Positions 1 to 60,112 of a stretch of DNA of 60,112 nucleotides are shown one piece after another. Source of the DNA: an uncultured Rickettsiales bacterium. GTDB lineage: Bacteria; Pseudomonadota; Alphaproteobacteria; Rickettsiales; Deianiraeaceae. How positions within the stretch are numbered: the first letter of the stretch is position 1; every line of letters starts with the position of its first letter. The translations under genes and the position numbers were made by a program. Under the pieces are notes generated by a model. That model was not told the origin of the DNA and did no database searches. It worked only from the letters and a program-made list of their open reading frames with translations. The DNA lies in contig CAJQOT010000007.1 in the NCBI GenBank assembly GCA_905480015.1, positions 1 through 60,112 of the forward strand, read 5' to 3'.

Positions 1-62
1 TCTTCCATTTCTTGCAAAGCAACTTTGTAGTCGATAGGTTTATCACTAATTTTGAACTCCAT
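1..62 (-). CDS. lipB: Octanoyltransferase LipB, N-terminal fragment (cut by window edge)
   Basis: Only the first 20 codons are in the window, running off its left edge. They read MEFKISDKPIDYKVALQEME, matching the usual LipB N-terminus (a short strand, then a P-(I/V)-D-Y-x-x-A-L-x-x-M-E stretch). LipB moves octanoyl groups from acyl carrier protein to lipoyl domains of 2-oxoacid dehydrogenases, consistent with an lpd gene elsewhere in the window. The start codon lies one base after the fabH stop on the same strand, so the two genes are probably cotranscribed. The call rests on a short segment plus context. Confidence 0.6.
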   Translation of the reverse strand, partial: MEFKISDKPIDYKVALQEME

Positions 63-63
63 T

Positions 64-1011
64 TTAATATTTTAAAGCTATACCGCCCCAAGTGAGCCCA
101 CCGCCAAGTGCCTCTAAAATCACGATATCACCCTTCTTAAACTTTGCCTGCTCCTCCCAAATAGCAAGAGGTATTGTCGCAGATGATGTATTTGCATGTT
201 TATGAATTGTTTTGATAAATTTCTCCTCTGGAATGTCCATCTTCTTTGCAATTGCGTCAAGAATTCTCGCGTTTGCTTGGTGTGGAACAATAAAGTCAAT
301 GTTTTCCTTTGTCATGTTTGCCTTTTCTAATATTTCTAAAATAGACGCATACATTTTAGAGACCGCATGTTTGAAGACATCCTGCCCTTTCATTGTCAAT
401 AGTCCAGTTCCTTGCTGTGAAACTCCACCGCTTGTTTGAAGCATTTCCTGATGTGTACCATCGGAGTGCAAAGAACAAGTAATAATTTGGCTTTCATCGT
501 CTCCTTCTTCAAGAATACACGAACCAGCACCGTCTCCAAATAAAACGCAAGTTGTGCGGTCGGAAAAATCTAAAATACGAGATAGTGTATCCGCACCAAT
601 TACTAAAATTGACTTCGCAATTCCAGACTGAATTAAAGCATTTGCATTTGTTACGGCATATACAAACCCCGCACACACCGCCTGTATATCAAAGGCAAAA
701 TTTGATGAAATTCCACGCTCTTTTAACTTTCTTTGCAAAATACACGCCGTTGAAGGGAATGTTAAATCTGGAGTTGTTGTTGCTACAATAACGCCATCAA
801 CATGATACCTACCCTTAAGTGAAATTAAAGCAGAATTTAATGCTAAATCAGAAGTATATTGACCATCTTTTGCAAAAAATCTTTTTGTGATTCCAGTCCT
901 TTGAACAATCCATTCATCACTTGTGTCAACAAATTGTTGCATATCTTGATTTGTCAGAAATCGTTCAGGTAGATACCCACCCCAAGAACTCACCTTAACT
1001 TTCTTTTGCAT
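64..1011 (-). CDS. fabH: Beta-ketoacyl-ACP synthase III (FabH)
   Basis: FabH starts type II fatty-acid synthesis by condensing acetyl-CoA with malonyl-ACP in the cytosol. The 315-residue length is typical. The thiolase-fold catalytic triad is visible: Cys113 in AVCAGFVYA, His244 in VPHQANARI and Asn274 in KHANTSSA. The C-terminal GGGLTWG glycine-rich motif is also present, as is the N-terminal DEWIVQRTGI signature. The ATG start follows an A/T-rich leader of about 140 bases with no overlapping gene. It sits directly upstream of lipB on the minus strand with a one-base gap, so they likely share a transcript. This is a confident family assignment. Confidence 0.95.
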   Translation of the reverse strand: MQKKVKVSSWGGYLPERFLTNQDMQQFVDTSDEWIVQRTGITKRFFAKDGQYTSDLALNSALISLKGRYHVDGVIVATTTPDLTFPSTACILQRKLKERGISSNFAFDIQAVCAGFVYAVTNANALIQSGIAKSILVIGADTLSRILDFSDRTTCVLFGDGAGSCILEEGDDESQIITCSLHSDGTHQEMLQTSGGVSQQGTGLLTMKGQDVFKHAVSKMYASILEILEKANMTKENIDFIVPHQANARILDAIAKKMDIPEEKFIKTIHKHANTSSATIPLAIWEEQAKFKKGDIVILEALGGGLTWGGIALKY

Positions 1012-1155
1012 TTATTGCGTTTAATTTGACTATATAAAACTTTAAAAAGTTCAAAATACAAGTGGAAATTTCAATATTACAACAATAATACTCATTATTA
1101 ATAAAATTATATGTTGATTAATATCAATGTACTCATCAGTGTTAATTAAAAATAT

Positions 1156-1872
1156 ATGTCAAAGGTGATGTCAAAAGGTGATAAATCCACACTTGCACAC
1201 TTTCTTGACCTTAAATCCCTTATAATACACCTGATATTAGTATTTATTATATCATTTAGTATTTGCCATTACTATGCACCAATTATCATCAATACATTGC
1301 AATTACGCCTTCTTCCTAATTTATCACTTCATTATTTTTCTATTATAGAGCCATTTTTTCTTAAAATTAAAATTTCAGGAATATGCGGAACAATTTTTTG
1401 CATACCTATATTAATTTTGAGAATTACCGTCTACATTATTCCGACGGTCACAAAGAAGCTAGCACTCATAATGCAGTCAATTATTATGTGTATTTTATAT
1501 GTATGTGGAATTATCACGGCATTTTATTTTGTCATACCAAGCATTGTTAATGTACTAATAAATTCCGCACACAATAACATTGCGTTCACACTAAGTGCAA
1601 GCTCGTTTTTTAGTATGGTGACAATAATTATTCTTCTTTTTGGCATAATACTTAATATTCCAATTGTAATTTTCTTACTTCTAAACCATAAAATTTTGAC
1701 AATTCAAAAAATGAAAAAATTTCGCAAACCATACCTTATTGTTAGCTTTATCATTGGAGCCGCCGTCACACCTCCTGATGTACTCAGCCAAATAATTGTT
1801 GGCGTGTTACTTGTATCTTTATTTGAAATGAGCATTATTTGTTTTTCTTTATGCAAAAATACAAAGGAATAA
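1156..1872 (+). CDS. tatC: Sec-independent protein translocase TatC
   Basis: TatC is the multispanning receptor of the twin-arginine system, which exports folded proteins across the inner membrane. The 238-residue protein has about six hydrophobic segments. It keeps the family landmarks: an N-terminal HFLDLKS stretch corresponding to HL-x-ELR, the SIIEPFFLKIKIS loop corresponding to the conserved F-x-x-x-E-x-F region, and TPPDVLSQ before the last helices, ending in a (F/Y)E motif. The sequence is divergent and very Ile/Leu-rich, as expected in an AT-rich genome. A second in-frame ATG four codons later could be the true start. The 3' end overlaps truA by 22 bases, so the two are coupled. No tatA or tatB is visible in the window. 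Confidence 0.87.
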   Translation: MSKVMSKGDKSTLAHFLDLKSLIIHLILVFIISFSICHYYAPIIINTLQLRLLPNLSLHYFSIIEPFFLKIKISGICGTIFCIPILILRITVYIIPTVTKKLALIMQSIIMCILYVCGIITAFYFVIPSIVNVLINSAHNNIAFTLSASSFFSMVTIIILLFGIILNIPIVIFLLLNHKILTIQKMKKFRKPYLIVSFIIGAAVTPPDVLSQIIVGVLLVSLFEMSIICFSLCKNTKE

Positions 1873-2597
1873 TTGAATACGACGGAAGTAAATACTTCGG
1901 TATGCAAAAACAAATTGGAATACCAACTATTCAAAATGCAATCGAAAATGCACTGTCTAAATTTACTGGGGAAGTAAGCAAAACAATTGACTACTGTGGC
2001 AGAACAGACGCAGGCGTTCACGCATTTGGGCAAGTGATTCACTTTGAAGCCCCACAAAAGCCAATAGAACAAGTTCTAAAAGGCGTTAATTATTTTTTAA
2101 ACACACAAAACGAGGCAATATCTATTAAACACATTGCAGAGGTGACGCTTAATTTTCATTCACGATTTTCGTGTATAGGTAGAGAATATAAATATTACAT
2201 CTACAACCACCCAGTTCGTAGCCCAATATTTAACAAAAAAATGCACCACATTTCACAAAATATTAACATTGCCAACATGCACAAAGCCAAGCAATTTCTT
2301 ATTGGGAAACACGACTTTTCATCTTTCCGTGGGAAGGCATGTCAGGCACTCTCCCCTATTAAAACAGTAGACTTCATAAATATCTCACAACCATTAGAAA
2401 ATATTATTGAAATTCACATTGGAGCAAAATCCTTCCTGTATAAAATGGTAAGAAACATTACAGGAGCATTAATATATGCAGGCATCAACCGCATTAAACC
2501 TGAAGAAATACCAAATATTTTAGCACAAAAAGATATCAACGCCCTGCCATACACCGCACCCGCACATGGTCTTTACTTTTGTAAGGCATTGTATTAA
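1851..2597 (+). CDS. truA: tRNA pseudouridine synthase A (TruA)
   Basis: TruA makes pseudouridine at positions 38-40 of the tRNA anticodon arm. The catalytic aspartate lies in GRTDAGVHAFGQV, and the start YKGIIEYDGSKYFGMQ is the usual first strand of the fold. The C-terminal half keeps FLYKMVRNITGAL (family motif F-L-x-x-M-V-R-x-x-x-G). I chose the ATG at 1851 over a TTG at 1839 because it begins immediately before the conserved YxGxxxYDG segment; this gives 248 residues, normal for the family. It overlaps the tatC 3' end, which indicates cotranscription. Confidence 0.95.
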   Translation: MQKYKGIIEYDGSKYFGMQKQIGIPTIQNAIENALSKFTGEVSKTIDYCGRTDAGVHAFGQVIHFEAPQKPIEQVLKGVNYFLNTQNEAISIKHIAEVTLNFHSRFSCIGREYKYYIYNHPVRSPIFNKKMHHISQNINIANMHKAKQFLIGKHDFSSFRGKACQALSPIKTVDFINISQPLENIIEIHIGAKSFLYKMVRNITGALIYAGINRIKPEEIPNILAQKDINALPYTAPAHGLYFCKALY

Positions 2598-2984
2598 AAC
2601 CATATCTTGAACATATTTTTTACAAGATCTTTCTGTGAATTACAAGGCGATGCTTACTAAATACACGCCTGCTATCAACAGGTAAATTTCTTTATAGCAT
2701 TTTATAATCTTTTTTAAGAAATATGTGTTTTTTTAATGAAAAAAGGGGGTTATTTAGCGTAATTATGGCAAAATATCTCACTACTCATAGGGTATTGAAA
2801 AATTTATAAAATATACATCGTGCTTTTATTGGTTATTGCAGTTAAAAAAGCAAATTGCTTCCTTAAAAATTTAATCTGCTCCACTTAAAGAAATAGATAT
2901 ATAAAGAAAAACTCATGAATTTATTGTTATGCAATTCATAGCTAAAGAAAAAATACAAAAGAACTCACGTCGGAGATACATGGT
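2598..2984. other. Intergenic stretch between truA and the phage-like module
   Basis: About 390 A/T-rich bases with no convincing gene. They hold one copy of a 20-base dispersed repeat (2777-2796, minus orientation) and a short Met-initiated reading frame (2929-3030, 33 codons) with arginine-rich content that I do not believe. No tRNA or clear terminator was seen. It marks the left border of the phage-derived holin and lysozyme genes. Confidence 0.5.
2777..2796 (-). repeat. Dispersed 20-base repeat, copy 1
   Basis: On the minus strand this reads AATACCCTATGAGTAGTGAG, identical over 20 bases to copies at 11820-11839 and 26167-26186. All three are intergenic with A/T-rich flanks. It is not a perfect palindrome. 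The function is unknown. Confidence 0.8.
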
Positions 2985-3050
2985 ATGCAAGAAGGTCTGT
3001 CAACTCAGACAAGTGAACTCAAAGAATTAATTATTAAGAATAAATTATGA
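2985..3050 (+). CDS. Short ORF overlapping the holin-like start (phage module)
   Basis: A 21-codon frame (MQEGLSTQTSELKELIIKNK and one more residue) ends in TGA that overlaps the downstream ATG as ATGA, the pattern of translational coupling. The frame stays open upstream to 2946, adding 13 codons without another start, so it may be the tail of a degraded larger gene. The peptide is helical and charged. There is no family recognition. It may be only a coupling leader or a gene remnant. Confidence 0.3.
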   Translation: MQEGLSTQTSELKELIIKNKL

Positions 3051-3622
3051 TACTAGGTTCAATAGCAGGAATACTTGGAGGTGTAGCCAAAGATGCAATA
3101 CTTACAGTAAAAGAGTACAAGGAAAAGAAAGAGGATAGAAGACATGAAATTGCACTTGAAAATGTTCGCAGTGAAAATAAGATTAAGGAGGCCGATGCTG
3201 GCTTTTTAGAGCAGAAAGAAAAAACTAAACAGTCGGAATTTAACCTTAAAACAGAATGGCAAAAAACCCACGGAATTAAAGCAGAAAGTGATGCCGATAT
3301 ACAAAGATCAAATCAAAAAACAGAGGCAGTTAGGTTTAAAGCTCTCACCAATGCAACATCGTACATTGCAAAAGAAACAAATAACAAAATAGTTCAAATT
3401 ATACACGGCATTATTAATATATTCATTGGCACAACAAGACCCATAATAACATATGCATTTATGTACTTTGTGTGGCATATATATAACACAAGCGATGTAG
3501 AAAAAGTATATATTGTCACAAGCTTACTGGAAGCTTTTGGTGCGGTTGTTTCCTTTTGGTTTTACGACAGAGGGATTAAAAGTGTTAGAGAAATTGGGAT
3601 TGTAAAAAAAAAGTCCATATAG
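3047..3622 (+). CDS. Phage holin-like membrane protein
   Basis: This is a 191-residue protein. The N-terminus is short and Gly/Ala-rich (GSIAGILGGVAKDAI). A long charged, coiled-coil-prone region rich in Lys/Glu/Gln follows at about residues 20-105. Two membrane segments close the protein: one around TRPIITYAFMYFVWHIY and one around AFGAVVSFWFYDRGIK. The R-P-x-x-T-Y entry and the S-F-W-F-x-x-R exit are typical of tailed-phage holin-like proteins, which let endolysin reach the cell wall. The ATG overlaps the preceding short ORF as ATGA. The last codons read GTA AAA AAA AAG, an A-rich slippery string, and a lysozyme follows in the -1 frame. The family label is by pattern and context; holins have little sequence conservation. 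Confidence 0.6.
   Translation: MILGSIAGILGGVAKDAILTVKEYKEKKEDRRHEIALENVRSENKIKEADAGFLEQKEKTKQSEFNLKTEWQKTHGIKAESDADIQRSNQKTEAVRFKALTNATSYIAKETNNKIVQIIHGIINIFIGTTRPIITYAFMYFVWHIYNTSDVEKVYIVTSLLEAFGAVVSFWFYDRGIKSVREIGIVKKKSI
3604..3613 (+). promoter_or_regulatory. Candidate -1 ribosomal frameshift site (nine A then G)
   Basis: In the holin frame the codons are GTA AAA AAA AAG. This contains the heptamer A-AAA-AAG, the most efficient bacterial -1 slippery sequence (used by dnaX and IS3-type elements). A -1 slip here leaves the holin frame nine bases before its TAG and enters the lysozyme frame, which has no usual start codon of its own. A GGGA at 3596-3599 could act as a weak stimulatory Shine-Dalgarno. 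The alternatives are transcriptional slippage on the A tract, a real decay mutation, or an assembly indel. Confidence 0.5.
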
Positions 3623-4083
3623 AGCGGGAAGTTGATAATGCATTTTTACAAGCAATTTGTCTAATCAAAAAATTTGAGGGATTAAGATTAAAATCTTATA
3701 AATGCTCCGCTAATGTTTGGACTATTGGGTATGGTAACACTTCTTATTTAAATGGTTTTGATGATCCTCAGAATGTTATAATTTCAAAAGAAAAAGCTGA
3801 GGAATTGATATTACATAATGCTAAAGAATACTATGATTGCGTTGTTGAAAAGGTTGGTGATGTTTGCAATTCTAACCAAATTATATCTCTGACTTCACTG
3901 TGTTTTAATATTGGCGTGAATGCTTTTTGCAGGTCAACTCTTTTGAAAGTTGCAAAGAAGAATCCTCATAATTTTCCTGAAATAGAAAAACAGTTTATGC
4001 GTTGGATTTATGCCGATGGGAGTGTTAATATGGGGCTGAGAAAAAGGAGGGAGGAGGAAGTTAAAATATATCGTGAACTTTAG
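3607..4083 (+). CDS. Phage-type lysozyme (GH24), in the -1 frame behind the holin gene
   Basis: The enzyme cleaves the glycan strands of peptidoglycan. The frame reads FEGLRLKSYKCSANVWTIGY, then FNIGVNAFCRSTLL, QFMRWIYADG and GLRKRREEE, a full GH24 (P1/P22-type) lysozyme. The active-site spacing is E-8 residues-C-5 residues-T, with Cys where T4 lysozyme has Asp, as in P1 Lyz-type endolysins. The frame is open from 3589, but there is no ATG, GTG or TTG before the catalytic Glu. The first TTG, at 3805, would delete the active site. Expression therefore needs a -1 shift from the holin frame (a fusion of roughly 345 residues), an unusual ATA/ATT start, or it is a pseudogene. In a fusion the holin helices would anchor the lysozyme in the membrane. 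Confidence 0.7.
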   Translation, partial: KKVHIEREVDNAFLQAICLIKKFEGLRLKSYKCSANVWTIGYGNTSYLNGFDDPQNVIISKEKAEELILHNAKEYYDCVVEKVGDVCNSNQIISLTSLCFNIGVNAFCRSTLLKVAKKNPHNFPEIEKQFMRWIYADGSVNMGLRKRREEEVKIYREL

Positions 4084-4256
4084 TTGAAAAACCACCACAC
4101 GACCTTCCCAATACTTCTTTTCTTTTTTAAAATTAACATAAGTATTATTTTTATTTGATATATAGATAGGGATTTACCAGTTATATGGTAAAATAATGTT
4201 TGATTTTTCTAAAATTTTGTTTAAGGTAACAAATATAATTGTTTTATTGCATTGCT

Positions 4257-4775
4257 ATGGATATATCACGAATTTCCTGTGGGAAAAGCTTTCCTCAAAA
4301 TATTAATGTTGTTATAGAAATTCCAGCAAATTCACCTGGTGTAAAGTACGAGTTTTGCAAAGATTCTGGCGCACTATTTGTCGATAGATTTCTGCAAACA
4401 CCAATGCATTATCCTGCAAACTATGGATTTGTGCCAAATACTCTTTCTGGCGATGGCGATCCCATTGATGTTTTAGTGGTGTCGAAGTATAATCTTACCC
4501 CTGGGTCAGTCATCGAAGCAAAGCCTATTGGTGTTTTAATAACACAAGATGAAAAAGGAATGGATGAAAAAATTATTGCAGTACCTTCTAACGCTGTTAG
4601 TGCAGAGTATATCAATATTAATAATATTGATGATTTACCACAATTAACACGAGATCAAATACAGCATTTTTTTGAGCATTATAAAGATTTAGAAAGTGGA
4701 AAATTTGTAAAAGTGGAAAATTTTCTAGGTGCCGTGGAGGCGAAAGAAATTCTAGTAAAATCAATGCAAACTTAA
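4257..4775 (+). CDS. ppa: Inorganic pyrophosphatase (family I)
   Basis: This soluble enzyme hydrolyses pyrophosphate and drives biosynthetic reactions forward. The 172 residues contain the family I signature GDGDPIDVLVV, whose aspartates bind metal. They also contain the N-terminal IEIPANSPGVKYEF and the HYPANYGFVPNT segment. The ATG at 4257 is preferred to an in-frame TTG at 4239, since family members begin only a few residues before the IEIP strand. The gene stands alone: a stretch of about 170 bases separates it from the phage module, with a possible weak hairpin (arms AATACTT and AAGTATT) after the lysozyme. The downstream neighbour is convergent. Confidence 0.95.
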   Translation: MDISRISCGKSFPQNINVVIEIPANSPGVKYEFCKDSGALFVDRFLQTPMHYPANYGFVPNTLSGDGDPIDVLVVSKYNLTPGSVIEAKPIGVLITQDEKGMDEKIIAVPSNAVSAEYININNIDDLPQLTRDQIQHFFEHYKDLESGKFVKVENFLGAVEAKEILVKSMQT

Positions 4776-4938
4776 CAAGAATACATCAATATATATTTAC
4801 ACTAGCACGGCATCTTTAAAGCAGAGAATAAAAATATATTCTAGACCACTAAAGAACAAGGTAGGCATAACGCAAAATATCTATATCATTCTTATACTTT
4901 GTGAGTTTTACGACGGCTGTGGTAAAAGTGTATACTTT

Positions 4939-5532
4939 CTAAAGTAATATATTAATTTCTTTAATTAACTGCTTTTTGCTCAGTTTTTTTACCTCTTTAG
5001 AGTTTACAAACACACTTGGAGTTCCGCGTATTGATAACACCTTGCCATACTCAAACACACGGCTAGCAATACTTTTTTCATTAACATTGTTAACGCATTT
5101 TTTATCAATTTTAGTAAGAGAAAGCAATGACTCTATATATTTTTTATCTGCAAGAAGAATGCTCTGATTTTTGTATATTTGTAATATTGTCTCTATTTTA
5201 TTTTTAGAACATTGCACGACCTTTGTTGCAAATAATGCACGCTTGTCTAGTGGGAATTCTTTGTGAACGAAGGAAATTTTACCACTATCAATGTATTCAA
5301 GTAGCAATGGAAAAATTTCGGTGTAAAATCTTGCACAATGTACACATGAATATGAATCAAAAACTACAACTTTAACATTTGCATTCTTATTGCCAAGAAC
5401 AAGCTCTCCACTCAATGGATTCAACAACTCTTCCTTCGAGTGGAATTCTTGTGCATTACGCAAAGACACATGAAGATTTGATTTTGCAAAAACTATTAAT
5501 GGCAACAATGCAATGGCAATCAATATCCTCAT
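4939..5532 (-). CDS. DsbA-like periplasmic thiol oxidoreductase
   Basis: The protein has a cleavable signal peptide (MRILIAIALLPLIVFAKS). A thioredoxin-fold DsbA/DsbG-type domain follows with the active-site motif Cys63-Val-His-Cys66 in DSYSCVHCARFY and a cis-proline in GTPSVFVN. It likely introduces or isomerises disulfides in exported proteins; cysteine-rich exported proteins occur elsewhere in this window. I used the ATG at 5532 rather than the TTG at 5544 because it begins the signal peptide directly. It lies 16 bases downstream of pnp on the same strand, so cotranscription is likely. At 197 residues it matches the rickettsial DsbA-like family. Whether it acts as oxidase or isomerase cannot be told. 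Confidence 0.85.
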   Translation of the reverse strand: MRILIAIALLPLIVFAKSNLHVSLRNAQEFHSKEELLNPLSGELVLGNKNANVKVVVFDSYSCVHCARFYTEIFPLLLEYIDSGKISFVHKEFPLDKRALFATKVVQCSKNKIETILQIYKNQSILLADKKYIESLLSLTKIDKKCVNNVNEKSIASRVFEYGKVLSIRGTPSVFVNSKEVKKLSKKQLIKEINILL

Positions 5533-5548
5533 ACTTGTAATCAATAAA

Positions 5549-7669
5549 TTAACGCTGTGTTAAAAGATGTGATATATCTTTGCCTGTTTCTTGGTCTACG
5601 GATTTCATGCTTAATTTAATTCTATTGCCGTCATCATGAAGAACTTTTACAAACACTGAATTTCCCTCTGTGACAACATCTGAAACAGAATCAACACGGC
5701 TATCGCAAAGTTCGCTAATATGCACTAAACCTGTTTTACCACGCATAAACTCTACAATTGCACCATGTTCAATAACCTTTACTACACTACCTTTGTGTAT
5801 TGATCCTACTTCTGCATCAAAAGCATGGCTTCCAACCATAGAATATGCCATATCAATCGCTTCTTGTGAATTAGAGAAAATTGATACAATACCATCATCT
5901 GCAATTTCAACTGTTGCACCAGATGTAGCACATATATCTTTAATAACACTTCCACCTTGCCCAATAACTGCACGAATTTTTTCTTTTCTAATTTGAAAAG
6001 ATTTAATTTTTGGAGCAGTTTCTGCAACATTTTTTGAAGATTCAGATATAACTGCATCCATTTTATCTAAAATGAACAACCTTCCTTCTTCTGCTTGCTT
6101 TATTGCGTCACCAAGAATTTGCACAGTAATTCCGGTGATTTTAATATCCATTTGCAAAGCAGTTAAACCATTCCTTGTACCTGCAACTTTGAAATCCATA
6201 TCACCAAGGTGGTCTTCATCTCCCATGATATCCGAAAGAACTGCGTAGTTATCTCCATCCTTTACAAGCCCCATAGCAATACCAGAAACAGACCCTTTAG
6301 TTGGAACTCCGCCTGACATCAATGCAAGACTTGTTCCACACACCGTTGCCATTGAAGAAGAACCATTTGATTCAAGAACTTCCGATACAACTCTTTTTGT
6401 ATATGGAAAATCTTTTTTCTCTGGTAAAATATTAACAATTGCTTTTTTTGCAAGGTTTCCATGGCCAATTTCCCTTCTTCCTGGTCCCATCATACGAGCA
6501 ACCTCACCCACTGAAAATCCTGGAAAATTATAATGAAGCATAAAGTCATCTTTTGAAAATGATGAAACAGAATCTAGCATTTGTTCATCAGATGAACTAC
6601 CAAGCGTAAGAACCGCAAGCGCTTGTGTTTCACCTCTTGTAAACAATGCTGAACCGTGTGTCAATGCAAGTGGGCTAATATCTATTGATATTGGTCGAAC
6701 TTCATTTAATTTTCTGCCATCAATACGAATTTTCTCTTTAAGTACCTTTGCACGCACATATTCTTTTTCAACACTATGAAAAGCCTTAATAATTGTAGAT
6801 TTCTCAATGTCTGTTGTACTTTCTGTAACAAATTTTTCTTTTACCTTTTCTTTGGCATTTGCAAGAGCCGTTGTTCTTTCTTGCTTTGCTTTAATTGCAA
6901 AGGCAGACTGAACATCTTCAAGGATGAAATCTTTTATTTCTTTGTTTATTGTGGAATTATCTTCTGTAGGTAAAACAAACCTTTCATTTGCAATAGGTTT
7001 GGAGAATTTCTCAATGAAGTTGGTTAAGTCTCCAATTGCACTAAGGCTGTACTCAATTGCTTCTATCACCTTATTATTGGGAAGTTCTTTAATTTCCGAT
7101 TCTACCATTAGAATGGAGTCTTTTGTTCCAGCGACAAATATATCAAGTTTTTCTTCACTTGGTATAGAGTTAGCATTATTAATATAAAATTCATCATTTT
7201 TTATTCCCACTCTGACACCTGCAATTGTTGTGTTAATTGGAGCACCCGCAAGTTTAATGGCAGCAACGGCACCAATCATAGCAGGTATATCCGTCGCAGA
7301 GTATTCATCGTAAGACATTACTGTGCAAATCACTTGTATTTCATTGTTAAAATTTGCATCAAATAATGGGCGAATTGAACGATCAATTAAACGGGAAGTT
7401 AATACTTCTCTATCTGAAGGCTTGGCTTCTCTTTTAAGGAAACCACCTGGGATTTTACCGTTTGCATAAAATTTTTCTTGATACACAACCATCAATGGAA
7501 GGAAATCGCATGTGGAGTTTAGGTCTTTTTTATAACACACTGTACATAAAACTTGTGTTTTACCAAATGTTACCATTACGGCACCGTCTGCTTGGCGTGC
7601 CATTTTTCCAGTTTCGAGTGTTAATTGCTTTCCATGAAAATCTATTGTTTCACTCTGAATATTAAACAT
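5549..7669 (-). CDS. pnp: Polyribonucleotide nucleotidyltransferase (PNPase)
   Basis: PNPase degrades RNA 3' to 5' by phosphorolysis and works in the RNA degradosome. The 706-residue protein has two RNase PH-like domains, a KH domain (IGQGGSVIKDI) and an S1 domain (GSVVKVIEHGAIVEF and GLVHISEL). The second core carries the metal-binding aspartates in SDIMGDEDHLGDMDFKVAGT. The ATG at 7669 is chosen over an upstream in-frame start at 7723 because it begins directly at the conserved MFNIQ segment and gives the standard length. No rpsO is seen upstream, unlike the usual rpsO-pnp pair. The DsbA-like gene follows closely. RNase J is also encoded in this window. Confidence 0.97.
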   Translation of the reverse strand: MFNIQSETIDFHGKQLTLETGKMARQADGAVMVTFGKTQVLCTVCYKKDLNSTCDFLPLMVVYQEKFYANGKIPGGFLKREAKPSDREVLTSRLIDRSIRPLFDANFNNEIQVICTVMSYDEYSATDIPAMIGAVAAIKLAGAPINTTIAGVRVGIKNDEFYINNANSIPSEEKLDIFVAGTKDSILMVESEIKELPNNKVIEAIEYSLSAIGDLTNFIEKFSKPIANERFVLPTEDNSTINKEIKDFILEDVQSAFAIKAKQERTTALANAKEKVKEKFVTESTTDIEKSTIIKAFHSVEKEYVRAKVLKEKIRIDGRKLNEVRPISIDISPLALTHGSALFTRGETQALAVLTLGSSSDEQMLDSVSSFSKDDFMLHYNFPGFSVGEVARMMGPGRREIGHGNLAKKAIVNILPEKKDFPYTKRVVSEVLESNGSSSMATVCGTSLALMSGGVPTKGSVSGIAMGLVKDGDNYAVLSDIMGDEDHLGDMDFKVAGTRNGLTALQMDIKITGITVQILGDAIKQAEEGRLFILDKMDAVISESSKNVAETAPKIKSFQIRKEKIRAVIGQGGSVIKDICATSGATVEIADDGIVSIFSNSQEAIDMAYSMVGSHAFDAEVGSIHKGSVVKVIEHGAIVEFMRGKTGLVHISELCDSRVDSVSDVVTEGNSVFVKVLHDDGNRIKLSMKSVDQETGKDISHLLTQR

Positions 7670-7808
7670 ATCTATTATTAATTTGAATCTCTGCTTAAAT
7701 AAATGCAAAGATTTTAAAAGCAAGGGGAATTATTTACACTTTATAGAAAGTTATTGCATTGTAGGCAAATTTATGGTATAATTACACATAATTAATATGT
7801 TAATATTA

Positions 7809-7964
7809 TGCAAAATTCAAATGCGGGTGCACCACCTGTGACGCCACAAGATATAGTGGTACCAACACAAATGAAATCAGTACTACAAAAACCACTGGAC
7901 TCAATAAATGGGATAGTAGGGGATAAGAGCTACATTAGCATCATACCATTACTGGAAAATTTAA
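7809..7964 (+). CDS. Short ORF, probable 5' piece of a decaying gene
   Basis: The 51-residue frame starts MQNSNAGAPPVTPQDIVV and is rich in Pro, Gln and Ser. A different frame takes over a similar composition from about 7919 (DKSYISIIPLLENLITKV, then TAG at 7976-7978). That same frame stays open into the Ser/Lys repeat ORF at 8108. The simplest reading is one low-complexity gene broken by a frameshift and an amber codon. It could also be an unrelated short peptide. No family was recognised. Confidence 0.35.
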
Positions 7965-8107
7965 TAACAAAAGTATAGGTATTAGGGTATGAAGCAGGGC
8001 GCACACATACAGCAACCAATATTAGAAAACAGGATGTAACGGGTGAATCTCAAGAGAATGAGAATCATACTGCTAATGCATCTGTATGTATTGCAAAACA
8101 AGATGGT

Positions 8108-8749
8108 GTGGGTACTACACAATCCAAATCCAAATCCAAACAATCCACATCCAAATCCAAATCCAAACAATCCACATCCAAATCCAAACAATCCACATCC
8201 AAATCCAAATCCAAAACCACAGTCATACATACTGATGCTTCAGATAACCTGTGTTATGGCATACTTGATGCATCTACATCTCAACAACATGTTAATGATG
8301 TTTATGATGGTGTTTATGATGATTATAATGCTGATGAAACTCATACAACGAGAGGGAGTGGAGCGGATGCAGGCTATGCTGAAGTGCATTCAGACAGAGT
8401 ACAATACTCACCTTCACCCTATTATCTTTTTGCTGGTGTAAAACCTCTTGCTACTACTCATGCAACATCAATCGTAGATTCTAAAGACACATCAGCCCTG
8501 ACCCATCAACAGACAGAATATGCCAATACCGCAAGTAGTAACACAAATTCACAACAACAAGAGGCAAGACGATCAATGTCAATCACACAAAATGGTGATA
8601 GCTATCTTTCTTCACAACAACACACTAATGCAAGCAGTAATCTTTCATTATTATCATATACATCACAGCTCCAACACATACCTTTAGGGCAAACAGCACA
8701 CTTGATAAACACACAAGGCAAAGTCACCCATATGGCTACACTTTTTTAA
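8108..8749 (+). CDS. Low-complexity Ser/Lys/Gln repeat protein, function unknown
   Basis: This 213-residue frame starts at a GTG inside a longer open stretch that begins after a TAG at 7976-7978. Residues 5 to about 36 are alternating SK and QST units encoded by a TCCAAA-based tandem repeat. The rest is rich in Ser, Thr, Gln, His and Asn, with no hydrophobic segment or known domain. There is no visible signal peptide, although the true N-terminus may have been lost upstream. The composition resembles surface or secreted low-complexity proteins of symbionts, but that is inference only. A strong terminator hairpin follows at 8775. The Gly/Phe-rich reading on the other strand is a mirror of the repeat. 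Confidence 0.5.
   Translation: MGTTQSKSKSKQSTSKSKSKQSTSKSKQSTSKSKSKTTVIHTDASDNLCYGILDASTSQQHVNDVYDGVYDDYNADETHTTRGSGADAGYAEVHSDRVQYSPSPYYLFAGVKPLATTHATSIVDSKDTSALTHQQTEYANTASSNTNSQQQEARRSMSITQNGDSYLSSQQHTNASSNLSLLSYTSQLQHIPLGQTAHLINTQGKVTHMATLF
8121..8216 (+). repeat. TCCAAA-based tandem repeat inside the low-complexity gene
   Basis: About 96 bases of hexamer-based repeats: TCCAAA units interspersed with CAATCCACA. They form larger units of 27 and 21 bases, all multiples of three, so copy-number changes stay in frame. The encoded pattern alternates SKSKSK or SKSK with QST. It probably evolves by replication slippage. Confidence 0.85.
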
Positions 8750-8774
8750 TACTTATATTTTCTTGACAATATAC

Positions 8775-8806
8775 GATGTCCATCTTTTCTCGATGGACAT
8801 CAGTTT
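8775..8806 (+). terminator. Rho-independent terminator of the low-complexity gene
   Basis: A perfect 10-base stem (GATGTCCATC with GATGGACATC) and a 7-base TTTTCTC loop are followed directly by AGTTTTT. It begins 26 bases after the stop at 8749. It overlaps an in-frame but false upstream start for transketolase. Confidence 0.8.
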
Positions 8807-8820
8807 TTATGCTTCAAATA

Positions 8821-10752
8821 ATGCAACAAAAAAATATACATCAAAATCTTGCAAATGCTATTCGAGTACTATCCGTTGAGATGGTATCCCGTGCAAATTC
8901 TGGACACCCCGGTATGCCTCTTGGGGCAGCAGACATTGCAACTGTACTGTTTTCAAAAATTTTGCGTTTTTCTCCTCAAAATCCAAAATGGCTTAATAGA
9001 GACCGCTTCGTACTTTCAGCAGGGCACGCTTCAGCACTTCTTTATTCATTGTTATACTTAACGGGCTATGAAGACTGCACACTTGATGAGCTCAAAAACT
9101 TTAGACAACTCCATTCTAAAACTGCTGGACACCCAGAATATGGATTTCTTTCTGGCATTGAAACAACAACGGGCCCGCTTGGGCAGGGCATTGCAAACGC
9201 AGTTGGAATGGCAATTGCCGAAAGAAAGCTTCATAATGAATTTAGTGATTTGATTGATTACAAAACATATTGCTTATGCGGTGATGGGTGTATTATGGAA
9301 GGCATTGCATTGGAATCTTTACAGATTGCAGGGCATTTGGGGCTTTCAAACTTTGTACTAATTTACGATAAAAACAACATAACAATTGATGGAGATCTTT
9401 CAATGACATCATCCGTTGATTACCCAAAAATGCTTGAATCCTTTGGATTTAATGTTTTAGAGTGCGATGGGCACAATTCCGAAGCAATTGAAGAAGTGCT
9501 TTTAAATTCTCAAAATACAAATAAACCAACTGCCATTATTGCAACGACAAAAATTGGATTTGGTAGCACAAAAGAAGGGAGTGCAAAAGCTCATGGTTCA
9601 CCACTTAGTAAAGAAGAGATTGTACATCTAAAGCAAACACTTAGCGTTAATTATGACATAAACACAATCCCACAAGACACTCTATCTTCTTGGCGTAAAA
9701 TTGGGCAAAAAGGAGACAATGCATTTAAAAAATGGAACGCAGATGTTTCTGAATCAGGCAAAAAAAATCTTATAGAAAGCTTTGCAAAAAGAAATTACAA
9801 AATAGAGATCGGCAATGCAATTAATAAAGTAAAAGAAAAATTTCTTAAAGAAAAACCTCAATCTGCAACTCGTGTTCTTTCAGGGTCAGTATTGGAAGAG
9901 CTTTCAAATTTACCTTTTGTAATAGGAGGTTCCGCCGATTTATCAGGTTCGAACAATACAAAGTCTGCAAGAAATTCTTTGATAACCAAGGGAAGTTTTA
10001 GCGGCAACTATATTGCATATGGCGTGCGTGAACATGCAATGGCGGGGATTATGAATGGTCTTGCACTTTCTGGGTTTCTTCCATTTGGTGGAACATTTCT
10101 TGTTTTTTCAGACTACATGCGAAATTCAATCCGTCTTTCCGCATTAATGCAAGCGAAGGTTTTTTATATTATGACTCATGATTCCATTGGTTTAGGAGAA
10201 GATGGACCTACACACCAGCCCGTAGAACATTTAGCATCACTGCGTGCAATTCCAAATCTCAATGTTTTTCGCCCTTGCGATGCCATTGAAACCGCAAATT
10301 GTTTTGCTATGGCGAACGAACTTGACGGACCTGCGCTTTTTGCATTAAGCAGGCAAAATCTTCCACTTGTAAGCACAGAATTCAATAAAAATACCGTTCA
10401 ATATGGTGGATACATCATTCATGATTGTCAAAAACCAGAGTACACAATCATTGCAACAGGGTCAGAGGTTTCCCTTGCTATTGAAGTTGCTAAAACATCA
10501 ACAAAAAACATCAGAGTTGTTTCAGTTCCATGTTTAGAGATATTTCGTAGGCAATCAAATGAATATATTGAAAAAACACTTGGAAATACAACGCGTATAT
10601 TTATTGAGGCCGCAGCTATTAATTCATTCTATGGTTTATTACGAGCAGAAGACTTGCATTTTACCGTCGACACATTTGGTAACTCTGGAAAAGCTTTAGA
10701 TGTTTATAGTTACTTTGGAATAACGGTAGAAAATATTTTACTTAAAATATAA
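8821..10752 (+). CDS. tkt: Transketolase
   Basis: Transketolase moves two-carbon units between sugar phosphates in the non-oxidative pentose phosphate pathway and uses thiamine diphosphate. The 643 residues contain SGHPGMPLGAADIA near the N-terminus, the thiamine-binding GDGCIMEGIALES...NNITIDG region, and the pyrimidine-domain signature HDSIGLGEDGPTHQPVEHL. A C-terminal domain completes the fold. The ATG at 8821 is preferred: an in-frame start at 8776 lies inside the upstream terminator hairpin, while an ATG at 8809 remains possible. With glpX in the window it points to sugar-phosphate synthesis from gluconeogenic carbon for nucleotides and envelope sugars. Rickettsia species generally lack this pathway, which helps exclude that genus. 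Confidence 0.96.
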   Translation: MQQKNIHQNLANAIRVLSVEMVSRANSGHPGMPLGAADIATVLFSKILRFSPQNPKWLNRDRFVLSAGHASALLYSLLYLTGYEDCTLDELKNFRQLHSKTAGHPEYGFLSGIETTTGPLGQGIANAVGMAIAERKLHNEFSDLIDYKTYCLCGDGCIMEGIALESLQIAGHLGLSNFVLIYDKNNITIDGDLSMTSSVDYPKMLESFGFNVLECDGHNSEAIEEVLLNSQNTNKPTAIIATTKIGFGSTKEGSAKAHGSPLSKEEIVHLKQTLSVNYDINTIPQDTLSSWRKIGQKGDNAFKKWNADVSESGKKNLIESFAKRNYKIEIGNAINKVKEKFLKEKPQSATRVLSGSVLEELSNLPFVIGGSADLSGSNNTKSARNSLITKGSFSGNYIAYGVREHAMAGIMNGLALSGFLPFGGTFLVFSDYMRNSIRLSALMQAKVFYIMTHDSIGLGEDGPTHQPVEHLASLRAIPNLNVFRPCDAIETANCFAMANELDGPALFALSRQNLPLVSTEFNKNTVQYGGYIIHDCQKPEYTIIATGSEVSLAIEVAKTSTKNIRVVSVPCLEIFRRQSNEYIEKTLGNTTRIFIEAAAINSFYGLLRAEDLHFTVDTFGNSGKALDVYSYFGITVENILLKI

Positions 10753-10855
10753 GTGTAAGTATTATGCCCTCATAATGGGTAAAAAATATTCATAACATTC
10801 CATATTCTCTTGACTTTCTCAATCCAAAGTTTAGTTTGTATTTGGTTGATGGTGC

Positions 10856-10995
10856 TAGACACACTTTGTGACCAATATTTGTCCTAATTTCAATCAGAAA
10901 AGGGCTCCTGTTTTGTCAGGAGTTCATCTGAATAAGATGTCTTTTGATGTCCAATAGGGTGAGCACTAGTTACAAGGTGTGTCTAAACTCCTGAC
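10856..10995 (+). ncRNA. Candidate structured RNA or leader with competing helices
   Basis: Within the 450-base gap between tkt and dcd, bases 10856-10872 can pair with 10969-10985 over 17 positions with two G-U wobbles, closing a domain of about 130 bases. Inside it, CTCCTG (10905-10910) pairs with CAGGAG (10917-10922). The same right arm, extended to GTCAGGAGTT (10915-10924), can instead pair perfectly with AACTCCTGAC (10986-10995). Mutually exclusive helices suggest a leader or regulatory RNA. It does not match 4.5S, tmRNA or 6S features that I recognise. The pairing was found by eye, without an energy calculation. Confidence 0.35.
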
Positions 10996-11021
10996 GCCAT
11001 TTGTAATTTAATTTATCACAA

Positions 11022-11162
11022 ATGGAAACAGAAAATGAAATTTATATAAAACAGCTTCAAGAATTAGTTTGGCACTTTTCTTCTATTGCGGAGGAGTCTA
11101 GAAGGGAGTTTATTATTGGTCTTGTAAAAGCAATTGCAAAAAAATATTCCTTGAAACATTAA
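11022..11162 (+). CDS. Small protein of 46 residues, unknown
   Basis: The frame starts METENEIYIKQLQELVWHFS and continues with an amphipathic, basic segment (RREFIIGLVKAIAKKYSLKH). Its codon choice resembles neighbouring genes. The start ATG lies in the right arm of an 8-base hairpin (CCATTTGT at 10997-11004 with ACAAATGG at 11018-11025), so initiation could be controlled by RNA folding. It lies 41 bases before dcd on the same strand and may be cotranscribed with it. No family is recognised. Confidence 0.45.
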   Translation: METENEIYIKQLQELVWHFSSIAEESRREFIIGLVKAIAKKYSLKH

Positions 11163-11203
11163 AATACTCCATATTATTAACAGTAATATACTTTTAGGGA
11201 AAT

Positions 11204-11770
11204 ATGTCAATATTAAGTGATAGTGAAATTGTACAAAAATGCACAAAAGAAGAAATGATATCGCCATTTTCAAAAAATCAAGTTCGTGAGGTAAACGGTG
11301 AAAAAATTATTTCCTACGGCACTTCTTCATATGGATACGATGCACGCGTTGCAGATGAATTCAAAATTTTTACAAATATTAACTCTTCAATTATTGACCC
11401 AAAAAACTTTCAAACAAATTCATTTGTTGACATCAAAACTGATATTTGTATCATTCCACCAAATTCATTTGCATTAGCTAGAACTGTTGAGAAGTTTAAA
11501 ATTCCAAAGGACGTTCTTGTTGTGTGCGTTGGCAAGTCCACTTATGCCCGCTGTGGGATTATTGTCAATGTCACCCCTCTTGAGCCAGAGTGGGAAGGCT
11601 ATGTCACTTTAGAATTTTCCAATACAACGCCACTTCCTGCAAAAATTTATGCAAACGAAGGTGCGTGTCAGTTTTTATTTTTTAAAGCAAATATTGAATG
11701 TACAACTTCTTATAAGGATCGTCAAGGTAAATACCAAAACCAAACAGGGGTAACAATACCTACGGTGTAA
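11204..11770 (+). CDS. dcd: dCTP deaminase
   Basis: Dcd deaminates dCTP to dUTP, the first step of thymidylate supply in many bacteria. The 188 residues carry the family core: [12 protein letters not shown] near the N-terminus, the substrate loop [32 protein letters not shown] split by the usual turns, and the C-terminal [10 protein letters not shown]. The glutamate in TLEFSN corresponds to the catalytic Glu. An AGGG lies about six bases before the ATG, supporting this start. The next gene is convergent, with a copy of the 20-base dispersed repeat between them. Confidence 0.96.
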
Positions 11771-11819
11771 CTAATGCACCTTTTCAATTTTTAAAGTTTT
11801 AATATAAAAAAAAATATTC

Positions 11820-11839
11820 AATACCCTATGAGTAGTGAG
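11820..11839 (+). repeat. Dispersed 20-base repeat, copy 2
   Basis: AATACCCTATGAGTAGTGAG, identical to the copies at 2777-2796 and 26167-26186. It lies between two convergent genes, four bases from the stop codon of the minus-strand membrane protein. It shares the extension CAAA at its 3' side with copy 3. Confidence 0.8.
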
Positions 11840-11843
11840 CAAA

Positions 11844-12656
11844 TTACACTAAATAATTTATTACACGCACATAATTAGTTGTATGCATTGCACCCCAACA
11901 AAGCCAAATGTTTAGTATCATAAGCAACATAACATAAACATGCCCAAGAGTAATTTTTTTCGAAATTGGTTGGCGTTCAAGGCAAAAGCCAAATAGTTTC
12001 CTATCACATTGGCGAAGAATGTAGGGCAAAACTGCTCCATTTTCATTGGTGAATACATTCAAACATCTACTAAAAAAATCATCATTTCCTGCGTCAATTT
12101 TCTTAAAATCTTCCATTGAAAGCTCTTTTGTACCTTTTGCTATATTGTTTTGAATATAGCTTTTATTAATGAAAAACTCACTATTGAACAGTGGCACTAT
12201 TGTAAATTTTCTCCTTTCTTCTGCGGTTGTGTACAACCCTTCCTTTATTAGCGTGAGATTATCAACATTGATAGAGCTAAACATCATATTATAATAATAC
12301 ATTATACCATAATAATCCTGTTGCAATTCTACATTTCTTGTGTCCATTTTGAAATTTTTAAAGGATTCTATCATCATCCGCCTCTCCCACCAGAAGTAAT
12401 TTACTACATCTGAAATAATGGGCGTACGTTCAAGGAGGTCTATAAATTTTACTGCCACAAGCAAGCGAGCCACCCCCGTTGCCAGCAAAATAATTTCTAA
12501 AAATAAAAAAAACGGATGGTTTTCGCCAATGGAATAGTTCCAGAATGACCCATTAAGGTGGTGAAATACCCAAGTGTGCGTGACCGAAAGACAAATTATA
12601 AAAAGCCACCAGTTTTTACGATGGGTATTTTCAAGAAATTCTAAAATTTTATCCAT
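11844..12656 (-). CDS. Membrane protein of unknown function, 270 residues
   Basis: I do not recognise a family. Three hydrophobic segments are visible: around residues 17-33 (WLFIICLSVTHTWVF), around 47-68 (HPFFLFLEIILLATGVARLLV) and near the C-terminus (HVYVMLLMILNIWLCWGAM). Between the second and third lies a soluble region of about 140 residues rich in aromatic residues. The N-terminus MDKILEFLENTHRKNWW is amphipathic. The gene is convergent with dcd and divergent from the aminotransferase. No signal peptide or catalytic motif stands out. Confidence 0.75.
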   Translation of the reverse strand: MDKILEFLENTHRKNWWLFIICLSVTHTWVFHHLNGSFWNYSIGENHPFFLFLEIILLATGVARLLVAVKFIDLLERTPIISDVVNYFWWERRMMIESFKNFKMDTRNVELQQDYYGIMYYYNMMFSSINVDNLTLIKEGLYTTAEERRKFTIVPLFNSEFFINKSYIQNNIAKGTKELSMEDFKKIDAGNDDFFSRCLNVFTNENGAVLPYILRQCDRKLFGFCLERQPISKKITLGHVYVMLLMILNIWLCWGAMHTTNYVRVINYLV

Positions 12657-12775
12657 TTCAAATATACATGAAGATACAAACCATAAAATAAGCGTTTATA
12701 TTTTCAAGTCAATAAACAAAAAACTTGATTTCCATACAATTACTTACACTACATAATAGAATTTTTACCAAGCAA

Positions 12776-13978
12776 ATGTCTATAATTTCACGCAGAGTGC
12801 AAAAAATGAAACCCTCCCCTACCCTTGCCGTTACCGCAAAAGCAAATGAATTAAAAGCACAAGGTAAGAAAATTATAAGCCTTTCTGTTGGCGAACCTGA
12901 CTTTGACACTCCAATTGAAGCAAAAAACGGGGGAATTAAAGCAATAAACGATGGCAAAACAAAATATACTACTGTGGATGGCACACTCGCCTTAAAAAAA
13001 GCAATTTGTAAAAAATTCAAAGAAGAGAATAATATTGAATACGAACCTTCTGAAATAACAGTTGGTTGCGGGGCGAAGCATGTATTGTTTAATACTTTTA
13101 TTTCAACAATTAATGAAGGAGATGAGGTAATTATTCCAGCACCTTATTGGGTTTCTTATCCAGATATTGTCGAACTTTTTGATGGCAAAGCCGTCATTGT
13201 CAAAACAACATTTGCTAACAACTTCAAACTTACTGCTGAAGAATTAAAAAATGCTATTACACCACAAACAAAATGGGTAATACTAAATTCCCCGTCAAAC
13301 CCAACGGGTGAAGTCTATACAAAAGATGAGCTTTTGGACATTGGTCAAGTGATTGAAGATAATCCTCATGTTTATGTATTAAGTGATGACATTTATGAAC
13401 ATCTTGTATTTGATGTCAAATTTTATACTCTTGCGGAACTTTTTCCCAATTTACAGAATAGAATTCTTACGGTTAATGGAGTTTCAAAAGGCTACGCAAT
13501 GACAGGATGGCGTATAGGGTACGCAGGCATTAAAAATGCAACATTAATTAAGGCCATTGCAAATGTGCAGTCTCAATCCACTACAAACCCCTCGTCAATT
13601 AGTCAGGAAGCTGCTATTTTTGCTTTACTTGAATGTAAAGATTTTCGCAATAAATCAGTGCCAGTTTTTCAAAAAAGAAGAGATTACGTTTTTAAAAGAT
13701 TAACAGCAATTAATGGAGTAGAGGCAAAACTTCCATCGGGTGCATTTTATATTTTTTTCTCTGTACAAAAATTAATTGGCAAGAAAACCCAAAATGGGGT
13801 AGAATTACACTCTTCCGAAGACATTACAAAATATTTACTTGAAGATGCAGAGGTTGCATGTGTTCACGGTGAAGCATTTGGTTTTAATGGGTTTATAAGA
13901 ATTTCCTACGCAACAAGCGAAAGTATTCTTAAAGATGCAATGGATAGAATTGAAACATCGTTGAATAGTTTAAGATAA
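12776..13978 (+). CDS. aatA: Aspartate aminotransferase family (class I, PLP)
   Basis: This PLP enzyme transfers amino groups between aspartate or related amino acids and 2-oxoglutarate. The N-terminus ISRRVQKMKPSPTLAVTAKANELKAQG (read in two parts) and SLSVGEPDFDTP are typical of the subgroup I-gamma enzymes of alphaproteobacteria and Thermus. The PLP lysine is in SKGYAMTGWRIGY, with NSPSNPTGEVYT and the C-terminal FIRISYATS also present. The ATG at 12776 is favoured over a start at 12725 because it begins at the conserved MSIISRRV, giving 400 residues. Some members also use prephenate, relevant given aroK in the window, but the substrate cannot be fixed from sequence. Confidence 0.92.
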   Translation: MSIISRRVQKMKPSPTLAVTAKANELKAQGKKIISLSVGEPDFDTPIEAKNGGIKAINDGKTKYTTVDGTLALKKAICKKFKEENNIEYEPSEITVGCGAKHVLFNTFISTINEGDEVIIPAPYWVSYPDIVELFDGKAVIVKTTFANNFKLTAEELKNAITPQTKWVILNSPSNPTGEVYTKDELLDIGQVIEDNPHVYVLSDDIYEHLVFDVKFYTLAELFPNLQNRILTVNGVSKGYAMTGWRIGYAGIKNATLIKAIANVQSQSTTNPSSISQEAAIFALLECKDFRNKSVPVFQKRRDYVFKRLTAINGVEAKLPSGAFYIFFSVQKLIGKKTQNGVELHSSEDITKYLLEDAEVACVHGEAFGFNGFIRISYATSESILKDAMDRIETSLNSLR

Positions 13979-14064
13979 GACTTCGTGTTGTTTGCCGCGA
14001 TGTAAACACATAAAATCTAGACAATAAAGCATTTAATTAATAACATTCATTACATATAAACAAG

Positions 14065-15101
14065 GTGGGAAGGCAATTAAATGAAAAGCAGAGCATTGTA
14101 TTGCATCAGCTTCTGGATAATAAAAAAAGATTCTTTAAAGCACCGCAGTCTTTTTATATCCATGGAAACGCAGGATGTGGTAAAACTACCATTATGGAAG
14201 AATATTTGTGGGTTTTGTCACAAAAAAACTACATAATCAACCAATTTCTATGCACTTTCATGATTACATCCTTGATGTATCAAAGCTCTTAACAAAAAAC
14301 TCACCACAAAAAGTTGCAAAATCAATTACAAAAAAAACTAGTATTTTATGTTTTGACGAGTTTTTTATCGACGCTATTGCAGATGCAAAAATCCTCTATG
14401 ATATTCTTTTAGAATTGGTTAAACTGGGCATGACTATTGTTTTAACATCAAATTTTGCACCAAATAATTTATACAAAGAAGGATTTAACAGAGAAATAAT
14501 ATTCCCACAGTTTTCAGACTTTCTTTATGAGAAAATGAATGTTATTGATATGGCATCACAAATAGATTACCGCACACAAGGCGAGAAAAAGAAGAAGGAA
14601 ATTGCATTTAAAACCTTACTTTCCTTTGAAAATGCTTTCAAAATTAAGGTAATATCTAAAAAATTATTAATACATGTAGATACAAACCACACTGTACAAA
14701 TTGCTGGAACTTTTACAAATGGCGTGATAGTAAATTACGACGATATCTTTAAAACACATACAAGCATTAAAGATTACCGACATCTTGCAAGAACTTTTAC
14801 ACATATTCATATTTCTATTATGAATACATTCAACAAAGAAAATGAAGATGAAGCTATCAGATTTCGTAACTTTATTGATATTTTATACACAAGGGGAATG
14901 ATTTGCTCTTTTGACGGCGTTGAAAATGTTACTTTCTTTTCAAAAGATATGCTTGAAAATATTACCTTTACAAGGTGTCAAAGTAGAGTTTATGAAATGC
15001 AAACGGTCGATTATATCTCCTCACAAGAGAAAATTTTTAAAAGAAACCTGACAATTCAGTCTGCTAGATCATTTGAAGAATTATTTCAAGATATGCTATA
15101 A
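14065..15101 (+). pseudogene. zapE: ZapE/AFG1-like ATPase interrupted by a -1 frameshift
   Basis: ZapE is a cell-division-associated AFG1/LACE1-type ATPase. The first frame (GTG at 14065 to 14292) contains the Walker A YIHGNAGCGKTTIMEE. The second frame, open from 14208, carries ISMHFHDYILDV (family motif R-V-H-F-H-x-F-M), Walker B ILCFDEFFIDAIADA, and LTSNFAPNNLYKEGFNR. The two join cleanly at seven As (14222-14228), where the first frame reads CAA AAA AAC, another A-AAA-AAC slippery heptamer. After a -1 shift the product reads SQKKLHNQPISMHFHDY, exactly the family order, about 344 residues in all. It may be rescued by ribosomal or transcriptional slippage, be a true pseudogene, or reflect a sequencing indel. 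Both halves look well conserved, which argues against old decay. Confidence 0.8.
14222..14229 (+). promoter_or_regulatory. Candidate -1 slippage site (A7 tract) in zapE
   Basis: Seven As followed by C; in the 5' frame the heptamer is A-AAA-AAC. A one-base -1 shift, or one extra A in the transcript, restores the full ZapE frame. Confidence 0.45.
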
Positions 15102-15222
15102 TAGCTAATGGGATGATACTGCAATAAAAGACTTTGCAAAAAATTATCTAATAAATGGTATATCAAAGTAATTGACTATATAAAAACACACTCAAACAAT
15201 ACATTGTAACTGATTAAATATA

Positions 15223-16710
15223 ATGTTTGCAAAAGTTAAAGCAGTGTCTTTTGTTGGGCTTGAAGTAAAAGAAATAGAAGTTCAAGTTCATATTACCCGT
15301 GGAATGCCAATGTTTTCAATTGTTGGTCTTGCAAATAAATCAGTTTCCGAAGCAAAAGAAAGAGTGCGTTCCGCAATAGCATCATCAGGGTTTCAATTTC
15401 CACAAAGTCGTATAACAATTAACCTTGCACCGGCAGATACAGTTAAAGATGGTAGCCATTACGACTTACCAATCGCAGTTGGCATTCTTACTAGTATGGG
15501 CATTATTAACCAACAAGATATTGACAACAGAATTATTATTGGAGAGCTATCCCTTGATGGAAACCTTAATAAAATTGGCGGGTTATTACCAACAGCACTT
15601 TTTGCACAACAAAAAAAATATGGCATTGTTTGTCCATTTGACTGTGCAAATGAAGGAATGTTTGTTAGCAGTGATATTGAAATTACCCCAGCAAAAAGTT
15701 TAAGCAATTTGATTTCAATTTTACAAAAATACGAAGACAAAATAATGCCAGAGCCTTTACAAATTCAAAATGAAAATATCTCCTTTGGAGATTTTAGCGA
15801 TGTTAAAGGGCAAGAACATGCAAAGCGAGCCCTTGAAATAGCAGCCTCAGGCGGGCACCATGTTTTAATGAAAGGTATGCCAGGCTCCGGTAAGTCAATG
15901 CTTGCCCAACGAATGATTACCATAATGCCAGATCTCACAATTGACGATATGCTAGAAGTAGGAACGGTTAATTCTATTTCAAACTCATTAAAAGACTTTA
16001 CACTTTCTACGCAAACTCCTTTTCGTTCACCACATCATTCTGCATCTACCCCATCAATTGTCGGCGGAGGCAAAAAAGCTAAACCTGGAGAAATCACCCT
16101 TGCACACAAAGGAATTTTATTTTTAGATGAATTTGCCGAATATCCATCTAATGTTCTAGAATCACTCCGCCAGCCAATAGAAACAAAATATATTACTATT
16201 TCACGGGCAGAAAGCCACATTACATACCCTGCGGATTTTCAACTTATTGCAGCAATGAACCCATGCAAGTGCGGATATTTGGGCGATGTCAAAAGGGAAT
16301 GTAGTAAAGCACCACTGTGTGCGGAAGATTACACTCGTAAAATATCAGGACCTATTATGGAAAGAATTGATATTCATATTATTATCAACCCTATAACAGC
16401 CAATATTTTTGAAAAAGAAACAAAAACTATAGAAACATCTGATCAAATTAAACAGCGTGTTATCAAGGCAAGAAATATACAACACAAAAGGCTTGGAAAA
16501 GTGAATTCAAACATGATAGGATCTGATATTGAAAATTTCTGCACTCTAACATTGGAATGCGAAAAAATCATTCAAAAGGCAATGGAAAAGTTTGGTCTTT
16601 CAATTCGCCAATATCATAAAATTTTAAAAGTCTCACGCACAATTGCAGACCTTGCACAATGCGAAGACATTCAAAAAGCTCACTTAATGGAAGCCCTTAG
16701 TTACCGTTAA
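15223..16710 (+). CDS. comM: ComM/YifB Mg-chelatase-like AAA+ helicase
   Basis: ComM is a hexameric branch-migration helicase that helps integrate incoming DNA during natural transformation. The 495-residue protein has an N-terminal ChlI-type domain (MFAKVKAVSFVGLEVKEIEV start). The AAA+ core carries Walker A in GMPGSGKSMLAQRM and Walker B in GILFLDEFAEY. A C-terminal Mg-chelatase-type domain contains FGLSIRQYHKILKVSRTIADL and the AHLMEALSYR ending. Length and order are normal. With dprA also present, the window keeps two recombination-mediator genes, though both are retained in many non-transformable bacteria. Confidence 0.95.
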   Translation: MFAKVKAVSFVGLEVKEIEVQVHITRGMPMFSIVGLANKSVSEAKERVRSAIASSGFQFPQSRITINLAPADTVKDGSHYDLPIAVGILTSMGIINQQDIDNRIIIGELSLDGNLNKIGGLLPTALFAQQKKYGIVCPFDCANEGMFVSSDIEITPAKSLSNLISILQKYEDKIMPEPLQIQNENISFGDFSDVKGQEHAKRALEIAASGGHHVLMKGMPGSGKSMLAQRMITIMPDLTIDDMLEVGTVNSISNSLKDFTLSTQTPFRSPHHSASTPSIVGGGKKAKPGEITLAHKGILFLDEFAEYPSNVLESLRQPIETKYITISRAESHITYPADFQLIAAMNPCKCGYLGDVKRECSKAPLCAEDYTRKISGPIMERIDIHIIINPITANIFEKETKTIETSDQIKQRVIKARNIQHKRLGKVNSNMIGSDIENFCTLTLECEKIIQKAMEKFGLSIRQYHKILKVSRTIADLAQCEDIQKAHLMEALSYR

Positions 16711-16866
16711 ATCTAAAGATAATTATAAAACGATGATTAACACACAGGTAAAACGCAATGAGTATTTAATAATAGACATTTCAGTTTACCTTCGTTAAAA
16801 GATATTATCTTAATGTAATATAGAATTTAAAATTTTCTAAAAACTATTTAATGTTTTTTTTCATTT

Positions 16867-17526
16867 ATGAAGCCAAATCATGTAGCAATTATAATGGATG
16901 GCAATCGTCGATGGGCAACCACTAATAACAAACAGCACAACGCTGGGCATCGTGCTGGTGCAAAATCTTTAATGCAATTGTGTAACAATTTCTACCGTTA
17001 TAATATCAAGTGGTTAACAGTCTACGCTTTTTCAAACGAAAATGGTAGAAGGTCAGATATTGAAAAACAACGGCTTTTTTCAATGCTTGAAGAATACCTT
17101 GATGGAGATATTAAAAAATTGCAGGAAAAGCAAATAAAGGTACAATTTATAGGTGATTTCTCTATTTTTTCCATAGAAACGCAAGAAAAAATACTTAATA
17201 TTAACAATTTTATTGTTCACAACTCACATTACACCCTAACAGTCGCACTTAATTATGGTGGAAGGCAAGAAATTTGCTACGCAGCTTCTACCACAAATGG
17301 ATTATTGACAGAGAAAGAATTTCAAACGCGTCTTTATAGCAATATACCAGATGTAGATTTATTAATAAGAACCGGTGGAATGCAAAGGATTAGCAATTTT
17401 TTACTTTGGCAAATCACTTATGCGGAGTTATATTTCACACAATGTTTATGGCCAGATTTTAACCACAATGAATTTGAAAATGCTCTTGAATTTTATAGTA
17501 TACAAAAGCGTAATTTTGGAGCCTAA
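16867..17526 (+). CDS. uppS: Undecaprenyl diphosphate synthase (UppS)
   Basis: UppS is a cis-prenyltransferase that makes the C55 lipid carrier for peptidoglycan and other cell-surface glycans. The N-terminal HVAIIMDGNRRWA motif contains the catalytic Asp. WLTVYAFSNENGRR, LNYGGRQEI and the C-terminal RTGGMQRISNFLLWQ with YAELYFTQCLWPDF are all present. The family usually has GEQRISN, so GMQRISN is a mild variant. At 219 residues it is slightly short, with a compact region after the NYGGR motif. The 3' end overlaps the mlaA gene on the other strand by four bases. Confidence 0.95.
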   Translation: MKPNHVAIIMDGNRRWATTNNKQHNAGHRAGAKSLMQLCNNFYRYNIKWLTVYAFSNENGRRSDIEKQRLFSMLEEYLDGDIKKLQEKQIKVQFIGDFSIFSIETQEKILNINNFIVHNSHYTLTVALNYGGRQEICYAASTTNGLLTEKEFQTRLYSNIPDVDLLIRTGGMQRISNFLLWQITYAELYFTQCLWPDFNHNEFENALEFYSIQKRNFGA

Positions 17527-18275
17527 TTGAATTCACTAGAAATTAATTGTATATATTTTGGGTGAGATTCCTTCGTAGATATTCTTTGTATTTGACCTTT
17601 CTGCAATTGATAGTAGGCGTTTCTCATGACGGGGTATGGGTCAATAGAATGATTAAGTGCATCGCTAATGATATCCATATTTGCATGCGTGGCACTAATA
17701 ATATTGGCAAATGTTAAGGAAATCATTTGATTAGCATAGCCATTGTCGCGAAATATATCATAAAATTCACCAGTTTGATACCAGTTTGCTAAACTAAATA
17801 TATTACCAAACCCCATAGGTAATACCAAATACGGCAAGGGCTTCTTGTAGTAATATTGTGCGACATCATCAAGACCTATATATTCTTGCTTGCCAGAATA
17901 CTGTGCGTGTAAATCAAAAAAACCAGCAATGCCAAAAATAGTATTAAAAATAAAGCGTGATACCGAATGAAAACTAATAGATTTATGTGGCAAAAGTAAG
18001 GCTGTAAGTGCATTGACTGGCTCCGATGCATTTTGTGATATATTCCTAATGTGTGGATGTAACATGCTTGGGACTGCGTAATCGTACATTTTTGCAATTG
18101 GTAGTATCACAAAATTAGTGCCGACCTTCATTGCTTTGAAGGAAATTCTATTTATTATTTCAAATGGGTCGTAGTAATGTTTTTGAGACATTTGCGCTTG
18201 ATTGTCATTTTCAAAAAAGTCATCTTCTGCATTTACAGTGATGTGAAATATAAAAAAGATAAATAGCCATTTCAT
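17523..18275 (-). CDS. mlaA: MlaA/VacJ family outer-membrane phospholipid-transport protein
   Basis: MlaA removes misplaced phospholipids from the outer leaflet of the outer membrane in the Mla pathway. The 250-residue protein begins with a Sec signal (MKWLFIFFIFHITVNAEDD). The core reads DPFEIINRISFKAMKVG, a Y-D-Y-A-V-P-S segment, a NASEPVNALTALLL segment, RFIFNTIFGIAGFFDL, and a PYLVLPMGFGN region, the usual MlaA order. Unlike classical VacJ lipoproteins there is no Cys at the signal-peptide end, so it is probably not lipidated. It follows the hemY-like gene with a 4-base overlap on the minus strand and is convergent with uppS. Confidence 0.85.
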   Translation of the reverse strand: MKWLFIFFIFHITVNAEDDFFENDNQAQMSQKHYYDPFEIINRISFKAMKVGTNFVILPIAKMYDYAVPSMLHPHIRNISQNASEPVNALTALLLPHKSISFHSVSRFIFNTIFGIAGFFDLHAQYSGKQEYIGLDDVAQYYYKKPLPYLVLPMGFGNIFSLANWYQTGEFYDIFRDNGYANQMISLTFANIISATHANMDIISDALNHSIDPYPVMRNAYYQLQKGQIQRISTKESHPKYIQLISSEFN

Positions 18276-18694
18276 AATTCTTGCATAATTTGATTAATTT
18301 GCGCTCTTTCTGCTTCCAATGTAGAAAGAGATAGTGCTTTTTTAAAGTACTTGATTGCTTTCTTATGATTTCTTTGATGTATGGCAATATCCGCAAGACC
18401 AAGTATTGGTGCTGTCAACTTATTGCGTACAATGTGGGCAATATTGTAGCGTAGCTTTGCATCAAAAATATTGTTGTTTTCAAGGTGATATACAGCAAGG
18501 TGCATGTTAGATGTGTATAAATCTTTACGAAAGAAGTTCGCAGTTCTTATATAAAGCATTGCCCTTGATGATCCGTCCATCAAAAGATCTCGAAATGAAA
18601 AGACTGTATCTTTGACATTTGATAGCGGAGTATAGCAACTTATATTTATAAACCGCCATTTGCTTGGCTTTTTACTTCTTTTGAATAGAGGCAT
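18272..18694 (-). CDS. HemY-like protein, C-terminal part (TPR)
   Basis: This frame, from the ATG at 18694, starts MPLFKRSKKPSKWRF and ends in a TPR-like segment (ADIAIHQRNHKKAIKYFKKA). The SKWRF...CYTPL region occupies the place of the Trp/Cys-rich C-terminal motif of alphaproteobacterial HemY-like proteins (W-x-C-x-x-C...W-x-P-x-C). It overlaps the upstream hydrophobic frame, which encodes a HemY-like N-terminus, and lies +1 relative to it. Together they equal a normal HemY length of about 400 residues. Either one gene has been split by a frameshift or it is two coupled genes. The role of the family, named from the haem operon, is not settled. Confidence 0.55.
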   Translation of the reverse strand: MPLFKRSKKPSKWRFINISCYTPLSNVKDTVFSFRDLLMDGSSRAMLYIRTANFFRKDLYTSNMHLAVYHLENNNIFDAKLRYNIAHIVRNKLTAPILGLADIAIHQRNHKKAIKYFKKALSLSTLEAERAQINQIMQEL

Positions 18695-19469
18695 GATAAT
18701 TTTTAATATTTTCAATGTATTCTACGGCAAAGTCCGTGTTACCATCAGGTTCAATGTTTTCCAACTTTAAAGCAAGCTTATTGAAAAGATAAAATGTATA
18801 TTGCTCACGAAAGAAAATAAATTTATTATTGATAAAATCCTGTGTTAAATTATAAGATTTCTTATAGATTTTTCTGTCTAATAAATTTTTGACATAAATA
18901 TATGTAATAACATCGTTACTGGGATTTGCCTTGTACAGCCTAGATATCAAGAGATTTTTTCTCCATTGTGCACGACCATCAATTAATGCAAAAAATAATG
19001 GTATCACTTTTCCACATTGGTAATGTTTAAAAGTTTTAAGAAACGCACGCGTTCTTTTAAGCTTGAGAAGTATGAACAAATGTTGAAAGAGTATTTTATT
19101 ACTATTTTGATAATTATTCATAGTTAATTGCAATGCCTCCTTGAATTTGTTTTCTTTACGCATTATTTTAATACGCATTAAAAGGTTTTTCTCTTCTTTT
19201 TTTGCCTTTGTGAAAAAACGCATTGGCAGAAGGATGATATCCTGTAGAAAGAAGCCTTTTGATATTATGATGTATAATATTTGTATAATTTTAAATGCCA
19301 AGATAGAAGTTATCGCTGTGGAAATAATTAATGCATTTTGTGTTGTATAAAATATTAAATCTTTATAATATAGAGCAATAGGGAAATTTTGCGTAAACAG
19401 AGGCGTAAGAATGGACATAAAAATAAGTAATATTATGAGAAATGTGATATTACGAATGTATGCTACCAT
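18672..19469 (-). CDS. HemY-like membrane protein, N-terminal part
   Basis: The 265-residue protein has two N-terminal membrane segments: one at residues 9-27 (FLIILLIFMSILTPLF) and one at about 46-75 (LIISTAITSILAFKIIQILYIII, read in parts). A charged, TPR-like helical region follows with KEEKNLLMRIKIMRKENKFKEAL. This is the layout of the HemY N-domain. It stops at 18672, inside the start of the next frame. The shared zone between the limiting stops is only about 45 bases and contains short A runs. If joined to the next frame by a +1 shift it gives one HemY-like protein. Confidence 0.55.
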   Translation of the reverse strand: MVAYIRNITFLIILLIFMSILTPLFTQNFPIALYYKDLIFYTTQNALIISTAITSILAFKIIQILYIIISKGFFLQDIILLPMRFFTKAKKEEKNLLMRIKIMRKENKFKEALQLTMNNYQNSNKILFQHLFILLKLKRTRAFLKTFKHYQCGKVIPLFFALIDGRAQWRKNLLISRLYKANPSNDVITYIYVKNLLDRKIYKKSYNLTQDFINNKFIFFREQYTFYLFNKLALKLENIEPDGNTDFAVEYIENIKNYHASIQKK

Positions 19470-19566
19470 TACTTAAAGTATTATATAATATACTTGAAAT
19501 TACTAAAAGTGTTTTATAAAGTCAAGCTTTTAATGGGTGTATTAATTTGTATTCAATGTTGATATT

Positions 19567-21843
19567 CTAATAACCAATTTCCTTATTTAGAATTTTGTTA
19601 TTAACAAATTGAATAAAATCCTCCATACTCATTTGTGAGTTTTTATCACTTCCAATAGTTCTAATAGATAGAAAATTTTCATCCATTTCTTTTTGTCCAA
19701 TTGTAATAATATATGGAACTTTTTGGTTTGAATGTTTGCGTATTTTGTAGGAAATTTTATCGTCTGTTGTATCACATTCAGCAATTATGCCAGTTTTTTG
19801 AAGGAGTTCCATAACATACTTTGTATGAGTGTTGTATTTTTCTGAAATTGAACATACTACTGCATGAACTGGTGCAATCCATAATGGTAACTTGCCTGAA
19901 AAGTTTTCAATTAAAATTCCAATGAACCTTTCAAACGAACCGAGTATTGCTCTGTGTAAAATAACTGCGTGCTTCTTGTTGCCATCTTGTGTAACATACT
20001 GTGCATTGAGGCGTTCTGGCAGGACAAAATCTAATTGTATTGTTCCGCATTGCCATTTCCTGCCAATGGCATCTGTTAATTGAAATTCTAATTTAGGACC
20101 ATAAAATGCTCCCTCACCCTCTAGTGTTTCAAATTCATACCCTGCAAGTTTTGTTGCTTCAGCAAGCCCTTTTTCTGCTTTATCCCAAGTTTCGTCTGTG
20201 CCTGCTCGCTTTTCTGGGCGTGTCGAAAGCTTAATTTCCACGCTTTTAAAACCAAAATCATGGTAAACTTCATGGAGGAAAACACAAAAGTTTTTTACTT
20301 CATCTATAATTTGTTCTTCTGTGCAAAAAATGTGAGCGTCGTCTTGTGTAAAGGCACGCACACGCATAATTCCGTGTAAAGCACCTGATGGCTCATTACG
20401 GTGGCACGAACCAAATTCCGCCATACGAATTGGTAAATCTTTATAAGATTTCAACCCTTGATTAAAAATTTCAATGTGAGCGGGGCAGTTCATTGGTTTA
20501 ATTGCAAATGTGTCTTTTTCGCCTTTAAAAATGAACATATTTTCTTGGTATTTCTCCCAATGACCAGACTTCTCCCAAAGCTCACGGTTAATTAACTGTG
20601 GAGTTTGCACTTCTTCATAGCCGTAATTTTCCTGTTTTAGGCGAATATATTCTTGAATTGTACGGTAAACAAACCAACCGTTTTTATGCCAAAAAATTGA
20701 ACCAACAGCCTCTTCTGAAATATGAAACAATGAAAGTTCCTTCCCCAATTTGCGGTGGTCTCGTTTTTCTGCCTCTTCCACCATTGTAAGGTAGTCCAGC
20801 AGTTCTTGTTTTTTAAAAAACGCCGTCCCTGTTATGCGTTGTAGGGTTATTGGTTTTGAGGTATATAAGCTACTTATTCTCAAACGAGCTTTACTGAAAG
20901 ATTGAGATTCTATACTCCGAGTAAGCTTGTCATCACGTGCTAACATACTCCAGAAGTCCTTGAGACTAGTTTTTAATGGAGGTTTATCAACGGTATGTAT
21001 GACAATTCTATCACCTAAAGAATCATCAAATACTGTTGGTTTGTCACGACTATACCCATTTTTTTTAGCATCTTCGTAACAATCTACAAGATTGTTTTTA
21101 CCTGTGCCACTCTCTAACACTCTACCATGACAATTGCACTTTTGCCATACAAATTGGCTGGTATTATGCTCAAACACAAATATAAACCTCCAAGTTGTTG
21201 CATCGCCACGCCAATAAGAACCGCTTACTTTTAGCAATTTAAAATGACGCAAAAACTTTGTGTTAATGTAATGAGGCCCTTTGCAGAGGTCTGTAAAATT
21301 GCCTTGTGTGTAAAGGGAAATATCTTCTCCTTTGGGAATTATGTCGTTAATAATTTGAGCCTTAAACGGCTCGTTTATAGAATTAAAGTAGTCAATTGCT
21401 TCTTGTTTTGGCTTAACTTTCCTAGTAATTTCCAAATTTTTAGAAGCAAGTTCTAGCATTTTCTTCTCAATTTTAGGTAAATCTTCTTTAGAAAAAGGTT
21501 TTTCACGGCGAAAATCATAAAAAAATTCCTCGCTAGATTTCTCCGACTTTCCCGATGTACCAAAAATTACCTCTGTTTCTGGAAATAACTCCTTCACTGC
21601 TTGTGCAAGCAAATGTTCGCAGTCGTGTCTTAATGTTTGTAGTGCTTCTATTGCTTTTGTGGTAATAATTTCAACAGTAGCGTTTTTGTTAATTGGTGTA
21701 TTGATATCGCATATTTCCCCATCAATTTTTGCAATAACTGAATCTTTCACAAGGGACGAAGATATTCCTTCTGCAATTTCAAACGGAGTAATTCCACTTT
21801 GATATTCCTTAACATTACCATTCGGCAATTGAATCGTAACCAT
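19567..21843 (-). CDS. thrS: Threonyl-tRNA synthetase with a large in-frame insertion
   Basis: ThrRS charges tRNA-Thr. Domain order: TGS (residues 1-62), editing domain with HDCEH and DLCKGPH, the class II catalytic core with zinc ligands in MNCPAHIEIF and SCHRNEPSG, then the anticodon-binding domain. Without the insertion it would be about 642 residues, the usual length; here it is 758. Residues about 218-333 interrupt the conserved junction between GSYWRGDATT and LQRITGTAFF, where typical enzymes have only two residues. The inserted segment contains no stop and no intein-type ends. All catalytic motifs around it are intact, so the enzyme is likely active. The upstream tRNA gene is divergent. 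Confidence 0.95.
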   Translation of the reverse strand: MVTIQLPNGNVKEYQSGITPFEIAEGISSSLVKDSVIAKIDGEICDINTPINKNATVEIITTKAIEALQTLRHDCEHLLAQAVKELFPETEVIFGTSGKSEKSSEEFFYDFRREKPFSKEDLPKIEKKMLELASKNLEITRKVKPKQEAIDYFNSINEPFKAQIINDIIPKGEDISLYTQGNFTDLCKGPHYINTKFLRHFKLLKVSGSYWRGDATTWRFIFVFEHNTSQFVWQKCNCHGRVLESGTGKNNLVDCYEDAKKNGYSRDKPTVFDDSLGDRIVIHTVDKPPLKTSLKDFWSMLARDDKLTRSIESQSFSKARLRISSLYTSKPITLQRITGTAFFKKQELLDYLTMVEEAEKRDHRKLGKELSLFHISEEAVGSIFWHKNGWFVYRTIQEYIRLKQENYGYEEVQTPQLINRELWEKSGHWEKYQENMFIFKGEKDTFAIKPMNCPAHIEIFNQGLKSYKDLPIRMAEFGSCHRNEPSGALHGIMRVRAFTQDDAHIFCTEEQIIDEVKNFCVFLHEVYHDFGFKSVEIKLSTRPEKRAGTDETWDKAEKGLAEATKLAGYEFETLEGEGAFYGPKLEFQLTDAIGRKWQCGTIQLDFVLPERLNAQYVTQDGNKKHAVILHRAILGSFERFIGILIENFSGKLPLWIAPVHAVVCSISEKYNTHTKYVMELLQKTGIIAECDTTDDKISYKIRKHSNQKVPYIITIGQKEMDENFLSIRTIGSDKNSQMSMEDFIQFVNNKILNKEIGY
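20845..21192 (-). other. In-frame insertion of about 116 codons within thrS
   Basis: It encodes thrS residues about 218-333, between the editing domain and the catalytic core. The composition is mixed, soluble and not low-complexity. The ends carry a weak imperfect inverted similarity (GAGGTTTATAT near the 5' edge and ATATACCTC near the 3' edge of the coding strand). A segment PPLKTSLKDFWSML faintly resembles the D-F-W-x-M stretch of protein tyrosine phosphatases, which I treat as unproven. It could be a selfish palindromic element comparable in concept to Rickettsia RPEs, or a captured gene fragment. Confidence 0.75.
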
Positions 21844-21899
21844 CTCATTTTATAATTTATCTTTCAATGTTTATAGTTATAGAAAATTCAAGAAAAAAC

Positions 21900-21930
21900 T
21901 TGACAATTCTATAGTAACAGCACATATATT
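21900..21930 (+). promoter_or_regulatory. Promoter of the initiator tRNA
   Basis: A perfect -35 TTGACA (21900-21905) is followed by TATATT (21925-21930) with a 19-base gap, or by CATATA with 17. Either would place the transcript start at or next to the tRNA 5' end. Confidence 0.5.
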
Positions 21931-21933
21931 GTG

Positions 21934-22010
21934 TGCGGAGTGGAGCAGCCCGGTAGCTTGCTAGGCTCATAACCTAGAGGTCGCAGGTTCGAATCCTGCC
22001 TCCGCAACCA
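21934..22010 (+). tRNA. Initiator tRNA-fMet (anticodon CAT)
   Basis: The 77-base cloverleaf has an encoded CCA end. The anticodon loop reads CTCATAA. The D arm GGAGCAGCCCGGTAGCTT has the A11-U24 pair typical of bacterial initiators, and the T loop is GTTCGAATC-like. Two initiator hallmarks deviate. Position 1 is T facing A72, a possible pair, instead of the usual C1/A72 mismatch. The anticodon stem CTAGG/CCTAG has two G-C pairs next to the loop rather than three. It therefore seems to be the initiator, with weaker identity elements than in E. coli. Confidence 0.9.
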
Positions 22011-22058
22011 AATTGAAGGGGAGATTTGCAAAAATTAATACTGCTTCAAAAACACAAT

Positions 22059-23279
22059 ATGTTCAAAAGGTTTCGTTCTATCTCAGGTGATATCCAAAGT
22101 ACACGACACCTTGCCGCAGATCACCTACCATGTGCAACTAAAGCTTTACCTTCGCAAAAGTTAGTTTACTACTCAAATATAAAAAAAATTCCACTACATA
22201 TTATTATACTTTTATGTACTTTTGCATTTATAGGTTTAATGAATATGTATTCCATTTCCCTGACAAAATCTCCAATATATTTTCAAAAGTTTCTAATATT
22301 TTGGGTGATATCCATTGTTCCACTGGTTACCATACCAATAATTAATTTAAGATATTTCATAAAATTTTCTTACATAGTATATATAGCCTCGGTGCTGTTG
22401 CTTGTGGCCGTTCTATTAGCTGGTGATACATCAATGGGGGCAAGAAGGTGGATAGATATTGGTTTTAGATTTCAACCTTCAGAGCTTGCAAAGGTTGCGG
22501 TTATTATAGTGATTGCGAGATATTATCATTTCATGCGAACATTTTCTATGTACAACCTTATACACACGGGCGTTATTTGTCTTTTTGTGACCATACCCTC
22601 TGCATTAATTATAATACAACCAGATTTAGGTTCTGCATTGGTTGTCGTATTTATTGCATGTATAATGATTTTTGCAAATGGTATTAAATGGAGGTGGATT
22701 ATTTTAATGATTATAGGGTTTTCATTGACGGCACCAATTGTATGGAATAACTTGCATGGGTATCAAAAAAATAGAATTTTAACATTTATCAACCCTGAAA
22801 GAGACCCATACGGTGCAGGTTACAATGTAATACAATCAAAAATCGCAATAGGCTCTGGTGGTTTTATTGGAAAGGGTTACACTGAAAACGATCAAAGTTC
22901 GTTAAAGTTCCTACCAGAAAATCAAACAGACTTTGCTTTTACTGTTTTTGCAGAAGAGTTTGGCTTTGTAGGTTCGGTTGTGTTACTTTTGCTTTTCTTA
23001 TACTTAATTTTGTATGGAATGCTTGTTTCACAAAGGTCGGATAGTTATTTTGGGAAAATGTTTGCACTTGGTATAACGTCGCTTTTATTTTTACATATAT
23101 GCATTAATCTTATGATGATTATGGGACTGTTGCCCGTTGTTGGAATACCATTGCCATTTATTTCATATGGTGGTAGTTCGTTGTTATTGTGTGTTTCGTG
23201 CGTTGCAGTACTGATGAACATCGACATTAATCGCAATATAGTTATTCAGTCCAGTGTTAGCACATACATGTTGAAGTAG
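22059..23279 (+). CDS. rodA: Rod-shape determining protein RodA (SEDS glycosyltransferase)
   Basis: RodA polymerises peptidoglycan glycan strands during elongation together with PBP2. The protein has about ten membrane segments and the SEDS signatures GARRWIDIGFRFQPSELAKVA, IIQPDLGSALVV, DPYGAGYNVIQSKIAIGSGG with LKFLPENQTDFAF, and GIPLPFISYGGSS (each quoted segment is a separate stretch). The LPENxTDF form favours RodA over FtsW. The ATG at 22059 is preferred to a TTG at 22026; even so the cytosolic N-terminus is about 45 residues long. It lies 49 bases after the tRNA and may be read through from it. A peptidoglycan layer is implied, in agreement with ftsI and uppS. Confidence 0.93.
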   Translation: MFKRFRSISGDIQSTRHLAADHLPCATKALPSQKLVYYSNIKKIPLHIIILLCTFAFIGLMNMYSISLTKSPIYFQKFLIFWVISIVPLVTIPIINLRYFIKFSYIVYIASVLLLVAVLLAGDTSMGARRWIDIGFRFQPSELAKVAVIIVIARYYHFMRTFSMYNLIHTGVICLFVTIPSALIIIQPDLGSALVVVFIACIMIFANGIKWRWIILMIIGFSLTAPIVWNNLHGYQKNRILTFINPERDPYGAGYNVIQSKIAIGSGGFIGKGYTENDQSSLKFLPENQTDFAFTVFAEEFGFVGSVVLLLLFLYLILYGMLVSQRSDSYFGKMFALGITSLLFLHICINLMMIMGLLPVVGIPLPFISYGGSSLLLCVSCVAVLMNIDINRNIVIQSSVSTYMLK

Positions 23280-23454
23280 TTCAATGTACCAATGAAAGGC
23301 TGATTGTGATAAAAATCGTATTTTTTTATTAAAATATTTTGCCTCTAAAGCATAGGTGCTAGTTGAGTGTAGATGCTATAGTAGTATTTTTAAAATAAAA
23401 ACTTGTTTTCTTATTTTTGCTGGCGATTATATAGTCTAATTAATAAATAATCAC

Positions 23455-23517
23455 ATGACCACATCAGTGGTGTTGCTCATTACACTTGCTGTAATGGTGC
23501 TAATCATCAAGAAGTAG
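23455..23517 (+). CDS. Tiny hydrophobic ORF (20 residues)
   Basis: The frame encodes MTTSVVLLITLAVMVLIIKK: a single hydrophobic span with a Lys-Lys end. This is the profile of membrane microproteins and type I toxins. No clear ribosome-binding site is visible. The stable hairpin about 55 bases downstream and the lack of other genes in the 530-base gap make expression plausible but unproven. Chance occurrence in AT-rich DNA is a real alternative, although the conserved-looking GC content of this stretch is higher than its flanks. Confidence 0.35.
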   Translation: MTTSVVLLITLAVMVLIIKK

Positions 23518-23570
23518 TACACTTCATATAGTTTTTAAGGCTAACTTAGTACCTTAGTAACTAATTTCTT

Positions 23571-23597
23571 TTCGTGGAGTGTTAACGCACTCCCGAA
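23571..23597 (+). other. Bulged hairpin in the rodA-kpsF gap
   Basis: TTCG-T-GGAGTG pairs with CACTCC-CGAA across a 6-base loop (TTAACG), giving ten pairs with one bulge. No T tract follows immediately, so it is not a standard terminator. It could end or protect a small transcript. Confidence 0.45.
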
Positions 23598-23751
23598 GGA
23601 ATTTAACCTTATGGAATAATATAGAATATGTTGTTTTTGTTTTGTCAAGTAAAAAAGTAAAGTAAACTTTATATTTTTTACACGAATGCTTGCTTTACAA
23701 GGCAAATACTTAATATTTATTTAATCACACTTCTTACCAGCCAAGCAAAAG

Positions 23752-23780
23752 TTGATACTTGACATTTCCCCCACTATAAT
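23752..23780 (+). promoter_or_regulatory. Sigma-70-type promoter of kpsF
   Basis: TTGATA (23752-23757), a 17-base spacer and a perfect TATAAT (23775-23780). The predicted start is about 23 bases before the kpsF ATG. It is the cleanest promoter I found in the window. Confidence 0.75.
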
Positions 23781-23809
23781 ATTTTATTAACAAAAGTTAG
23801 TTTTCAAAA

Positions 23810-24742
23810 ATGCAAAAACTTGCAAGGGAAATTTTAGAAACACAAAAAGCAGGGGTAGAGGCTCTTACGCAAATTATTGACTCTAACCTTGAAAATGTAA
23901 TTGATTTAATTGCAAAATGTAAAGGGCATGTGGTGTTTTTTGGTATTGGCAAAAGTGGAAACATTGCAGTGAAAATTGCCTCCAGTATGTCTTCCCTTGG
24001 TATTCCATCTTTTTTTGTTGACCCATCAAACGCAGGACATGGAGACATCGGCATGCTCACAAAACAAGATATTGCAATCGTCATTTCTAAATCTGGTGAA
24101 AGTGCAGATATTATGTCCGTGCTAAATTATTGCTTTGAAAACAAAATTCAAACAGTTGCAATTACACGAAATACAAAGTCCGCAATTGCACAAAATGCCA
24201 ATTATTCTTTGGTAATTCCACAATCTAAGGAGTCCCATCCTTTTAACGCACCAACAACATCTACAACGCAAACACTGGTATTGGGCGATATTCTAACCGC
24301 CTGTGCTTCTTATACAAAAAACTTCACAAAAGAACAGTATGCAAAGCTTCACCCTAGCGGAAACCTTGGCATGAAAATTGCCAAAGTGAAAACAATTATT
24401 AATCATCAATTTTGTGCTGTTGATAGAAATACCAACGCTTTAGAGGTGCTACAAAAGATGACAGAACATTCTAACGGTTTTGTATGCGTGTTAAATGAAG
24501 ATAAAACTCTACACGGAATTATAACAGATGGAGATGTTCGTCGATATATTTTACAACATCGAGAAATTTGCAATGTTAATGCTGTAAGTTTTTGCAATAA
24601 AAATCCAAAATCAGCCAAAGAAAACGACTATATTATCGATGTAGTAAATATTATTACACAATATAGAATTGGTTGCGTAATTATAGTTGACGAGGACAAT
24701 CTTCCAGTAGGGTTCGTTGCAAGAAATCAATTTAATATATAA
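23810..24742 (+). CDS. kdsD: Arabinose-5-phosphate isomerase KpsF/KdsD
   Basis: The enzyme converts ribulose 5-phosphate to arabinose 5-phosphate, the first step of Kdo synthesis for lipopolysaccharide. The N-terminal SIS domain (residues about 35-175) contains FGIGKSGNIAVKIASSMSS and ISKSGESADIM, with the NAGHGDIGM loop between them. The C-terminal half holds two CBS domains (about 200-310), with GIITDGDVRRYI in the first and GCVIIVDEDNLPVGFV in the second. At 310 residues it is standard. Its ribulose 5-phosphate substrate links to the pentose phosphate branch that transketolase serves. The bolA gene follows at 16 bases. Confidence 0.94.
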   Translation: MQKLAREILETQKAGVEALTQIIDSNLENVIDLIAKCKGHVVFFGIGKSGNIAVKIASSMSSLGIPSFFVDPSNAGHGDIGMLTKQDIAIVISKSGESADIMSVLNYCFENKIQTVAITRNTKSAIAQNANYSLVIPQSKESHPFNAPTTSTTQTLVLGDILTACASYTKNFTKEQYAKLHPSGNLGMKIAKVKTIINHQFCAVDRNTNALEVLQKMTEHSNGFVCVLNEDKTLHGIITDGDVRRYILQHREICNVNAVSFCNKNPKSAKENDYIIDVVNIITQYRIGCVIIVDEDNLPVGFVARNQFNI

Positions 24743-24758
24743 CTCAATATAACTCAGT

Positions 24759-25022
24759 ATGCAAAAAACAATTCAAAACCTTATTGAAAAATCATTGGAG
24801 ATTTTTGATATTAAAACTTTTGAAGTTTCCGTTAAAAATGTGTCACAAAGGCATGCAGATCATTTTGAAGGCAATGGAGAAAGTCATTTTAATGTAAATG
24901 TTAAATCAAATGAATTGACGCTAAAAAAACCATTAGAAAGACACCGTGTATTAAATAATGCAGTCGCACATCTTCTTAATTCTGAAAAGGTACACGCCAT
25001 TTCATTTAAAGTGAATAACTAG
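24759..25022 (+). CDS. BolA family protein
   Basis: BolA-type proteins bind Fe-S clusters with monothiol glutaredoxins and take part in iron-sulfur handling. The 87-residue protein has the family core NVSQRHADHFEGNGESHFNV split over two strands, followed by RHRVLNNAVAHLL and a C-terminal HAISFKV. The invariant His of R-H-R is present. It follows kdsD closely, so the two are probably one transcript. Its stop codon overlaps the end of a small coiled-coil gene on the other strand. Confidence 0.88.
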   Translation: MQKTIQNLIEKSLEIFDIKTFEVSVKNVSQRHADHFEGNGESHFNVNVKSNELTLKKPLERHRVLNNAVAHLLNSEKVHAISFKVNN

Positions 25023-25195
25023 ATATGCTTTTGTGAAAGCTCTTCTTTAAGCTTGGATAAATCCCGCTGAATGTTTTGCATCGCCTCTTTAAGTCGTGTT
25101 GTTTGCTTTGTTTTGTTACTTATAATACCCTCTACTGTATTTTCAAAATCTTTTATTGCTTTTTGAATTGACAGATCATATTTTGATAAATCCAT
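25019..25195 (-). CDS. Small coiled-coil protein, 58 residues, unknown
   Basis: The frame starts MDLSKYDLSIQKAIKDFENT and ends KLKEELSQKHI with a heptad-like pattern throughout. It fills the gap between bolA and glpX and ends in the last bases of bolA, convergent with it. A Met start and clean coding composition suggest a real gene. It resembles small alphaproteobacterial coiled-coil proteins such as the DUF4164 type, but I cannot assign it. Confidence 0.55.
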   Translation of the reverse strand: MDLSKYDLSIQKAIKDFENTVEGIISNKTKQTTRLKEAMQNIQRDLSKLKEELSQKHI

Positions 25196-25225
25196 AAATA
25201 AACATTAACTATCAATTCATCTACA

Positions 25226-26131
25226 ATGAAAACGAAAATAAATCAAGAAATAATATCTGGAATTGTAAAGGCTAGCCAACAGGCAGCTATTAATGCTTTT
25301 GCATTTATTGGCACAGGTTTAAAAAATGAAGCCGATGGTGCTGCGGTTAAAGGAATGAGGGACGTTCTCAATAAAGTTGACTTCCGTGGAAGAGTTGTAA
25401 TTGGCGAAGGTGAAAAAGATAAAGCTCCAATGTTATACCGTGGCGAGGAACTTGGAAAGTGTAGCGTTGTTGAATTTGATATTGCAGTTGACCCACTTGA
25501 AGGGACGAATCTTTGTGCAGATGATTTGCCAAATTCCCTAACAACCTTGGCAATTGCTCCAAAGGGTAGCCTTTTAGATGCACAAGAGTTTTATATGGAA
25601 AAACTTGCCGCAGCTGAAGTTTTTGATAATGATGTATTGTCGTTAGACAATTCAATCGAAGAAAACATTGCAAATCTTTCACAATACAAAGACAAGAAAA
25701 TTTCTGAAATTGTGGTAACAGTTTTAGATCGCCCTCGCCATAAAGACTTAATCTCTCGCATTAGAAACTTTGGGGCAAAGGTTGCATTAATTTCCGATGG
25801 AGACATATACGGAGTTCTATCAACACATGAAATGTTTGGAACTTCTGACTTGTACGCAGGGCAAGGTGGAGCACCAGAGGGCGTTCTTTCTGCGGTTGCA
25901 ATTAAGGCTCTTGGTGGGTTTATGGAAGGCAGAATTATAACGGAAGGCAAAAACAACCCTACTCTTTCAATTGATGACATGGTAAAAACAAATGGAGTGT
26001 TTGTTGCAACAGGTGTTACTGGCAAAGGTTTTTTAGAAAGGGTTGAGGAAATTGCGGAAGGTAAGTATTTTACAGAGTCTGTGATTATTTCACAAAATGG
26101 TGTGCAATTTGTCGAAAACTACGAAGTGTGA
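25226..26131 (+). CDS. glpX: Fructose-1,6-bisphosphatase class II (GlpX)
   Basis: GlpX hydrolyses fructose 1,6-bisphosphate to fructose 6-phosphate, the committed gluconeogenic step, and needs divalent metal. The 301 residues include IGEGEKDKAPMLYRGEELG and VDPLEGTNLC, which form the metal site, plus GQGGAPEGVLSAVAIKALGG and ATGVTGKGFLE. Length is slightly short of E. coli GlpX but typical of alphaproteobacterial forms. Together with transketolase it supports sugar-phosphate production without glycolysis. The start is an ATG 30 bases after the start of the divergent small coiled-coil gene. Confidence 0.95.
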   Translation: MKTKINQEIISGIVKASQQAAINAFAFIGTGLKNEADGAAVKGMRDVLNKVDFRGRVVIGEGEKDKAPMLYRGEELGKCSVVEFDIAVDPLEGTNLCADDLPNSLTTLAIAPKGSLLDAQEFYMEKLAAAEVFDNDVLSLDNSIEENIANLSQYKDKKISEIVVTVLDRPRHKDLISRIRNFGAKVALISDGDIYGVLSTHEMFGTSDLYAGQGGAPEGVLSAVAIKALGGFMEGRIITEGKNNPTLSIDDMVKTNGVFVATGVTGKGFLERVEEIAEGKYFTESVIISQNGVQFVENYEV

Positions 26132-26166
26132 GTGGATATCTAGCTGATAAAAAATATTTTTTTTGA

Positions 26167-26186
26167 AATACCCTATGAGTAGTGAG
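26167..26186 (+). repeat. Dispersed 20-base repeat, copy 3
   Basis: AATACCCTATGAGTAGTGAG, identical to copies 1 and 2. It lies 36 bases after the glpX stop and about 180 bases before the start of the cysteine-rich peptide gene. It shares the 3' CAAA extension with copy 2. Confidence 0.8.
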
Positions 26187-26365
26187 CAAAAAATGCAATA
26201 AACTGAAAAATATTCAACCGTATTTTAAATATTATAATACATTATTTACAATAGATAAATAACATTTGCAATATTATTTATATGCAATATATAACTTTCA
26301 CACACCTTAAAATTGAGTTTTTTTATGGTGTTTTAATGTTTACTCAAATAATTAATTGTTTTTTT

Positions 26366-26626
26366 ATGTCTAAAGCTAAATTTCTAAGTTCTACAAAAAG
26401 TGCTTTAAAATCTACCGCGACTGTTGCCGTTGCCGTTGTTGCAACTGCTGGTCTTTCTGCTTGTGCTGGTGGTATGCACACTTGCATGGGAAAAGGTAAA
26501 AGTTCTTGTAACTCTACCGTAAAAGAAGGAAAGTCAAATTGTTGTTCTTCTGGAAAAGAATGCAAAATGGGTTGTTCTTCAAAAATGAAGGAAGGAAAAA
26601 CACATTGCTCATCTTCCAAGAAGTAA
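26366..26626 (+). CDS. Cys-rich exported precursor peptide of an MNIO (bufferin/HvfA-type) system
   Basis: The 86-residue protein has a basic N-terminus and a hydrophobic signal (ATVAVAVVATAGLSAC). A mature part of about 53 residues follows with eight Cys in total (33, 40, 48, 59, 60, 66, 70, 81). The mature part is built on a short repeat: GKSSC, GKSNCC, GKEC and GKTHC, two of them inside EGK-x-x-C. HvfA-type substrates of MNIO enzymes carry EGKC motifs whose Cys is converted to copper-binding oxazolone/thioamide-like groups; this variant adds two residues before Cys. L-S-A-C33 also fits a lipobox, so it may be a lipoprotein. I took the ATG at 26366 because it starts the signal directly; earlier ATGs at 26282 and 26336 would put unrelated sequence before it. 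It is first in the operon with the MNIO gene 17 bases downstream. Confidence 0.8.
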   Translation: MSKAKFLSSTKSALKSTATVAVAVVATAGLSACAGGMHTCMGKGKSSCNSTVKEGKSNCCSSGKECKMGCSSKMKEGKTHCSSSKK

Positions 26627-26643
26627 GGCATTTTAACATAATT

Positions 26644-27462
26644 ATGGTGGGAAAAATGTTTGGTTTAGGGCTAAGGCATCCTCACCATAATTATGTGTTA
26701 CAAAATAAACCAAAAGTAGACTTCCTTGAAGTACATACTGAAAATTTTATTGCCGAAGGCGGTGCTTCTTTAGACTTCCTTGAGAAAATATCAGATCTTT
26801 ATAAATTAAGCTTTCATTGTGTTGGTATATCTTTAGGGTCTAGCAATGGATTGGACGCTCAACACTTACAAAGTACAAAAAACCTCCTTGATACATTCAA
26901 GCCCTTCTTATTTTCAGACCACCTTTCATGGAGTAACTCACCCAGCCAAGGACTTTCAAACGACTTACTACCCATTTCATATACACAAAAGTCTTTAGAT
27001 AACTTTTGCCAAAATGTGAACCAAGCTCAAGATTACTTTGGAAGAAAAATACTTATAGAAAACCCATCCGCTTATTTAGAATATCACGAAAGTGATATAT
27101 CTGAAGTAGATTTTATAAACGAATTAGCCAACAAAACAGACTGTGACATTCTTTTAGACATCAACAATGTTTATGTTAGTTCACAAAATTTTAATTTTTG
27201 TGCAACGGAGTACCTCAAGCAAATTGACCACACAAAAGTAAAAGAAATTCACCTTGCAGGGCACAGCATTTATGAATTTCAAGGGCAAAATATTAGAATT
27301 GACACCCACAACACGCATATTTGTGATGAAGTTTTAGAATTATACCAAAACTTCATAAAAACAACAAATTTACAAGTTCCAACATTGGTTGAATGGGACG
27401 ATGACATCCCTGAATTTGAAGTTTTATACAATGAGTTAGAAAAAGTGAAGTCTTTAACATGA
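26644..27462 (+). CDS. MNIO-family enzyme (DUF692), peptide-modifying oxidase
   Basis: MNIO enzymes (multinuclear non-haem iron oxidative enzymes: MbnB, TglH, ChrH, BufB, HvfB) use two or three irons to rearrange peptide cysteines with O2. This 272-residue TIM-barrel-type protein has the full motif series: GLGLRHPHH, DFLEVHTENF, HCVGISLGSSNGLD, SDHLSWS, ILIENPSAYL, ILLDINNVYVSSQNF, EIHLAGH, DTHNTH and LVEWDDDIPEF. The metal-ligand His, Glu, Asp and Asn residues are therefore kept. The usual H-G-V-G is H-C-V-G here. ATG choices are 26644 and 26656; I used the first. Its stop overlaps the next gene's upstream ATG. The adjacent Cys-rich peptide is its likely substrate. Confidence 0.92.
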   Translation: MVGKMFGLGLRHPHHNYVLQNKPKVDFLEVHTENFIAEGGASLDFLEKISDLYKLSFHCVGISLGSSNGLDAQHLQSTKNLLDTFKPFLFSDHLSWSNSPSQGLSNDLLPISYTQKSLDNFCQNVNQAQDYFGRKILIENPSAYLEYHESDISEVDFINELANKTDCDILLDINNVYVSSQNFNFCATEYLKQIDHTKVKEIHLAGHSIYEFQGQNIRIDTHNTHICDEVLELYQNFIKTTNLQVPTLVEWDDDIPEFEVLYNELEKVKSLT

Positions 27463-27465
27463 AAA

Positions 27466-27473
27466 AGGAGGTG
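27466..27473 (+). promoter_or_regulatory. Strong ribosome-binding site deciding the DUF2063 start
   Basis: AGGAGGTG lies 8 bases (from the end of AGGAGG) before the ATG at 27480. It marks that codon, not the overlapping ATG at 27459, as the main start. Such a perfect site is rare in this window, implying high translation. Confidence 0.75.
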
Positions 27474-27479
27474 AAAAAT

Positions 27480-28163
27480 ATGCAAAACAATTTTATTTCT
27501 CATTTATATAATGAGAAAAATCTCGATATACTGCCATCAATAAAAAATGGCAAAGCCCCAAAAGAAGAACTTTTAGATATTTACCGAAACAATCTTTTTA
27601 CGAACTTAACAAATGCTCTACAGCTTTTGTATCCTAGAATTTATAAATACCTTGGTACAGAAAAATTTCACAATGAAGCAAAAAAATTCATAACAAACAA
27701 CCGATCACAAAGTGGAAATCTTGACAATTATGGACAAGGCTTTTTACAAAATAACAATAAATTTTTACATGATTTATCACAATTTGAATGGCTTCATCAT
27801 TTATCTTATTTAGCAAAAGATAACAAAGAATTAAATGTAAAAGCACTGCAAACCCTAGAAGAAGATCAGCTGTTTAATGTGACATTTAAAATACATCCAT
27901 CATGTTTTGTACATACATCATATTACAACTTTCTCAATAAAAACCTTCAAAATAAACTACAAAAAAGAAAATCACACTATGTGGTTTACCGGCAAAACCT
28001 TACAGTAAAAGCAGAAAAAATACTTACAGGGGAATATAAATTTCTTATGGGAGTCAAAGAAGATATGACACTATACGAAGTGTACACAAAACATAAAATA
28101 GACATTCAAACCTGTTTACAAAAGTTCTTAACGAATGGTATTTTATGTGAATTTAATTGTTAG
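27480..28163 (+). CDS. DUF2063 protein, MNIO partner (BufC/HvfC-type)
   Basis: DUF2063 proteins bind the precursor peptide and deliver it to the MNIO enzyme. The 227-residue product keeps the N-terminal family pattern IYRNNLFTNLTNALQLLYPRIYKYLG, then EKFHNEAKKFI, a GNLDNYGQGFL segment and a DLSQFEWL segment where most have LEW. The C-terminal half, around FNVTFKIHPSC and LTVKAEKILTGEYKFL, corresponds to the peptide-binding domain. The start is set by AGGAGGTG at 27466. It is the third gene of the operon after the DUF692 gene, and the DoxX-like gene follows. Confidence 0.88.
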   Translation: MQNNFISHLYNEKNLDILPSIKNGKAPKEELLDIYRNNLFTNLTNALQLLYPRIYKYLGTEKFHNEAKKFITNNRSQSGNLDNYGQGFLQNNNKFLHDLSQFEWLHHLSYLAKDNKELNVKALQTLEEDQLFNVTFKIHPSCFVHTSYYNFLNKNLQNKLQKRKSHYVVYRQNLTVKAEKILTGEYKFLMGVKEDMTLYEVYTKHKIDIQTCLQKFLTNGILCEFNC

Positions 28164-28182
28164 ATCATTTATTATATGTTAT

Positions 28183-28620
28183 ATGTCAAAAATTAAAAAC
28201 TTATACCAACTATTGCAAACCGCTTATGGTAAGTATGTAAAAATTTTAGAAAAATATCTATCATCAGTATTACTTTTGGCGATACGAATATGGATTGGTT
28301 TGGTATTTTTTAAAAGTGGACTTGTAAAGCTATCCAATATAGACTCTGCAATTATGTTATTCACCTATGAATATAGCTTGCCATTTGTACCACCAATACT
28401 TGCAACTATCATAGCAATGACCTTCGAACTTGCCTGTGGTTTATGTATTATTTTAGGGCTTTTAACAAGAATCACTGCACTTCCACTAATTGGAATGACG
28501 CTTGTAATACAACTATTAGTTTTTCAGAATCAGGAGCATTTTTATTGGCTGTTTTTACTGTCTGTGTTATCTGTGTATGGCGGCGGAAGAATATCATCTG
28601 ATTATGTAATAAAAAAATAA
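28183..28620 (+). CDS. DoxX-family membrane protein of the MNIO operon
   Basis: The protein has 145 residues with four hydrophobic segments. LLLAIRIWIGLVFFKSGLVKL is the classic DoxX first helix (R-x-x-x-G-x-x-F-x-x-x-G-x-x-K), followed by FELACGLCIILGLLTRITALPL. DoxX-like genes are the fourth member (HvfD/BufD-like) of many MNIO operons, where they may handle electrons or metal at the membrane; the exact role is not established. The ATG at 28183 is preferred to an earlier in-frame one at 28135 inside the upstream gene, because the protein then starts just before the amphipathic N-terminus. A 144-base gap follows, ending the operon. Confidence 0.85.
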   Translation: MSKIKNLYQLLQTAYGKYVKILEKYLSSVLLLAIRIWIGLVFFKSGLVKLSNIDSAIMLFTYEYSLPFVPPILATIIAMTFELACGLCIILGLLTRITALPLIGMTLVIQLLVFQNQEHFYWLFLLSVLSVYGGGRISSDYVIKK

Positions 28621-28764
28621 TGCACATTATAATTTTTTTAGCGAATGTTTGCAATCATTACTTTTAAAACATACTTCAATTGCTAATGATTCATTTATTC
28701 AAAAAAATTCTTGCAAAAATAATTTACCCGTTATATTAAATAATTTATATTAAATATAAATTTT

Positions 28765-29151
28765 ATGGAGGGGACAATTATTGAATTTACGGACATAATC
28801 CGCCTTGTAATTTCTGGAGGCGTGAATGGCTTTATAAGCATGTGGACACAATTTAAGACAATATTTTCACCAAAGGATGCCTTTGCATTTATTGAAAGCA
28901 TTACCGTACTGCTGACGCCAGCGTTTGCATTATTTACAGGATATATGACTAAAATGATGGGCTCTAAGTTTAAGTATGGCCTGCTTGGCGGTGCATTAGC
29001 TGGGATAATTGCATTTTTTATTCCACAAACCTTCAATGGCAAAGGTCGCTCTAATAACAATAATGAAATGATTGTTGAAATCGCAAAAGATTCTGGTATT
29101 TCTATGTCCACTGTTAAGGATCGTGCTTTAGAAGCCTACAAGGAGAAATAA
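28765..29151 (+). CDS. Membrane protein of unknown function, 128 residues
   Basis: Two hydrophobic segments stand out: SITVLLTPAFALFTGYMT (about residues 45-62) and YGLLGGALAGIIAFFIP (about 71-87). They are preceded by an amphipathic segment (DIIRLVISGGVNGFISMW). The C-terminus is polar (NGKGRSNNNNEMIVEIAKDSG...) and ends in a short helix. The profile is holin-like, but no phage genes are nearby. A possible promoter TTGCAA...TATATT lies in the 144-base gap upstream. I do not recognise the family. Confidence 0.65.
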   Translation: MEGTIIEFTDIIRLVISGGVNGFISMWTQFKTIFSPKDAFAFIESITVLLTPAFALFTGYMTKMMGSKFKYGLLGGALAGIIAFFIPQTFNGKGRSNNNNEMIVEIAKDSGISMSTVKDRALEAYKEK

Positions 29152-29252
29152 ACTGTTTATATATCAAAAAAATACTTTATTTTTGTGTATAAAAATTGCT
29201 TGACATTGCATTGTTTATATTAAGAGAGTGTCATAATATATTATGATATAAA

Positions 29253-30647
29253 ATGTTTGATCTTGCGGTTATTGGTGCTGGTCCAGGCGGTTATGTATGT
29301 GCAATTAAAGCAGCACAGCTGGGCTTAAAAGTAATATGTATTGAAGGTAGAAGTACACTGGGTGGTACTTGTTTAAATGTAGGTTGTATTCCATCAAAAA
29401 CTTTGTTGAATTTTTCTGAGCAATATAATGCGTCAAAGCACTTAATTGAAAATGGCATTTTAACTGGCGATGTTTCTTGTAATTTTCCTAAATTAATGGA
29501 AAAGAAAGAGAATATTGTGTCGCAATTAACAGGTGGTATTGCAATGCTATTTAAAAAAAATAAAGTTACGCATTTACAAGGCTATGCTTCATTTAAAGAT
29601 AAAAACACAATTGTTGTAACCAAAGAAGATAAAACTTTAGAGGAAGTTCAAGCTAAAAACTTTGTAATTGCCACTGGTTCAAAGGTTACTCCACTGCCAA
29701 ATGTTACCATTGATGAAGAAAAAATTGTTTCGTCAACAGGTGCTTTATCTTTAAAGTCTGTACCAAAGAAAATGGTTGTTATTGGTGCAGGTGTCATTGG
29801 TTTAGAGCTTGGCTCCGTTTACAATCGCCTTGGAACTCAAGTGGATGTAGTTGAATTTTTACCAAATATTACCCCTACAATGGATGGGGAAATTTCTAAA
29901 AACTTTAAGAAAATTCTTGCAAAACAAGGTTTAAAATTTTTGATGCAATCAAAAGTTGTTGCCGTAGAGAAAAAAGGGGGCAATGTTACTGTAAGCATTG
30001 AAGGCGTTAAAGATGGTGAAAAATCTTCAATTGAAGCTGACGTTGTTCTTGTGGCAATTGGTCGCCGTGCTTTTACGGAAGGCCTGAATCTTGATTCTAT
30101 TGGTATCACTCCAAATAAACAAGGTGTAATTGAAGTAAATAATAAATTTCAAACAACAACGCCAAATATTTACGCAATTGGGGACGCTATACCCGGTCCA
30201 ATGCTTGCACATAAAGCTGAAGATGAAGGTGTTGCAGTGGCGGAAATTCTTGCGGGGAAATATGGACATGTTAATTACGACGTAATTCCATCCGTTGTTT
30301 ACACTCATCCAGAGGTTGCCTCCGTTGGAAAAACTGAGGAAGAACTGAAAAGCCAAGGCGTTGCATATAAAGTTGGAAAATTTAATATGATGGCAAATTC
30401 TCGTGCAAAAGCAGTTGATGATGCAGAAGGATTTGTCAAAATACTCGCATGTAAGAAAACCGATAAAGTTCTTGGTTGTCATATTATTTCTCGTGGTGCA
30501 GGTGATATTATCCACGAAATTGTAGTTGGCATGGAATTTCATACTTCTGCGGAAGATATTGCTCGCACTTGCCATGCCCACCCCACTTTTAATGAGGCAA
30601 TAAAGGAAGCAGCAATGGCTGTTGACAAAGCTCAAATTCATTCATAA
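29253..30647 (+). CDS. lpd: Dihydrolipoamide dehydrogenase
   Basis: Lpd is the E3 subunit of 2-oxoacid dehydrogenase complexes; it reoxidises the lipoyl group with NAD+. The 464 residues show the FAD-binding GAGPGGYVCAIKAAQLG, the redox-active disulfide in GGTCLNVGCIPSK, the NAD site VIGAGVIGLELGSVY, and the C-terminal HAHPTFNEAIKEA with the catalytic His-Glu pair. The N-terminus is free of a lipoyl domain. The lipoate it acts on needs LipB, whose gene begins at the left edge. An SPFH gene follows by 11 bases. Confidence 0.96.
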   Translation: MFDLAVIGAGPGGYVCAIKAAQLGLKVICIEGRSTLGGTCLNVGCIPSKTLLNFSEQYNASKHLIENGILTGDVSCNFPKLMEKKENIVSQLTGGIAMLFKKNKVTHLQGYASFKDKNTIVVTKEDKTLEEVQAKNFVIATGSKVTPLPNVTIDEEKIVSSTGALSLKSVPKKMVVIGAGVIGLELGSVYNRLGTQVDVVEFLPNITPTMDGEISKNFKKILAKQGLKFLMQSKVVAVEKKGGNVTVSIEGVKDGEKSSIEADVVLVAIGRRAFTEGLNLDSIGITPNKQGVIEVNNKFQTTTPNIYAIGDAIPGPMLAHKAEDEGVAVAEILAGKYGHVNYDVIPSVVYTHPEVASVGKTEEELKSQGVAYKVGKFNMMANSRAKAVDDAEGFVKILACKKTDKVLGCHIISRGAGDIIHEIVVGMEFHTSAEDIARTCHAHPTFNEAIKEAAMAVDKAQIHS

Positions 30648-30658
30648 TTTATTGTATT

Positions 30659-31522
30659 ATGCTTATTTTTTATATTTTTCTAGCACTTGCTATAGTAACA
30701 ATATTATTAGTTCTTTCAATTATTACCGTAAAACAACAAACGGTACAGGTGGTAGAGGTATTTGGTAAATTTCATAATGCAAAATATGCAGGTTTGCAAT
30801 TAAAAGTTCCATACCCAATTGGTGTCGTCTCTGGCACAATGAGCCTTGCAATTAAAGAAGTTGCACATTCAATTAATGTGAAAGCACTAGACAACGCCTT
30901 CCTCGAAGTTCCCGTTAAGGTGCAATATCGTGTTATACCAAATAAAATTAAAGAAGCATTTTATGAGCTTTCTTCGCCAGAAAGTCAAATTGTTTCATAC
31001 ATTGTCAACGTTGTTCGTAGCACCGCCTCCCAAATGCCAATGTCTGATTTATTCCAAAGTAAAACAACAATTGAAGATTCAGTAAAGTCGACACTGAATG
31101 AAAGATTTGTCACATATGGATATGAAATAGTTAATGTGTTAGTTGACGATCCCCAGCCAAGCGAGGAAATTCGTAAAGCTTTTGACCGTGTGATTGCCTC
31201 AGAAAGGGAGAAAGAAGCCGCACACAATCACGCAGAAGCCTACCGTGTTCAAAGAGTTGGCGAGGCACAAGCGGAGTCAGAGTCAATTAATTTAAAGTCA
31301 CTTGCGTACATTAAAAGTCGCTTAGACATTTTGAAATCTTTTCAAGGTGCAGTGAATGTTTCCGACACAGAAGTACTTGCACTTATTACTGGGATTGATT
31401 ACCGCGACGCTCTTCGCGACATTTCCCGAAATGATTCACTAATTGTCGTACCTCATTCTTTCAGCGACGCACAATCCGCTATTTTAACTACGGAATTAAT
31501 CAAAAAACAAAATAAAAAATGA
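30659..31522 (+). CDS. SPFH/band 7 family membrane protein (stomatin/HflC-like)
   Basis: SPFH proteins form ring-like scaffolds in membrane microdomains and may regulate proteases. The 287-residue protein has one N-terminal membrane anchor (IFLALAIVTILLVLSIITV). The band 7 domain includes VEVFGKFHNAKYAGLQLKVP and FLEVPVKVQYRV, and the coiled-coil has ASEREKEAAHNHAEAYRVQ (each a separate stretch). At the C-terminus the repeats are variable. It overlaps rnj by four bases (ATGA), indicating cotranscription and translational coupling. HflC versus other SPFH members cannot be separated by eye. Confidence 0.85.
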   Translation: MLIFYIFLALAIVTILLVLSIITVKQQTVQVVEVFGKFHNAKYAGLQLKVPYPIGVVSGTMSLAIKEVAHSINVKALDNAFLEVPVKVQYRVIPNKIKEAFYELSSPESQIVSYIVNVVRSTASQMPMSDLFQSKTTIEDSVKSTLNERFVTYGYEIVNVLVDDPQPSEEIRKAFDRVIASEREKEAAHNHAEAYRVQRVGEAQAESESINLKSLAYIKSRLDILKSFQGAVNVSDTEVLALITGIDYRDALRDISRNDSLIVVPHSFSDAQSAILTTELIKKQNKK

Positions 31523-33198
31523 AAAAACTCCAATTTTTACAAAATCCAAATAGCGTATACTTTATTCCTCTTGGAGGATGTAACGAAATTGGTATGAATT
31601 TTAATCTCTACCATAAAGACGGCAAATGGATTGCCATTGACTGTGGTATTGGCTTTGCAAACGATTCCGTTCCCGGCGTTGACATCATCGTACCTGACTA
31701 TTCCTTTATTAAAAAAAATAAAATCAAGCTTGAAGCATTGGTTTTAACACATATACACGAGGATCATGTCGGTGCCATTGCACATTTATGGGAACATATT
31801 GGTTCTCCAAAAATTTATGCAACTCCACTTGGCAAAGAGTTTATACTAAATAAATTCCTTGATATTAAAAGCAAAGAAAAGCCTGAAATTTCTGTTATTA
31901 ACAAGGAAATGCGTAAGGTTAATGTATCTGGATTTAGCGTTGAGTTTGTTGGGCTAACACATTCAGTCCCTGAAATGAAAGCAATTGTTTTAGAGACGGA
32001 ATTTGGTAAAATTGTTCATACCGGTGATTGGAAATTAGACAAAAACCCCGTTGTTGGCGAAGAGAGCGACTATGCTCGCTTGAAGGAAATTGGCAAAGAA
32101 GGCGTACATACAATGCTTTGCGATTCTACAAACATTGCAAGTGAAGGGTTCTCAGGCAGTGAGGGAGACCTTGAAAAAAATCTCTTAAAAATTGTAAAAG
32201 AACAAAAAGGTAGAGTTGCAATTGCAACTTTTGCTTCAAATTTAGCAAGAGTTCAAACCATTGCTAATGTTGCAAGAAAATCTGGAAGGAAGCTTGTGCT
32301 TTCAGGTTTTTCACTTCGTAGAATTACCGAAATTGGTTTAAAGCTTGGGTATTTTCATAATTGTCCAGAATTTTTAGATCAAAAGGAATCTAGCAATATT
32401 CCACCAGAAAAAATGCTACTTCTTTGCACGGGCTGTCAGGGGGAAACCAATGCATCTCTTTCTAAAATTGCAAACAAAGAACACCCTCATATTAAATTTC
32501 AAAAAGGCGATTCTGTAATTTTTTCATCAAAAATTATTCCAGGCAATGAACGATCTATATATGCAGTTTTTAATAAACTCGTTCAAAGAGACATAAACCT
32601 TTTTACTGAGCGAGATCACGATGTCCATGTTTCTGGGCACCCAAATAGAGGGGAGCTCAAAAAAATGTATTCATTTCTAAAGCCACGCAACATCATACCA
32701 GTTCACGGTGAGCAGTATCACATTATGGAGCACTGCGAATTTGCTAAAAGCTTTGGTATAAATTCAATACGCCCAAAAAACGGCGATGTTATTGAAATTT
32801 CTCCCGACGGTGTTAAAAAAGTAGATACAGTACCAAGTGGATATCTTTGCATTGATGGCAGTAGATTTGAAGATATTGAAAGCTCCGTTTTTAAAGAACG
32901 CCGCACAATTGCAAGCTCTGGTATAATGTCCTGCACATGCATTGTAAATTCTAATGGCAAATTGACATGTCAGCCAATTATTGAACATTACGGTATCTTT
33001 GACTCAAAAAAACAAGATGACATCAAAGGCTTTCAAAGAGCATTAAGAGGCGAAATTGTTGACTTACTTGGTAACTTTGAAAATGTTTCACAATCAAAAA
33101 AATCCATTGAAAAGACTATTATACATATGATTTCCAAATCCATAAAGCATTCTTATGGAAAGGTACCATTAATCAATGTATCATTTTATGTTATATAA
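31519..33198 (+). CDS. rnj: Ribonuclease J
   Basis: RNase J is a metallo-beta-lactamase-fold 5'-exonuclease and endonuclease of RNA, replacing RNase E-type activities in many bacteria; alphaproteobacteria may have both. The 559 residues contain the zinc motif LTHIHEDHVGA, HTGDWKLDKNP, the beta-CASP region with ATFASNLARVQTI, and HVSGHPNRGELKKMYSFLKP with the metal-binding His of VHGEQYH. The C-terminal domain is present. The start overlaps the SPFH gene stop as ATGA. With pnp nearby, the window shows two components of the RNA-degradation machinery. Confidence 0.95.
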   Translation: MKKLQFLQNPNSVYFIPLGGCNEIGMNFNLYHKDGKWIAIDCGIGFANDSVPGVDIIVPDYSFIKKNKIKLEALVLTHIHEDHVGAIAHLWEHIGSPKIYATPLGKEFILNKFLDIKSKEKPEISVINKEMRKVNVSGFSVEFVGLTHSVPEMKAIVLETEFGKIVHTGDWKLDKNPVVGEESDYARLKEIGKEGVHTMLCDSTNIASEGFSGSEGDLEKNLLKIVKEQKGRVAIATFASNLARVQTIANVARKSGRKLVLSGFSLRRITEIGLKLGYFHNCPEFLDQKESSNIPPEKMLLLCTGCQGETNASLSKIANKEHPHIKFQKGDSVIFSSKIIPGNERSIYAVFNKLVQRDINLFTERDHDVHVSGHPNRGELKKMYSFLKPRNIIPVHGEQYHIMEHCEFAKSFGINSIRPKNGDVIEISPDGVKKVDTVPSGYLCIDGSRFEDIESSVFKERRTIASSGIMSCTCIVNSNGKLTCQPIIEHYGIFDSKKQDDIKGFQRALRGEIVDLLGNFENVSQSKKSIEKTIIHMISKSIKHSYGKVPLINVSFYVI

Positions 33199-33661
33199 AA
33201 TTCTGTTTTCAGTAATTTTATATTCGTGTACTCCCGTTAACTTTCAAAAAGATATTGGCGACATTAAAATAACTACCAATCTTTTAACACATCAACATCA
33301 AGAAGAGTATAGCGTTATAAAGCACGAACTTGAGAAGCTATTTTTTACAACAAATACAAATGCAAAAAAGTGCAATATTGATATATCAATTACACAAAAT
33401 GTTGTGCAATCTGGTATGACAAGCACAACATTTACCGTTAATCAAACTCTCACAATGCAAACCGATTATACTTTTATTTGCGATGGCAGCAGCAACAAAA
33501 CAAACAGCACGATAGCTCTAACAAGTGAATTGATATTAATTCAAGATAAAACACTCGGACAGTATGTTGGTGAGCAAGCCATTGCTAAACAAATTGCAAA
33601 ACAAACGGCATCCGTTATATACGATGAAATAAAAATATTTTCCATTCTGGATAATAAATAA
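33188..33661 (+). CDS. lptE: LptE-like LPS-assembly lipoprotein
   Basis: LptE is the lipoprotein plug of the LptD barrel that inserts lipopolysaccharide in the outer membrane. The 157-residue protein has a short signal with a lipobox (SVILYSC). It shows the loose LptE fold pattern: IKITTNLLTHQHQEEYSV, an alternating strand region (TSTTFTVNQTLTMQTDY), and a long C-terminal helix ending in IAKQIAKQTASVIYDEI. The family is weakly conserved, so this is a pattern-based call. It overlaps the end of rnj; an ATG at 33176 is also possible. KdsD and the Mla protein suggest an LPS-bearing outer membrane. Confidence 0.65.
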   Translation: MLYKILFSVILYSCTPVNFQKDIGDIKITTNLLTHQHQEEYSVIKHELEKLFFTTNTNAKKCNIDISITQNVVQSGMTSTTFTVNQTLTMQTDYTFICDGSSNKTNSTIALTSELILIQDKTLGQYVGEQAIAKQIAKQTASVIYDEIKIFSILDNK

Positions 33662-33747
33662 AAAGTATACAATTTCCACCGCGTTTATTCAAAATACTTG
33701 ACGAATAAATAACAAGTGTTATCAAATAAAAGAATTAATTTATAAAA

Positions 33748-34845
33748 ATGGGACTTACATGCGGAATTGTTGGCTTACCAAACATTGGAAAATCAACACT
33801 TTTTAATGCTATTTCAAAATCAGACATTGCAGAATCTGCGAATTATCCTTTTTGCACAATTGAGCCAAACTCTGCAAAAGTTGCATTAAATGATGAGCGG
33901 TTAAGGTCTCTTGCAAAAATTGCCGGATCTGGAAAAATCATTCCAAATTACCTTGATATCACCGATATTGCAGGCCTAGTAAAGGGGGCATCAAAAGGTG
34001 AGGGTCTTGGCAATAAGTTTCTTTCACATGTGCGTGAAGTTGATGCAATAATTCACCTTGTGCGTTGTTTTGAAGATGAAGATATTACACATGTTGAAGG
34101 TACAGTTGACCCAGTGCGTGACATTGAAATTATTGAAACAGAATTAATTCTTGCAGATTTAGAGCAAGCAGAAAAAATGCTTCAAAAACATGGGAAAAAA
34201 GCCAAAAGCGGTGAAAAACTCGCGAAAGAAATTTGTGATACCATTTCCCCAATCATTCAAATACTTGATAAAGGAAACATGTTAAATACAATCGCAGATA
34301 TAGAGTTAACAAGCAAACTAAAAAAACTTAACTTCATTACCTGCAAACCATTGTTTTACGTTTGTAATATTAAAGATGACGACCTTAATAAAATAAATAA
34401 CTTTGTAAAAGTTACACAAGAATTTGCAAAAGACAAGGGCATAAAGTGCGTACAAATATGTGCACAATTTGAAGCAGATATTGCTTCAATTGAAGAGGAT
34501 GAAGAGAGAAAAGAATTTTTAGAGTCAGTTGGTATTGTAAAGTCTGGACTTGATGAAGTAACTGACATTGCATTTGATGCATTGCACTTAAGAACATTTT
34601 ACACGGTGGGACCGAAAGAAGCCCACGCATGGACATTTTCCGCAGGAATTACAGCACCAAAATGTGCAGGAATAATTCATACTGACTTTGAGCGAGGCTT
34701 TATTAAAGCCGAAACAATTTCTGCTAACGACTTCATTGACCTTGAAGGGGAGGCTCCGTGCAAAGAAGCAGGCAAGTGCCGAATGGAAGGCAAAGATTAT
34801 ATTGTTCAAGATGGTGATATTATGAATTTTAAATTCAATGTATAG
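33748..34845 (+). CDS. ychF: Redox-regulated ATPase YchF (OLA1 family)
   Basis: YchF is a ribosome-associated P-loop NTPase of the Obg class that prefers ATP. The 365 residues include G1 [16 protein letters not shown]3 [20 protein letters not shown] (typically D-I-A-G-L-V), a helical domain, and a C-terminal TGS domain containing [19 protein letters not shown]. All landmarks are of normal order and length. A lipoprotein gene overlaps its last codons. Confidence 0.96.
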
Positions 34846-35875
34846 TATGCTTTACACGTTTTTATTGATTGCACTTTTATCTTCGTGTACGACCAAAATT
34901 AAGCAATTTCATCAGTATGAAAAAGCACCATTACTGGAACTTGAGCATATGCCAACAAAGGAAGATGTTGAGGTATCTTTACCAAGAATTATTCTTATTG
35001 CAAGCAAGCCAACTCTTAAAGAAATTGCTGAAACAAACGCACATCAAGTAGTAAAAAACCGCATTATCACCATGCTTGAATCACAAAAATTTGCGTCTAT
35101 CGTTGAAAGAAATAAAAATAAAAAAATTCTACAAGAACAAACAATTGCTGAATTTGAAGGTAAATCAGGGGAGCGTTTAAAATCTGTAGATTATATTTTA
35201 GAAATTAACATTGCAAATATAACTTTTTCACGCACACACAAAACTGGCATTGACCCACTAGAAATGATGCTTTTCGCCACAAGCGTTGCCATGACAAACG
35301 GCAACACCAATGCATCTATTGGCTCTTCAACAAAATATGAATACACCTCTGCCATTGATGGAGTAATCAAAATATACGCAGTGCCAAAAATGAATATTAT
35401 TGCGACACTTCCATTAAATGGGTTGGCAAAAAGCAACGAATTAGCTTCGGTAGGCTCCAATGTTTCTCTTGGGCTTATTCGCATGAATGTAGGAGATAAT
35501 ATTGAATCTAAAGCTAAAGATAGCAATCTAACATACAAAGCAATAAATAAGGCAATAGCGAACATGATTCCTCAGTTGAAAAAATTTCTCAAAAAAGAAG
35601 CATATATTTTAGAGAAGAGGCAACTAAAAAATAAGGTTATCTTTGCAATAAACCATGGTAAAGATCAAGAGTTTAAATCTCAAGATAGATTAACCATTAT
35701 TCGTGAAGTAGTGCATACAAATCCACTTACAGATGAAGATGAGGCACTTGAAGAAGAGGTATGCAATGGTATTATTGCAAAAAACACTATATTTAAAAAA
35801 CGCTCTTGGGTATTGTTTGATGAGTCATGTAGTAGTAAAATACGCCTTGGTGATAAAGTTTTTGTTCAGTATTAA
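34838..35875 (+). CDS. Lipoprotein with a CsgG-like pattern, function unknown
   Basis: The signal peptide ends in a lipobox (LLIALLSSC), so it is probably an outer-membrane lipoprotein. The mature part of about 330 residues contains VVKNRIITMLESQKFASIVE followed by RNKNKKILQEQ. This resembles the CsgG/FlgT stretch (R-x-x-x-x-L-x-x-s-x-x-F-x-x-V-E-R, then L-x-E-Q). The later region (FAINHGKDQEFKSQDRLTIIRE) is like the C-terminal domain of FlgT-like proteins. The overall resemblance to CsgG is partial. It overlaps ychF by eight bases, with ATG choices at 34838 and 34847. A secretion or envelope role is inference. Confidence 0.6.
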   Translation: MYSMLYTFLLIALLSSCTTKIKQFHQYEKAPLLELEHMPTKEDVEVSLPRIILIASKPTLKEIAETNAHQVVKNRIITMLESQKFASIVERNKNKKILQEQTIAEFEGKSGERLKSVDYILEINIANITFSRTHKTGIDPLEMMLFATSVAMTNGNTNASIGSSTKYEYTSAIDGVIKIYAVPKMNIIATLPLNGLAKSNELASVGSNVSLGLIRMNVGDNIESKAKDSNLTYKAINKAIANMIPQLKKFLKKEAYILEKRQLKNKVIFAINHGKDQEFKSQDRLTIIREVVHTNPLTDEDEALEEEVCNGIIAKNTIFKKRSWVLFDESCSSKIRLGDKVFVQY

Positions 35876-35902
35876 AGATTATTTATCTTTATTTTATTTA
35901 TA

Positions 35903-37114
35903 TTATATAAAATGCCTTGCATACTTCCCTAGGTGATTCATTGACACAACTCCCTCAAGCTCAAGTTCTGTTAATATTTCCTTCACTCTTATAATATTTA
36001 TTTCCGTTATGTGTGTAATATCATTAACGGATATTGGTATTGTTGAAATGGTATTTTTTATCAACGACACATCGTCTTCATTTTCTTCAATTAAAAGTGG
36101 TAAAGAAGCGTTTTTATCGCTATCTTTATTTACAATACATTCTAATGTTTTTTGCTTTTTTTCTGACTTTGGTCGTACAGTTAATTTTTTACCACTTGAT
36201 GGTTGCAGAATGTTTGTGATATCTTGCGTACATGTTGCAAAGTGTGCTGTGCCATTTTTAAGAAGGTTGTTTGAAATATTGCATCGTTCATCTAAAATGC
36301 TACCAGGGCAGGCAAATACTTCCTTTCCTTGGCTAATCGCAATACGCAAAGTTACAAGTGTTCCAGAAATACCATTACGTCTATTTGCTTGACCAATCAA
36401 CACTCCACTAGAAAGGCCAGTAATAATACGGTTACGCATTGGAAAATTATTTGGCCTAGCAGGGCAAGATGGAGGAAATTCACTTATGAATAATCCGCCG
36501 CTATTTATGACTTCTTCCATTAGTTTGATATTAGTTTTGGGGTAAGGATCTTTTAACCCTGAGCCAAGAACTTGAATAGTACCATACTTTATTGCACCTT
36601 TGCACGCCGATGTATCAATGCCATTTGCAAAGCCAGAAACAATGGAGAATCCTAACTGTGCAAGGTCATGAGCAAAATTATGTGAAATATGCAAAGCTTC
36701 CGCCGAAGCAGATCTTGAGCCAACAATGGCAAACATTGGTTTTTTTAAAATTTCAATATTTCCTTTTGCACACAACACAAGAGGGAAATCTGGAATTTGC
36801 TTTAGTGTGTTTGGATAGTCTTTGTGTCTAGGCGTTAGAATTTCTGCACCGCAGCTTTTTGCCTCATCAAGAAATTTTTGTGCTTCCTCAATCGAAAGTA
36901 CACTTGAGGACATTTTTGGAGACTTGACGGCAAAATCCAATGTTTTAAATATGCATGTAAAGTTTGCAATGTGTGGAGTGATTTTACCCCACAACTTCCA
37001 AAGCCTTACCCAGCAAATAGTTTCTTCGATTGTAATGTCGGATGCATTACATAGAAAATCCATAAGCTTTCGATGTACATCGCTTTCTAATGTTTGGCAA
37101 CGAATTATAGACAT
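35903..37114 (-). CDS. dprA: DNA processing protein DprA
   Basis: DprA binds incoming single-stranded DNA and loads RecA during transformation, and may take part in other recombination. The Rossmann core contains FAIVGSRSASAEALHISH and IVSGFANGIDTSACKGA, NFPMRNRIITGLSSGVLIG and GTLVTLRIAISQGKEVFACPG (each a separate segment). A C-terminal winged-helix domain ends in VKEILTELELEGVVSMN. An N-terminal extension of about 110 residues precedes the core. It is the last gene of a minus-strand run of three (large repeat protein, aminotransferase, dprA) with 27-base gaps. Confidence 0.93.
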   Translation of the reverse strand: MSIIRCQTLESDVHRKLMDFLCNASDITIEETICWVRLWKLWGKITPHIANFTCIFKTLDFAVKSPKMSSSVLSIEEAQKFLDEAKSCGAEILTPRHKDYPNTLKQIPDFPLVLCAKGNIEILKKPMFAIVGSRSASAEALHISHNFAHDLAQLGFSIVSGFANGIDTSACKGAIKYGTIQVLGSGLKDPYPKTNIKLMEEVINSGGLFISEFPPSCPARPNNFPMRNRIITGLSSGVLIGQANRRNGISGTLVTLRIAISQGKEVFACPGSILDERCNISNNLLKNGTAHFATCTQDITNILQPSSGKKLTVRPKSEKKQKTLECIVNKDSDKNASLPLLIEENEDDVSLIKNTISTIPISVNDITHITEINIIRVKEILTELELEGVVSMNHLGKYARHFI

Positions 37115-37141
37115 AATTTTATACTGGCTGAACGGTTACAT

Positions 37142-38320
37142 TCAGTTATTTATTTGATTAAATGTTTTGCGAATAATTTCAATGGCTTCATCAATATGAT
37201 GTTTTTCCACAATTAACGGTGGTAGTAGCCTTATAACATTTCTTTGTGCAGGAGCGGTAATTAGATTGTTTGCAAAAAAACGACTGGAGATGTCTCGAGC
37301 TGTAAATTTATCATCCAGTACGAAACCCACCATTAATCCAAACCCACAAATTTCTTTTATGATTTCTGGGTACTCTGCTTGCAATGCTTGAAGTTCATTA
37401 CATAAATATTCTGCCTGCTTATTGATGTTTTGCATAAAAGGAGGGCTTAATAGTTCTGTGCATACAGCATTTGTTACGGCCATGGCAAGCGGATTGCCAC
37501 CAAATGTTGTACCATGCGACCCTACCGTCAATACATTGCTTGTATTTTTTGCAAATAATGTTGCACCAACGGGAAATCCACCACCAATTCCTTTTGCCAT
37601 GGCAACGATATCAGGTGTCACCTCCGCCCACTGTGATGCAAGAAATTTCCCAGTTCTTGATGCTCCGCATTGTACTTCATCGGTTAATAGTAAAATACCA
37701 TACTTGATTGCAATTCTTGACACTTCTTGCAAGTATTTTAAACCTGCAAAATTTAAACCACCCTCACCTTGTATAGGTTCAAGTAAAATACCAGCAGTTT
37801 TATTAGATATTGCACCTTCAAGTGCCTCAATATTTCCGTATTCAACTTGTGTAAAACCTTCCAATAACGGGTAAAATCCTTTGGTGTATGCCCCAGATGC
37901 AGAAATATTTGTAATACTTCTACCATGGAAGGAATTTTTCATAGTAATAATTTCATATTTATTCTGACCTTGGTCGTGAAAGAATTTTCTTGCCATTTTA
38001 ATTGCTGTTTCAACAGCTTCTGAACCAGAGTTAGTAAAAAAAACCTTCTCCATATTTGTAGCATTGCACAATGTTTTAGCACATTCATCCATGCTTGCAC
38101 TATAAAATAGATTAGATATATGCCAAAGTTTTTGTGATTGCTTGTGAATAATTTCAACCATACTTTTATGGCAATGCCCAAGAGAATTCACCGCAATACC
38201 AGACATAAAGTCTAGATACTGTGTGCCATCTTTTCCATAAAGATACAAACCCTTGCCATATGCAAATTCTGTATGAATTCTTATGTGCGAGTTTGTAATA
38301 TAGCTATGATTTCCACTCAT
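37142..38320 (-). CDS. argD: Class III aminotransferase, acetylornithine/succinyl-DAP type
   Basis: This PLP enzyme of the ArgD/DapC group is 392 residues. Signatures: FTNSGSEAVETAIKMARK, FHGRSITNISASG, LEPIQGEGGLN, LLLTDEVQCGASRTGKFLA with the PLP-ring Asp214, and MAKGIGGGFPVGA with the PLP lysine Lys243. In a reduced genome without arginine synthesis it likely serves the succinyl-diaminopimelate step for peptidoglycan (DapC role), since argD products of many bacteria do both; this is inference. It sits between dprA and the large repeat protein on the minus strand and is likely cotranscribed with them. Confidence 0.88.
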   Translation of the reverse strand: MSGNHSYITNSHIRIHTEFAYGKGLYLYGKDGTQYLDFMSGIAVNSLGHCHKSMVEIIHKQSQKLWHISNLFYSASMDECAKTLCNATNMEKVFFTNSGSEAVETAIKMARKFFHDQGQNKYEIITMKNSFHGRSITNISASGAYTKGFYPLLEGFTQVEYGNIEALEGAISNKTAGILLEPIQGEGGLNFAGLKYLQEVSRIAIKYGILLLTDEVQCGASRTGKFLASQWAEVTPDIVAMAKGIGGGFPVGATLFAKNTSNVLTVGSHGTTFGGNPLAMAVTNAVCTELLSPPFMQNINKQAEYLCNELQALQAEYPEIIKEICGFGLMVGFVLDDKFTARDISSRFFANNLITAPAQRNVIRLLPPLIVEKHHIDEAIEIIRKTFNQINN

Positions 38321-38347
38321 ATTGTATTATACATAATTGACTGTTAT

Positions 38348-41300
38348 CTATATAAGATTGCTGAGCATTTCTGCATTTTTTGAAAAATAAAAATTTGATT
38401 GCTCTATACATACATCGTCGACTGTGCGATCATAATCCTCTTTCTCCCAATATGAATTTTGTATTCCCTCAATATAGTAATAAGCTGCTCGCAACTTTTG
38501 TGTACATGTTGAAAGACGAATGTCTTCCAATTGTTTGTTGCTTGCGGAAATGCGTTTTATGTGCCCACTGTCTTGAGTTTCCCTTTTAAGGGAGTCTGCA
38601 AATGTTTTGCAAACAATATTTGATTGATTGGCACCTGCGGACTTGGTATCAAGATATGTAAGTGCGGCAACTGTTTGCATACAATTCTCCATTTCTTCAG
38701 TTGTGTAGCCCTTGCCAGATGTAGTGTGCTCCTCGATCTTTTTACAGTGGTGTGTTGTCTGTGAATTGGCGAAGATTATTTCTATGTCTGCTTTTGAAGA
38801 TGGAGCATTTGATTTATTGATGGCCATGTCATCCGTTATGTTTTGCGAAATTAAGGATTTTATGTTGTATGGTAGACTTCTGAAATGTGGTATTACCATA
38901 AGTGTCTGTATTAGCTTAATATTATCTGTCGTGCTATCTTCCAGATGAGTTTCCATATCAGCAATTATTTCTTTAATGTGTGATGATATTGCTAAACACT
39001 GTGCGTCATTGTGAATTGACTTTTTATGCAAATTGAGATATATTTTATGAACATAGCATCGACATCTCTCACTTGGTGGCAATGCTAATACATCTTTTTC
39101 ACCAGAACGCACCGGAGTAATGCCATTAATCACATCGCTCCAAACCTCTTTTTGCACCTTAGTGCATACGTCACTTGTAATTGGTCGATTATCTACAATA
39201 CGCTTTGTTTTATTCTGCTTCCAAAGTTCTTCTATAATGTCTTTTTTTACTGCCTCGCCGACTTCTCTAAATATAGCAAGTCCACGATCGAAATGTAATG
39301 CAAGATCTAGTCTCTCGATTGCTGATATGCTGTAGCAAGACTTTTCAAGTGCTTGCTGATACACGAATCTTTTAGAGTCTATATCCTTCCAAATGCTTTC
39401 TGATATTGCATGCTGCTTTTCCGCTGAAAGATTTGTATATATTTCACGATTTACATCATCGTTAGAATGTGTACTAAAATGAGTATGCACAATTTTTTGT
39501 GTTGGCTCTCTTGCATTATCATGAAATTCTTTTAAGGCATTTATAGACGAAGAAATGCAGTGATTTTTAAAATTTTCTTGGTTATCATCGCTGCCAAAGT
39601 AATATTTATCTGCAAGCTCAAGACATCGCAGGCCAATCAAGCTCATGTCATCTCCAGATGGAGCACATTGAAAAATTTTTTCAGGACTGGGGATATCGTT
39701 TGATGGGGTTGACTCTAAGTGTGAAGCCGTTAACACACTACATACTGAATCTACTTTTTTCTCACATGATAATGGGCAGGGATCTTCTAGTGATGATGTT
39801 GTGCATTGACTTGAGTAGCATAGCAGTGGAGATGCATCGTCATTAGATATACGCACATTGTTGTTGTTTAATGTTGGCAGAGATAGCATTAGCTTTGCAA
39901 AAATCTTTTCTTTTGTGTTGTCAGATACAGAAAGATTTTTAACGGCGTCTCTACATTTTTTAAAAAATGAAGATGAAATAATTGCCCTTTCACGCTCTAT
40001 TGGATCGCTTGGTAATGATTGTGTTTGATGTTGACTTGCAAGGCTAGATATATAACTTTCAACAGCTATATCCCATAGTGGTTTGTCAAAATCTGGATGA
40101 CTACATTTACATAAATTAGGAAATAACACCGTCTGTAATACAGGTTCGCCTTTTATAGCATTTGCACTAACTTTTGACATGGTATTTCTCATTAGGTCGT
40201 ATAACCTTGCAGCAATGGTGCCACGCTGACTTTGAGTTAGAGAGCTAAATAATTGCATAGCATCGTTATCCATGGTAAGGTCGGTGTCTATGTGCCTTGG
40301 AAGATTTTCCACTACTACTGGTTTATTGAGATATACTCGGAGGGTTTTATCAATAACTTCCCCTTCCATATTATTGGGAATAAAAAACTGATACTGCGCT
40401 TCCCTTGAATAATAACCAGATATTAACCCGATGTAATCTTGTCCTGGGTTTTGCAAGGACTCATTATATTTGGTATCAATCATTGCAATAAGATTTACAC
40501 ACGAATCATTTTGATTTTTATCATCACCACCTAATGTGCCACTACCTTTCGTACCATCATCAGCATTTGTATCAACATCTAATGATAGAAGAGCATTATC
40601 GCTACTGATGAGATTTTGAACTAAAAATGAACATACATCTTCCGCTTCTATGTCACCATTACCTTGCAAGAAAGCTTTAAACATATTTTCAATTTTGTAT
40701 TGGTTCTGTATATCTAATTCACTTACAGAAGGTATGAGACCTTGAATAGATGTATTGGTATCGCCATCTTCTTTTGCTTTTGCAAGTATCAATATACACT
40801 CACCATATAAATTCTCACCATTAATAGATTCAATAATGGAGGAAACAATTTTTATACACAATTTTTCTGCACGACTAATAAAATCATCGTATGCATAGAT
40901 ATTTACAACTTGCTGTATTTCAATAATTGTATCTTCGTACCCCTCTCCAAAATATGTTTGTGCAAGGGCTTTTCTTTGATCGTGTGTTGATGTACCATTA
41001 AATACTCCCATAACCGATAGGTGTATCAATATTTTCTTTTCCGTCATTTCTTCTCCACCAACCATTGTGGCTTTTCTCATATTTTCCATCGCTTCCATAC
41101 ATTTTTTAAACAACATAGCAGGGTCCATAGCCTCAACTATAGCTGAAACTATATCCATACAGTACCGAAAAGCATTGGTTCCATGTTTTTTTATGACTAT
41201 ATCTTGAATAAATTGATCTTGTTTATCTTCGGGAACGAGTGTAAAGCCAACAAGCGTCATTAATGCACTTTTGACAATCTTAGTATTTAATTCAGGCTCC

Positions 41301-42337
41301 GTGAATAAACCTTCTACAATTATCATACATTGAGCAAAAGCCTTTTGGCCTTCAATAGCGTCAATAATTGCGGTAACTATTTCAAGGCAATAAAGACGCA
41401 CTTCATCGCCGTGCTTTCTTTGATGTATATCAGTTGCAAAGCCATCTTGCACGCTATCTTTAAGCAATGTAAAGCCTGTAATTTCTGCAAGGTACATCCT
41501 TATTCTATCCTGCGTTATATTTTCTTGCTCTAGTATTTTTCCAACAGTATCTATACATTGTTTATATATTTCTAGATCAAACAAACTTCCTTCAATAGCG
41601 GCAACAATATCATGGCAATATTGATTTGCTTCATACCCATATTTTCTATTTATGATATCACCAATAAGTGAATCTTGCGAAGGTTGGGATAGCAATTTAA
41701 ATCCAGATAGCCCTTTTAACTGTTGTAAAATATTTGTATAAGATGGATTTTTTTTGTTTAAAATATTTGAAACAATTTTTATACACTGCTGAAAAATTGC
41801 TGTGTTTTCAATACCCTCAAGACTAGCAGACAAAGAACTGCGAGTGATATTTTTACCATTACCATTACCACTTCCGTCTCCTGCACCAAGGCCTGAATCA
41901 CCTTGGTCATCATCTTCACTATTGCCAATAGAAAATTGTGTATTTTTTTTATACTCATCACTTGTTGTATCATCTCCTTCCACTTTATATGAAAAGCTAT
42001 TATTGACGGAGGAACCTCCACCATTAAGGTTTGTATCACCATCTTTATTATTTGATGTAACATCGTTAATTTGGTTAATAACCGTTGATCCATCTTTGTT
42101 TTTATCGCTATTGCGTTGTTGGTTTTTTTTATTTTTTTCCACTTCAAGTCTATTCATTTCTTTGCGGAAATTTTTTGAACCTTTCGATGTATCTGAAGTG
42201 CCGAATGACCCACCGCCAGAACCACTAAAAGAACTCCCACCTCCAGAGGTGTCTTCGTCTCCAGAAAACATTAAATAACCGACGATACCAAAAAATGATA
42301 CTGCAATGCTGATAATCAAGGCTTTTTTACCCCCCAT
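38348..42337 (-). CDS. Large membrane-anchored protein with cysteine-pair 76-residue repeats, unknown
   Basis: The protein has 1329 residues. Residues 2-26 form one membrane anchor (GGKKALIISIAVSFFGIVGY), followed by a Gly/Ser/Asn/Asp-rich linker to about 170. From about 180 to 570 it has five helical repeats. The first-position Cys are at 185, 261, 337, 413, 514 and the second-position Cys at 241, 317, 393, 494, 569. The spacing is C-55-C-19-C, with 25 extra residues in repeat 4 and one fewer in repeat 5. Repeats share L-x-G-F-x-L-L and a D-I-x-x-R-K-H-G motif. The second half holds further Cys (LLCYSSQC and CPLSCEKKVDSVC), suggesting disulfides in the periplasm. I know no family. The ATG at 42337 is preferred to a TTG at 42364. 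The layout resembles a secreted or surface scaffold, by inference. Confidence 0.85.
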   Translation of the reverse strand: MGGKKALIISIAVSFFGIVGYLMFSGDEDTSGGGSSFSGSGGGSFGTSDTSKGSKNFRKEMNRLEVEKNKKNQQRNSDKNKDGSTVINQINDVTSNNKDGDTNLNGGGSSVNNSFSYKVEGDDTTSDEYKKNTQFSIGNSEDDDQGDSGLGAGDGSGNGNGKNITRSSLSASLEGIENTAIFQQCIKIVSNILNKKNPSYTNILQQLKGLSGFKLLSQPSQDSLIGDIINRKYGYEANQYCHDIVAAIEGSLFDLEIYKQCIDTVGKILEQENITQDRIRMYLAEITGFTLLKDSVQDGFATDIHQRKHGDEVRLYCLEIVTAIIDAIEGQKAFAQCMIIVEGLFTEPELNTKIVKSALMTLVGFTLVPEDKQDQFIQDIVIKKHGTNAFRYCMDIVSAIVEAMDPAMLFKKCMEAMENMRKATMVGGEEMTEKKILIHLSVMGVFNGTSTHDQRKALAQTYFGEGYEDTIIEIQQVVNIYAYDDFISRAEKLCIKIVSSIIESINGENLYGECILILAKAKEDGDTNTSIQGLIPSVSELDIQNQYKIENMFKAFLQGNGDIEAEDVCSFLVQNLISSDNALLSLDVDTNADDGTKGSGTLGGDDKNQNDSCVNLIAMIDTKYNESLQNPGQDYIGLISGYYSREAQYQFFIPNNMEGEVIDKTLRVYLNKPVVVENLPRHIDTDLTMDNDAMQLFSSLTQSQRGTIAARLYDLMRNTMSKVSANAIKGEPVLQTVLFPNLCKCSHPDFDKPLWDIAVESYISSLASQHQTQSLPSDPIERERAIISSSFFKKCRDAVKNLSVSDNTKEKIFAKLMLSLPTLNNNNVRISNDDASPLLCYSSQCTTSSLEDPCPLSCEKKVDSVCSVLTASHLESTPSNDIPSPEKIFQCAPSGDDMSLIGLRCLELADKYYFGSDDNQENFKNHCISSSINALKEFHDNAREPTQKIVHTHFSTHSNDDVNREIYTNLSAEKQHAISESIWKDIDSKRFVYQQALEKSCYSISAIERLDLALHFDRGLAIFREVGEAVKKDIIEELWKQNKTKRIVDNRPITSDVCTKVQKEVWSDVINGITPVRSGEKDVLALPPSERCRCYVHKIYLNLHKKSIHNDAQCLAISSHIKEIIADMETHLEDSTTDNIKLIQTLMVIPHFRSLPYNIKSLISQNITDDMAINKSNAPSSKADIEIIFANSQTTHHCKKIEEHTTSGKGYTTEEMENCMQTVAALTYLDTKSAGANQSNIVCKTFADSLKRETQDSGHIKRISASNKQLEDIRLSTCTQKLRAAYYYIEGIQNSYWEKEDYDRTVDDVCIEQSNFYFSKNAEMLSNLI

Positions 42338-42511
42338 ATATTGTTTGAGACACTTCTTACGCAATTTGTATAAATTGCAAATATTTGTATTTCAAGTTTT
42401 TTATTGATTTTCTAAAAAAAGTTATATATTTGAGGATCAATACTTTTCCTAATATTATTGTTTATTGTGAAAAAACCTATTTTATATATTACCCACAAGG
42501 TAAGAGGAACA

Positions 42512-43171
42512 ATGGAAAGGCGTAAAAGGAATGTTATTGCCTTCGTTCGTCTATTTATTATTATACTCAACCATCTGTCTTACGAAGATGCAAAGGGTGT
42601 TTTAAGAGTAAGACTTGGAGACATTCTAGAGCTTATTGCTAGGCAGTCTCATTTTACACTTATTACCATTGCAATTTTTCCACTTGCATTGCCAATTCCA
42701 TACCCGCCAAGCATTCCATCAATTTTGGCAATTCCAGTATTTATTTTTATAATTAATGGATTGGTTGGAAAAAAATTCATTAAAATACCACAAAAAGTTT
42801 TAAATTACTCTATAAAACTTACTGTAATAAAGAAAATTGTTATTCAGTCAAAAATTGTGATTGCAATATTAGCAAGAATTTCAAAAGGAGGTAGAATTCC
42901 ATTCCTTGCTGACAAGCAAATGAATAAAGTGCATCTTTCGTTTATGCTTCTAATGTCCCTTGCTATTGTATTCCCATTACCTGGAACGAACTACCTTCCC
43001 GCTGTGGCAATATTTATCATTGCTATTGGGTCCGTTTTAACAGATGGAACGCTTATTGTGTTTGGCTACCTAGTGGGTGTTGTTGGCATTTTTGTTCTAA
43101 TGCTGTTTATATTGTTTGGCAAGAAGATTATCTTGACATTCTTTCACTTTATAACATACTTGCAATATTAA
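42512..43171 (+). CDS. ExoD-family membrane protein
   Basis: ExoD proteins are poorly understood alphaproteobacterial membrane proteins named from exopolysaccharide defects in Rhizobium. The core has RLGDILELIARQSHFTLITI, the PIPYPPSIPSI loop, RIPFLADKQMNKVHLSFML, FPLPGTNYLPAVAIFIIAIG and VLTDGTLIVFGYLVG, which match the family's proline-rich loops and D-G motif. There are about four to six hydrophobic segments. The ATG at 42512 has AGAGG just before it; earlier starts (TTG 42458, GTG 42467) would extend it by up to 18 residues. The EamA gene follows by 13 bases. Confidence 0.82.
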   Translation: MERRKRNVIAFVRLFIIILNHLSYEDAKGVLRVRLGDILELIARQSHFTLITIAIFPLALPIPYPPSIPSILAIPVFIFIINGLVGKKFIKIPQKVLNYSIKLTVIKKIVIQSKIVIAILARISKGGRIPFLADKQMNKVHLSFMLLMSLAIVFPLPGTNYLPAVAIFIIAIGSVLTDGTLIVFGYLVGVVGIFVLMLFILFGKKIILTFFHFITYLQY

Positions 43172-43184
43172 AATATAGTGACAA

Positions 43185-44147
43185 ATGATTCATTGGGTAT
43201 CATCAAAATTTTCAAGAAAGGTTGTGAATATTGTACTGTTTACAATGCTAACACTTACATGGGGATTAGTATGGTTTATTGCTAAATTTCTTGTTGCAGA
43301 CACAACACTTACACTGGAAATTCTTGCAGGCTATCGCTTTCTTCTTGCAGGGTTAATTCTTTTTGTCGTAGCAAGGGCATCTGGCTTGCGTATGCGTCCA
43401 TCAAAGTATGAATTAAAAGTGTTTTGCATTGTGGCAATGTTTGGTTGCTCGATCAACCTGTTTCTTTTTTATTATTCATCACTTTATCTAGTGTCTGGGT
43501 TTATGTCAGTTGTTTTTTCATTAATCATCATACTTAACCTTGTCATTGGTTCATTTTTTGGTGTTAATCAGGTAAGCTTTTTTAAAATTTTATTTCTTGG
43601 GCTTCTAGGCGTTGCTGGGCTATGTTGTATAATCATTTCTCATTCAGGATTAGAAAATTTCCTTACAATGAATATGTTTAAGGGTATCGCTCTTGGTTTT
43701 GTTGCCACCCTATCTTTTTCTATTAGCTCAACTTACTATCAAACACGAAAAAATATCAATCTTCATGCCATTACATGCTTTACTTATATGTGTATTTTTG
43801 GCTTTGTATGGTGCGTTATTATGGCATATGTCCATGCTTTTTTAGGAAAAATAGGTTTACTTGAAATGAAATCGGTAGTATTTACAACAGAAATCACACT
43901 GCCTTTTATTATATCATTTTTGTATCTTGCAATTTTTGGAACAGCAATCGGATATTTATGCTCATTTACTCTTGTGCGTCGAATAGGTTCGGTAAAAACA
44001 GCGTATTCAAGCTTGCTTGTACCGTTAATATCAATAGGTATATCATATGTATGGGAGGGGTATCATTTTACTGTACTTGCAATGATTGGCATTGCTTGTA
44101 TTTTATTTAGTGAATTTTTAGCCTTAAGGGATAAAAAAATAAAATAG
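43185..44147 (+). CDS. EamA/DMT-superfamily transporter
   Basis: A drug/metabolite-type inner-membrane transporter, 320 residues and about ten membrane helices in two EamA repeats. The first begins LFTMLTLTWGLVWFIAKFLV; the second includes LAIFGTAIGYLCSFTLVRR and ends with ISIGISYVWEGYHFTVLAMIG. Members move amino acids, nucleotide sugars or other metabolites; the substrate cannot be fixed. Such transporters are abundant in Rickettsiales as routes to host metabolites. It follows exoD closely and may be cotranscribed. Confidence 0.85.
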   Translation: MIHWVSSKFSRKVVNIVLFTMLTLTWGLVWFIAKFLVADTTLTLEILAGYRFLLAGLILFVVARASGLRMRPSKYELKVFCIVAMFGCSINLFLFYYSSLYLVSGFMSVVFSLIIILNLVIGSFFGVNQVSFFKILFLGLLGVAGLCCIIISHSGLENFLTMNMFKGIALGFVATLSFSISSTYYQTRKNINLHAITCFTYMCIFGFVWCVIMAYVHAFLGKIGLLEMKSVVFTTEITLPFIISFLYLAIFGTAIGYLCSFTLVRRIGSVKTAYSSLLVPLISIGISYVWEGYHFTVLAMIGIACILFSEFLALRDKKIK

Positions 44148-44209
44148 TCCTTGTATTTTTGAAATTATATTATCACTTTGTGGGCTAATAGCTTATTTTT
44201 TTGCATGAC

Positions 44210-45160
44210 ATGTTTGAGTGGTTAACAAAAGGCAAAAAAGATACAAAAAAAATATCTAACTCAGATTACAACACACTAGCGTTTGTTGAAAAACTACTTT
44301 TCGATGTAACAAAGTGGAAAGTTATTGCAGTCGCATCTGTTTTGATTGCATTATTTGTTTTGTTTTCTGGCAGTAATTCCGATGACATTATTAGTGCAAA
44401 ATATACAAAAAAATTTATTGCAGTCATAGAAGTTGACAATGTAATTGTTACAGATAAACACCGGAGCAAGATTTTAAAAAAACTTGCAGAAAATAAAAAC
44501 TTAAAAGGTGTATTATTAAAAATAAACTCCCCTGGAGGAACAATTACAGGCAGTGAAATTCTTTATAACGAAGTGAAAAAGCTTTCAAATATTGTTCCCG
44601 TTTATAGTTTAATTTACGATGTTGGAGCTTCAGGAGGATACATGGTTGCCATTGGATCTACCAAGATTTTTGCCCATGAAACAAGCTTGACTGGCTCAAT
44701 TGGTGTTTTAATGCAATCTTTAGAAGCTTCAAAGCTTGCAGAAAAAATTGGTGCTAAATTTAAAACATATCGGTCGGCAAAATACAAGGCTCAACCTGAT
44801 ACATTCGAAGAAACAACTGACGACATTAATAAATACATGCACAGTGCTATTATGGAGAGTCATAAGTTTTTTGAAAACCTTGTTCGCCGTGAAAGAAATA
44901 TTTCTATTATAGACATTAAAAATGTTGCAAATGGTAAAATATTTACTGGCTTGCAGGCGGTGTCACTGAATTTAATTGACGGCGTTTCAACGGAGGACGG
45001 AGTAAAAGAAGCACTTACAAAGGCACTTAAACAGAAAATTGACTTTAAAGAAGTTTCATTAAAGAAAAATGAGAAGAAGAACTTCATTTCAGAGTTAATC
45101 AATCAAATGATAGAAGGCACACCTTCGTCGAAGGTTCAAGTAATGGCAATTATGAAATAA
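44210..45160 (+). CDS. sppA: Signal peptide peptidase SppA (S49 family)
   Basis: SppA degrades leftover signal peptides at the inner membrane with a Ser-Lys dyad. One N-terminal membrane segment (VIAVASVLIALFVLF) is followed by KINSPGGTITGSEI, the Ser nucleophile in YDVGASGGYMVAIG, LTGSIGVLMQS, and the Lys region YRSAKYKAQPDTFEE (short form, like the alphaproteobacterial and Bacillus enzymes). The ATG at 44210 is chosen over a TTG at 44201. The next gene starts four bases later. Confidence 0.93.
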   Translation: MFEWLTKGKKDTKKISNSDYNTLAFVEKLLFDVTKWKVIAVASVLIALFVLFSGSNSDDIISAKYTKKFIAVIEVDNVIVTDKHRSKILKKLAENKNLKGVLLKINSPGGTITGSEILYNEVKKLSNIVPVYSLIYDVGASGGYMVAIGSTKIFAHETSLTGSIGVLMQSLEASKLAEKIGAKFKTYRSAKYKAQPDTFEETTDDINKYMHSAIMESHKFFENLVRRERNISIIDIKNVANGKIFTGLQAVSLNLIDGVSTEDGVKEALTKALKQKIDFKEVSLKKNEKKNFISELINQMIEGTPSSKVQVMAIMK

Positions 45161-45163
45161 AAT

Positions 45164-46054
45164 ATGGCACAACAACCAAAAAAGTACAACAATACACGCA
45201 ACGGTAATCAAAGTAGAAATAACAGTAAAAATTATAAACCAAGAACTCACGGCAACTCTGTAGCTAAAAAGGTACACAACCCTGTTAAGTCAAAGTTTCC
45301 TTTGGACTCCATACGAAATGCAGTGCTATATTCCTTCATTATTAATAACAGAACCGACAAACAAACCACAATGAACATTTTACATTCTATACTAAAGGGG
45401 GAAATGGACATAGTGGTAATTTCAATACATAAGAGCATTAAAGACATCATGCAAGATGAGATATCAAAAGAGTTTTCAAAAAATCAAGAACAGATATTTT
45501 TTCAATTCTATAATAAAGAATCAGAATATACATTGCATAATAAGGCATTTATTGCCCATGAGAGTGATATTTTTATTGCAACAAATTCCAATATGGAGCC
45601 AAGGCAAAATGCCATTGAAATCCTTAAAAAATCTCTCCTTAAGGATAACACCGTTATCTCCGTTCCAACAGTATATGACAAAAACCTCATAATACAAAAG
45701 TATTGCCTTCGTTCTCCAACATTATTGTCAAGAATTAAAATATTATTTGGCTCAAAAAAAGAAACATTGCGTTTACACATGATGGATAAAGGTGAAGGAT
45801 CGTATTATAAAACACACAAAATATCAGCCAGTCTCTCGCAAATAGTTGTATTAAATTCTAAAGCTTTTAAAAATGCAGGTATGTTTCCTAAAAAGATGGA
45901 TAATCACGCTAACATATTTATATTTTATAAAAATATGTTACACAATGGTGTAGCGTTATTTAATCCAACTGCACGGTTCATAGAACATGGCAAGGCAAGT
46001 ACAAAGAAGTGTTGTATTTCTAAAATATGTTACTTTGTAAAAAATGTCTTTTGA
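45164..46054 (+). CDS. GT2-like glycosyltransferase-related protein, uncertain
   Basis: The 296-residue protein begins with a basic Asn/Lys/Arg-rich tail (AQQPKKYNNTRNGNQSRN) without a signal peptide. The middle and C-terminal parts fit a degenerate rhamnosyltransferase-type GT2 fold: IFIATNSNMEPRQNAIEILK corresponds to the nucleotide-sugar region, VISVPTVYD to a following strand, then KAFKNAGMFPKKMDNHANIF and LFNPTARFIEHGKAS, the usual P-x-A-x-x-x-H-x-x-x-S end. No strong D-x-D is seen. It may act on surface polysaccharide or be divergent beyond activity. It overlaps aroK by 11 bases. Confidence 0.5.
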   Translation: MAQQPKKYNNTRNGNQSRNNSKNYKPRTHGNSVAKKVHNPVKSKFPLDSIRNAVLYSFIINNRTDKQTTMNILHSILKGEMDIVVISIHKSIKDIMQDEISKEFSKNQEQIFFQFYNKESEYTLHNKAFIAHESDIFIATNSNMEPRQNAIEILKKSLLKDNTVISVPTVYDKNLIIQKYCLRSPTLLSRIKILFGSKKETLRLHMMDKGEGSYYKTHKISASLSQIVVLNSKAFKNAGMFPKKMDNHANIFIFYKNMLHNGVALFNPTARFIEHGKASTKKCCISKICYFVKNVF

Positions 46055-46622
46055 TAGCATAGCATCTCTTCAGCAGAAATACCAAAGGGAGATTTCTAAA
46101 ATTAATGAAATAAATATATCAATATTTTTTGTAGGAATGATGGGTTGCGGAAAAACAACCCTTGGAAATATTGTATCCAAAACCTTACAATGTAATTTTA
46201 TTGAAATGGATTTAGAATTGGAAAGAAAGCTAGGAATGACAGTAAAAGAAATTTTTCAACAACACGGTGAGGAATTTTTTCGTACCCACGAAAAACATCT
46301 TCTTAAAGAAATATGTCAAGAAAAAAATGATGTGATTTCTTGCGGCGGAGGGGTATACTGTGATAATGACAATATTAAACAAATTAATAACTCTGGGATT
46401 TCTATTTTTTTAAATGTAAGTTCCAAAGTTTTAGAACAAAGACTTTCGGGAGACCAAAAACGCCCACTTTTGCATAAAAAACCCGTTAATAACTTGCTGT
46501 TGCAACGAATTTCATACTACACGCAGTCACATATAATGGTAGATTTAAACGAAGGAAATATTGACGATAATATAGGGCAGATTATCACAGAGTTATATAA
46601 ATATATTATACGCAATGAATAA
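46044..46622 (+). CDS. aroK: Shikimate kinase
   Basis: AroK phosphorylates shikimate in the pathway to chorismate and aromatic amino acids. The 192 residues include Walker A GMMGCGKTTLG, the substrate-binding Asp and Arg in EMDLELERKLGMTVKEIF and EEFFRTHE, CGGGVYCDNDN (glycine-rich loop), and the lid Arg in QKRPLL. An N-terminal extension of about 30 residues is longer than usual. Presence of aroK is notable because most obligate intracellular Rickettsiales lack the shikimate pathway; its partner genes are not in this window. It overlaps ftsI by eight bases. Confidence 0.92.
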   Translation: MSFDSIASLQQKYQREISKINEINISIFFVGMMGCGKTTLGNIVSKTLQCNFIEMDLELERKLGMTVKEIFQQHGEEFFRTHEKHLLKEICQEKNDVISCGGGVYCDNDNIKQINNSGISIFLNVSSKVLEQRLSGDQKRPLLHKKPVNNLLLQRISYYTQSHIMVDLNEGNIDDNIGQIITELYKYIIRNE

Positions 46623-48213
46623 AAGTTCAAGTATAAATAAAAAGTTACGTATCTTTGCATACATTGTTTTTGCTGGCTTTACCGTCATTGTAAGTAAAAT
46701 TTTATGGATTCAATTCCAAGGCATATATGAACGCTCCCATACACAAACAAAGCCAGAAGAAACATTAAAATTTAGAAATAGAATTATTGATAGAAGCGGT
46801 AATATTTTAGCAATAAGCGTCCCAGCTTATGAATACCATGTAAATCCATCATTTATTATTGATGTCGATGTTGTTGTAGATAAAATTAAAGATATTTTTC
46901 CAGACGTCAATACAAAAAGTTTACATGAAAGATTGAGCAGCGGCGTTAATGGTTGGTTTTTAGTTAAAATGGGTATTAATGCAGAGCAAAAACAAAAGAT
47001 TGTTTCTTCAGGCATTGAGGGGTCTTTTTTTCGTGAATACTATACAAGATTTTACCCATACGGAAAAATGATATCACATACCATTGGATATACTAGGCAA
47101 CGTGAATCACATGAAATTGGAATGAAGGGCGTTGAGAGAAGCATGAACTCTCAACTGCTTGAAAAAGATGTACAACTTTCTTTGGATGCAACCATTCAAA
47201 GTGTGATATATCAAGAAATAGAGGGTATATTTAAACAATACCATGCCAATGGAGCCTTTGCAGTACTGGTAGATTTACAAACTCGTGAAATTCTATCATC
47301 TATTTCCTTGCCAGATTTTAACCCAACGGGTCAAATTAACCCAAAACATCACTCACATACTAATATACCATTTTCATCGGTGTTTAATTTAGGGTCTGTG
47401 TTTAAAATATTTACCGTTGCACTAGGTCTTGAAAATGGATTTTATCCAAAACAAGTATTATACTTACCACGGGAAATACCAGTAACGGAAACTTTTTCTG
47501 TGCGTGATGAACATCGATCGCGTGATAAAATGACTTTAGAAGAAATCGTTGCATATTCATCAAATGTTGGTGTAAGCATTATAACGCAGAAAGTTGGCTT
47601 TGAAAAACAACGAGTTTTTTTTCAAAATCTGAAAATGTTTGAAAAACCATTTTTTGAGATACCATCTGGGGAAATTGCAAGCCCTTTATTTGTGCATAAA
47701 AAATGGAAAGATTCAATGCATTATACGGCGTCATATGGCTATGGTATATCCCTATCTCCGGTGCATTTTTTACAAATTGTATCTGGCCTAGTTTATGATG
47801 GTAAAATATTACCATTAACTTTGCTAAAAAATACATCTATAAATACATCTAATGTAAAATCAGTGTTGAGCGAACAAAGTATTCACAATCTTCAAAAAAT
47901 GCTTCGGTCTGTTGTGGAAATTGGTACTGCAAAAAAAGCGACTATCAATGGCTATTCTATTTGTGGAAAAACAGGTACATCGTTAAAGTTTAACCGTGAA
48001 CTACGCAAATGGGACGGTGAAAAGAAATTCCTTTCTTTTTTAAGTGTCTTTCCGTGCGACAAACCAAGGTATGCAATGTACATTGGCCTTGATGAGCCAG
48101 CAAATGCTAGATTTCTACAAGCAGGTAACACAGTAGTAGAGGCTACTTCTAACATTATTCATGTTGTTGCACCAATTTTAAATATCAAACCTGATAAAGA
48201 TGGAAGTAGTTAA
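46615..48213 (+). CDS. ftsI: Penicillin-binding transpeptidase FtsI
   Basis: FtsI (PBP3) crosslinks septal peptidoglycan. Residues 12-33 form the membrane anchor, then comes a dimerisation/pedestal domain with RFYPYGKMISHTIGYT. The transpeptidase motifs follow: S261-V-F-K264, S315-S-N317 and K452-T-G454. The 532-residue length is normal. The context is aroK upstream and recO downstream, both overlapping. Together with rodA and uppS this supports a functional septal cell wall. Confidence 0.93.
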   Translation: MNKSSSINKKLRIFAYIVFAGFTVIVSKILWIQFQGIYERSHTQTKPEETLKFRNRIIDRSGNILAISVPAYEYHVNPSFIIDVDVVVDKIKDIFPDVNTKSLHERLSSGVNGWFLVKMGINAEQKQKIVSSGIEGSFFREYYTRFYPYGKMISHTIGYTRQRESHEIGMKGVERSMNSQLLEKDVQLSLDATIQSVIYQEIEGIFKQYHANGAFAVLVDLQTREILSSISLPDFNPTGQINPKHHSHTNIPFSSVFNLGSVFKIFTVALGLENGFYPKQVLYLPREIPVTETFSVRDEHRSRDKMTLEEIVAYSSNVGVSIITQKVGFEKQRVFFQNLKMFEKPFFEIPSGEIASPLFVHKKWKDSMHYTASYGYGISLSPVHFLQIVSGLVYDGKILPLTLLKNTSINTSNVKSVLSEQSIHNLQKMLRSVVEIGTAKKATINGYSICGKTGTSLKFNRELRKWDGEKKFLSFLSVFPCDKPRYAMYIGLDEPANARFLQAGNTVVEATSNIIHVVAPILNIKPDKDGSS

Positions 48214-48901
48214 AGACACTGCCTTTATTTGCAAGGTAGTAAAACAAGGGCAAACTTCAATTGTGGTATCTTTATTTTCGCAAAATCACGGTATAATTAC
48301 CGGCTATTTCAAAGGTGGTGCAATGAAAAATAAACTATCAATATGTATGGTGGGAAACCTTGTAGAATTTACATGGAAGGCAAGAGTCCTTTCGCAGCTT
48401 GGAACACTTGAGGTCAATCTTCTTGAAAATTTTTCTACTATTTTCTCACTGCACAAGTCATCAATTGTGAACTCTGTATGTGAATTAACAATGATTCTTT
48501 TGCAAGATAATGATGCTCATACAAGTATTTTTTATAAAATGTATGAATTATTTAATACCCTCAAAAAAGAAAATGATAATTTATACGCTTTTCAACAGTA
48601 TGTTTTGTTTGAAAATAATTTTTTTTCAGACATTGGCTTTGGTTATAATTTTAAAGAATGCAATATTTCCGGTGAGGTTCCAATGTTTATTTCACCAAAA
48701 ACGGGCAATACCGTTTCACAAAGCGTTGGCACCGGATACGAAAACAGATTATTTAAAATTCCATTATTTATATTAGATAGTACAATAACACCAATAAAAG
48801 AAGATTTACATAAAATGATGGATATCAACTTGCATTTCTTAAAACTTCATATAGATACAAACAAACTTTGTGTAAGAAGTTTTATGTTAAGTCTTTTTTA
48901 A
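48200..48901 (+). CDS. recO: DNA repair protein RecO
   Basis: RecO helps RecA load on gapped DNA in the RecFOR pathway. The 233 residues start with an OB-fold (FICKVVKQGQTSIVVSLFSQ, then GIITGYFKGGAMKNK) followed by a helical domain with SSIVNSVCELTMILLQ and QQYVLFENNFFSDIGFGYNF. The zinc-finger Cys set of some RecO proteins is absent, as in many alphaproteobacteria. It overlaps ftsI by 14 bases, so it is coupled. Confidence 0.85.
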   Translation: MEVVKDTAFICKVVKQGQTSIVVSLFSQNHGIITGYFKGGAMKNKLSICMVGNLVEFTWKARVLSQLGTLEVNLLENFSTIFSLHKSSIVNSVCELTMILLQDNDAHTSIFYKMYELFNTLKKENDNLYAFQQYVLFENNFFSDIGFGYNFKECNISGEVPMFISPKTGNTVSQSVGTGYENRLFKIPLFILDSTITPIKEDLHKMMDINLHFLKLHIDTNKLCVRSFMLSLF

Positions 48902-48907
48902 AAATAT

Positions 48908-49741
48908 ATGGGTTTATTGAGTGGTATCAAATCTTTGTTTGCACAGAAGGTTGATTCAAACAAAGTGGCAAGCTTGAAGGAGTTACTTTTAGTAAGCGAT
49001 GTTTCATACACTACAACGGAATACCTTATTAACAAGGTGCACAAAAGCAACAACATTCCTGATGATTTGCAAAAAGAATTAAAAAAAATACTTATACAGG
49101 CTGAAGTTAAATTTGAATGTAAGTCTAAGCCTTTCGTAATTTTTATGTATGGCATTAATGGATCTGGCAAAACTACAACTATTTTAAAAGTTGCAAACCT
49201 TTTGCAAAATCAAGGTAAAAAAGTCCTCGTTGCTGCATGTGACACATTCCGTGCCGCAGCTGCAAATCAATTATCGCAAATGTTAAATACAATTGCCTGT
49301 GAATGCGTATGTGCTGAAACAGAAAAATCCGACCCTGCATCTGTTGCATTTATTGCATCAAAAAAGGTTATAGAAGAAAATTACGATGTGCTTATTGTTG
49401 ACACCGCTGGACGCCTTCATACAAATACGAACCTTATGGCAGAGCTTGCAAAAATTCATAAAGTAACACTCAAGAACCTCCCCAATGCTGAACACCTTAA
49501 TATTGTGATTATGGATGCAACAATTGGGCAAAATTCATTAATTCAGGTACAAAAATTTAACGAAGTTGTTCCAATTTCAGGGGCTATTATTACAAAGATT
49601 GATACCTTGGCCAAGGGTGGTGCAATTGTTTCCGTCATTCATGAAATGAAGAAAAAAGTATATTTCACATGTCATGGGTCAAAGGCTGATGAACTTAAGG
49701 TGTTTGAAGCTGAAACTTTTATAGAGCAATTTCTTGAATAA
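48908..49741 (+). CDS. ftsY: Signal recognition particle receptor FtsY
   Basis: FtsY is the SRP GTPase receptor at the inner membrane. The 277-residue protein is the compact NG-domain form without an acidic A domain. G1: GINGSGKTTTILKVANLL; I-box/DTFRAAAANQL; G3: DTAGRLHTNTNLMAEL; G4: TKIDTLAKGGAI, where most have T-K-L-D-G. The ATG lies six bases after recO, so they are probably cotranscribed. After it, 274 bases without a gene separate it from nusG. Confidence 0.95.
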   Translation: MGLLSGIKSLFAQKVDSNKVASLKELLLVSDVSYTTTEYLINKVHKSNNIPDDLQKELKKILIQAEVKFECKSKPFVIFMYGINGSGKTTTILKVANLLQNQGKKVLVAACDTFRAAAANQLSQMLNTIACECVCAETEKSDPASVAFIASKKVIEENYDVLIVDTAGRLHTNTNLMAELAKIHKVTLKNLPNAEHLNIVIMDATIGQNSLIQVQKFNEVVPISGAIITKIDTLAKGGAIVSVIHEMKKKVYFTCHGSKADELKVFEAETFIEQFLE

Positions 49742-50015
49742 GAAAAATAAAAAATTGCATAAAATAATTTTTATATTTGTGTACATTAGAAAAAACACAA
49801 TACAGCAACTTATCATCGCTTGTAAACCTCCTAAATAATAAAAATGTTGCCTTAAACCGTGTCAATAAGAGTGTTATCAATTTATGCATTAATAGACAAT
49901 ATTATACAAAATTAGAAACGAGCAATACGGCATTACATCATTAAGAAAAAATAATTCTTGACAAACGGTTTATTATTAGTTGAAAGAAGATATAAAATAA
50001 AACTTTGATATCACT

Positions 50016-50582
50016 ATGCCTACACAATCAGCTTCAGATGCATTTTGGTATGTTCTTCAAGTACGGTCTGGTGCGGAAAATTCTGTTGTAGAAAACATTA
50101 AAAGGATATCACAAAAAAGAGGTGTACCACAGCTATTTAAAGAATTTAATGTCCCTAGCATAGAAATTGCTAAACACGGGACAAAAAAGGTAAAGAGTAA
50201 AGTGCTTTGCAGTGGGTATGTTTTTACAAAAATGATAGTAAATGAACCATCAATGGCAGTTATCAATGAAATGTCTGGTTCTGGTGCTGGCAATAGGTTA
50301 ATTATAAGTTTCCTCCCAAAGGCATCCACTCCTAAACCTTTAACTGAAAGGGAGTACAAAGAAATGCTTGACACAATGATGAAAACTTCCCAAGAAAAGA
50401 TAGATGAACCTATATTTGAAATGGGCATGGATATAAAAATTATATCAGGAGCCTTTAAAGATTTCAAAGGAACAATTATTGGAGTTGACAAATCAAAGAT
50501 GTCATTAGAAGTGTCTGTATCAGTTTTTAACAGAGAAACAACAGTAGATGCAGATTTTAAAGATGTTGAAATCATAAAGTAG
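50016..50582 (+). CDS. nusG: Transcription termination/antitermination factor NusG
   Basis: NusG binds RNA polymerase and links transcription with Rho or ribosomes. The 188 residues have an NGN domain (FWYVLQVRSGAENSVVENI at the start) and a KOW domain (KIISGAFKDFKGTIIGVD). It begins the ribosomal operon: rplK follows by 19 bases. A TTGACA at 49958-49963 may be its -35 element, with no clear -10. In most bacteria secE precedes nusG; I see no secE in the upstream 274 bases. Confidence 0.95.
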   Translation: MPTQSASDAFWYVLQVRSGAENSVVENIKRISQKRGVPQLFKEFNVPSIEIAKHGTKKVKSKVLCSGYVFTKMIVNEPSMAVINEMSGSGAGNRLIISFLPKASTPKPLTEREYKEMLDTMMKTSQEKIDEPIFEMGMDIKIISGAFKDFKGTIIGVDKSKMSLEVSVSVFNRETTVDADFKDVEIIK

Positions 50583-50601
50583 CTTATATTAAAATAATAA
50601 G

Positions 50602-51030
50602 ATGAATAAAAAGCCAGTAGGATCTTTTAAATTAATTATTGAAGCTGGAAAAGCCAATCCCGCTCCACCAATAGGACCAGCATTAGGGCAAAGAGGTCTA
50701 AACATCATGGAATTCACCAAGACTTTCAATGATAAAACTTCAAAAATGTCTGGACCCATACCCGTTGTTGTTCATTTCTTTAAAGACAAAAAGTTTACAT
50801 TAGAAATTAAAACACCGCCTGCATCTTACATGATTCTCCAAGAAATTGGCTTAAAATCTGGAGCAAAAGAACCTGGCAAAGAAGTTGCTGGCACAGTTAC
50901 CAAAACCCAACTTGAAAAAATTGCAAAAATCAAAATGCCAGACTTAACGGCCAGCTCAATTGACGCTGGTATAGCTACGATAGCTGGAACTGCAGTTTCA
51001 ATGGGAATTACAGTCGATTATAATAGTTAA
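50602..51030 (+). CDS. rplK: Ribosomal protein uL11
   Basis: L11 forms part of the GTPase-associated centre of the large subunit. The 142 residues show LIIEAGKANPAPPIGPALGQ, the hallmark of the N-terminal domain, followed by the RNA-binding C-terminal domain with KTQLEKIAKIKMPDL. It lies between nusG and rplA in the conserved order; rplA starts 10 bases on. Confidence 0.97.
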   Translation: MNKKPVGSFKLIIEAGKANPAPPIGPALGQRGLNIMEFTKTFNDKTSKMSGPIPVVVHFFKDKKFTLEIKTPPASYMILQEIGLKSGAKEPGKEVAGTVTKTQLEKIAKIKMPDLTASSIDAGIATIAGTAVSMGITVDYNS

Positions 51031-51040
51031 TAAAAACAAT

Positions 51041-51742
51041 ATGACACAACCAAAGCGTATTAGAGAATATCTTAAGGTACAAAAAAATACCAACGAAGAT
51101 TGTACAATTCAAGATGCAATAGCAATGTTGAAAGATTACAAACAGAAAGCCTCTGTAAAATTCAATGAATCTGTTGATGCACATGTAATGCTTGGTATTG
51201 ACCCAACCAAAGGCGATCAAGTAGTGAAATCAACCGTTGTTTTACCCCATGGAACAGGAAGAACCGTACGCGTTGTTGTTTTCGCCGAAGGAGATGACAT
51301 AAAAAAAGCAATGGAAGCGGGCGCAGTAGACGCAGGCGGAGATGACTTAATAGATCGTGTCAAAAATGGTTTTTTTGACTTTGACAAATGTATAGCAACT
51401 CCAAGTATTATGAGAAAACTCGCACCACTTGGGAAGGTTTTAGGACCTCGCGGAATTATGCCAAACCCCAAACTTGGCACTGTAACCACAGACGTTGTGG
51501 AAGCCGTTAAATCCTTCATTGGTGGTAAAATTGAGTACCGCACTGGCAAAGACCCCGTTATAAGAGTATCAGTTGGTAGAATATCATTTGATGATAGCCA
51601 AATTATTGAAAACATTCAAGAATTAATATCATCAATAAAGCAAGCAAAACCCAGCACTGCAAAAGGCTCTTATATTGTTAAATTAAATGTTTCAACGACG
51701 ATGTCAGGATTTAGCGTAAAAGTTCCTGCATCTTTTTTATAA
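51041..51742 (+). CDS. rplA: Ribosomal protein uL1
   Basis: L1 forms the mobile stalk near the E site and represses its own operon by binding leader RNA. The 233 residues include SVKFNESVDAHVMLGIDP, the PLGKVLGPRGIMPNPKLGT segment, and the C-terminal KGSYIVKLNVSTTMSG. A 60-base gap precedes rplJ and contains a TTGACA that may start a second transcript. Confidence 0.97.
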   Translation: MTQPKRIREYLKVQKNTNEDCTIQDAIAMLKDYKQKASVKFNESVDAHVMLGIDPTKGDQVVKSTVVLPHGTGRTVRVVVFAEGDDIKKAMEAGAVDAGGDDLIDRVKNGFFDFDKCIATPSIMRKLAPLGKVLGPRGIMPNPKLGTVTTDVVEAVKSFIGGKIEYRTGKDPVIRVSVGRISFDDSQIIENIQELISSIKQAKPSTAKGSYIVKLNVSTTMSGFSVKVPASFL

Positions 51743-51802
51743 CTTTCTCTTGACAATTAAAAATAATAATTTGAAAAGCCAAACTGTTAGAATAAAAAAA
51801 GT

Positions 51803-52315
51803 ATGGATAAAATATTAAAAGTTTCTTTAATTGAAGAATTGCGTAACACATACAATACATATGAATATGTGTTTGTAGTGAACATTTCTGGACTTCATGC
51901 AAATTTAAATAATTCAATTAGAAAGAACATTGCTGACGCTAACAGCAAGACAATGGTTATTAAAAATACTCTAAACAAAATATCCATCAAAGAAACGCCA
52001 TATTTAGATATGTCCGATTCATTAGTTGGTCAAAATATGTCAATATTTTCCAATAATCCTGTCGAGGTTTCCAAGATTTTAGTCAATGCATCAAAGGATG
52101 AAACATCTGGCATCAACATTATTGGTGTATCCGATGGAAAGAAATTTTATCAAAAAGATTACGTTCAGGCTCTATCAAAAATGCCTAGTATGGACATTGT
52201 ACGCGCATCGCTCTTGTCTGTAATGCAGTCTGTTCAAAGAAAAATTGCTTACTCTATATCATACTGCCCTACTGCACTTAATCGTGTGATTAGTAACAAT
52301 TTTAAATCAAAATAA
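51803..52315 (+). CDS. rplJ: Ribosomal protein uL10
   Basis: L10 anchors L7/L12 dimers to the ribosomal stalk. The 170 residues carry the N-terminal globular domain (EYVFVVNISGLHANLNNSIR, the region after the start) and a C-terminal helix for L7/L12 binding ending in LNRVISNNFKSK. It is less conserved than its neighbours, as usual, but position between rplA and rplL is decisive. Confidence 0.93.
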   Translation: MDKILKVSLIEELRNTYNTYEYVFVVNISGLHANLNNSIRKNIADANSKTMVIKNTLNKISIKETPYLDMSDSLVGQNMSIFSNNPVEVSKILVNASKDETSGINIIGVSDGKKFYQKDYVQALSKMPSMDIVRASLLSVMQSVQRKIAYSISYCPTALNRVISNNFKSK

Positions 52316-52333
52316 TAACTTTTTTTATATAAT

Positions 52334-52705
52334 ATGGCTGATTTACAAAAGATTGTTGATCAACTTTCTTCTTTAACAATACTTGAAGCTTCCGAGCTTG
52401 TTAAAAACCTTGAAGACACATGGGGAGTTTCCGCTGCTCCTGTAGCTGTTGCAGGCGCAACATCTGCTGCTCCTAGCGAAGAATCTGCTGAGCAAACAGA
52501 ATTCACTGTAGTGCTTGAAGAGGCAGGTGCAAGCAAAATTAATGTTATCAAAGAAGTAAGATCCATCACAGGTCTAGGTCTAAAAGAAGCAAAAGATCTT
52601 GTAGAGGGTGCACCAAAAAATCTGAAAGATGGCATTTCTAAAGAAGAAGCAGAGGAAATTAAGAAAAGACTTGAAGCTGCTGGTGCCAAAGCTAAACTAC
52701 AATAG
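52334..52705 (+). CDS. rplL: Ribosomal protein bL12 (L7/L12)
   Basis: The 123-residue stalk protein has an N-terminal dimerisation helix ([20 protein letters not shown]), an Ala-rich hinge, and the C-terminal factor-binding domain [20 protein letters not shown]. Just after the stop, ATAGTC (52702-52707) and GACTAT (52718-52723) could form a small hairpin that might attenuate transcription into rpoB; it has no full T tract. Confidence 0.97.
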
Positions 52706-52763
52706 TCTTTATTTTTTGACTATATACCCTTTGTACCTAACAGTAAATATTTTTTGCGCTTGA

Positions 52764-55700
52764 ATGATTGATAGAATTAGCTTGGATGCTTATTCATTTT
52801 ATAATGGAGATGCCTCTTCTCTTGTTGAGTTTCAAAAAAACTCATACGAGAATTTTTTTAAGTCTAATGATGAAATTGATGGATTTTATCGTGATATTTC
52901 GATGGAGTCCATTCTAAAATCTATCTTTCCAATATCTGATACATTCGGCACATTGTCAATAGAATACGTATCTCATAGAATGACGCCACCAAAGTATACA
53001 GAGCAAGAGTGTATTGATAGAGGATTCACATATTCGTCCTTATTGTATGTTACATTGCGTATGTTTCACTATGAGGTCGATGAAGACACTGGAATTTCAG
53101 AGGTTGCTTCCATTAAAGAGCAGGAATCTCTTCTTTGTGAAATTCCACTCATGTCTTCAAACATTGGATCATTCATTTTGAATGGTGTGCAAAAAGTAAT
53201 TGTTTCTCAAATACACCGCTCTCCGGGTGCATTTTTTGAAAGCAATCAACAATTGGGATCGCTAGGTTACAAAGCATCTATAATACCATACAAAGGCAAT
53301 TGGATTGATTTCGAATTTGACACTAAAGGATCTTTGTACTTTAGAATAAACCGCAAAAAGAAAATGCATTCCGCTTATATATTGTCATCATTTGGAGTAT
53401 CAAACGATGATATTATTAGATTGTTTTCTAAATCATTAAGCATTGAATTGAATTCTCAAAATATTAAAGTTGCACTATCTAACTTTGGAAAGACAGTTAG
53501 TGTAGACTTATTTGACGATGCAGGAGTATTAGTTATTCCGGCTGGAACAAGAAATAAGGCATCATTACAAAAAAAATACCAAGAACTGTACATCGATTCA
53601 AATGACATTGTTGGCTCAACAGTAAGCAGTTACATTAATGTCAATGGTTTAGAAATTATCGCAGGAACAGTTTTAACAAAAAGCATTCTAGATGTCTTGT
53701 TGCAAGGCGAATCTACACATATATCGATATTAGATAAAACTGAATCTCACGATCCACAGATAATATCATTTGTCAATGCTAACATTGAAACACAGCAAAA
53801 CTCAATGCGTTACATATTAAAATCAATGCGCCCTGGTGTTGTAATAGCAAATGAAGATATTACCCCTTCATTCGAAAAGATATTCCAAGATCGCTCATTT
53901 TACGACCTCTCAGTCGTTGGTCGCTATAAAATCAATTTAGAATTTGGCACAGATATTGACACAACCCTCCTCACATCCAATGATATAACAAATACAATTG
54001 ATAGGCTTTTGGATTTAAAATTCCATAATAGCCCTGTACAAGATTTAGATAGTTTAAAAAACCGTCGTATTCGTGGCGTAGGAGAGCTTTTTGGCAATGT
54101 ATTTAAGAATGCACTTGGCAAGCTTACAAGGTCTTGTGTTGAAAAAATGAATTCCGGCACCCCTGAATCTTTAATGCCAGCGGATACAATTTTAGCATCA
54201 ATAGTTTCATCCGATATTCGTGATTTCTTTCTTTTGTCACAACTATCACAATTTGCCGATCAAACAAATCCTCTTGCAGAAATTGTACATAAACGTAGGA
54301 TTTCCGCCCTTGGGCCAGGTGGTCTAAATAGAGACCGTGCCGGCTTCCAAGTACGTGATGTACACTATAGCCATTATGGTAGAATTTGTCCAATAGAAAC
54401 ACCAGAGGGTGCTAATATTGGTCTAATAAACACCCTTGCACTATTTGCCCGCGTTAACAATTATGGATTTATCGTTACTCCGTATAGAAAAATAATAAAT
54501 AGTAAGATATGCCAAGATATTGAATATTTAGACGCCATTCAAGAGTATGATAAAAAAGTTGTAGATCTCAACCCTGCTTTTATTGATTTTGAAAAAAATG
54601 AAATAAAAGACGGACTAGTTCGTTGCCGTGTGAATGGAGACTTCCAAATGGTCGACTCTTCTAATGTTGAATATATAGAAGTTAACCCAAAGCAAATTAT
54701 CTCCGTAGCCTCTGCCTTGGTTCCCTTTATTGAGAGCAACGATGCAGCTCGTGCATTAATGGGTGCAAATATGCAGCGTCAAGCAGTACCACTTGCAAGC
54801 CCTGAAGCACCAATTGTCGGCACTGGAATGGAGGGTGGCGTGATTGCAAGTACATCTGTATCAATTTTTGCTAAAAACGATGGCGTAATAAAAGATGTAT
54901 CAGGGGATTGCATAGTTTTACAAACTAACAACGCTAATCATCCATACGATATATACAAAGTGCATAAATTTAACAGAACAAACCAAAGCACATGCTTCAA
55001 TCATAACATCAATGTCAATGTTGGACAAGAAGTTAAAAAAGGAGATATACTTGCATGCGGTCCAAGCACGGATGGAAAAGAATTGGCTATTGGGAAAAAC
55101 CTACTAACAGCATTCTCAACATGGAATGGATATAACTATGAAGATGCTATTGTTATTTCTGAAAAAGTTGCAAAATCTGACACCTTTACATCCGTTCATA
55201 TTGAAGAGTTTGATATATCAATACGCGATACCCGTCTTGGTGCAGAAGAAGTTACAAGAGATATACCAAATATTTCTGATGAAATTCTTGCAAAGCTTGA
55301 TGAATCTGGTGTAGTGAATATTGGCTCATATGTACAATCTGGTGACATACTCGTTGGCAAAGTAAGCCCAAAAAGTGACGATGTATTAACCGCCGAAGAA
55401 AAACTTCTAAAGGCAATTTTTGGTGAAAGAAATAGCAAAGTCAAAAATACATCTCTCGTTGTGCCACCTGGTGTAAATGGCACAGTTGTAGACATTAAAA
55501 TATTTACTAAAAATGGTGTAAATAAAATTGAGCGTGCAAAAGAGGTTGACTCTCTATCCATCGCATGTATTAAAAAAGAATTTGACAAGAAGAGAGAAAT
55601 TATTGATGAAACAATTGAAAGTGAAATATCTGACTTAATCACGCAACATAAAGTCGTTGCAACACACAAAGTAAAGAATTTTAATGATAAAATTTCCAAA

Positions 55701-56780
55701 TCTAATCTTAATAAAATTTTACTTAAAGACAGGTTTAAATTTACTTTAAATGGTGATGATGCCCAGTCTCAATTAATAAAATTACGAGACCTTTACAACC
55801 AATATACGGAAGAAAATAAAAAGAATTCACAAAGTCGTATTGAAAACATTGTTAATGGCAACGATTTACCAAATGGTGTATTGATGTCCATCAAAGTTTA
55901 TGTTGCAGTTAAAAGAAAATTGCAACCTGGTGATAAAATGTCTGGGAGACATGGTAACAAAGGCGTTGTTTCCGTTGTTTTACCAGCCGAAGATATGCCT
56001 TTTCTTGAAGATGGTACACCCGTTGATATTGTATTAAACCCTCTTGGTATAGCAAATAGAATGAATATAGGTCAAATTCTTGAAGTGCACCTTGGAATGG
56101 GTGCAAGAATTCTTGGACAAAGAATCAACACGATGATTGATGAAAAAGAAAAGAAGGAAGATGTTATCAAGCTATTACAAGATGCTATTGGCAACAAAAC
56201 AAACATTAAAAATCTTTCAGAGTTATCGGATGATGACTTTGTGAAAACAATTCGCAAATGGAAAGATGGTATTAATGTTGCAACATCTTCATTTCAATCT
56301 ACATCTGACGATGGTATATCAAAAATATTTGAAACGCTTGGCCTTGATAGGTCTGGAAAATTTACCCTTTATGATGGCCTCACAGGTGAAAAATTTGAAA
56401 GAGATGTAACCGTAGGAGTGATGTATATGTTAAAACTTCACCACCTTGTGGAATCTAAGGTACATGCAAGATCTGTCGGTCCTTATAGCCTTGTTACACA
56501 ACAACCTTTGGGTGGAAGATCTTACTTTGGTGGTCAGAGACTTGGAGAAATGGAATGTTGGGCACTGCAAGCATATGGCGCTGCTTATACATTGCAAGAA
56601 ATGCTGACGGTAAAATCAGATGATATTCAAGGTCGATCAAACATGTATACATCCATTGTTCGTGGAGACTACACATTTAAACATGGCACCCCTGAATCTT
56701 GCAATGTAATGTTAAAAGAATTAAGGTCTCTTGGCTTGAATATTGAACTTGAGCACAACGATACTTCTTCAGAGGAATAA
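52764..56780 (+). CDS. rpoB: RNA polymerase subunit beta
   Basis: The 1338-residue beta subunit is full length. Visible landmarks: the rifampicin-binding region with LSQFADQTNPLAEIVHKRRI and SALGPGGLNRDRAGFQVRD, the catalytic-side GYNYEDAIVISEKV, RHGNKGVVSVV, and the C-terminal SYFGGQRLGEMECWALQAYG with KSDDIQGR. The resistance-associated Asp and Ser positions are of wild type (the SQFAD segment has Ala where E. coli has Met). The gene starts at an ATG 58 bases after rplL and rpoC follows by 20 bases. Confidence 0.98.
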   Translation: MIDRISLDAYSFYNGDASSLVEFQKNSYENFFKSNDEIDGFYRDISMESILKSIFPISDTFGTLSIEYVSHRMTPPKYTEQECIDRGFTYSSLLYVTLRMFHYEVDEDTGISEVASIKEQESLLCEIPLMSSNIGSFILNGVQKVIVSQIHRSPGAFFESNQQLGSLGYKASIIPYKGNWIDFEFDTKGSLYFRINRKKKMHSAYILSSFGVSNDDIIRLFSKSLSIELNSQNIKVALSNFGKTVSVDLFDDAGVLVIPAGTRNKASLQKKYQELYIDSNDIVGSTVSSYINVNGLEIIAGTVLTKSILDVLLQGESTHISILDKTESHDPQIISFVNANIETQQNSMRYILKSMRPGVVIANEDITPSFEKIFQDRSFYDLSVVGRYKINLEFGTDIDTTLLTSNDITNTIDRLLDLKFHNSPVQDLDSLKNRRIRGVGELFGNVFKNALGKLTRSCVEKMNSGTPESLMPADTILASIVSSDIRDFFLLSQLSQFADQTNPLAEIVHKRRISALGPGGLNRDRAGFQVRDVHYSHYGRICPIETPEGANIGLINTLALFARVNNYGFIVTPYRKIINSKICQDIEYLDAIQEYDKKVVDLNPAFIDFEKNEIKDGLVRCRVNGDFQMVDSSNVEYIEVNPKQIISVASALVPFIESNDAARALMGANMQRQAVPLASPEAPIVGTGMEGGVIASTSVSIFAKNDGVIKDVSGDCIVLQTNNANHPYDIYKVHKFNRTNQSTCFNHNINVNVGQEVKKGDILACGPSTDGKELAIGKNLLTAFSTWNGYNYEDAIVISEKVAKSDTFTSVHIEEFDISIRDTRLGAEEVTRDIPNISDEILAKLDESGVVNIGSYVQSGDILVGKVSPKSDDVLTAEEKLLKAIFGERNSKVKNTSLVVPPGVNGTVVDIKIFTKNGVNKIERAKEVDSLSIACIKKEFDKKREIIDETIESEISDLITQHKVVATHKVKNFNDKISKSNLNKILLKDRFKFTLNGDDAQSQLIKLRDLYNQYTEENKKNSQSRIENIVNGNDLPNGVLMSIKVYVAVKRKLQPGDKMSGRHGNKGVVSVVLPAEDMPFLEDGTPVDIVLNPLGIANRMNIGQILEVHLGMGARILGQRINTMIDEKEKKEDVIKLLQDAIGNKTNIKNLSELSDDDFVKTIRKWKDGINVATSSFQSTSDDGISKIFETLGLDRSGKFTLYDGLTGEKFERDVTVGVMYMLKLHHLVESKVHARSVGPYSLVTQQPLGGRSYFGGQRLGEMECWALQAYGAAYTLQEMLTVKSDDIQGRSNMYTSIVRGDYTFKHGTPESCNVMLKELRSLGLNIELEHNDTSSEE

Positions 56781-56800
56781 TATATAATTTTATTAAAAAT

Positions 56801-59800
56801 ATGTCTGCAATAACACAAGGAGAATTCTTTGATAGAAACGCTTTTAATAGTGTAAGAATTAATATTGCAAGCCCTGAAGATATTTTACAATGGTCTTACG
56901 GCGAAGTAACACGCCCCGAAACAATTAATTATCGTACATATAAACCTGAAAAAGATGGCTTATTTTGTGCAAAAATTTTTGGCCCAATTAAAGATTACGA
57001 GTGTCTATGTGGTAAATATCGTAAAATTAAATATAAAGGAATCATTTGTGAAAAATGTGGTGTTGAGGTCACAAAATCATCAGTTCGCCGTGAGCGCATG
57101 GGTCACATCAAGCTTGTATCTCCTGTAGTTCATACTTGGTTTTTACACTCCCTGCCCTCAAGAATTGCAGTTCTTCTTGATTTACAGCTAAAGGAAATTG
57201 AAAATGTTATACATTTTAATAAATATATTGTTGTAGACCCTGGAAATACACCTACTGCAAGATGCACAACATTTACCAACACTGAGTACGAAGATGCATT
57301 AAATAAATATGGTGACGATGCCTTTAGAGTCGGCATAGGTGCTGAAGCAATAAAAGAATTGCTATCATCCATAGACCTTCCAAAAGAAAAAGAAAAGTCG
57401 CTTGCAAGCCTTAAGGCAACAGCTTCACTAATTAAGCGTAATTCACTGATAAAAAGAATTAACATTATCAATGATTTCATACAATCTGACAATAACCCAT
57501 CAATGATGGTATTAGATACCGTTCCAATACTTCCACCAGATTTACGCCCATTAATTATGCTCAACACTGGTAAGTTTGCTTCATCGGACTTAAACGAACT
57601 TTATAGAAGGGTAATAAATAGAAATAACCGTCTTAAAACATTATTAGATTTAGACGCACCAGATATTATCATCAAAAATGAAAAAAGAATGCTTCAAGAA
57701 TCCGTTGATGCACTTTTTAATAACGATCGTAGAACAAAAATTACCAATGCAAGTGGCAGAATTTTTAAATCTTTAAGTTCTATATTAAGTGGCAAACAAG
57801 GTAGATTTAGACAAAACTTACTAGGTAAGCGTGTCGACTACTCTGGACGTTCCGTTATTACAGTTGGCCCCAACCTTGAAATTTACCAATGTGGTCTTCC
57901 AAAAATTATGGCCCTTGAACTATTCAAGCCATTTATTTACTCAAAACTTGAATCTTATGGTATCGTAAAATCAATAAGAGCTGCCAAAGATTTAATCGAT
58001 GATAAAGATCCAATTGTTTGGATAATTCTTGAAGAAGTTGTAAAAAATCACCCTGTTTTACTAAACCGTGCCCCAACGCTTCACAGGCTTGGTATTCAAG
58101 CGTTTGAACCTATTTTAATAGAAACAAAAGCTATACAACTCCACCCATTAGTATGTACAGCGTTTAATGCAGATTTTGACGGAGATCAAATGGCGGTACA
58201 TGTTCCACTTTCTATCGAATCTCGTATGGAGTCTAGAGCATTAATGATGTCAACAAATAATACCCTGAGCCCTTCAAGTGGCGACCCTGTTATCGTTCCA
58301 ACGCAAGATGTCATACTTGGTATATATTACATAACAAACCTTGCAGAAGACCTTAATAAATCTTCAATCAAATTCTCATCAATAGATGAAATTATCAGAG
58401 CATTAGATGATGAAATAATTAATATTAATTCCGAAATATCCTTTATTCCTGCAGGTCAAGATAAGATGGAAATTTATCAAACCACCTCTGGTCGCGTTAA
58501 ACTTTATTCTTTACTTGGCGAACAAAACAAACTACCATTTTCATATTTTAATAAATGCTTTACCAAGAACGATGTTTCAGAGCTTTTAAAGTTAGTAAAC
58601 GATCACTTCCCTCAAGGCTTCCTTGCACAGTATGCAAATGAAATTATGCGAATAGGATTTAGATGGGCAACAAAATCTGGTATATCAGTTGGTAAAGATG
58701 ACATTCTCGTTCCAGAAACAAAAGACGCACGCATCAATGAAGCATCTGTTAAGGTTGAGCAATACGAAAAACAATTTGCCGAAGGGTATATTACGGCTCG
58801 TGAGAAATACAATAAAGTAACAGATATTTGGCATGAATGCACAGAGCAAGTTGCTAACGATATGATGGTAGGCTTTCAAAAAAATTCAAATACATCGAAA
58901 ATTAACACCATATACACTATTGTTAATTCCGGTGCAAGAGGATCCATCACGCAGTTAAAACAATTTGCTGGTATGCGTGGATTAATGGTAAAAACTTCTG
59001 GAGAAATTCTCGAAACTCCAATTCTTTCAAACTTCAAACAAGGTTTAAAAGTTATGGAGTACTTTAACTCTGCACATGGAGCAAGAAAAGGTCTTGCGGA
59101 TACGTCTTTAAAAACTGCCGATGCTGGATATCTAACTCGTCGACTAGTCGATGTTGCACAAAACTGCGTTGTATTACAAGATGACTGTGGATCCACTGAA
59201 GGACTTGAGCTAAAATCTACATTTCAAAGTGGTAAAATAATTGAATCTGCCGGATCGCTTGCATACGGTAGAGTTGCATTGCACGATGTACAACATGGTG
59301 GTCAAATTATAGTTGATGCCGGACAAATGATAACTCTTGAAAAATCAAAAGAGCTTATCGATGCCGACATTAATGAAATAGTTGTTCGATCGCCAATTAA
59401 ATGTATTCTTGAAAAGGGTGTATGTGCAAAGTGCTATGGTAAAGATATATCCTCAACCGACTATATCTCCATTGGTCAAGCTGTTGGAATTATTGCTGCA
59501 CAGTCAATTGGTGAGCCAGGAACACAACTAACAATGAGAACCTTCCACTCTGGTGGCGTGGCATTGCGTGGTATGCAAAAGCCTATCATTGAGTCCGAAT
59601 ACAGTGGTAGCGTAGTGTTTGATAACCTAAAATATGTAGAAAACTCAGATGGTGAAAAAATTGTAATTACCAATTCTGCACATGTATCTATAATTAGCTC
59701 GAATTCTCGCGTCAATAAATATACCGTGACATACGGTGCTAAACTTTCTGTTAGTGAAGGACAAAATATTAAAAAAGGCGATTTAATCGCAACACATGAT

Positions 59801-60112
59801 GTACACTCAACTCCGATTATATCCGAATACAAAGGTAGAGTGACTTTAACCGACTGCGTCCGCAATGTATCATACCATGAAAATTACGATGAAACATACA
59901 ATTCTTCAGTTCGCACAATAACCGAATCCAATCTTCACCCTGCTATTAAATTTGAAGTAAATGGAAAGCCAGTTAGAACAGAAAGTTTAGCACCGTATGT
60001 CACGGTATATTTATTGACGCGAGAATTCGAGCTAATTATAGATACATGTGCAGAATTGGTAATTACAATTTTTTCACCATCTGAGTTTTCTACATATTTT
60101 AGGTTATCAAAC
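56801..60112 (+). CDS. rpoC: RNA polymerase subunit beta', 5' part (cut by window edge)
   Basis: The frame is open from the ATG to the right edge (1104 codons), so the gene continues outside. The N-terminal zinc ligands are Cys68, Cys70, Cys83 and Cys86 in YECLCGKYRKIKYKG and ICEKCGVEV. The active-site magnesium triad is Asp458, Asp460 and Asp462 in NADFDGDQMAV. The second zinc site uses VLQDDCGS and CILEKGVCAKCYG. The trigger-loop region FHSGGVALRG closes the visible portion. Spacing and order match bacterial beta' with no unusual insertion in this part. Confidence 0.98.
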   Translation, partial: MSAITQGEFFDRNAFNSVRINIASPEDILQWSYGEVTRPETINYRTYKPEKDGLFCAKIFGPIKDYECLCGKYRKIKYKGIICEKCGVEVTKSSVRRERMGHIKLVSPVVHTWFLHSLPSRIAVLLDLQLKEIENVIHFNKYIVVDPGNTPTARCTTFTNTEYEDALNKYGDDAFRVGIGAEAIKELLSSIDLPKEKEKSLASLKATASLIKRNSLIKRINIINDFIQSDNNPSMMVLDTVPILPPDLRPLIMLNTGKFASSDLNELYRRVINRNNRLKTLLDLDAPDIIIKNEKRMLQESVDALFNNDRRTKITNASGRIFKSLSSILSGKQGRFRQNLLGKRVDYSGRSVITVGPNLEIYQCGLPKIMALELFKPFIYSKLESYGIVKSIRAAKDLIDDKDPIVWIILEEVVKNHPVLLNRAPTLHRLGIQAFEPILIETKAIQLHPLVCTAFNADFDGDQMAVHVPLSIESRMESRALMMSTNNTLSPSSGDPVIVPTQDVILGIYYITNLAEDLNKSSIKFSSIDEIIRALDDEIININSEISFIPAGQDKMEIYQTTSGRVKLYSLLGEQNKLPFSYFNKCFTKNDVSELLKLVNDHFPQGFLAQYANEIMRIGFRWATKSGISVGKDDILVPETKDARINEASVKVEQYEKQFAEGYITAREKYNKVTDIWHECTEQVANDMMVGFQKNSNTSKINTIYTIVNSGARGSITQLKQFAGMRGLMVKTSGEILETPILSNFKQGLKVMEYFNSAHGARKGLADTSLKTADAGYLTRRLVDVAQNCVVLQDDCGSTEGLELKSTFQSGKIIESAGSLAYGRVALHDVQHGGQIIVDAGQMITLEKSKELIDADINEIVVRSPIKCILEKGVCAKCYGKDISSTDYISIGQAVGIIAAQSIGEPGTQLTMRTFHSGGVALRGMQKPIIESEYSGSVVFDNLKYVENSDGEKIVITNSAHVSIISSNSRVNKYTVTYGAKLSVSEGQNIKKGDLIATHDVHSTPIISEYKGRVTLTDCVRNVSYHENYDETYNSSVRTITESNLHPAIKFEVNGKPVRTESLAPYVTVYLLTREFELIIDTCAELVITIFSPSEFSTYFRLSN

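Follow-up and report, generated by a model that had tools for sequence, protein, structure and literature searches.

Characterised MNIO-PME1 systems have been reported to yield 5-thiooxazoles (PMC13097082), and the characterised thiooxazole peptides of the bufferin branch bind copper (PMC13097082, PMC12452194). In the DUF2282 bufferins (Buf1) the central cysteines are the modified ones (PMC12452194), and the Sec signal peptide serves as the leader in bufferin and HvfA maturation, according to PMC13419390, which cites Junger 2026. Lipidated precursors are also known: NedA and DybA have been shown to be lipidated and modified, with NedA, a lipidated EGKCG peptide, undergoing both processes in E. 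coli (PMC12636315), and a lipoprotein is predicted for about 16% of Buf2 bufferins (PMC12452194, PMC12636315). Hundreds of unclassified cysteine-containing precursors encoded before MNIOs, as well as lipidated bufferins and oxazolins, have already been reported (PMC12452194, PMC12636315).

Here we describe a locus in a 60,112-nucleotide stretch of DNA, hereafter the window, from an uncultured Rickettsiales bacterium of the Deianiraeaceae (contig CAJQOT010000007.1 of GCA_905480015.1, an assembly of 95 contigs at 92.8% completeness). We consider it likely that the locus is a RiPP operon of the bufferin (captophorin) type with a short cysteine-rich lipoprotein as its precursor, and that its enzymes probably modify a Buf1 peptide encoded elsewhere in the genome as well.

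Organization of the operon

Open reading frames and Pfam matches define four collinear genes on the + strand at 26366–28620, encoding a cysteine-rich peptide (SLP), an MNIO, a DUF2063 protein and a DoxX protein (Table 1), in the bufferin order that an initial annotation had recognised. The intergenic distances are 17 nt (SLP–MNIO), 17 nt (MNIO–DUF2063) and 19 nt (DUF2063–DoxX), so that the spacing of 17 bases or less given in that annotation applies to the first two and not to the third. ATGs that would give longer forms lie upstream of the SLP start, and MSKAKFL was chosen because relatives support it. The perfect ribosome site noted before the DUF2063 gene, AGGAGGTG, is real and fits an ATG start at 27480. 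An ATGA overlap, noted alongside it, is also real but belongs to another, upstream candidate start of the same ORF, at 27459. The two were rejected as marks of a single start, and since they serve different starts only one is likely to be used. A promoter and terminator scan gave signals no more than in shuffles. A 128-aa ORF after the operon (28765–29151, + strand) matches nothing in Pfam or PHROGs and nothing meaningful in NCBIfam.

Table 1. Features of the operon, in window coordinates.
Feature	Position	Strand	Basis
Cys-rich precursor (SLP), 86 aa, probable lipoprotein, with GKSSC, GKSNCC, GKEC and GKTHC	26366..26626	+	ORF, relatives, motif test
SLP signal peptide and lipobox, residues 1–33, MSKAKFL...GLSA↓C33, candidate leader	26366..26464	+	Lipobox pattern, signal-peptide comparison
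MNIO (BufB-type) enzyme; start may be 26656	26644..27462	+	PF05114, MNIO_BufB, conserved motifs
AGGAGGTG ribosome-binding site of the DUF2063 gene	27466..27473	+	Sequence
DUF2063-RRE partner (BufC-like, PME type 1); alternative start 27459	27480..28163	+	PF09836, fold matches
DoxX family membrane protein, HvfX-like but under the HvfX cutoff	28183..28620	+	PF07681

The MNIO enzyme and its partners

The MNIO matches PF05114 (E=1.2e-94) and passes the NCBIfam MNIO_BufB model (NF050167) with 336.8 bits against a curated cutoff of 310, which places it within the bufferin-maturase group; it fails the HvfB model (NF003818; 228.1 bits, curated cutoff 360). The motifs conserved with 3BWW and MbnB (FHCVG, SDH, ENPS, LDINN, EIHLAG, DTH and VEWD) are all there, as the initial annotation had it, and the NN and DTH motifs hold residues needed for HvfB activity (PMC13419390). 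Aligned to 3BWW, the enzyme has D in place of the F of ERDFN, and RH in place of RR. Phe and Arg at the FonB sites are tied to EGKCG enzymes (PMC13097082 and its preprint), and we infer that those sites map onto these 3BWW positions.

In the MNIO tree the window enzyme lies in one clade in which enzymes associated with Buf1, with SLP and with both are mixed. MNIOs 57–70% identical to it are found in other families of the order. Searches of the genus (its three other genomes) and the family (14 genomes) turned up no such MNIO, and a separate contig scan with the window MNIO returned only matches of 36–43% identity, from other groups. Elsewhere, single ORFs of 515–562 aa in three genomes (loci L012, L014 and L015 of G034, G040 and G036) encode an MNIO first and then a second domain, and are likely natural MNIO–partner fusions.

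The DUF2063 protein matches PF09836 (E=1.1e-19), and its AlphaFold2 model (pLDDT 90.6) has its best fold matches in NGO1945 (3DEE; 206 columns, TM 0.62/0.70) and TglI, the architecture of type-1 MNIO partners (PMC12452194). The model thus indicates the composition that defines such partners, in which an RRE-type domain comes after DUF2063, as seen in NGO1945. The protein scores below the HvfC cutoff (NF050145; 37.7 bits, curated 142), as the DoxX protein, which matches PF07681 (E=1e-16), does below that of HvfX (NF050144; 55.3 bits, curated 80). In two relatives with SLP only (L057 and L058), the DUF2063 proteins (about 204 and 200 aa) share two internal deletions.

The SLP precursor

The window SLP has no Pfam match and no meaningful NCBIfam match, and no plasmid record matches it. 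It is not a Buf1, as a PF10048 match with four conserved cysteines is absent, and it lacks the EGKCG motif of the oxazolin (Buf_EGKCG) precursors; the statement that it is neither a DUF2282 nor an EGKC form therefore holds. There are two features of note. First, GK at positions −4/−3 of a cysteine occurs three times in the mature peptide, compared with 0.22 expected from shuffles (p about 0.0003). Second, the signal peptide ends in the lipobox LSA↓C (LSSC, LASC and LSAC in near relatives), a call made by sequence pattern rather than by SignalP. This lipobox suggests that the SLP is probably a lipoprotein, and by pattern it supplies the sequence hallmark of DAG-RiPPs, a lipobox signal peptide on an MNIO-associated precursor. 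The mature product would be a lipid-anchored tail with seven cysteines beyond Cys33.

A direct search across the order with the window SLP recovers a single clear relative (in G245); the other weak matches examined were mostly Buf1 precursors or noise. The peptide belongs to a small lineage family (SLP) adjoining related MNIOs. The arrangements vary. Beside the MNIO, G031 and G242 have a DUF2282 bufferin without SLP, and G118 and G245 an SLP without Buf1; both precursors are present in G171 (Buf1-SLP-MNIO-DUF2063-DoxX) and G048 (SLP-MNIO-DUF2063-Buf1-DoxX). G118 is split as the window genome is: its SLP adjoins the MNIO, and its Buf1 is encoded on a different contig. Cysteine-rich lipoprotein-like precursors less similar to the window SLP occur in clades further away (G018, G098 and part of genus g51). 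G098 also encodes a DUF2282 bufferin with TTSC at the end of its signal peptide (L064, 1175–1477), possibly a lipidated Buf1.

Although it matches no family, the SLP resembles Buf1 in several respects. An SLP profile run over 263 genomes has Buf1 precursors among its next matches (G031, E=1.5e-7; G242, E=2.8e-6). Across 11 SLPs, K occupies position −3 of a cysteine 25 times (9.6 expected from shuffles), N or H position −2 also 25 times (3.2 expected), and GK positions −4/−3 ten times (0.7 expected); the family is small and the sequences are related, so that the shuffle p-values, which ignore kinship, overstate independence. The resulting GKxxC and xHxC contexts match those around the two central cysteines of Buf1 in these genomes (AGKNDC and HSCAG). 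The SLP contexts do differ among genomes, and G118 has lost cysteine from two of its four repeats. The signal peptides are also alike: those of the window SLP and four near relatives are nearer to Buf1 signal peptides than are all 101 control secreted N-termini, which were taken from the window genome and G031 by a simple rule rather than by SignalP. The score is the mean against seven Buf1 signal peptides of the clade, with the own genome left out; this pairwise scoring was used because a loose regular expression for the motif separated the controls poorly. This likeness bears on function, the Sec signal peptide being the leader in bufferin maturation. The window SLP is thus less alien than the initial annotation held: its proposal of a new precursor subclass is borne out in that no family matches, and is weakened in that this is a lineage family with Buf1-like cysteine contexts and signal peptide. 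That annotation missed the lipobox, the GKxxC likeness to the Buf1 core motif and a second, orphan bufferin gene.

An orphan bufferin and gene remnants

A different contig of the window genome, C67, carries the gene for a canonical DUF2282 bufferin (locus L021, 4622–4891), which scores 77.3 and 76.9 bits against PF10048 in two runs (cutoff 22.4). Shortly after its stop codon, SVFLTNGILCKINC* matches the C-terminus of the window DUF2063 protein, QKFLTNGILCEFNC*. Among 432,258 15-mers tested it ranks first, with a score of 59 against 40 for the runner-up, and over the first eight aligned residues the codons differ by synonymous changes only. At 4622–4944 the order is thus orphan Buf1, DUF2063 3′ remnant and then an ArsP_1-type permease. 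The simplest reading of the remnant is that a second bufferin operon was once present here, of which the MNIO gene and the greater part of the DUF2063 gene have disappeared; the C67 Buf1 may now depend on the window enzymes. Another orphan Buf1, in a genome without an MNIO (L185 of G185, 1–4613), has a heavy-metal RND efflux-like gene on one side and a permease gene on the other.

The converse loss is seen in G195 (97% complete), where no MNIO was detected yet the SLP gene is kept. Its core cysteines are gone (KEEKVKDSS, KGEKTKEAK), and about 50 nt 3′ of it lies a remnant of an MNIO N-terminus, IFGLGLRHPHRNTIFKKA*, within which FGLGLRHPH is identical at 9/9 positions. There is a terminator-like hairpin between the decayed SLP and the remnant (L194, contig C138, 1420–1860). 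The decay of the MNIO amounts to a natural knock-out in which the peptide has lost its core cysteines. Three further genomes (G162, G221 and G248) have one MNIO with a cysteine-rich lipoprotein before it and no detected Buf1. We argue from these, and from the one genome in which MNIO and core cysteines are both lost, that the SLP cysteines are retained for the MNIO.

Possible function and alternatives

A Cu-exporting P-type ATPase (TIGR01511) was undetected in the window genome by a model positive in 14/14 control genomes, and a heme-copper oxidase is present, a combination that makes periplasmic copper buffering plausible for this bacterium. The initial annotation also raised copper toxicity imposed by a host as a possibility; a search for TLC transporters, as a proxy for intracellular life, was silent in the window genome and in the controls alike. 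In the mechanism that we propose, the DUF2063-RRE partner would bind the precursor in the cytoplasm through its signal peptide, acting as leader, and present it to the iron-dependent MNIO, which would convert cysteines in GKxxC and xHxC contexts to 5-thiooxazoles (−4 Da each). The modified SLP would be exported through Sec, lipidated at Cys33 by Lgt and cut by LspA to give a membrane-anchored copper-binding tail in the periplasm, with DoxX in an assisting role. The same MNIO/DUF2063 pair would probably modify the soluble C67 bufferin in trans, its own enzyme genes having been lost. That one pair serves both a soluble Buf1 in trans and a lipid-anchored GKxxC peptide with a Buf1-like leader and core is a more tentative proposition, to which we give slightly less than an even chance; if true, a genome with no detectable Cu-exporting ATPase would supply the cell with two copper buffers, one free and one tethered to the membrane.

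It seems unlikely that the MNIO acts only on the Buf1 encoded elsewhere, with the SLP an unmodified metallothionein-like metal binder cooperating with the bufferin. MNIO and Buf1 are indeed strongly associated across the order (57 genomes carry the two, Fisher p=1.6e-36), the window genome has a Buf1, and the SLP cysteine contexts are variable, all as such a division of labour would have it; against it, G245 and the three genomes named above have an MNIO and a cysteine-rich lipoprotein with no detected Buf1, the SLP shares Buf1-like leader and core contexts, and its cysteines are lost where the MNIO is lost. It also appears improbable that this bufferin-like system deals mainly with redox stress or with a metal other than copper. 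The characterised thiooxazole peptides of this branch bind copper, and the genome has the oxidase without a detected exporter, notwithstanding the redox and sulfur roles of DoxX homologues, the MerC fusions that suggest other metals for some bufferins (both PMC12452194) and the position of the orphan Buf1 before an ArsP_1-type permease.

We regard as very improbable a reading of the SLP as a divergent precursor of the EGKCG/oxazolin (Lys-Cys) type and of the operon as an HvfABCD homologue. The KEGK repeats (KEGKSNCC, KEGKTHC) resemble EGKCG, and lipidated oxazolins exist (PMC12636315), but there is no EGKCG or KC dyad, K and C being two residues apart; the MNIO passes BufB and fails HvfB, the partner and DoxX proteins are below the HvfC and HvfX cutoffs, and the residues aligned with the Phe and Arg of EGKCG-linked FonB are changed. 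We favor a bufferin-type operon, and the lineage is a natural experiment in substrate choice by MNIO enzymes. Since enzymes 57–70% identical adjoin Buf1, SLP or both, the features shared by these precursors predict what the enzyme pair reads, namely a KFL-type leader and K at −3 or N/H at −2 of the cysteine.

Comparison with known systems

The oxazolin and fontiphorin systems (EGKCG; HvfABC, FonABC) have in common with the window a repeated GK before cysteine, an MNIO-PME1 pair and a signal peptide, but the window peptide has no EGKCG, its MNIO fails the HvfB model and its partner that of HvfC. With the DAG-RiPPs DybA and NedA it shares a lipobox signal peptide on an MNIO-associated precursor, whereas the motif differs and lipidation of the SLP is predicted. 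Buf2 peptides (6/12 Cys, GKNACKG) have similar GKNxC-like contexts and include predicted lipoproteins, but their six-cysteine pattern is absent from the window peptide by inspection. According to PMC12452194 (Table S2), unclassified signal-peptide cysteine precursors before MNIOs can be expected to form many minor groups, and the SLP family may be among them. Buf1 operons such as that of Caulobacter vibrioides share the order precursor-MNIO-DUF2063-DoxX, a BufB-class MNIO, a Sec signal peptide, and GKxxC and HxC contexts; unlike them, the window operon has a precursor without DUF2282 and with a lipobox and repeated GKxxC, and its genome's DUF2282 precursor is on another contig. The system is thus of the bufferin type and not a new kind; what is new is the probably lipid-anchored, lineage-specific precursor variant that it adds to the bufferins.
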